From: Clostridia bacterium
Lineage (GTDB): Bacteria > Bacillota > Clostridia > UBA1381
Direction: 5' to 3'
DNA length: 35,091 bases
Assembly: GCA_022768695.1 (NCBI GenBank)
Contig: JALEPO010000088.1
Location: 1 to 35,091, forward strand
The notes beneath the pieces are model-generated. The model was not told the origin of the DNA. It did not search any database and saw nothing but the letters and a program-made list of their open reading frames with translations. Positions 1-35,091 of the stretch are shown one piece after another; the stretch's first letter is position 1; every line of letters starts with the position of its first letter. Position numbers and translations under genes: made by a program.

Positions 1-2166
1 GATTACAACTCAGCGGCGGAAAGAACTGTTTCATATGATAATCTTGACGGTGACATTATAACATATAAAGAGGCGCTTGCAGAGCCAACAGCTCCTCCTG
101 CTCCTACAGACGCACCTGTATTGCCTGAGAATGGAGAATTAATAAACCTTAGCTTTGATAACGGTGATTTAACGAGTACATCAACTTATGGTACTGCTTC
201 AGGAACACCGAAATTTGTAACTGCTGATGATAAGGCTTGCGTTCAGTTTGACGGAACTAACGCAACAGCAATCAAGCTTACAGATGCAAACGGCAACAGC
301 CTTTTGACAGGCTTGGATGAAATAACTGTTTCATTTAAAGTAAAGCCGACAGCAACAACAGCATCGTGGCTGCTCTTCGCCGCGCCAAACGACTCAGCGC
401 AGACATATCAGAAAGAAAATTATCTTGGAATAAGAACACAAAATGAAATTGTTCACACAGAGCGTTATAATAATAATGGTTCTCGTTCGGCGGAAATTGC
501 CGGTGCTGTTAGACAGAATGAGTGGAACGATGTAATAATTTCCGTGGAACAGGATGCTACAACTGTGTATGTAAACGGTGTTTTGGCTGATAAGCAGTCA
601 TCAACCGTTTCGCTGTCAGATATGCTCGGAAAATCTTCTGTTGCATACATCGGTAAGGCAAACTGGGGAAGCGGCGAATATGCAACAGGCTATATTGATG
701 ATTTCGTGATTGCAAAAGGCGCACTGACAAATCCGCTTGAGGAAGTGGATTTGGGTGATTTGTCGGCAGTATCATCAAATATTGCGCTTCCTGATAAATT
801 ATCTGACGAAACACCTATTACATGGACATCATCAGATACAAGCGTAATAACAAACAGCGGTATTGTAAGTATAGGCGATGACACTAAGGAGGTTACGCTT
901 ACCGCAAAGGTTACGGTAAAGGGTGTAGAATTAAGCAAGGTATTTACTGCGACAGTGCCGGGACGTACAGCGGCAATTGAAACATTCACCGCGTATGCTG
1001 AAAACGGTTCAATTAAGTTCACGAGTGAGTACGACAGTGCTAAGACACCTTATTCGATGTCTGTAACATTAGCATCAACAGGCGATAGCGCAATAACGCT
1101 TGACCAGAAGGATAATATAGCATCAGGCAGCTTTGACAATGTTGCAAATGGTACATACAAAGTTAGCTGCACACTGAAAAACGGCACAGAAACAGTAAAA
1201 ACAGTAACAAGAACAGTAACTGTTAAGGAGGAACAAGCTATGGGAGCATATCTGTTTGCTCACTTTGTAGGCAATGAAAGTGATGCAAGTCATGAACAGA
1301 TTTATTTCTCTGTATCTCAGGACGGAACAACATGGACAACGTTGAATAACGGTTCGCCTGTTCTTACCAGCAACGTAGGTGAAAATGGTGTGCGTGATCC
1401 GTATATTCTTCGCGGAGAGGACGGCAAGTTCTTTGTAATAGCGACAGATTTAAGCATCTATAACAGACGTGACGATTCAAACAGATGGGGTACTTGTCAA
1501 ACTTCGGGTTCAAAGAGTATTGTTATATGGGAAAGCAGTGACCTTGTAAACTGGAGTGAGGCAAGCCTTGTTCAGGTTGCTCCTGAAAATGCCGGCTGTA
1601 CATGGGCACCGGAGGCAGTATATGACCCTGAGGTCGGCAAGTATATGGTATTCTGGGCATCAAAGACATCGACCGACAACTATGCAACACAGCGTATGTA
1701 CAGAAGCTATACATCAGATTTCAAGACATTCACAGAGCCTGAGATATACATTGACGGCGGAAACGTAAGTAATATAGATACCACAATTATACAGGATAAG
1801 GGTATATATTACAGATTTACAAAGAATGAAAGCAAATCATCGGTTACAATGATGCAGAGTACAACACTTAGCGGTAACTGGAAGGACGTTGAAACATACA
1901 CAATCAACGGCACAGCCGGTAATACTGTAACAGGCTATGAAGGCCCTACAATTTATAAGCTTAACGGTGAGGATAAATGGTGCTTGCTTCTTGACTACTA
2001 TTCAAAGAGTCAGGGATATAAGCCGTTTGTGACAAGTGATATAACTAAGGGTGAATTCACTTCAGCTGCTGATTTCACATTTGATGCAACATATCGTCAT
2101 GGTACGGTAATGCCGATAACACAGACGGAATATAATGCTCTTGTTCAGGCATATCCTAACAATTAA
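1..2166 (+). CDS. Extracellular multidomain glycoside hydrolase (LamG-like domain, bacterial Ig-like region, C-terminal GH43-like catalytic domain); 5' end lies outside the window
   Basis: Frame 1 is open from base 1 (DYNSAAERTVSYDNLDGDIITYKEALAEPTAPPAPTDAPV...) into the listed ORF. LamG-like 'INLSFDNGDLTSTSTYG...YIDDFVIAKGAL'; Ig-like 'ALPDKLSDETPITWTSSDTSVITNSGIVS'; GH43-like 'GVRDPYILRGEDGKFFVIATDLSIY' and 'CTWAPEAVYDPEVGKYMVFWAS'. Confidence 0.8.
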   Translation, partial: DYNSAAERTVSYDNLDGDIITYKEALAEPTAPPAPTDAPVLPENGELINLSFDNGDLTSTSTYGTASGTPKFVTADDKACVQFDGTNATAIKLTDANGNSLLTGLDEITVSFKVKPTATTASWLLFAAPNDSAQTYQKENYLGIRTQNEIVHTERYNNNGSRSAEIAGAVRQNEWNDVIISVEQDATTVYVNGVLADKQSSTVSLSDMLGKSSVAYIGKANWGSGEYATGYIDDFVIAKGALTNPLEEVDLGDLSAVSSNIALPDKLSDETPITWTSSDTSVITNSGIVSIGDDTKEVTLTAKVTVKGVELSKVFTATVPGRTAAIETFTAYAENGSIKFTSEYDSAKTPYSMSVTLASTGDSAITLDQKDNIASGSFDNVANGTYKVSCTLKNGTETVKTVTRTVTVKEEQAMGAYLFAHFVGNESDASHEQIYFSVSQDGTTWTTLNNGSPVLTSNVGENGVRDPYILRGEDGKFFVIATDLSIYNRRDDSNRWGTCQTSGSKSIVIWESSDLVNWSEASLVQVAPENAGCTWAPEAVYDPEVGKYMVFWASKTSTDNYATQRMYRSYTSDFKTFTEPEIYIDGGNVSNIDTTIIQDKGIYYRFTKNESKSSVTMMQSTTLSGNWKDVETYTINGTAGNTVTGYEGPTIYKLNGEDKWCLLLDYYSKSQGYKPFVTSDITKGEFTSAADFTFDATYRHGTVMPITQTEYNALVQAYPNN

Positions 2167-2205
2167 GTAAAGTATATATTTAAATAATACATAGCATAAA
2201 AAATG

Positions 2206-2252
2206 ACGAGTCTGAATTAAGTCATAGGAGATCAATTCAGACTCGTTTTTTT
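2206..2252 (+). terminator. Rho-independent terminator after the GH43 gene
   Basis: Perfect 13-bp inverted repeat acgagtctgaatt (2206-2218) / aattcagactcgt (2234-2246) followed by a T run. Confidence 0.85.
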
Positions 2253-2431
2253 GTTATGTGTTTTTTTATGGGTACTAACGTTCATGCCGCTTCTGAATAG
2301 CAGTAATATATAATCATTGAATTTTACTGTGTATCATGATATAATATTATGGAAACCATTATATTAAGAAACTAAAGATACGGAATTATGATTGATGAAG
2401 AGTAAGTGCAGCAATTTGAGGAGGTAATATT

Positions 2432-3433
2432 ATGTGCACAGCAGCGACATACAAAACAAAGGATTTTTATTTTGGACGCACATTGGACTATGAGTTTTCC
2501 TATGGGGACGAGGTTGTTATAGTACCGCGTAATTACCCATTTCACTTTCGCAGTGCGGGTGAAATGGAAAAGCATTACGCAATGATTGGTATGGCATATG
2601 TTGCGGAGAAATATCCACTGTATTATGACGCAGTCAATGAAAAGGGACTGGGAATGGCAGGCTTGAACTTTGTCGGGAATGCATATTACAGAGAAAATAT
2701 GACGGATGCGGATAACATAGCGCAGTTTGAATTTATACCGTGGATTCTCGGTCAGTGCGCCTCTGTAAAGGAAGCGAGATTGCTTTTAGAAAAAATTAAT
2801 ATTACAAATACACCATTCAGCAAAGAATTGCCGCTTGCTCAGCTTCACTGGCTGATTTCAGACAGGAATGAGTCTGTTACGGTAGAATCAGTGAGGGAAG
2901 GGATTAAGGTATATGATAATCCGGTAGGAGTATTGACTAATAATCCGCCCTTTCAAGAACAGATGTTTCAGCTTAACAATTATATGCATTTATCACCAAA
3001 GCAGCCGCAGAATTGTTTTTCTGATAAGCTGCCGCTTAATGCGTACAGTCGCGGTATGGGCGCGTTGGGGTTGCCGGGGGATTTGTCATCTCAGTCACGT
3101 TTTATCAGAGCTGCTTTTGTAAAAATGAATTCGGTTTCTGGTGATTCGGAATATGAGAGTGTAAGTCAGTTTTTTCACATTCTTGGTTCCGTAGATCAGC
3201 AGCGTGGCTGCTGTGATGTTGGCGGCGGAAAGTTTGAGATTACAATATATACGTCCTGCTGTAATGCTGATAAAGGTATATATTATTATACTACTTACGA
3301 AAATCATCAGATTACTGCCGTAGATATGTATAATGAGGAATTGGATGGAGCAAAGCTTGCAAGATTTCCACTGATTAAAAATGAGCAGATAAAAATACAC
3401 AACGGTAAAGACAGTAAATTGCTGTTGTGTTAA
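2432..3433 (+). CDS. Choloylglycine hydrolase family (bile salt hydrolase / penicillin V acylase type Ntn hydrolase)
   Basis: Starts MCTAAT with the Cys2 nucleophile; FGRTLDYEFSYGDEVVIVPRNYPFHF, NEKGLGMAGLNF, GVLTNNPPF, LPGDLSSQSRFIRAAF and GIYYYTTYENHQITAVDM resemble Clostridium BSH. RBS gaggag upstream. Confidence 0.85.
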   Translation: MCTAATYKTKDFYFGRTLDYEFSYGDEVVIVPRNYPFHFRSAGEMEKHYAMIGMAYVAEKYPLYYDAVNEKGLGMAGLNFVGNAYYRENMTDADNIAQFEFIPWILGQCASVKEARLLLEKINITNTPFSKELPLAQLHWLISDRNESVTVESVREGIKVYDNPVGVLTNNPPFQEQMFQLNNYMHLSPKQPQNCFSDKLPLNAYSRGMGALGLPGDLSSQSRFIRAAFVKMNSVSGDSEYESVSQFFHILGSVDQQRGCCDVGGGKFEITIYTSCCNADKGIYYYTTYENHQITAVDMYNEELDGAKLARFPLIKNEQIKIHNGKDSKLLLC

Positions 3434-3535
3434 GAAAAATAAGGCATTTTTGTGGTTTTTTATAAAAACCCTTGATTATTTACACAAAATATGTGATAAT
3501 GAATTAATGGATTATAATATAGTGGGGTATTGTGT

Positions 3536-4858
3536 ATGCGAAAAGTAGACACCACAATTTCATATATAGAACCGGATTCGCCGGCTTTTGAAGCGGGACT
3601 GAAAAAAGGTGATAAGCTGCTTAAAATTAATGACCATGATTTTCATGATATACTGGAATATCGTTATCTTACCGCGGAATACGAGGTAACACTGGAGATT
3701 TTAAAAAAAGACGGTTCAACCGAGATTATAACGATTGAAAATGATTATGAGGATTTAGGCATAGAATTTACCGAAAGTCTTATTGATGAGGCACAGAGCT
3801 GTACGAATAAGTGTATATTCTGTTTTATTGACCAGCTCCCGAAAGGAATGCGTGAAACGGTTTATTTCAAGGACGATGATACGCGCTTGTCGTTTTTACA
3901 GGGCAATTATGTCACTCTCACGAATATGTCGGACGAGGAAATTGACCGCCTTATAAAAATGCGTGTTTCACCGATAAATGTCAGCGTACATGCCACAGAC
4001 CCTGATTTAAGGTGCAAAATGCTCAATAATCGTTTTGCAGGTAAGTGCTATGATATAATGAAGAAATTTGCCCAAAATAATATTTATATGAATTGTCAGA
4101 TAGTTCTTTGCCCCGGAATAAATGACGGTGAAAATCTGAGGAATACATTGGAGGATTTAGGGGGCTTGTTCCCGTATGTAAACAGTATTTCAGTTGTGCC
4201 TGTCGGACTTACGCGTTATAGAGAGGGATTGTATCCTTTAAAGCCTTTTACAGCTGAGAGCAGCCGTGAAACGATAGAATTTGTTGAGAAAATACAGAAT
4301 GCTTTTCTTGACAAATTGGGGACAAGGCTGGTATATTTATCCGACGAGTTTTATGTTAATGCGGGAATTGATGTGCCGGATGCGGAAAGCTATGAGGGGT
4401 TCCCTCAAATAGAAAACGGTGTTGGACTTATAGCAAGTATGCGTGAGGAATTTGACAGTGCATTAAAGCTGCTTAGAAGAAAAAAAAGGTCAAGGCATAT
4501 TTCAATAGCGACAGGCGAAATAGCGTCGTGCTTTATAAAGGAGCTTGCAGAAGCTATAGAAAAAGAATGCTCAGGTGTAAAAATTGATGTATATGCAATT
4601 AAAAATGATTTTTTCGGCGGTGGCGTAAGTGTTTCGGGTTTAGTATGCGGCTGTGATATAATTAATCAGTTAAAGGATAGGATAAATACCGAGGTACTGC
4701 TTATACCGCATAGTATGCTTCGTGATGATGATAACATATTCCTTGACGACACAACGGTTGAGGACGTGGAAAAGGCGCTTAATGTGAAAATTGTGCCTGT
4801 GCTGAATGACGGCTATGAATTTATAGAGAAAATCCTTGATGAAGAACTGGAATTTTAG
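3536..4858 (+). CDS. DUF512 family protein with N-terminal PDZ domain and radical-SAM-like cysteine motif
   Basis: PDZ-like 'SYIEPDSPAFEAGLKKGDKLLKINDH'; 'SCTNKCIFCFIDQLPKGMRETVYFKDDDTRLSF' (CX3CX2C); sits directly upstream of der. ORF track start is 3530 (TTG); ATG 3536 preferred. Confidence 0.8.
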   Translation: MRKVDTTISYIEPDSPAFEAGLKKGDKLLKINDHDFHDILEYRYLTAEYEVTLEILKKDGSTEIITIENDYEDLGIEFTESLIDEAQSCTNKCIFCFIDQLPKGMRETVYFKDDDTRLSFLQGNYVTLTNMSDEEIDRLIKMRVSPINVSVHATDPDLRCKMLNNRFAGKCYDIMKKFAQNNIYMNCQIVLCPGINDGENLRNTLEDLGGLFPYVNSISVVPVGLTRYREGLYPLKPFTAESSRETIEFVEKIQNAFLDKLGTRLVYLSDEFYVNAGIDVPDAESYEGFPQIENGVGLIASMREEFDSALKLLRRKKRSRHISIATGEIASCFIKELAEAIEKECSGVKIDVYAIKNDFFGGGVSVSGLVCGCDIINQLKDRINTEVLLIPHSMLRDDDNIFLDDTTVEDVEKALNVKIVPVLNDGYEFIEKILDEELEF

Positions 4859-4889
4859 GCTTAATCAGGATTGCTGGAAGGAGATAGAA

Positions 4890-6215
4890 ATGAAACCATT
4901 AGTAGCGATAGTTGGACGCCCTAATGTTGGGAAATCGACACTTTTTAATAAAATTTCGGGACAGCGTATAAGTATAGTTGAAGATACTCCCGGTGTGACT
5001 CGTGACAGAATTTATGCGGATGTTTCGTGGCTTGATAAGCATTTTACTCTTGTTGATACAGGCGGTATTGAGCCTGCTTCAAAGGATGAAATTCTTGTAC
5101 AGATGCGCCGTCAGGCACAACTGGCTATTGAAATGGCGGATGTTGTAATTCTTATGACGAATGTCAAGGACGGAGTAACGGCAAACGATCAGGACGTTGC
5201 GCAAATGCTTTTAAAGGCTAAAAAGAAGATAGTTCTTGCTGTAAATAAGGTAGACAATACAGGTAATCCGCCTTTTGAATTTTATGAGTTTTATAATCTC
5301 GGACTTGGCGACCCAATAGCGATTTCCTCAACGCATGGACTGGGTGTGGGTGATTTGCTTGATGAGGTGACACATAAATTTCCTGAGGATGCGGACACCT
5401 CCGAGGATGAGGAAGAAATCAAGGTGGCTGTAATCGGCAAGCCGAATGCGGGTAAGTCATCGCTTATAAATAAAATTCTTGGTGAGGACAGAGTTATTGT
5501 CAGCAACATTGCAGGAACGACTCGTGATGCGATTGACTCGCATTATGTTAGAGGAGAGGATAAGTACCTATTTATAGATACTGCCGGAATGAGAAAACGA
5601 GGAAAAATTGACGAAAACGTGGAGCGTTACAGCGTTGTGCGTTCGCTTGCGGCAGTTGACAGAAGTGACGTGTGTGTTATAATGATAGACGCAAGTGAAG
5701 GTATCACCGAGCAGGATACAAAGGTGGCAGGCTATGCACATGAGCAGGGAAAGGCCTGTATTTTTGCGGTAAACAAGTGGGATATTGTGGACAAGGACGA
5801 TAAGACCATGAAAAACTTTACCATGCGAGTTCGTGAGGAGTTTGCGTTCATGTCCTATGCGGAGATTATATTTATCAGCGCAAAGACCGGACAGAGAGTG
5901 GAAAAGCTGCTTGAGCTTATAAAGAAGGTCAATGAACAGCATAAGAGAAGAATTACTACCGGTATGCTTAACGATGTGCTTAACGAAGCAATGGCGAAAC
6001 AGCAGCCGCCGTCAGACAAGGGCAGACGTTTAAAGCTTTATTACGGCACGCAGGCAAGCGTTGCGCCGCCTACGTTTATACTGTTCGCAAATTCAAAGGA
6101 TTTGTTCCATTATTCGTATCTGAGATTTATTGAAAATCAGGTGCGCGAGGCATTCGGCTTTGAGGGGACACCTATAAAATTCATTGTGCGTGAGAAGAAC
6201 GAAAAAAAATTATAA
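4890..6215 (+). CDS. der: Ribosome biogenesis GTPase Der (EngA), two tandem GTPase domains
   Basis: Two G1 motifs (GRPNVGKSTLFNK and GKPNAGKSSLINK), DTPGVTRDR, DTAGMRKRGKI, NKWD. RBS ggaaggaga before ATG 4890. Confidence 0.96.
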   Translation: MKPLVAIVGRPNVGKSTLFNKISGQRISIVEDTPGVTRDRIYADVSWLDKHFTLVDTGGIEPASKDEILVQMRRQAQLAIEMADVVILMTNVKDGVTANDQDVAQMLLKAKKKIVLAVNKVDNTGNPPFEFYEFYNLGLGDPIAISSTHGLGVGDLLDEVTHKFPEDADTSEDEEEIKVAVIGKPNAGKSSLINKILGEDRVIVSNIAGTTRDAIDSHYVRGEDKYLFIDTAGMRKRGKIDENVERYSVVRSLAAVDRSDVCVIMIDASEGITEQDTKVAGYAHEQGKACIFAVNKWDIVDKDDKTMKNFTMRVREEFAFMSYAEIIFISAKTGQRVEKLLELIKKVNEQHKRRITTGMLNDVLNEAMAKQQPPSDKGRRLKLYYGTQASVAPPTFILFANSKDLFHYSYLRFIENQVREAFGFEGTPIKFIVREKNEKKL

Positions 6216-6335
6216 TCGTCCGGCTAAAATCGCCCAGCTCACTACTTTTTGTCGAGGACAGTACAATAGTACAGCACCGTCGGCTGCAAGTGGCAATCTG
6301 AACGATTTTTTCTTGGACTTGGGGAGGCTAAAATA

Positions 6336-6971
6336 GTGAAATATTTTGTAATCATTGCCGTGGCGGTAATTTCATATCTCATTGGTTCGGTTAATTTTTC
6401 AATACTGATTTCAAGGGCTATAAGCGGAAAGGATATACGCGAAAGCGGCAGCGGAAATGCAGGAGCAACGAATATGTTAAGGACGCACGGCAAGAAAATG
6501 GGTGTACTGACGCTTTTGCTTGATGTTCTCAAAGGTATCGTAGCTATTATAATTGCTATAATAGCTGATAAGAATATCAGCGCGAATACAGGGGTTTTGG
6601 CATACATCGCAGGTGTATGCGTAATACTCGGACATAATTTCCCGATATATTTTGGGTTCAAGGGCGGCAAGGGCGTTGCAACCTCCCTTGGTGTGGTACT
6701 TATGCTTGATTGGAAGGTCGGACTTATCGTGGCGGTATGCGCCATTGCTATTATGGCTGTCACGCGTTATGTTTCGCTTGGCTCAATCCTTGGGGGTGCG
6801 GCATATATTGTTATTGAAATTGTCAAGGCGATAGTTACGAAGAATTATAATATTGTACAGCTTGTGTGCGTTGTGATAATCGGCGGATTACTTATCGCAA
6901 GACACCACGCAAATATAAATAGATTATTAAACGGTACGGAAAATAAGTTGGGTGCTAAAAAGGAGAAATGA
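6336..6971 (+). CDS. plsY: Glycerol-3-phosphate acyltransferase PlsY
   Basis: 'YLIGSVNFSILISRAISGKDIRESGSGNAGATNMLRTHGKKMG' and 'GHNFPIYFGFKGGKGVATSLG'; GTG start. Confidence 0.95.
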   Translation: MKYFVIIAVAVISYLIGSVNFSILISRAISGKDIRESGSGNAGATNMLRTHGKKMGVLTLLLDVLKGIVAIIIAIIADKNISANTGVLAYIAGVCVILGHNFPIYFGFKGGKGVATSLGVVLMLDWKVGLIVAVCAIAIMAVTRYVSLGSILGGAAYIVIEIVKAIVTKNYNIVQLVCVVIIGGLLIARHHANINRLLNGTENKLGAKKEK

Positions 6972-6972
6972 T

Positions 6973-7965
6973 ATGAAAATTGCTGTAATAGGTTCAGGCG
7001 GCTGGGGAACTGCCATTGCCATACTTTTATCCTCAAGAGGGCATAATGTGTATCTGTGGTCATGGATACAGGAGGAAACTGACCGTCTTTCAAATGACAG
7101 AGAAAACAAGGAATTTCTTCCGGGAGTAAAATTTCCGGAAACAATTTATTGTACGCACAATATGGCAGAATGCACAGACGGAGCAGAGCTTATAATCACA
7201 GCTGCGCCGTCACCTGCTACACGCACAACGGCAAAGCAGCTTTCGCCACATATTAAAGAAGGACAAAAAATTGTCAATATTTCAAAGGGACTTGAGCAAG
7301 GAACTCTTTTAAGACTTTCCGAGGTTTATAAAGAGGAAATTCCTCAGGCAAACATATCAGTTATGAGTGGGCCTTCTCATGCCGAGGAGGTTTCAAGAGG
7401 GCTTCCCACAACAAATGTGGTTGCTTCTGAGAATTTGCAGACCGCAAAGTTTATTCAGGATGTTTTCATGGGAGAAATGTTTCGAGTATATACATCTACA
7501 GATATAATCGGTGTAGAGCTTGGCGGTGCTCTTAAAAACGTAATTGCACTTTGCGCAGGTATTTCCGATGGATTGGGTTATGGTGACAATACAAAGGCTG
7601 CGCTTATGACGCGCGGGCTTGCGGAAATTGCAAGACTGGGAAAAGCAATGGGTGCTGATGAAAAGACATTTATGGGACTTTCCGGAGTAGGTGATTTAAT
7701 AGTTACATGCACAAGTATGCATTCAAGAAACCGCCGCGCCGGAATACTTCTCGGTCAGGGCAAAACCTTGCAGGAAACGCTTGACACTGTACATATGGTG
7801 GTTGAAGGAGTAAATACTGCGACCGCGGCATATAATCTGAGCCGCAAATATGATGTATCTATGCCTATAACAGAACAGGCCTATAAAATTCTTTATGAAA
7901 ATAAAGATGCGCGCGAAGCAGTAAATTCGCTTATGGGGCGCGAAAGAGGTCATGAAGGGAATTAA
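6973..7965 (+). CDS. gpsA: NAD(P)H-dependent glycerol-3-phosphate dehydrogenase
   Basis: 'MKIAVIGSGGWGTAIAILLSSRGHNVYLW', 'MSGPSHAEEVSRGLPT', 'GVELGGALKNVIALCAGISDGLGYGDNTKAALMTRGLAEI'. Confidence 0.96.
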   Translation: MKIAVIGSGGWGTAIAILLSSRGHNVYLWSWIQEETDRLSNDRENKEFLPGVKFPETIYCTHNMAECTDGAELIITAAPSPATRTTAKQLSPHIKEGQKIVNISKGLEQGTLLRLSEVYKEEIPQANISVMSGPSHAEEVSRGLPTTNVVASENLQTAKFIQDVFMGEMFRVYTSTDIIGVELGGALKNVIALCAGISDGLGYGDNTKAALMTRGLAEIARLGKAMGADEKTFMGLSGVGDLIVTCTSMHSRNRRAGILLGQGKTLQETLDTVHMVVEGVNTATAAYNLSRKYDVSMPITEQAYKILYENKDAREAVNSLMGRERGHEGN

Positions 7966-7968
7966 GCT

Positions 7969-8314
7969 ATGAATATTATTATAGTCGGCGGCGGCAAGGT
8001 GGGTGTAACGCTTGTCGAGTATTTGAACAGTGAAGGACAGCGCTATGGAAAACAGCAGCGGTACAGAAATAAGCACTTTATATCGAATTGTGGGGAACAA
8101 GGCAGAGGCAATTGAATTCAAAATTACTAATGAACAAAAATTCACATCAATACCTCTGAAAAAACTCAAATTAAAAAAGAATGTACTTATAGCTTCAATT
8201 GTGCACGACGGAAAACCATTTATTCCGGACGGAAACAGCACTATTGAACCGGGAGATTCGCTGATAATAGTTACAACACTTCAGCTGAAAAAGGCTACAG
8301 ATATACTTGCATAG
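7969..8314 (+). pseudogene. trkA: trkA remnant: N-terminal start of the first RCK_N domain joined out of frame to the C-terminal RCK_C region
   Basis: Frame 1 from ATG 7969 reads MNIIIVGGGKVGVTLVEYLNSEGQ, then RYGKQQRYRNK... to TGA 8113-8115. Frame 2 from about 8030/8045 reads (S)AMENSSGTEISTLYRIVGNKAEAIEFKITNEQKFTSIPLKKLKLKKNVLIASIVHDGKPFIPDGNSTIEPGDSLIIVTTLQLKKATDILA, typical of the TrkA C-terminus. Confidence 0.85.
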
Positions 8315-8340
8315 AATTAGCCTATTTGGAAGGAATAGAT

Positions 8341-9780
8341 ATGAATTACAGAATGATAATATATATATTGGGAAAAATTATGCTTATCGGTTCTGCTGTA
8401 TTGATACCGCCGCTGGCGGTATCGTTTATTTACGGTGACGGATGTCACTGGGCATTTCTGATTGCGATTGCTGTATTTTTGATTTTGGGAACAGCAGCTT
8501 TTTTTCCACCGAAGAAAAAGGAGCTTTTTGCCCGTGAAGGATTGATGATTGTAGCGATTGCATGGATACTGTTTTCAATTGTGGGAGGACTGCCGTTTTT
8601 CATAAGTCGTGAAATACCAAGCTTTGTAGATTGCTTTTTTGAAACTGTTTCAGGATTTACAACCACAGGGTCAACAATTTTAGCTGATGTAGAATCGATG
8701 AGCAAAAGTTTGCTGTTTTGGCGAAGCTTTACTCACTGGATAGGCGGAATGGGTGTTCTTGTATTTGCAATGGCGATTTTTGCGCAAAAAGACGTGCGAA
8801 CCACTCATATTATGAGAGCGGAGATGCCGGGCCCGAAAATCGGTAAGCTTGTAAGTAAATGGCAGTTTTCAATTAGAATACTTTACGGAATATATATCGC
8901 GCTCACAGTCGCGGAATTTATTTTGCTGTTATTCGGCGGTATGGGTGTGTATGATAGTTTGGTACATACATTTGGTACAGCCGGTACAGGCGGCTTTGGT
9001 GTAAAGAACAGCAGTATCGGATACTATAACAGCGCTTATATTGATTATGTAATTGGAATATTCATGATATTATTCGGTATTAATTTTAATATTTATTATT
9101 TGCTTATTGCCCGAAAATTTATACAGGTAGTAAGAAGTGATGAATTAAAAACTTATATTGGAATTGTTGTTACAGCTACTGTTTTAATAGCGATAAATGT
9201 TACAAATCAATACAGTAATTTTGCAGAGGCATTCAGATATTCGTTTTTTCAGGTTTCTTCTATAATTACGACAACCGGATATGCTACTGCCGATTTTAAT
9301 ATGTGGCCTGTATTCTCGCAAATAATATTAATAATTTTGATGTTCACAGGAAGCTGCGCAGGCTCTACAGGCGGCGGAATTAAGATTGTCAGAATTTCGA
9401 TATTAGTAAAAACAGCATTGAGAGAAATTAAGAAAACAATAAGTCCCAAAAGCGTTGTTTCGGTTAAAAGTGATGGAAAGTCTTTGGATAGGGAAGCAGT
9501 GAGTGGTGTCGGAGCATATTTTATTGTATATATGCTTGTACTTTTATTGTCTGTTTTACTGGTTTCATTAGATAAGGCAGATATAACAACAACAGTTACG
9601 TCTGTTATAGCAACACTGAATAATGTCGGACCTGGTTTGGGTGCTGTCGGACCGACGGGGAATTTTTCTGATTTTTCTATTCTTTCTAAATTAATACTTT
9701 CTTTGGATATGCTGGCAGGAAGATTAGAATTGTATCCGGTATTGATGCTCTTCACATCGGCGGCGTGGAAAAAATCATAA
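8341..9780 (+). CDS. trkH: TrkH family potassium uptake protein
   Basis: Filter-loop motifs TTTGSTI, GTAGTGGFG, ITTTGYAT, NNVGPGLG; multiple TM segments; GCAGSTGGGIK; RBS ggaagga before ATG 8341. Confidence 0.9.
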   Translation: MNYRMIIYILGKIMLIGSAVLIPPLAVSFIYGDGCHWAFLIAIAVFLILGTAAFFPPKKKELFAREGLMIVAIAWILFSIVGGLPFFISREIPSFVDCFFETVSGFTTTGSTILADVESMSKSLLFWRSFTHWIGGMGVLVFAMAIFAQKDVRTTHIMRAEMPGPKIGKLVSKWQFSIRILYGIYIALTVAEFILLLFGGMGVYDSLVHTFGTAGTGGFGVKNSSIGYYNSAYIDYVIGIFMILFGINFNIYYLLIARKFIQVVRSDELKTYIGIVVTATVLIAINVTNQYSNFAEAFRYSFFQVSSIITTTGYATADFNMWPVFSQIILIILMFTGSCAGSTGGGIKIVRISILVKTALREIKKTISPKSVVSVKSDGKSLDREAVSGVGAYFIVYMLVLLLSVLLVSLDKADITTTVTSVIATLNNVGPGLGAVGPTGNFSDFSILSKLILSLDMLAGRLELYPVLMLFTSAAWKKS

Positions 9781-9801
9781 TAAATAACAGGAGGCGCGGT
9801 T

Positions 9802-11172
9802 ATGGAGTTTTTTGACCGCATTATTAAAAAAGGCTTTTTTGAAAAAAAACGTGTAAATCCGGGGGGAAGAATTGCGCTTGGATTTTTAACGATTATTTTA
9901 ATAGGCGCATTGTTGCTTATGCTGCCGTGTTCATCGAAGGAAAGAGTTGTAACACCGTTTATTACGGCTTTGTTTACAACAACTTCGGCAACCTGTGTAA
10001 CGGGACTCACATTAGTGGAAACGGGAGCATATTACAGCTATTTCGGTCAGTTGGTAATTTTGATATTGATACAGCTCGGCGGCTTAGGGTTCATGACTAT
10101 ATTAACTACGGCATTTGTTGCGGCAAATAAATATATAGGCTTGCGTGACCGTATGATGATAGCTCAGTCGTTTGGCTTGGATAGTCTTGAGGGTGTTGTT
10201 CGTTTAGCAAAAATGGTGCTGAAAGCAACCGCGATATTTGAAATGATTGGCGCTGTATTGTTGTCTGTCCGATTTATTCCTCAGGAGGGATTGCTGAAGG
10301 GAATATGGTACAGTGTGTTTCATTCAGTATCAGCCTTTTGTAATGCCGGATTTGACATATTGGGAAACGGCAACAGCATTATGGCCTATCAATCAGATCC
10401 GCTTGTTGTTCTGACTCTTGGAATGCTTATAATTATAGGCGGTTTGGGATTTGTCGTATGGGAGGAGGCTTTTTTGCGGATAAAGCGTGTAAAACCTCTG
10501 TCGATGTATTCAAAGCTTGTATTTTTTATGACGGCATCACTTTTGATAATAGGCGCAGTTGGCTTTTTTGTATTTGAAAACTCTAATACAGCCACGATAG
10601 GTCATCAAAGTACAGCGCATAAAGTTTTATCTGCAGTATTTCAGTCGATAACGACAAGAACTGCCGGTTTTGATTCAATAGGTCAGGCTAATTTAACTCA
10701 GGAATCAAAATTGCTGTCGATTATGCTGATGATGATTGGAGGAGCGTCAGGCTCAACGGCAGGAGGAATTAAGGTTGTTACAATAGCTGTTGCTTTCATG
10801 ACTTTGAGAGCTGTATTGATGTCAAAAGGTGAAGTGACGGTATTTTGCAGAAGAATTAAGGACAGCAATTGCGTATATGCATTAGCGCTTGTATTTTTAT
10901 GGATGGTTATGTCAATATTGGGCAGCACGCTTATAGCTGCTATAGATAACATTCCGTTGATTGATGTATTTTATGAAACCGCTTCGGCATACGGAACTGT
11001 AGGACTTACGTCAGGCGTAACAGCGCAGGCTTCTTTGATCTCAAAAATTTTGCTTATGGTTTATATGTTTTTTGGACGTGTAGGAATAATGACGATAAGC
11101 GTTTCATTTACAATGCGTTTAAAAAATACCGGCAAAATAGAGTATCCTACAGGTAATATATTAATTGGGTAA
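9802..11172 (+). CDS. ktrB: KtrB/TrkH family potassium transporter subunit
   Basis: TTSATCVTGLTLVETG, SVSAFCNAGFDILG, TTRTAGFDSI, ASAYGTVGLTSG; GGASGSTAGGIK. Confidence 0.88.
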   Translation: MEFFDRIIKKGFFEKKRVNPGGRIALGFLTIILIGALLLMLPCSSKERVVTPFITALFTTTSATCVTGLTLVETGAYYSYFGQLVILILIQLGGLGFMTILTTAFVAANKYIGLRDRMMIAQSFGLDSLEGVVRLAKMVLKATAIFEMIGAVLLSVRFIPQEGLLKGIWYSVFHSVSAFCNAGFDILGNGNSIMAYQSDPLVVLTLGMLIIIGGLGFVVWEEAFLRIKRVKPLSMYSKLVFFMTASLLIIGAVGFFVFENSNTATIGHQSTAHKVLSAVFQSITTRTAGFDSIGQANLTQESKLLSIMLMMIGGASGSTAGGIKVVTIAVAFMTLRAVLMSKGEVTVFCRRIKDSNCVYALALVFLWMVMSILGSTLIAAIDNIPLIDVFYETASAYGTVGLTSGVTAQASLISKILLMVYMFFGRVGIMTISVSFTMRLKNTGKIEYPTGNILIG

Positions 11173-11191
11173 ATATGAAAGGTGATATAAA

Positions 11192-11848
11192 ATGAAAACT
11201 TTTGCTGTAATAGGTATGGGAAGATTTGGCAAGTCAATTGCGCTGCAGCTTTTTAAAATGGGATATGAGGTTTTAGCGGTTGATAAGGATATTGATAAAA
11301 TTAATGCTGTAGCGGACTATGTAACTCAGGCGGTATGTGCTGACGCTAAGGAAGAAAGTGTGCTTAAATCTCTCGGAATAAGAAACTATGACTGTGTTGT
11401 AATTGCTATAGGCGGGAATATTTCTGACAGTGTGTTGATTACACTCAATGTAAAGGAATCAGGCATAAAACAAATAGTGTGCAAGGCGTTAGACAGGCAG
11501 CATAAAAAGGTATTGGAGAAAATTGGCGCTGACACAGTAATAATACCTGAGCAGGAGGCAGGAATAAAAATTGCTATAAATCTTGTGTCAGAGAGAATTA
11601 TTGACATGATAGATATTTCGGATAAATACAGCATTGCGGATATTATTGTGCCCAAACGGTGGGTTGGCAAAAGCATAGAGGAGCTTTCCGTCCGTAAAAA
11701 GCATGGCGTCAATATAGTTGCAATAAAGACCAACCTTAGTGATAATGAGGTCACGATAACTCCTAAACCGGACTATATATTTAAGGGGACGGATATAGTG
11801 GTGCTTGTAGGCGAAACTGAGTCTATAAATACTCTTGATAAAATGTAA
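11192..11848 (+). CDS. ktrA: KtrA-type RCK regulatory subunit of K+ uptake
   Basis: RCK_N 'MKTFAVIGMGRFGKSIALQLFKMGYEVLAVDKD' plus RCK_C region; 218 aa; follows ktrB. Confidence 0.9.
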   Translation: MKTFAVIGMGRFGKSIALQLFKMGYEVLAVDKDIDKINAVADYVTQAVCADAKEESVLKSLGIRNYDCVVIAIGGNISDSVLITLNVKESGIKQIVCKALDRQHKKVLEKIGADTVIIPEQEAGIKIAINLVSERIIDMIDISDKYSIADIIVPKRWVGKSIEELSVRKKHGVNIVAIKTNLSDNEVTITPKPDYIFKGTDIVVLVGETESINTLDKM

Positions 11849-11861
11849 TATGAAAATAAAA

Positions 11862-11885
11862 GGACCGGGAGGAAAGTCCCGGTCC
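11862..11885 (-). terminator. Terminator hairpin for the minus-strand small ORF (possibly also usable by the ktrA transcript)
   Basis: ggaccggga (11862-11870) / tcccggtcc (11877-11885); the minus strand continues into ttttatttt, while the plus strand has no strong T run. Confidence 0.7.
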
Positions 11886-11892
11886 GTCTGTA

Positions 11893-12000
11893 TTAATCGT
11901 TGCACATACAGGTAACAATTACGATTATTATTAGTACCCAAAGAATCATATCAAAATCAAAATTGCCGCAGCCGTGATTTCTCTGACAACATTCACCCAT
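11893..12000 (-). CDS. Small 35-aa Cys/Gly-rich single-TM protein (not in the supplied ORF track)
   Basis: Reverse complement reads MGECCQRNHGCGNFDFDMILWVLIIIVIVTCMCND*; upstream AAGAAAGGAGG with 9-nt spacing to ATG; terminator hairpin just downstream. Confidence 0.75.
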   Translation of the reverse strand: MGECCQRNHGCGNFDFDMILWVLIIIVIVTCMCND

Positions 12001-12188
12001 GGTTTAGTGCCTCCTTTCTTGATTTGTAATATATACTATGATAAATTTGGATTTTTTGCAGATTGTCCGTGAAATTTTATTGTTTAAAATATGTCGGAAA
12101 ATACTTAAACACTTATTTAAAGGACGTAAGCGATACAGCTGTATTCTTCTGATTTTTATACTATCAGTAAAGAAATAATAAATTGTCC

Positions 12189-12217
12189 TTGAAATTTTGT
12201 TAAAAATAAGGTATAAT
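12189..12217 (+). promoter_or_regulatory. Sigma-A-type promoter upstream of the DUF896 gene
   Basis: TTGAAA (12189-12194), 17-nt spacer, TATAAT (12212-12217). Confidence 0.7.
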
Positions 12218-12270
12218 AGCTATGGTAAAATAAGCATATAGGAATTTTTAAGGATATGGAGGAGATTGGT

Positions 12271-12447
12271 TTGGAAAAAGCCAAAATAGAAAGAATTAAT
12301 TTTTTGGCAAAAAAAGCAAAAACCGAAGGCTTGTCAGATGCTGAAACAGCAGAACGCGATGTTCTTCGTAAAGAGTATCTTGCCGCGATAAGAGCAAATT
12401 TTAAGGCTACTCTTGATAATGTTGAGTTTACTGACAAAAAAATATAA
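12271..12447 (+). CDS. DUF896 family small protein (YnzC-like)
   Basis: 'MEKAKIERINFLAKKAKTEGLSDAETAERDVLRKEYLAAIRANFKATLDNVEF'. TTG 12271 after ggaggaga is a better start than ATG 12256. Confidence 0.8.
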   Translation: MEKAKIERINFLAKKAKTEGLSDAETAERDVLRKEYLAAIRANFKATLDNVEFTDKKI

Positions 12448-12556
12448 GCTTTTAAAGCATCTTTGTTTGTGAAAATTTACTGAATGTGTAAAATTACATA
12501 ATATGTATGTAATTTTCTGTATGATAAAATATAAACATAAAGGAGTATATATAAAA

Positions 12557-13564
12557 ATGTCACTAATTTTACCTAAGGGTTACAAATCAAGTCTGGATGG
12601 AAGAACCACTGAAAAGGCAATTAAATTTATTAAGGATACTTTTCAGCACGAGATAATTGCTGCGCTTAATCTGCAAAGAATTTCAGCGCCGCTGTTTGTG
12701 CGTCCTGAAACAGGTCTTAACGATAATCTTAATGGAGTAGAACGTCCGGTAAGCTTTGACGCGCCATGTATAAACGGCGCTACTCTTGAAATTGTACATT
12801 CACTTGCAAAGTGGAAAAGAATGACTTTAGGAAAATATGGTTTTAAGTCCGGAGAAGGTCTTTATACGGACATGAACGCTATACGACGTGATGAGGAAGT
12901 AGACAATCTTCATTCGATGTATGTTGACCAGTGGGACTGGGAAGAGGTTATTGAGGAAAAGGACAGAAACATTGAAACACTGAAGAAATACGTCAAAAAT
13001 ATTTATAAGGCAATGAAGGCAACTCAGGCAAGAGTTTGTCAGAAGTTCCCTGTTATTGAGGATTATTTCCCTGACGAAATTACATTTATTACAACACAGG
13101 AGCTTGAGGATATGTATCCTGACCTTGAGCCGAAGGAGAGAGAGAACGCTTTGCTCAGAGAAAAGAAAGCTGTATTTCTTATGCAGATAGGTAAGGAGCT
13201 TAAATCGGGTAAAAAGCATGATGGAAGAGCTCCAGACTATGATGACTGGGAATTGAATGGTGATATTTTAATGTATTATCCTGTTCTTGATTTATCATAT
13301 GAATTTTCAAGCATGGGTATCAGAGTAGATGAAAAATCACTTCTTTCACAGATTAAGCTGACAGGCTGCGAGGACAGACTTGAGCTTGATTTCCATAAAA
13401 AGCTTCTTAATAAGGAGCTTCCGTATACAATCGGCGGTGGTATAGGTCAATCAAGATTATGTATGTTTATGCTTAACAAAGCGCATATCGGCGAAGTACA
13501 GGCATCTGTATGGCCGGAAGAAATGCGTAAAGCGTGCGCAGAAAACGGAATTAATTTGCTTTAA
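12557..13564 (+). CDS. asnA: Aspartate--ammonia ligase (asparagine synthetase A)
   Basis: 'MSLILPKGYKSSLDGRTTEKAIKFIKDTFQ', 'ISAPLFVRPETGLNDNLNGVERPVSFD', 'YTIGGGIGQSRLCMFML'; RBS aaaggag. Confidence 0.95.
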   Translation: MSLILPKGYKSSLDGRTTEKAIKFIKDTFQHEIIAALNLQRISAPLFVRPETGLNDNLNGVERPVSFDAPCINGATLEIVHSLAKWKRMTLGKYGFKSGEGLYTDMNAIRRDEEVDNLHSMYVDQWDWEEVIEEKDRNIETLKKYVKNIYKAMKATQARVCQKFPVIEDYFPDEITFITTQELEDMYPDLEPKERENALLREKKAVFLMQIGKELKSGKKHDGRAPDYDDWELNGDILMYYPVLDLSYEFSSMGIRVDEKSLLSQIKLTGCEDRLELDFHKKLLNKELPYTIGGGIGQSRLCMFMLNKAHIGEVQASVWPEEMRKACAENGINLL

Positions 13565-13588
13565 TTCAAATTTGAAAGGAAGAATCTA

Positions 13589-14980
13589 ATGAAAACAGTT
13601 ATAAAAAAGTTATTCAGAGAAACGGAAAACTATGGCGGAAAGGAAATAACCATTTCCGGCTGGGTAAGAACCATAAGAGTATCAAAGAATTTTGGATTTA
13701 TTGAGATAAATGACGGCAGCTTTTTCAAGAATTTGCAGATTATCATTGAGGAAAGCAAGCTTGATAATTTTGCAAAGCTTGCAAAGCTTAATGTCGGCGC
13801 TGCTATTACGGCAACAGGTATTCTTGAGCTTACGCCGGAAGCTAAGCAGCCGTTTGAATTAAAGGCTGAAAATGTGGAAGTTGATGGTGCTTCAACTCCC
13901 GATTATCCGCTTCAGAAGAAGCGTCATAGCTTTGAATATCTAAGGACAATCGCGCATCTGCGTCCGAGAACTAATACATTTGCCGCTGTATTCCGTGTTC
14001 GTTCAATGATTGCATATGCAATTCACCAGTTTTTCCAGGAACGCGGATTTGTATATGTTCATACTCCGATTATAACAGGAAGTGACTGTGAAGGTGCGGG
14101 TGAAATGTTCCAGGTTACTACAATGCCGCTTGATAATCTTCCCAAGAATGATGACGGCAGTGTTGATTACAGTAAGGATTTCTTTGGCAAATCAACCAAT
14201 TTGACAGTTAGTGGACAGTTAAATGTAGAAACATATTGCATGGCGTTCAGAAATGTATATACATTTGGACCAACCTTCCGTGCAGAAAACTCAAACACCA
14301 CGCGTCATGCTGCTGAGTTCTGGATGATTGAGCCGGAAATAGCATTTGCAGATTTGCAGGACGATATGGAGCTTGCTGAGGATATGCTGAAATATATAAT
14401 TAATTATTGCCTTGAAAATGCTCCGGAGGAAATGGCATTCTTTAATCAGTTTATAGACAAGGGATTGCTTGATAGATTAAATAACGTAGTAAACAACAAA
14501 TTCGCTCATGTAACGTATACCGAAGCGATTGAGCTTTTAAAGGAGCATGCTGATGAGTTTGAATATCCGGTTGAGTGGGGTACTGACTTGCAGACAGAGC
14601 ACGAAAGATATCTAACAGAGCAGATTTTTAAGCGTCCTGTTATGGTGACGGATTATCCTAAGGAGATTAAGGCATTTTATATGAAGCTTAATCCTGACGG
14701 AAAGACTGTTGCGGCGGTAGATGTTCTTGTGCCGGGTGTCGGAGAGATTATCGGCGGAAGTCAGCGTGAAGAAAATTATGATATTCTTGTAAGCCGCATG
14801 AAGGAACTGGGCTTAAAGGAAGAAGATTATTCATGGTATTTGGATTTAAGAAAATACGGTACAAATAAGCATGCGGGCTTTGGCTTGGGCTTTGAACGCG
14901 CGGTTATGTATATTACAGGTATGTCAAATATCCGTGATGTTCTGCCGTTCCCGAGAACTGTGGGTACTGCTGAATTTTAG
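13589..14980 (+). CDS. asnS: Asparaginyl-tRNA synthetase
   Basis: OB-fold '[21 protein letters not shown]'; '[25 protein letters not shown]'; '[28 protein letters not shown]'. Confidence 0.96.
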
Positions 14981-14998
14981 TGTTTCAGATTGCTTAAT

Positions 14999-15027
14999 CC
15001 GCTTCCCCTTGCGGGAAGCGGTATTTT
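14999..15027 (+). terminator. Terminator after asnS
   Basis: ccgcttccc (14999-15007) / gggaagcgg (15013-15021) followed by tatttt. Confidence 0.7.
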
Positions 15028-15172
15028 CAAATTATGATTTTTAATTATGATTTTTGTAGTTAAGAAAATTGCCTGCAAGGTGAGTAATTTTTCTTATTCA
15101 GAATAAAAATTCCCGTTATGCCCTAAGATTAGGGATGTGGGATAATAGTTGAAATTTTTTGTACAGAGGACG

Positions 15173-15988
15173 ATGATAATGACTATTGTATATATAATAT
15201 GTACTGCCATTTTGGTTGTTTTGGCATATAGGTTTAATGTTTTGCTTGGATTAGGTATTACCGCGTTATTTCTTGCATACGGTATTTATTCATTTATACC
15301 CAATTATTATACTATAAAGGGAAATAAAGCGTATCAGGAAGGGGATTTTGAGGAATCAAAAAAGTGGTTTAAGAAATCATATGATACGAAACGAGCAAAA
15401 GTAAACACAAGGGTTTCATATGCGTATATATTGATGCGGACGGGAGATTTTGAAACGGCTGAACAAATACTTAATAGTATAATCAGAGCAAAAGGAGTTA
15501 AGCCGGAACAGAAGAATAATGCAAAGCAGCAGCGCTGTATGGTTTATTTTAAGCAAGGAAAGCTTGAAGAGGCGCTTGAAGAGGCATATGAAATTTTTGA
15601 CAATGGAAATTATAAAAACACTATGCTTTACGGTATGCTGGGATATTTTAAATATCTGCATGATGCTCCGGAAGATGCGCTGAAATTTTGTTTAGAGGCA
15701 TATGAGTATAACAGCGATGACCGTGACATTACGGACAATTTGTCCCTGTGCTATTATAAGCTTGGTGATTATGAAAAGGCAAGAGAGTATTCTGACAAGA
15801 TAATTGCTGAAAATCCTCAGTTTGTGGAAGCATATTATCATGGCGCGCAGATTGCTGTAAAATGTGGTGATTATGCTACGGCAAAGGAATATTTAGATAA
15901 AATTCCAAGCTGCCGTTGGTCGCAGATGACAACTGTAACACAGGAAGAAGTAGATAGTTTAGCGAGAGAGGTCAAGTCAAGGCTATGA
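15173..15988 (+). CDS. Membrane-anchored TPR-repeat protein
   Basis: N-terminal TM segments followed by TPR-like helices ('AYQEGDFEESKKWFKKSYD', 'LCYYKLGDYEKAREYSDKIIAENPQ'). ORF track starts at TTG 15149; ATG 15173 after agagga is preferred. Confidence 0.75.
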   Translation: MIMTIVYIICTAILVVLAYRFNVLLGLGITALFLAYGIYSFIPNYYTIKGNKAYQEGDFEESKKWFKKSYDTKRAKVNTRVSYAYILMRTGDFETAEQILNSIIRAKGVKPEQKNNAKQQRCMVYFKQGKLEEALEEAYEIFDNGNYKNTMLYGMLGYFKYLHDAPEDALKFCLEAYEYNSDDRDITDNLSLCYYKLGDYEKAREYSDKIIAENPQFVEAYYHGAQIAVKCGDYATAKEYLDKIPSCRWSQMTTVTQEEVDSLAREVKSRL

Positions 15989-17265
15989 GTAAAACACCGC
16001 TTGCAGATAGAATACGGCCATCGTCTTTAGATGATGTTGTAGGGCAGAAGCAGCTTATAGGACAAGGAAAGCTGCTTCGCAATATAATTGAAAATAATGA
16101 AATTCCAAATATGATTTTTTATGGCCCCAGCGGTGTAGGCAAAACTACGATTGCCAATATTATTGCCTCTAAGACCGGAAAAACATTGCATCGTTTAAAC
16201 GCGACAAATGCTTCTGTTGCCGATATTAAAAATATTGTTTCAACATTGGATAGCTTTTTAGCGATGGACGGTGTTCTGCTGTATCTTGACGAAATACAGC
16301 ATTTTAACAAGAAACAGCAGCAGTCGCTTTTGGAATTTATGGAGAATGGAAAAATCACGCTTATTGCAAGCACAACGGAAAATCCATATTTTTATGTGTA
16401 TAACGCTGTGTTGTCGCGAAGCGTGGTTTTTGAGTTCCTGCCTGTTGAACCGGAGGATATAAAAGACGCGCTGGAACGCGCTGTTGTGCTTTTAAAAGAA
16501 AATGATTATAAGCTGTATAACGTATCTGTTGAAGAAGCTGCGATAAATCATATGGCACACGTTTCAAACGGTGATGTAAGAAAAGCATTGAATTCGCTTG
16601 AGGTTGCTTTTCTTGCCGCGCGTCCCGATTCTGACGGAAATATAGAAATAACGCTTGATGTGGCTGTTCAGGCAACGCAGAAAAAAGCAATGCGGTATGA
16701 TAAAGACGGTGACAGTCACTATGATATTTTGAGCGCATTTCAGAAATCTATACGAGGATCAGATCCGGATGCTGCAATTCATTATTTGGCAAGATTAGTT
16801 TCGGCAGGGGATTTGCAGAGTATATGCAGAAGACTTTTGGTTATATCGGCAGAGGATATAGGGCTTGCATATCCACAGGCGATTACTATAGTAAAATCAT
16901 GCGTGGATTCGGCATTGCAGTTAGGGTTTCCGGAGGCAAGAATTCCGCTTGCGGAGGCTGTGCTGCTTTTGGCGACTGCGCCAAAATCAAACAGCGCTAT
17001 ATGTGCTGTCGATGCTGCAATGCGTGAAATTGAAAATGTTGATACCGGTGATATTCCGGCACATTTAAAGGATTCCCATTACGCAGGCTCTCGTGATTTA
17101 GGACATGGAACAGATTATAAATATCCGCACAGCTATCCTAATCATTATACAGAGCAGCAATATTTGCCCAACAATATAAAAAATTCCAGATATTATGAGT
17201 TTGGGGACAATAAAACAGAGCAATCGGCAAAAATATATTGGGATAAAATAAAGGGAAACAAGTAA
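15985..17265 (+). CDS. rarA: Replication-associated recombination protein A (RarA/MgsA AAA+ ATPase)
   Basis: 'PLADRIRPSSLDDVVGQKQLIGQGKLLRNIIE', 'FYGPSGVGKTTIANIIA', 'YLDEIQHFNKKQQQSLLEFMENG'; 4-nt overlap with the TPR gene. Confidence 0.92.
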   Translation: MSKTPLADRIRPSSLDDVVGQKQLIGQGKLLRNIIENNEIPNMIFYGPSGVGKTTIANIIASKTGKTLHRLNATNASVADIKNIVSTLDSFLAMDGVLLYLDEIQHFNKKQQQSLLEFMENGKITLIASTTENPYFYVYNAVLSRSVVFEFLPVEPEDIKDALERAVVLLKENDYKLYNVSVEEAAINHMAHVSNGDVRKALNSLEVAFLAARPDSDGNIEITLDVAVQATQKKAMRYDKDGDSHYDILSAFQKSIRGSDPDAAIHYLARLVSAGDLQSICRRLLVISAEDIGLAYPQAITIVKSCVDSALQLGFPEARIPLAEAVLLLATAPKSNSAICAVDAAMREIENVDTGDIPAHLKDSHYAGSRDLGHGTDYKYPHSYPNHYTEQQYLPNNIKNSRYYEFGDNKTEQSAKIYWDKIKGNK

Positions 17266-17317
17266 ATATATAATTACAGAATATCAATAGGGACACTAAA
17301 CAGAAAGGAACATTAAA

Positions 17318-19228
17318 ATGAAGGACGGATTTGTTAAAGTAGCCTGCGCTACAACAGATATTAAAGTTGGGGACACTAAATTCAATTCCGATAATATAAT
17401 TGCACAAATTAAAGAAGCGGCAGATAACAAGGCGAAGCTTATAGTATTTCCCGAGCTTTCTGTTACAGCATATACATGCGGTGATTTGTTTTTGCAGAAT
17501 TCTCTGATTAAAAGTGCTGAAAGTGAAATCCTGCGGATTGCATCGCAGACAAAGGGATGTGATATTATATCTGTTGTTGGTTTTCCTTTCGTTGTCAATC
17601 AGACTCTTTATAATTGTGCCGCAGTTATAAACAAAGGGCATATAAAGGGAATAGTTCCTAAAATGTCAATCCCGAATTATTCGGAATTTTACGAAGCGCG
17701 CCATTTTGCAAAGGGGATACAGAATACAGTAGATGTAAAAATAGGCGACAGTATTGTGCCATTTGGCAGTAAAATTCTTTTTAGGGCAAAGAATATGGCA
17801 GATTTTATACTTGCTGTAGAGATTTGTGAGGATTTATGGACGGTAAATCCTCCGTCGTGCGCTCATGCGCTTGCCGGAGCAACAATTATTGCGAATTTAT
17901 CCGCGTCCAATGAATTGATTGCAAAGGATGAATACCGAAGTATGCTTGTTTCAAGTCAATCCGCAAGATTATTTTCTGCATATTTATATGCGGATGCGGG
18001 ATACGGAGAATCCACAACCGATGTGGTTTTTGCAGGTGATAATATAATAGCGGAGAATGGAACGCTGTTAAAAAGAAGTAAACGTTTTACAAATGAATGT
18101 GTATATACTGAGCTTGATTTGGAAAGACTTGTAGGTGAAAGAAGAAAGACAACAACCTATGAAAACAGTATGGCAGAGGATTATACGGTTGTAGAGGTTG
18201 AATTCAACGAAGAAGAAACCGAAATAACACGACATATTGAAAAACTGCCGTTTGTTCCGGCGGATGAAGAAAAAAGAGTTAAACGCAGCGAGGAAATTCT
18301 CACTATTCAATCTATGGGCTTAAAAAAACGCTTGCAGCATGCATGGGCAAAGACTGCTGTAGTGGGTGTAAGCGGCGGATTGGATTCTACTTTGGCGCTG
18401 CTTGTTACTGTCAGAGCATTTGACAGTCTTGGTTTGGACAGAAAAAATATAATGGCAATCACTATGCCTTGTTTCGGAACAACAAGCAGAACCTATAACA
18501 ATTCAATAAATTTTGCTAATTCGCTGGGAGTAACGCTGAAAGAAATTAATATTAAAGACGCGGTAAATCAGCATTTCAAGGATATTGAGCAGGAGCCTGA
18601 GAAGTATGATGTTACCTATGAAAACTCGCAGGCGCGTGAGCGTACTCAAATATTAATGGATATAGCAAATAAAAATAATGGAATAGTTGTAGGCACGGGA
18701 GATTTATCTGAGTTGGCATTGGGTTGGGCAACGTATAACGGTGACCATATGTCAATGTATGCTGTGAATGCGAGTGTTCCGAAAACTTTGATACGCTATC
18801 TTGTTGATTATGAGGCGAAACGCACTGAAAATGAGATGTTAAAAAAGACCTTGCAGGATATTCTTGCCACTCCTGTAAGTCCGGAATTACTGCCGCCCAA
18901 GGATGGAGAAATATCGCAGAAAACGGAGCATATTGTTGGTCCGTATGAGTTGCATGATTTTTTTCTGTATCATTTGGTACGATTTGCTTCAGCTCCGTCT
19001 AAGATTTTCAGACTCGCAAAGATTGCGTTTAACGGCGTATATGACAGTGAATTTATACTAAGCTGGATGAAGGTGTTTTATAAACGCTTTTTTCAGCAGC
19101 AATTTAAACGTTCGTGTTTGCCGGATGGACCGAAAGTGGGTTCTGTTGCTCTTTCGCCGAGAGGTGACTGGCGTATGCCGAGTGATGCCTCCGTAAATTT
19201 GTGGATGAGCGAAATAGAAAAATTGTAA
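17318..19228 (+). CDS. nadE: Glutamine-dependent NAD+ synthetase
   Basis: N-terminal nitrilase-like domain ('IVFPELSVTAYTCGDLF', 'VEICEDLW') and synthetase domain 'VVGVSGGLDSTLALLV', 'VGTGDLSELALGWATYNGDHMSMYAVNASVPKTL'. Confidence 0.95.
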   Translation: MKDGFVKVACATTDIKVGDTKFNSDNIIAQIKEAADNKAKLIVFPELSVTAYTCGDLFLQNSLIKSAESEILRIASQTKGCDIISVVGFPFVVNQTLYNCAAVINKGHIKGIVPKMSIPNYSEFYEARHFAKGIQNTVDVKIGDSIVPFGSKILFRAKNMADFILAVEICEDLWTVNPPSCAHALAGATIIANLSASNELIAKDEYRSMLVSSQSARLFSAYLYADAGYGESTTDVVFAGDNIIAENGTLLKRSKRFTNECVYTELDLERLVGERRKTTTYENSMAEDYTVVEVEFNEEETEITRHIEKLPFVPADEEKRVKRSEEILTIQSMGLKKRLQHAWAKTAVVGVSGGLDSTLALLVTVRAFDSLGLDRKNIMAITMPCFGTTSRTYNNSINFANSLGVTLKEINIKDAVNQHFKDIEQEPEKYDVTYENSQARERTQILMDIANKNNGIVVGTGDLSELALGWATYNGDHMSMYAVNASVPKTLIRYLVDYEAKRTENEMLKKTLQDILATPVSPELLPPKDGEISQKTEHIVGPYELHDFFLYHLVRFASAPSKIFRLAKIAFNGVYDSEFILSWMKVFYKRFFQQQFKRSCLPDGPKVGSVALSPRGDWRMPSDASVNLWMSEIEKL

Positions 19229-19267
19229 TTAAATAATCGCTCATTTAATAAGGATAGTGAATGAGCG

Positions 19268-20128
19268 ATGAAGAAAAATAAAGGAAAAATTTGTTTATTG
19301 ATTTCAGCTTTTATATACGGACTGGCGCCTATTTTGGCAAAGGTCACATATGCCGGCGGTGCAAACGGAATTACGCTTACTTTTTTGCGCGGAAGTCTGT
19401 GTGTGCCGCTTCTTTATATCATGATGAAGGCTGACGGTAAATCGCTCAAGCTATCAAGGTCTGAATTTAAAAGAGTATTGGTTTTGGGGATTTTCGGCGG
19501 TGCGCTGCCTATTGTTTTGCTGTATTTGTCATACAATTATATTTCTATAGGGCTGGCGACAACTCTGCATTTTATATATCCGCTTGTGATAGTGATAGTT
19601 TCTTCACTGCTTTTTCATGAAAAAATGACAAAAATAAGGCTGATTGCAGTGATATTTGTAACTGTGGGAATATTTTTGTTTGTGGATATAAGTAGTGCAT
19701 CGGATAAGCTTGGAATTGTATTAGCGCTTCTGTCAGGAATTTTTTACAGCTTCTATGTTATTTATATGGAACGTTCGGGATTGGAAAATATGGATTATGT
19801 AAAGCTAACCTTTTATATTATGGTCATTATGAGTCTTACCACCTTGATTTTAGGAGTTTTGGTGCATGGCATAAGCTTTGATTTGTCACCTAAGGCATGG
19901 GTGTATGCTGTCTTGATTTCATTTATGATAACGCTGTTTGCAATGCCGCTTTTTCAGGCGGGGGTGCGGTATGAGGGCGCGTCAACAGCCGGAATAATGT
20001 CAACCTTTGAACCAATTACAAGCGTTGCTCTTGGAGCGATGTTTCTGGGAGAAATAGTAGGACTGCCTCAGCTGCTTGGCGGTCTGATGATCATTGCCGG
20101 AGTAATTCTTGCAGAGACACACAGGTGA
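19268..20128 (+). CDS. EamA/DMT superfamily transporter
   Basis: About ten hydrophobic segments; 'STAGIMSTFEPITSVALGAMFLGE' typical of EamA domains. Confidence 0.88.
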   Translation: MKKNKGKICLLISAFIYGLAPILAKVTYAGGANGITLTFLRGSLCVPLLYIMMKADGKSLKLSRSEFKRVLVLGIFGGALPIVLLYLSYNYISIGLATTLHFIYPLVIVIVSSLLFHEKMTKIRLIAVIFVTVGIFLFVDISSASDKLGIVLALLSGIFYSFYVIYMERSGLENMDYVKLTFYIMVIMSLTTLILGVLVHGISFDLSPKAWVYAVLISFMITLFAMPLFQAGVRYEGASTAGIMSTFEPITSVALGAMFLGEIVGLPQLLGGLMIIAGVILAETHR

Positions 20129-20551
20129 TTATTCTATAATTTCCTCGTTCAATTCATAAAGCATTTCATTGCAGGTTATTAAATCCGCCTGCTCATTTAT
20201 TGCGAAAATAATAATGCTGTCGCGGCGTATGCGCGGATATAAAGCGCCGCAGCCGGCAATTTTCAGCGCCCGCTGGGTTTCGTCAAAATTCATATTAAGT
20301 CCGAAGCACAGGCAAAGCAGCTTGTTTCTTTCCGGATTGCGCTCGCCTGAAAAAATTTTATACGCATAGATATTATTGAGATTGGATTTTTTAATAGCTT
20401 CTGATTTGCTGAGCTGCTTTTGGATTAGTATATTATTAAGATATTCGCCAAGGGAAATTTCCTGAAAATTTTCAGTGTTTGCTTCAATATAACCTTCTAT
20501 GGATTTTGATTTTTTCAATAATTCCAAAAGCTCGCCTGTTGATTTTTTCAT
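20129..20551 (-). CDS. Helix-turn-helix (XRE-like) regulator with conserved-looking C-terminal extension, divergent from a Ser/Thr kinase
   Basis: MKKSTGELLELLKKSK...ISLGEYLNNILIQKQLSKSEAIKKSNLNNIYAYKIFSGERNPERNKLLCLCFGLNMNFDETQRALKIAGCGALYPRIRRDSIIIFAINE; RBS ggggagg before ATG (complement of 20549-20551). ORF track start 20614 is too far upstream. Confidence 0.75.
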   Translation of the reverse strand: MKKSTGELLELLKKSKSIEGYIEANTENFQEISLGEYLNNILIQKQLSKSEAIKKSNLNNIYAYKIFSGERNPERNKLLCLCFGLNMNFDETQRALKIAGCGALYPRIRRDSIIIFAINEQADLITCNEMLYELNEEIIE

Positions 20552-20577
20552 AATTGCCTCCCCAAAAATATTATTAT

Positions 20578-20606
20578 TTGCTTTTATTATAAATTCATGG
20601 TAAAAT
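20578..20606 (+). promoter_or_regulatory. Candidate promoter for the kinase gene, overlapping the HTH promoter
   Basis: TTGCTT (20578-20583), 17-nt spacer, TAAAAT (20601-20606). Confidence 0.5.
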
Positions 20607-20614
20607 ATTGTCAA
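20586..20614 (-). promoter_or_regulatory. Consensus sigma-A promoter for the HTH gene
   Basis: Complement of 20609-20614 is TTGACA, 17-nt spacer, complement of 20586-20591 is TATAAT: a full consensus match. Confidence 0.8.
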
Positions 20615-20632
20615 GTTTTGGGGGTGAAAATT

Positions 20633-21772
20633 ATGAACAATTTAACAGATAAATTTTTGCAGACGGATTATGAAGAAGTGTACACCCTTTCCGGAGATTC
20701 CTCCACTGCTGTTGTAAGAAGCCCGAGAACAGGGGAATTTCTGGTAAGGAAAACAGTTGCAAGGGAATACGGAGAAATTTATAAGCTGCTTTCAACGCTT
20801 GAAATTCCCAATATTCCTAAAGTACGCAGTATTACTGATAACGGTGAACATTCTGTTGTTATTGAGGAGTTTATTCCAGGGATGACGCTTGAAAGGAAAA
20901 TTGAAATAAATGGCACACTTTTGGAAAAGGACGCGATGAAATATGCGGCAGATATTTGCAATGCCTTGGAAGGCTTGCATAGGAAAGGGATTGTCCACAG
21001 GGATATTTCTCCCTCAAACATTGTTATAAGAAGCGACGGCACGGCATATCTTGTGGATTTTGGCATTTCGAGGGTAAAAAAGAAAAATCAGAAGGCTGAT
21101 ACGGAAATTCTCGGCACAGCGGGTTATGCGGCGCCGGAGCAGTTCGGCTTTCGTCAGACTGATGAAAGAACGGATATTTATTCTCTCGGAATAATAATGC
21201 GATATATGCTTACAGGCTCGGCAGAGGCGACGCAAATTTCCGGTAAAATCGGCAGAATTATTGAAAAATGCACGCAAATAGAGCCGGATAACAGATATTT
21301 GAATGCTGTGGAACTAAAAAAATTATTGGGTGGTAAAAAAGCCTTTAATATCAAAGCACCTCTTATAGCTATCGCAGTAATATTGCTTGTAGCAGTCGTA
21401 GCAATTCCACGCATACTAAAAATAGAAGCAGAAAATGCCGCGCAGGAGTATAATTATAATGCCGCATCCGGCAATATAACATCTGATAATGTAGCATCTC
21501 AGGACAGTAATACTTCTTCAGACAGCAGATCCAATACAGATACGGGAGAATTCGCAACACTGGAAAAGTACGAAAAGGTGCAAAAAGGAATGACATATGA
21601 TGAGGTCGTAGAAATTATGGGCAGCAAAGGAAAATTAGATACGGAATATGGTCCGGAAGACGGAAAAATAAGTACATATGTATGGTATGGCAATACTGAC
21701 AGAACTGCATCGGCTTATGTGGAATTTCAACGCGGAGCTGTAACAGATAAATCCGCCTATTATCTTGAATAA
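20633..21772 (+). CDS. Transmembrane Ser/Thr protein kinase (Hanks type) with C-terminal extracytoplasmic SmpA/BamE-like domain
   Basis: Kinase motifs 'GIVHRDISPSNIVI', 'LVDFGISR', 'GTAGYAAPEQFGF', 'TDIYSLGIIM'; TM 'APLIAIAVILLVAVVAIPRIL'; C-terminal 'YEKVQKGMTYDEVVEIMGSKGKLDTEYG...YVWYG'; RBS ggggg before ATG 20633. Confidence 0.9.
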   Translation: MNNLTDKFLQTDYEEVYTLSGDSSTAVVRSPRTGEFLVRKTVAREYGEIYKLLSTLEIPNIPKVRSITDNGEHSVVIEEFIPGMTLERKIEINGTLLEKDAMKYAADICNALEGLHRKGIVHRDISPSNIVIRSDGTAYLVDFGISRVKKKNQKADTEILGTAGYAAPEQFGFRQTDERTDIYSLGIIMRYMLTGSAEATQISGKIGRIIEKCTQIEPDNRYLNAVELKKLLGGKKAFNIKAPLIAIAVILLVAVVAIPRILKIEAENAAQEYNYNAASGNITSDNVASQDSNTSSDSRSNTDTGEFATLEKYEKVQKGMTYDEVVEIMGSKGKLDTEYGPEDGKISTYVWYGNTDRTASAYVEFQRGAVTDKSAYYLE

Positions 21773-21801
21773 ATTATACTGACAGTATAACAAATTAAAT
21801 C

Positions 21802-21832
21802 AAACCCGTTGTATAATATATGCAACGGGTTT
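21802..21832. terminator. Bidirectional terminator-like hairpin between convergent kinase and XRE genes
   Basis: aaacccgttg (21802-21811) / caacgggttt (21823-21832). Confidence 0.7.
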
Positions 21833-22172
21833 ACTTATGGGATTTTTTGATTATTTTGATAATCTTAAGCACATCCTTTTTATCTTCCTCGCTCATAGAT
21901 GAGAGATAAGCTGATATTTTGTTGTCGGTTGCCTGCTCATCAGAGGAAGCGGGCAGCTTGCTTTCGAAAGAAAATAAATCGGAAAGAGATATATTAAGAG
22001 CAGAGGCTATATTTGAAACTGTTTCAATGGTAGGATTTTTCAGGGCGCGCTCAATCTGCCCCAGATGCGCAGCGCTTATGCCTGATTTAAAGGCAAGCTC
22101 ATCCTGACTTATTCCAAGATTATTGCGTCTTTTGCGTATTTCCTTTCCGAGCTCAACACCGATATTATTCAT
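21831..22172 (-). CDS. XRE family HTH transcriptional regulator
   Basis: MNNIGVELGKEIRKRRNNLGISQDELAFKSGISAAHLGQIERALKNPTIETVSNIASALNISLSDLF: classic HTH_3; SD aaggtg upstream of ATG (complement of 22170-22172). Confidence 0.9.
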   Translation of the reverse strand: MNNIGVELGKEIRKRRNNLGISQDELAFKSGISAAHLGQIERALKNPTIETVSNIASALNISLSDLFSFESKLPASSDEQATDNKISAYLSSMSEEDKKDVLKIIKIIKKSHK

Positions 22173-22236
22173 GTTAATCACCTTGATTTCCTGTATAATA
22201 CTTATATTATCATATGTGAGCCTGATATATGCAAAT

Positions 22237-22272
22237 CACTTTAGATATTTAAAAAATACAATATCTAAAGTG
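22237..22272. repeat. 13-bp perfect inverted repeat, candidate operator
   Basis: cactttagatatt (22237-22249) / aatatctaaagtg (22260-22272), in the divergent intergenic region. Confidence 0.7.
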
Positions 22273-22359
22273 TAAAAGAACATAACTCTGTTATACTTGT
22301 AGAGTAAAAATTTGTTGTAATATATATTAATTTGTTATTAAAAAAGGTGGGGAAAATTC

Positions 22360-23265
22360 ATGGAAAACGAACAACCGAAAATAATTAATAATGAGCAAAA
22401 ACCGAAAACAGGCTGCGGAAAAATATTTGTTATATGCATTATTTTGATGATTGTTATGTCGCTCATATCTCGCTGCACAGGAAAAACAAGCACAAAGAAG
22501 GAATGGACTAATGATTGGCCGGATTCGGGATTGGCATTAATGCTGCCGGAGCCCGAATTTAAAAAATATTGTGTTGATTATGACAGCTCCACATATTTCT
22601 CTTTTGAAACAGACAAGGTTTCTGATAAGGAATATAATGAATATGTAAAAAAATGCAAAGAAGCGGGTTTTGTTTTGAATTATATAAATTCAAGTAGCTA
22701 CTATAATGCAGAAAGCAAAGATGGATATGAACTGAGCGTCAATAAATACAGTGACAATACGGTTCATGTGAGTTTGAGCAAACAGGATAAAAGCACTTTG
22801 ACACCGGTTCCTACCGAAACATCTCAGCCTACTCCGACACTCGAACCTACACCGGAGCCAACACCGGAGCCAACACCTGCTCCGACACTGGAACCTCAAC
22901 AGGAAGAAGAACCTGAGGAAGAAGCTACATACGAAAATGCAAATCAAACAGTAAATGCAAGTGATAAATTACATGAGCATCAGCAGATGATAAATCAAAT
23001 TAAAGATGATGCAATTGCACAAATGGGCGGTTATGTCACTGATATTTATTTAAAAGATAACGGCGCGTTTTATGTAATTGTGTCATATGCGTGGTATAAT
23101 TTGTCGGAAGGGGATAAGCTTACTCTTGCAGATGCGGCAAATACCGCAATGAAGAACTTTGATGCGGATAATCCGTCAATGTCATATGTCTTGGTCATGA
23201 GAGATCCACAGGGAACAAAGGTAGCCGAAACAACAATAACCGGAAACGTAAAAATTAAAAAATGA
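22360..23265 (+). CDS. Membrane-anchored protein with DUF6591-like domain, Pro/Thr/Glu-rich linker and C-terminal uncharacterised domain
   Basis: N-terminal TM 'IFVICIILMIVMSLISRCTG'; 'WPDSGLALMLPEPEFKKYCVDYDSSTYFSFETDKVSDKEYNEYVKKCKEAGF'; linker PTPTLEPTPEPTPEPTPAPTLEP. Confidence 0.6.
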   Translation: MENEQPKIINNEQKPKTGCGKIFVICIILMIVMSLISRCTGKTSTKKEWTNDWPDSGLALMLPEPEFKKYCVDYDSSTYFSFETDKVSDKEYNEYVKKCKEAGFVLNYINSSSYYNAESKDGYELSVNKYSDNTVHVSLSKQDKSTLTPVPTETSQPTPTLEPTPEPTPEPTPAPTLEPQQEEEPEEEATYENANQTVNASDKLHEHQQMINQIKDDAIAQMGGYVTDIYLKDNGAFYVIVSYAWYNLSEGDKLTLADAANTAMKNFDADNPSMSYVLVMRDPQGTKVAETTITGNVKIKK

Positions 23266-23377
23266 TAATTTAACACTGCAAAAGTAAAGCATGACCGATA
23301 CAATTCCAAAACGGCTCGGTATCAAGTAAATCTCAAGCGGGATTGCAGTAAGAATTTAATAAATAATCAGGAAAATG

Positions 23378-23409
23378 AGGCTGATCATGATGACAGCCTT
23401 ATTTTTTTT
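23378..23409 (+). terminator. Intrinsic terminator upstream of leuC
   Basis: aggctg (23378-23383) / cagcct (23394-23399) followed by tattttttttg. Confidence 0.6.
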
Positions 23410-23434
23410 GCTGATTATTAGTGTTAAAAAGATA

Positions 23435-23463
23435 TTTACAAATGGATAAAATTGTGATACAAT
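23435..23463 (+). promoter_or_regulatory. Candidate promoter for leuCDB
   Basis: TTTACA (23435-23440), 17-nt spacer, TACAAT (23458-23463). Confidence 0.6.
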
Positions 23464-23495
23464 AGTTCTTAACGAAATTTATGAGGTGATTAATA

Positions 23496-24758
23496 ATGGC
23501 TATGACAATGACACAAAAGATTCTTGCCAATGCAGCAGGTCTTGACTCAGTTAAAGCGGGCGATTTAATAATGGCTGATTTAAGTCTTGTTCTGGGTAAT
23601 GACATTACAACTCCGGTTGCTATAGGAGAATTTGATAAAATAGGCGGAAAGTCGGTATTTGATACTACAAAGATAGCTCTTGTGCCGGATCACTTTACAC
23701 CTAATAAGGATATAAAGTCTGCACAGCAGGCGCTTAAGGTACGCAATTTTGCAAAGGAACAGGATATTCTAAATTATTTTGAGGTTGGCGAGGTTGGAAT
23801 TGAACACGCGCTTTTACCTGAAAAGGGACTTGTTATTGCGGGTGATGTTGTAATCGGCGCAGATTCACATACTTGTACATATGGTGCACTTGGCGCGTTT
23901 TCAACAGGCGTAGGCTCGACGGATATGGCGGCAGGCATGGCTACCGGAAAGGCTTGGTTTAAGGTTCCTGAAGCGATTAAGTTTAATCTTACGGGAAAGC
24001 TTCCGAAATATACAAGCGGTAAGGATTTAATTCTGCATATAATCGGCATGATTGGTGTTGATGGCGCACTGTACAAGTCAATGGAATTTACCGGCGAGGG
24101 TATGCATACTCTTACTATGGATGACCGCTTCACAATCGCAAATATGGCTATTGAAGCGGGTGCAAAGAATGGCATTTTTGAGGTTGATGATTTAACCGTT
24201 GAATACATGAAGGGCAGAACAGACAGAGAATACAAGGTATTTACTGCTGATGCTGACGCTGAATATGCTCAGGTGATTGACATTGATTTATCAAAGGTTC
24301 CACACACAGTGGCATTTCCGCATCTTCCTGAAAATGCGAGAACACCTGAAAATTGGGGCGAGGTTGAAATTGATCAGGTTGTCATAGGCTCATGTACGAA
24401 CGGCCGTATTTCTGATTTAAGACGCTCAGCTGAAATATTAAAGGGCAAGCGCGTTAAGAAGGGAATAAGAGCGATTGTATTCCCGGCAACTCAGGCTATA
24501 TATCTTGAGGCATTGAAGGACGGTACTCTTTCGGCTCTTGTTGAGGCAGGATGTGTTATTTCGGCACCGACCTGCGGACCATGCCTTGGCGGTCATATGG
24601 GTATTCTGGCTGAAGGAGAAAGATGTGTTTCAACAACAAACAGAAACTTTATCGGTCGTATGGGACATATTGAAAGTGAAGTATATCTTGCAAGCCCTGA
24701 GGTTGCGGCTGCAAGCGCAATTACAGGTAAAATAACAGCGCCTGAGGAGGTTATGTAA
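23496..24758 (+). CDS. leuC: 3-isopropylmalate dehydratase large subunit
   Basis: '[23 protein letters not shown]', '[25 protein letters not shown]', '[15 protein letters not shown]', '[14 protein letters not shown]'. Confidence 0.95.
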
Positions 24759-24760
24759 TC

Positions 24761-25252
24761 ATGAAAGCAAACGGAAAAGTTATAAAATACGGTGATAATA
24801 TAGATACAGACGTAATAATTCCGGCAAGACATCTGACTACGTCAGATCCGGCGGAGCTTGCAAAGCACTGCATGGAGGATATTGACAAGGATTTTGTCAA
24901 CAAGGTGCAGAAGGGTGATATTATGGTAGGCGGAGCAAACTTTGGCTGCGGTTCATCAAGAGAACACGCGCCTATAGCAATTAAGGCGAGCGGAATTTCA
25001 TGCGTAATAGCAAAGGATTTTGCAAGAATTTTCTATAGAAATTCGATAAATATCGGATTGCCTATCCTTGAATGCGCAGAGGCGTCAGAGGACATTGAAC
25101 CGGGCAATGAGGTTGAGGTTGATTTTGACACCGGTGTTATAACAAATAAGACAAAGAACAAGAAGTATCAAGCTGTGGCATTCCCTGAATTTATGCAGGA
25201 TATTATAAATGCCGGCGGTCTTGTTGAATACATAAAATCGGGAAATATCTAA
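24761..25252 (+). CDS. leuD: 3-isopropylmalate dehydratase small subunit
   Basis: '[32 protein letters not shown]', '[45 protein letters not shown]'. Confidence 0.95.
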
Positions 25253-25272
25253 TTCGAAAAGAGGAAATAGTA

Positions 25273-26358
25273 ATGAGTGAGTTTAACATAGCGTTAATAC
25301 CGGGCGACGGAATAGGTCCGGAGGTTGTAGCGGCAGCGGTTACTGTTTTAAAGGCTGTTGAAAATAAGTATGGACATAAGTTCAATTTTACAGAAGTGTA
25401 TATGGGTGGCTGCGCAATAGATAAGTTTGGAGTTCCGCTGCCTGATGAAACTATAGAAATCTGTAAAAAGTCAGACGCTGTGCTTATGGGTTCTATCGGT
25501 GGTAATACTACCACATCACCGTGGTACAAGCTTCCGGCAAATTTAAGACCTGAGGCAGGATTGCTTAAAATACGCAAGGAGCTTGGTCTTTTTGCAAATT
25601 TAAGACCGTGCTTGCTTTATCCGCAGCTTTGGGGAGCTTGTCCGCTTAAAGAAGAAATAAGCCGTAAGGGCTTTGATATGCTTATAATGCGGGAGCTTAC
25701 AGGCGGACTGTATTTCGGAGAGAGAAAAACTGAAGAGATTGACGGCGTTATGACTGCTGTTGACACGCTTTCGTACAATGAAAACGAAATTAGGAGAATT
25801 GCGGTTCAGGCATTTGAGGTTGCAATGAAGCGTAACAAGAAGGTTACAAGCGTTGACAAGGCTAATGTGCTTGACTCATCACGCTTATGGAGAAAAATCG
25901 TCAATGAGGTTGCGGCTGATTATCCTGAGGTTACGCTTGAGCATATGCTTGTTGATAACACAGCAATGCAGCTTGTGCGTGATCCGGCGCAGTTTGACGT
26001 AATGGTTACCGAGAATATGTTCGGCGATATTTTATCTGATGAAGCTTCAATGATAACCGGTTCAATCGGAATGCTTCCATCGGCAAGTCTGAACGAAACG
26101 AAATTCGGTCTGTATGAACCGAGCGGCGGCAGCGCTCCTGATATAGCGGGACTTGATATAGCAAATCCAATAGCAACTATTCTGTCAGCGGCAATGCTGC
26201 TTCGTTACTCACTGGATATGCAGGAGGAGCCGGACGCAATAGAAGCTGCGGTTTCAAAGGTATTGGATGAAAAATACAGAACAGGTGATATTATGTCCGA
26301 CGGAATGACAAAGGTCGGATGCAAAAAAATGGCAGAATTGATAGCAGATAACATTTAA
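25273..26358 (+). CDS. leuB: 3-isopropylmalate dehydrogenase
   Basis: '[14 protein letters not shown]', 'LMGSIGG', '[10 protein letters not shown]', '[29 protein letters not shown]'. Confidence 0.96.
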
Positions 26359-26400
26359 TTTATTCATCATTAGGGAACGACATCTTAGGAGGACATCAAA

Positions 26401-26703
26401 ATGAATATTTCGACTAATATAAAAGCAATCGACACAATTAAAAGTGAAATTCTTTCAGAGGTAGCGGCTCTGTACAGAGCCTTGGCAGATTATGACGGTG
26501 TTGGAGAATATGATAACGTGGCAAGCAGTATTTCAACTATTATTGCTATGGATTATATTCTCGCCCGCAGACTGGGGATCAGCTTTGGAGCTATTGACAA
26601 TAAAATTACAGAGTTATTGACAATAGCAGAAGAAAATGGTCATGAACTTGAGGTTACTTTCTCGGATATGTCGGAGCTTAAAAAGTATGTCAAGGGTCGT
26701 TAA
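26401..26703 (+). CDS. MazG-like family small protein
   Basis: 100 aa; 'IKSEILSEVAALYRALADYD...ASSISTIIAMDYILARRLGISFGAIDNKI' resembles the MazG-like proteins found beside gdpP in Clostridia. Confidence 0.6.
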   Translation: MNISTNIKAIDTIKSEILSEVAALYRALADYDGVGEYDNVASSISTIIAMDYILARRLGISFGAIDNKITELLTIAEENGHELEVTFSDMSELKKYVKGR

Positions 26704-26723
26704 AGACCCTTTGGAGGATGCTT

Positions 26724-28733
26724 ATGAAAAAACGTTATGGTCATATAGTGCGATATTACGGTGCGCTTGCTTCGGTTTCATCAATATTGCTCGTACTTAT
26801 CGGAGCTATGTGTTTTGCGGTTGAAAAAAGTATTGCCGGTATATCGGGGATTGCCGCGGGAATTATTTTGTTAATATGTGCAATTGTTCTGCGCGTAAAG
26901 CGAAAAAAACAGATTACGGAATTTCTCCATACTGTTTTGGAGGAAAATGACTCTGTTGCAGTAAATGTTATGGCAAGCTTTCCGATACCGATGGTTGTTG
27001 CTCATATTGACGGAAGCGTCAGATGGTATAACGAGCGTTTTTCGGAATTATTTGCAAATAAAAATCTTTTCGGAACAATGCTTGAGGGAATAGTGCCTGA
27101 ACTGCGCTGGAGTACCATCTTAAAAGACGGAAATAATATTAGCCGTGAAATAAAAATAAATAAAAATGAATATAACGTAAAAGGTTATATGATAAAGGAT
27201 CACGACGCTGGGGGTTCAGATCCGGAGGACAGATATTCTGTTTACTTATATTTTATAGATAAGACTGCGGAGCATGATATTAAAGCTCTTTATGAAAACG
27301 AAAGAACAGATATAGCTGTAATTAATATCGATAATTATGATGAGGTTCTTCAGCGCGTTAATGATAATGAGCAGCAAATGATTGCTTCTAATATACGCAA
27401 TCTTATTAATGTGTGGGCAGGCGAATCGAACGCTTTGGTAAAGAAAACAGACCGTGACAGATATTTTGTGTTTTTTGAACACAGATATTTAGCTGAATAT
27501 ATCAAAAAGAAATTTGATGTTCTTGATAAAGTACGCGCAATAGGTGAGGAAATAAATCAGCCAATAAGTATAAGCATTGGTATAGGTGTCGGCGGCAGCC
27601 TGAGTGAAAACGATTCATATGCAAGAAGCGCTCTTGATCTTGCTTTGGGACGAGGTGGTGACCAGGTTAGTATAAAGGATGATACGCAATATAAATTTTA
27701 CGGTGGTAAAAACCGGGAATATGAAAAAAGCACAAGAGTAAAAACGCGCGCAGTGGCTCTTGCGCTTAAGGATTTTATAAAAAATTCCGATAAAGTAATA
27801 TTTATGGGACACAACGGTGCAGACTACGATTGCTTTGGCGCAGCTATGGGCTTGCAGCGGGCAGTACGTTCACTTAATAAAACACCGTATATTTTATATG
27901 ATAATAATTCACCGGCAATAAAAGCGTTGTATACAGAACTCAGAAATAATGCCGAGTACGCAAAGCTTTTTGTAGATATAAACACTGCTCAGGAAATTTT
28001 GACGAGTGATACGCTTGTAGTAATTCTTGATACTCACAGACCGTCAATGCTTCCTTGTCCGCAGCTGGCTGAACGCGCCGCAAAGGTGGTACTGATTGAT
28101 CATCACAGACGCGCTACGGAGTTTTTAACTCATTGTTCACTCATGTATCATGAACCATATGCTTCTTCAACGTGTGAAATGGCAACCGAGCTTCTTGAAT
28201 ATATGGATTTGGGAGGCGCGCTGACAACTACTGAAGCGGAATGCCTTTATACCGGAATTTTGATGGATACAAAGAATTTTATTTTAAAGACCGGTGTCAG
28301 AACCTTTGATGCGGCATCATATTTAAGAAGACTGGGGCTTAATACGATAGCGGTGAAAAAGCTGTTTAATATAGAGAAAGCGGACTATGACCATAAGGTT
28401 GATATAGTTAAAACAGCTGTTGAGATTGCGCCGGATATTGCAGTGGCGAGATGCTATGAAAAGTTCCATAATATAAAAGTAATCGCTTCTCAGGCAGCGG
28501 ATGAAATGCTTAATATAAATAACATACGCGCTTCAATAGTTGTTTATCCGCTTGATGGCTGCGCATGTATAAGCGCTCGTTCTATGGGAGATATAAATGT
28601 TCAGGTTATAATGGAAACACTGGGCGGAGGCGGTCATATGACTGTTGCAGGTGCTCAGCTCAAGGATACAAGTATTGATATGGCTGTTGAAAAGGTAAAA
28701 AAAGCTGTTGAAAGCTATATTGAGGAAAAATAA
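26724..28733 (+). CDS. gdpP: Cyclic-di-AMP phosphodiesterase GdpP (TM, PAS, degenerate GGDEF, DHH-DHHA1)
   Basis: Two N-terminal TMs; 'VIFMGHNGADYDCFGAAMGL', 'VVLIDHHRRA', 'GGGGHMTVAGAQL'. Confidence 0.93.
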   Translation: MKKRYGHIVRYYGALASVSSILLVLIGAMCFAVEKSIAGISGIAAGIILLICAIVLRVKRKKQITEFLHTVLEENDSVAVNVMASFPIPMVVAHIDGSVRWYNERFSELFANKNLFGTMLEGIVPELRWSTILKDGNNISREIKINKNEYNVKGYMIKDHDAGGSDPEDRYSVYLYFIDKTAEHDIKALYENERTDIAVINIDNYDEVLQRVNDNEQQMIASNIRNLINVWAGESNALVKKTDRDRYFVFFEHRYLAEYIKKKFDVLDKVRAIGEEINQPISISIGIGVGGSLSENDSYARSALDLALGRGGDQVSIKDDTQYKFYGGKNREYEKSTRVKTRAVALALKDFIKNSDKVIFMGHNGADYDCFGAAMGLQRAVRSLNKTPYILYDNNSPAIKALYTELRNNAEYAKLFVDINTAQEILTSDTLVVILDTHRPSMLPCPQLAERAAKVVLIDHHRRATEFLTHCSLMYHEPYASSTCEMATELLEYMDLGGALTTTEAECLYTGILMDTKNFILKTGVRTFDAASYLRRLGLNTIAVKKLFNIEKADYDHKVDIVKTAVEIAPDIAVARCYEKFHNIKVIASQAADEMLNINNIRASIVVYPLDGCACISARSMGDINVQVIMETLGGGGHMTVAGAQLKDTSIDMAVEKVKKAVESYIEEK

Positions 28734-28751
28734 GAAAGGGATGAAATCAGA

Positions 28752-29198
28752 ATGCAGGTTATTTTAAATCAGGATGTCAAAGGACAAGGTAAAAAAGGTC
28801 AGATGGTAAACGTATCTGACGGATATGCAAGAAACTATCTTTTACCGCGAGGTCTTGCAAAGGAAGCGACAAAATCAAATATAAATGTCATGAAGGGCAA
28901 GGCTGAATCTCTTGAATATAAAATTCAGACGGAGAAGAAGGAAGCAAACGAAATTGTTGAAAAAATGAAGGAGATAGAGGTTATTATTACAGCAAAAGCC
29001 GGTGATAACGGTAAGCTTTTCGGTTCGGTAACCTCGAAGGATGTTGCGGAGGCTCTTACAATGCAGCATCACATTAAGCTTGATAAGAAAAAATTTGTTA
29101 TGCCCGACGGTATAAAAACTCTCGGAACCACTGAAATTGACGTTAAGGTCTATACAGGAATTACCGGTAAACTTAAGGTGGTAGTAAAGGAAGCCTAA
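28752..29198 (+). CDS. rplI: 50S ribosomal protein L9
   Basis: 'MQVILNQDVKGQGKKGQMVNVSDGYARNYLLPRGLAKEAT'. Confidence 0.97.
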   Translation: MQVILNQDVKGQGKKGQMVNVSDGYARNYLLPRGLAKEATKSNINVMKGKAESLEYKIQTEKKEANEIVEKMKEIEVIITAKAGDNGKLFGSVTSKDVAEALTMQHHIKLDKKKFVMPDGIKTLGTTEIDVKVYTGITGKLKVVVKEA

Positions 29199-29222
29199 AA
29201 ATAGAAGCGGAGGTGTGCTTGT

Positions 29223-30581
29223 ATGGCAGAAATGAATATCCCTGCTGATGTTATGGGCAGAGAACTGCCATACAGCCGCGAGGCTGAGCAGGCGGTTATA
29301 GGCAGTGCGCTGACAGATACACAGAGTGTATCAACGGCTGTTGAGATAATAAAGGCAGATGATTTCTACTTTCCGCAGAACAGAGAGATTTTCTCTGTAA
29401 TTACGGAGCTTTTTAATGAAAATAATCCAATAGATTTTATTACTGTATCAAACCGTTTAAATCAGTATGATAAGCTGGATGCTGTAGGAGGAATGACATA
29501 TTTAAGAAATATGGCTACAGATGTTCCTACCACAAGGCATACGGCTTATTATGCAAATATAATAAAGGAAAAGTCAACTCTGCGCAGCTTAATTAAAAGT
29601 GCGAATGCAATATCTGATATGGCATATGACGGCACGGATAAGGTTGACAGAGTGCTGGAACAATCGGAGCAGCTTATTTTTGATGTGGCGTCATCAAGAG
29701 AAAAAAGCGATATAATTCCTATCAGCGATATACTTATCGGAAGCTATCAGACACTTGTTGAAAATTCTCAGAATCAGGGAGGTATAACAGGAATATCTAC
29801 GGGATTTGATGAGCTCAACAAAAGAACCGGCGGTTTTCACGGCGGAGAGCTTATACTTATTGCGGGGCGTCCGGGTATGGGTAAATCAAGTTTTGCAGTT
29901 AATATAGCGGAGTATGTAAGTATACATGATAAGAAAACAGTTGCAATTTTCAATCTGGAAATGCCCAAGGAGCAAATTGTAAATCGTATAATATGCTCTC
30001 AGGCTCTTGTCGGCACAGGCAAGCTGCGTAATGGCGAAATAAGTGCTGATGACTGGGAGAAAATAGGCGAGGTAGTAAACAGAGTTGCGAGCGCTCCTAT
30101 GTATATAGATGATACAGCCTCTGTGACTGTTTCTCAAATACGAGCTAAATGCAGAAGACTTAAGCAGACAAAGAACCTTTCCTTAATAGTAATCGATTAT
30201 TTGCAGTTGATGCAGTCAAGCGGCAGAACAGAAAGCCGTCAGCAAGAAATTTCGGAAATTTCACGTTCTCTGAAAATTCTTGCAAAGGAGCTGGATGTTC
30301 CGGTAATAGCCTTATCGCAGCTTTCAAGAGCGAGTGAGTCAAGAAGCGATAAGCGTCCTATGCTTTCGGATTTGAGAGAATCAGGCGCTATTGAGCAAGA
30401 TGCCGATATGGTTATGTTTTTGTATCGTGATGACTATTATAATAAAGACAGCGAGGAAAAAGGAATTGCCGAATGTATTATGGCTAAGCACAGAAATGGC
30501 GAAACAGGCACTTTTAAGCTTGGCTGGAAGGGTGAATATACCAAGTTCTATAATGTAGAATTTGCATTAAAGGAAGAATAA
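29223..30581 (+). CDS. dnaB: Replicative DNA helicase
   Basis: 'LPYSREAEQAVIGSAL', 'LILIAGRPGMGKSSFAVNIA', 'SLIVIDYLQLMQSSG', 'SDLRESGAIEQDADMVMFLYRDDYY'. Confidence 0.97.
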   Translation: MAEMNIPADVMGRELPYSREAEQAVIGSALTDTQSVSTAVEIIKADDFYFPQNREIFSVITELFNENNPIDFITVSNRLNQYDKLDAVGGMTYLRNMATDVPTTRHTAYYANIIKEKSTLRSLIKSANAISDMAYDGTDKVDRVLEQSEQLIFDVASSREKSDIIPISDILIGSYQTLVENSQNQGGITGISTGFDELNKRTGGFHGGELILIAGRPGMGKSSFAVNIAEYVSIHDKKTVAIFNLEMPKEQIVNRIICSQALVGTGKLRNGEISADDWEKIGEVVNRVASAPMYIDDTASVTVSQIRAKCRRLKQTKNLSLIVIDYLQLMQSSGRTESRQQEISEISRSLKILAKELDVPVIALSQLSRASESRSDKRPMLSDLRESGAIEQDADMVMFLYRDDYYNKDSEEKGIAECIMAKHRNGETGTFKLGWKGEYTKFYNVEFALKEE

Positions 30582-31888
30582 TGCTTAATGAAATAAAAAA
30601 TACGATAAAAAAATATAGGCTCATTGAAGATGGTGACGGTATTGTTATAGGATTGTCCGGCGGAGCCGATTCGGTGTGTCTTACTCATGTCTTGTGGCGG
30701 TTAAAGGATGAATTGGGTATACGGTTATACACTGCCCACATGAATCATTGTCTTAGAGGTGATGCAGCGGACCGTGATGAAAGCTTTGCCGTTGAATTTT
30801 CTGATAAGCTGGGTATTGAATGTATAACAGAACGCAAAAATGTAAAAGCTTATGCAAAGGAAAACAGTATATCGGAGGAAATGGCAGGACGGGAACTTCG
30901 ATATGCTTTTTTTGAGTATGTGCGTAAAAAATTTTCACTGAATAAAATTGCTACTGCGCATAATAAAAATGACAATGCGGAAACAATTTTGATGAATTTT
31001 GTACGAGGCAGCACAATTACCGGTTTATGCGGAATACCGCATAAGCGTGGTAATATTATACGTCCCATAGCAGAAATCTCGCGTGAGGAAATTGAAGCTT
31101 ATTGTCATGAAAATGGTTTAGAATATGTAACTGACGCTACGAATAATGAACTGATATATACAAGAAACAAAATACGTCTTGAGCTTATTCCTAAAATACA
31201 GAATGAACTTAATTCCGGATTCATAAATACAGTTACGAGAAATGCCGCATTAATATCTGAGGAAAATGATTATCTTGAACAGAAGGCGGACGAGATTGTA
31301 AATCTTGCAAAGAATAATTTCCTATCAATAAAAAATCTGGATTGTCATATAGCAATAAAACGTAGAGTGATTTTAAAAATGATGAAGTCTGCCGGAATAA
31401 AGAATATTTCATCTGACTATGTAGAAGCGGTTATAAGGATTGTCAATGCAAATAAATCAGGTTCATCGGTTAATCTTCCGGGTTCAAATATAGCAAAAAT
31501 ACAATATAATAATTTGTTTATCGGCTGTGAAACTAAAAAAACGCTGCCTTTTGAATATAATATTCCCATAGGTACTGATGTTTATATTGCAGAATTGGAT
31601 ATAACTGTAAGAGCGGAATTTGCTGAAGGTAGCGGAGTTATTAAAGCGGATAAAAATTCTGTTATTACAATTCGCAACCGGCGTGACGGTGACTTTTTTT
31701 ATCCTGATGGAATGGAAGGGAAAAAGAAGCTTAAGGATTATTTTATTGATAATAAAATTCCGCGCGATATGCGCGACAGTATAGGATTGCTGACTGTAAA
31801 CAATGAAATTGCCTGTATATTGGGGAAAAGACGTGACAGGAGATTTATAACAGACGGACAAGGAATAAGAATAAATATATTGAAATAG
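30581..31888 (+). CDS. tilS: tRNA(Ile)-lysidine synthetase
   Basis: 'VIGLSGGADSVCLTHVLWRLKDELGIRLYTAHMNHCLRGDAADRDESF', 'ATAHNKNDNAETILMNFVRGS'; overlaps dnaB stop by 1 nt. Confidence 0.94.
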   Translation: MLNEIKNTIKKYRLIEDGDGIVIGLSGGADSVCLTHVLWRLKDELGIRLYTAHMNHCLRGDAADRDESFAVEFSDKLGIECITERKNVKAYAKENSISEEMAGRELRYAFFEYVRKKFSLNKIATAHNKNDNAETILMNFVRGSTITGLCGIPHKRGNIIRPIAEISREEIEAYCHENGLEYVTDATNNELIYTRNKIRLELIPKIQNELNSGFINTVTRNAALISEENDYLEQKADEIVNLAKNNFLSIKNLDCHIAIKRRVILKMMKSAGIKNISSDYVEAVIRIVNANKSGSSVNLPGSNIAKIQYNNLFIGCETKKTLPFEYNIPIGTDVYIAELDITVRAEFAEGSGVIKADKNSVITIRNRRDGDFFYPDGMEGKKKLKDYFIDNKIPRDMRDSIGLLTVNNEIACILGKRRDRRFITDGQGIRINILK

Positions 31889-31938
31889 CATTAAATATGT
31901 GATAAAATCTATATAAGCTGTTTTTAGGAGGTAGGACA

Positions 31939-33765
31939 TTGCAGAAAAAATTTAGAGGATTAGGTGTGTGGCTGGCGTTTTTTATTTGCATTTACCTGAT
32001 GTATTCGTTTGTTTCAAATCTTATGTCACCGAAGATACAGATGGTATATTCTGATTTAATTCATGCGATAAAAAATGAACAGGTCAGCACAATACAGGTT
32101 AGCGGAAATAATGTAACGGCAACCTTGGATGTGGGTGACGGTAAGTCCGTAAGAACCGCAAAAGTGAAAATACCGTCATTGGAGGTATTGCAGGCAGATG
32201 TCGGTAAAGAAATATCCGAGCAGATGGAAAAAGGCATTTTAAAGCAGGAAGCAGTCAATGCGGGGATGTCATGGATTAGTATAGGAGATCTGATTTTAAC
32301 CTTACTGCTGTTTGCCGTTTTGATATTTTTCCTTACAAAACGTAATAACGGCGGTGGGTTTACAAGAGCGCGGGTAAAAACAAATGCCGACCATTGCAAT
32401 GTGAAATTCAGTGATGTTGCAGGCGCGGAGGAAGAGAAGGCTGAGCTGCAGGAATTGGTTGAATTTTTGAAAAATCCGCAGAAATTTATAAAGCTTGGCG
32501 CTCGTATACCTAAGGGTGTTTTGCTTGTGGGTTCTCCGGGAACGGGTAAAACATTGCTTGCAAAGGCTGTTGCGGGTGAAGCGGGGGTACCGTTTTTTTC
32601 GATAAGCGGTTCTGATTTTGTTGAATTGTACGTTGGTGTTGGTGCCTCAAGAGTGCGCGACTTGTTTGAACAGGCAAAGAAAAACAGACCGTGCATAATT
32701 TTCATTGATGAGATTGATGCTGTCGGAAGAAAGCGCGGTGCCGGAATGGGCGGCGGACATGATGAGCGTGAGCAGACATTAAATCAGCTTTTAGTGGAAA
32801 TGGATGGCTTTGGTGAAAATGAGGGCATAATAATGATTGCCGCTACAAATCGTCCCGATATACTTGATCCGGCATTGCTGCGTCCAGGAAGATTTGACAG
32901 ACAGGTGGTAGTTGATTTGCCTGACATAAAGGGACGTGAGGAAATCCTGCGTGTTCATTCTTTAAAGAAGCCTTTGGCGGATGACGTTGATTTGAAAAAA
33001 ATTGCTAAGGCAACTTCGGGTTGCTCGGGTGCATTTTTGGAAAATATAATGAACGAGGCTGCTATATTTGCAGCGAGAAGAAACCATGAGAGAATTACGG
33101 CTCAGGATATAGAGGACGCTAATCTTAAGGTAATGATGGGTTCTGAAAAGAAATCAAAGGTCATAACAGAAAAAGAAAAACGTCTTACAGCATATCATGA
33201 GGCCGGTCATGCTATCATGGCAAGAGTTGTTGACGGTGCTTCAGATATTCATAAGGTCACAATCATACCGAGAGGTATGGCAGGCGGATTTACAATGTAT
33301 TTGCCCGAAGACAAGTTATATCAGTCAAAGAGTGAAATGCTGAATATGATTGTTATTTCTCTTGGAGGACGAGTGGCAGAACAGCTTGTTCTTGATGATA
33401 TTAGCACAGGCGCTTCCGGTGACTTGGAAAAAGCAACTTCCATTGCGCGTCAGATGGTCATGAAATACGGAATGTCCGAAGTGATAGGGCCGGTATGCTA
33501 TGATGAAGGCAGTGAAGTGTTTATTGGTCGTGATTTCGGTCATGCTAAAACATATTCCGAAAAAGTGGCTTCTGATATAGATGAAGAAGTAAAGAATATA
33601 CTTTCGGCGCAGTATGCGCGTACAGAATTGTTATTAAGGGAGCATATGTCTGCGCTTGAAGCAGTTGCAAACAGACTCCTTGAAAAAGAAACAATCGGCA
33701 GTGAGGAATTTGAAGAATGTTTCGCTGCGGCAAAGGAAGGAGGAAATGAAAATGCAGGTAACTAA
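31939..33765 (+). CDS. ftsH: ATP-dependent zinc metalloprotease FtsH (TTG start)
   Basis: '[47 protein letters not shown]', '[11 protein letters not shown]'; aggagg before TTG 31939. Confidence 0.97.
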
Positions 33766-33952
33766 GGACACCTTGATAGGTGAGGCTTTACAGATTAGCA
33801 TGGATATTGCCCCTATTTTGATGGGTATAGGTATGCATTGTATAGGCTGTCCGGCATCACAGGGAGAATCAATTGCAGAAGCGTGTATGGTTCACGGTGT
33901 AGACGCTGACGAGCTTGTTGCTAAAATTAATGCAATGCTTGCTGAAAAATAA
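33752..33952 (+). CDS. DUF1858 domain small protein
   Basis: '[63 protein letters not shown]' (CxxC); RBS ggaaggagg. The ORF track start 33656 lies inside ftsH in another frame. Confidence 0.8.
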
Positions 33953-34033
33953 GCTGCAAATTTTGTGAGCTGATAATTGTAATAATCAGCTTGGAATAAT
34001 ACTGCACATCTCTGTGTTAAAGGTAAATATATA

Positions 34034-34067
34034 GGGCAAAGATTTGAAAAATCTTTGCCCTTTTATT
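34034..34067 (+). terminator. Terminator after the ftsH/DUF1858 genes
   Basis: gggcaaagattt (34034-34045) / aaatctttgccc (34049-34060), 3-nt loop, then ttttatt. Confidence 0.85.
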
Positions 34068-34093
34068 ATGTGTGAAACAGTGAAATCTTATTA

Positions 34094-34210
34094 AGGCAAT
34101 ACCGCACAAAGATTGTGCGTAAGATGCGCCGGCAGATTTTTCATCAGCTTGTATAAAAACCCCGTAGTCATACTGGCGCATGATAAGGAATTTTTGTACA
34201 AGATGGCGGG
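34094..34210. repeat. Candidate interspersed repeat or mobile-element remnant with nested inverted repeats
   Basis: Hairpin cgcacaa aga ttgtgcg (34103-34119) plus atgcgcc (34124-34130) / ggcgcat (34175-34181); no coherent gene; reverse frame reads QYDYGVFIQADEKSAGASYAQSLCGIAL. Borders approximate. Confidence 0.35.
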
Positions 34211-35025
34211 AAATGTGCAAGCAGCTTTGCGGCAACGGTAATTCCCGCGGCTGCGGCAGAAATCGTAGCAGGTGACAAAAACCTAACGTCAGCCGATATA
34301 CAACTGTATTATCACCAGGGCGAAATTGCAAAGGCTAACGATACTGATAGCTTAGCAAGTGTTTTGACAGTTGTGAAGCATTTACTAATAACGATGCCAC
34401 CAATAATGTAACGCGCATAATGGACGGAAATACAGATGCGCAGGTCGTAGTCGGAACAAGCAGCAATCCGAAGTCTTATCTGATTATTGATTTGGGTGAA
34501 AATCATAGAGCCGTAACAGAAATAAAAATGACCAACATAACAAACGGAGCAGTGTTGGGTTTAACAAATACCATAGCCACAGATGCAGGCAGTATAATAA
34601 CACTTGATTATTCTATTAGAGGAAATGCCGGCAAGATGTATCAATCAGGTGATTTAGGTATAACATATCAGACTGCAACATCATCTCTAAATAGTGCTAA
34701 ATCGGACACCACACTGACAGGAGATTTTAAAGCTATAGATACGGCAACGCTTCCCGAAGACTATGAATACAATTCAACAACCGGTGAAATTCAAGTTAAA
34801 AACAATCAGGAAGCAACACCTGAAATTGCAATCGACTATGCAAATGAAAAGCTTACAGGCTTTGTAGCTGACGGAAGCTACACAATCGGCGGAAGTCCTG
34901 TTACACCGACAGAAACTGTGCAGATGGCAACAGCTGTTGTTACAATAGGACCTATTGTGCTGCTGTACCCATTCCTTCAAAAATATTTTGTACAGGACTT
35001 GACAGTGGGCAGTGTAAAAGGATAA
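34200..35025 (+). pseudogene. Decayed surface-protein remnant (frameshift near 34370) fused to the C-terminal tail of a CUT1-type carbohydrate ABC transporter permease
   Basis: Frame 2: SFAATVIPAAAAEIVAGDKNLTSADIQLYYHQGEIAKANDTDSLASVLTV; then frame 1: EAFTNNDATNNVTRIMDGNTDAQVVVGTSSNPKSYLIIDLGENHRAVTEIKM...; ends MATAVVTIGPIVLLYPFLQKYFVQDLTVGSVKG*, a typical permease C-terminus. Confidence 0.7.
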
Positions 35026-35050
35026 AATATATATAGAATGGAGGATTATG

Positions 35051-35091
35051 ATGAATAGCAATATAAAAGAATTATATCGTTTGGACTTGCT
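35051..35091 (+). CDS. Start of a further CDS truncated by the window edge
   Basis: tggaggattatg ATG AAT AGC AAT...: (M)MNSNIKELYRLDLL..., open to the window end; RBS ggagg. Confidence 0.5.
   Translation, partial: MNSNIKELYRLDL

Follow-up and report, generated by a model that had tools for sequence, protein, structure and literature searches.

The described systems closest to the locus analysed here are the LplABC-type CUT1 operons for pectin or rhamnogalacturonan oligosaccharides, such as ytcPQ-ytdP-yteP of Bacillus subtilis. For the ytcQP-yteP genes of B. subtilis, which encode a transporter of broadly this kind, induction by rhamnogalacturonan I has been reported (PMC5730181). An operon found in relatives of the studied bacterium shares with these systems two permeases, a solute-binding lipoprotein (SBP), a regulator and a GH88/105-like hydrolase, and, as in LplABC-type operons, no ATPase gene was found among its listed ORFs. 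The studied genome, in contrast, keeps only the last 37 codons of a permease gene, the start of the SBP gene and the end of the hydrolase gene. Bacterial pseudogenes and deletion scars can arise from illegitimate recombination at short repeats. Known scars keep the ends of genes and lose the middles, as was found here, and short shared sequences are possible at the joins of this locus, although its parental sequences are gone and exact repeats at the joins can therefore not be fixed. Genome rearrangements, short repeats among them, have been studied in Deinococcus recA mutants (PMC8149714).

The intact operon that holds the permease tail is present in G002, G010, G043, G045 and G069, with a variant in G027, so that the full sugar-transport operon, which a reading of the sequence alone (hereafter the sequence-only reading) had proposed to look for in relatives, is carried by at least five other genomes. 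The gene order is as follows: a divergent AraC-type regulator (scored only where the contig of the relative reaches so far), an LplB-like permease, an LplC-like permease, the SBP, the GH88/105-like hydrolase and a ROK sugar kinase. A large secreted protein is sometimes encoded between or after these genes. According to Pfam and NCBIfam, the SBP of about 533 aa is an SBP_bac_8 protein with DUF3502 and the kinase is a ROK glucokinase, while the hydrolase is near Glyco_hydro_88, just below the cut-off. The substrate is perhaps a pectin-oligosaccharide, which is a guess from the analogy with the described operons.

The window, i.e., the whole stretch of 35,091 nucleotides that was analysed, corresponds to contig C97 in full; the draft genome to which this contig belongs is probably metagenome-derived (2.09 Mb, 197 contigs, 85.6% complete). 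The last kilobase of the window contains the following features:

34033 to 34061, forward strand: intrinsic terminator-like hairpin after the ftsH - DUF1858 pair (13-bp perfect inverted repeat, T-rich tail), the left border of the putatively decayed region
34091 to 34243, forward strand: MITE-like dispersed element with left terminal inverted repeat TTAAGGCAATACCGCACAA, right one missing (71-78% matches to gut metagenome contigs)
34226 to 34370, forward strand: fragment that looks like a signal-peptide end followed by the start of a secreted protein (AATVIPAAAAEIVAGDKNLTSADIQ...), in another frame than the surface domain (three-frame translation)
34354 to 34911, forward strand: surface or secreted-protein fragment that ends in the repeat-domain motif PEIAIDYANEKLTGFVADGSYTIGGSPVTPT (tblastn to same-family proteins of about 700-2300 aa)
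34906 to 34913, forward strand: putative deletion junction CCGACAGA, at which the permease tail follows the surface domain in the same frame (matches from both sides)
34912 to 35025, forward strand: last 37 codons and stop of a CUT1 (LplC/YtcP-like) carbohydrate permease (amino acid and DNA identity to relatives)
35051 to 35091, forward strand: start of the solute-binding lipoprotein gene, one base missing and frameshifted, continuing on contig C66 through the lipobox and then cut (213-bp alignment to G010)

The central feature is an ORF of 201 aa (34420-35025), lying in a stop-to-stop frame of 224 aa, whose stop is 66 bases before the contig end. It consists of a surface-protein domain up to about 34911, followed in frame by the permease tail (34912-35022). 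This composition had been proposed from the sequence alone and is borne out by homologue matches to both halves that are far above chance. The surface half is matched by tblastn in proteins of about 700-2300 aa of the same family. No curated Pfam or NCBIfam family was found for it above cut-off, and a Pfam LptD match (E 0.0036, below cut-off) was treated as chance. A plasmid search gave no match to the surface part, and a pattern search of GTDB genome contigs and viral contigs confirmed no relatives of the domain. Several copies per protein of the motif PEIxIDYxNEKLTGFxxGGSYTI were observed in some of the large (700-2300 aa) proteins of the family, again with no Pfam model above cut-off; it may represent a repeat or linker domain not yet described.

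The 37-residue permease tail (ETVQ...GSVKG) shares 92-97% amino acid identity with permeases that ten other family genomes encode; two of these permeases lie at contig ends, and most are full open frames of about 297-332 codons. The identity amounts to 97% to intact frames of 303 and 307 aa in G002 and G069 and to 95% in G010, and the conserved C-terminal tail of LplC/YtcP-type permeases (ETVQMATAVVTIGPIVLLYPFLQKYFVQGLTVGSVKG in relatives) is present in the ORF. The BPD_transp_1 transmembrane region (about 295 aa) is absent from the ORF, whose tail of 37 residues has no Pfam match; in an intact relative permease the BPD_transp_1 match is itself just below threshold. That the rest of the permease is missing, as had been noticed from the sequence alone, holds for the whole draft genome, where the deleted part has no other copy at the DNA level.

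Alignment of the two halves to their homologues places the breakpoint from both sides at about 34906-34913, within the interval of 34900-34925 where a deletion had been suspected to fuse two unrelated genes. Matches to the surface half run out at query residues 185-186, corresponding to 34908-34911, and nucleotide matches to the intact permease genes of G010 and G002 start exactly at 34912 (83% DNA identity). In the permeases of relatives CC[GTC]GC[CGT] directly precedes GAAAC (CC[GTC]GC[CGT]GA), and CCGACAGAT, which includes CCGACAGA, occurs at a similar position in one surface protein. Up to about 8 bases (CCGACAGA) were thus possibly common to both parents at the join; since the parental sequences are gone, short homology is here a possibility and not a proof. 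No known RNA family was found at the junction.

The locus continues on another contig. Contig C66 (5910 bp) was found by searching the genome of the window with the G010 operon; its reverse complement matches the start of the SBP gene where the window stops, begins with the last 7 bases of the window (ACTTGCT) and continues the operon. The adjacency of the two contigs is based on this 7-base overlap and on colinearity. The end of the window together with C66 aligns with G010 over 213 bp (83.6%), spanning the permease tail, the spacer with its ribosome-binding site (RBS) and the SBP signal peptide as far as the lipobox. Within the SBP gene the sole alignment gap is a single nucleotide in the first codons, and because of this missing base the ATG at 35051 does not share a frame with KRIISFGLAAVMSCGLLAGC; relative to that ATG the conserved signal-peptide frame (KRIISFGLA) is shifted by one base. 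The gene breaks off about ten codons past the lipobox and passes directly into the last codons of the hydrolase gene (GDYYYTEAIYKLFW, stop), with TACG or slightly more perhaps common to both sides. The hydrolase tail is short by about 18 bp in frame compared with the relatives (KLKGFDKLFW to KLFW), which fits a deletion between repeats that contain ATAAG. The sequence-only reading had let the next operon gene begin at 35051 with a normal RBS; RBS and ATG are indeed present, but the frame is out of register and the gene is cut on C66. As the SBP gene is a remnant, its RBS serves no working gene.

Of the genes that accompany this permease in a CUT1 import operon, the first permease gene is absent and the SBP gene is reduced to its frameshifted start. 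At the DNA level, the search with the G010 operon found neither the first permease nor the bodies of the SBP and of the second permease elsewhere in the genome, and the only hydrolase match elsewhere is a 69% paralogue in a different operon on C37. The ROK gene on C66 is intact (315 aa). Just after it (C66 reverse-complement 1158-1208) we observed a 51-bp sequence that recurs with 82-86% identity on C99, C50, C40, C145 and C178 and is possibly a dispersed intergenic repeat.

On the upstream side, the DUF1858/prismane-associated gene before the hairpin at 34033-34061 is intact. The element that follows resembles MITEs in that it shares a unit of about 170-190 bp with terminal inverted repeats that is dispersed in gut bacterial contigs, in this case human fecal contigs H1-H5, with single partial copies in G069 and G055 and one copy in the studied genome. 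Copies on fecal contigs carry the terminal inverted repeats (A)AGGCAATACCGCA.../...TGCGGTATTGCCT(T), and several end in the mirror repeat TTGTGCGGTATTGCC. The window copy, in contrast, has only the left repeat and is without the right end, so that it does not show the two terminal repeats of a MITE. A phage or plasmid origin was considered and rejected, as all matches in the phage collection were unannotated fecal contigs, of which most matched the dispersed repeat and one the permease tail region. For the fragment at 34226-34370 no homologue was found among the loci examined. It is presumably the end of a signal peptide, with a frameshift or join near 34354-34375, and we infer that the surface gene was once part of the same or a neighbouring polysaccharide-use cluster.

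We posit that successive illegitimate deletions are removing a sugar import operon from this genome and that the chimeric ORF is a scar of this process, without function of its own; we consider this reading well supported by the comparison with relatives. The ancestor would have possessed the regulator, the LplB-like and LplC-like permeases, the SBP, the GH88/105-like hydrolase and the ROK kinase, as the relatives do. One deletion would have fused a surface-protein gene, broken in its middle, with the final 37 permease codons, and a second one the SBP gene, soon after the lipobox, with the last hydrolase codons; a small deletion would have taken about 18 bp from the hydrolase tail, one base would have been lost at the SBP start, and the kinase alone would have stayed whole. 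Slippage or end-joining at short repeats may have produced these deletions. The internal gap of trkA on the same contig, described below, and the truncated MITE-like element beside the scar also speak for this reading. The remnants are truncated or frameshifted relative to intact orthologues that lie in the same gene order in the relatives, which is how pseudogenes are recognized. Fusion by deletion, as first proposed, therefore stands, but a single event does not suffice: at least three or four deletions lie in a row and extend onto another contig.

The main rival explanation is a misassembly, because the junction lies 180 bp from the end of the window, which is itself an entire contig. The last kilobase would then have been wrongly joined from unrelated places or strains, and the real genes would be intact. 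Consistent with this are the position of the junction in a draft genome of 197 contigs and the roughly 15% of the genome left unassembled, in which the missing genes could sit. A further feature of the window could indicate an error-prone assembly:

7969 to 8314, forward strand: trkA, lacking about 1.0 kb from the middle of the gene (alignment to the trkA of G001)

Of this gene the first ~20 codons and the C-terminal domain remain, out of frame and with TrkA_C as the only domain, next to an intact trkH downstream. G001, a genome of the same genus, has an intact trkA of 448 aa (76-77% DNA identity), to which the window aligns with a gap of 1013 bases where it has 12. This gap may be either a second, separate real deletion or a sign that the assembly drops sequence. 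One erroneous join, however, would not give a series of lesions in operon order across two contigs, and it is this series in the correct order that argues for real deletional decay rather than a chimeric join. Moreover, the 1-base frameshift and the 18-bp in-frame loss within the remnants would be left unexplained, and no contig holds the missing halves. We thus regard a misassembly as unlikely.

A similarly doubtful reading takes the operon remnants, the trkA gap and the truncated repeat, all within about 40 kb, as signs of a raised rate of gene-internal deletions in this lineage, perhaps due to a DNA repair defect. Our search of the literature on deletion bias found nothing directly relevant.

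Still less probable is that the remnant was kept as a regulatory leader, with a sigma-70-like promoter match in the permease tail (34999-35028, TTGACA-18-TAAAAT) that could serve the ROK kinase gene on C66. Such a role would fit the intact downstream kinase and the 11 out of 12 promoter matches in a retained segment. However, chance alone predicts 3.3 promoter-like sites (sd 1.9) and five were observed, so that such matches are near chance level, and much of the matching sequence owes its conservation to the fact that it encodes the permease tail.

That the ORF is a functional gene for a new membrane-anchored surface protein, with the surface domain held by the permease transmembrane tail, has next to no plausibility: the frame is open for 201 codons and the hydrophobic tail could serve as an anchor, but there is no in-frame signal peptide, the start codon lies within the domain, the piece upstream is out of frame, the neighbouring remnants are dead, and the fusion is absent from relatives. 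Homologues with the same fused architecture, which would have spoken against a scar, were looked for in the family genomes and not found. None of the 30 family genomes carrying the tail has a fused permease, each match being either an unfused permease frame (271-355 aa) or a frame that a contig end interrupts, and a conserved fusion architecture was accordingly rejected. A search of genome contigs with a degenerate junction pattern likewise gave no copy of the fusion; several matches were permeases with their own tail PTETVQMA.

Deletional decay thus being the preferred reading, the ORF most likely has no function and persists as a remnant that makes no useful protein. No function is expected of it given the missing signal peptide, the position of the start codon, the single (last) transmembrane segment that remains of the permease, and the loss of the partner permease and binding protein. 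Annotators should consequently treat ORF 34420-35025 neither as a protein nor as a new domain fusion. The locus would represent a carbohydrate-uptake operon caught part-way through its loss, with gene ends still in order and the kinase kept, and beyond these points the case is one of ordinary genome decay. If a raised deletion rate were true for this lineage, the window would capture a gut bacterium while deletions are actively eroding its genome.
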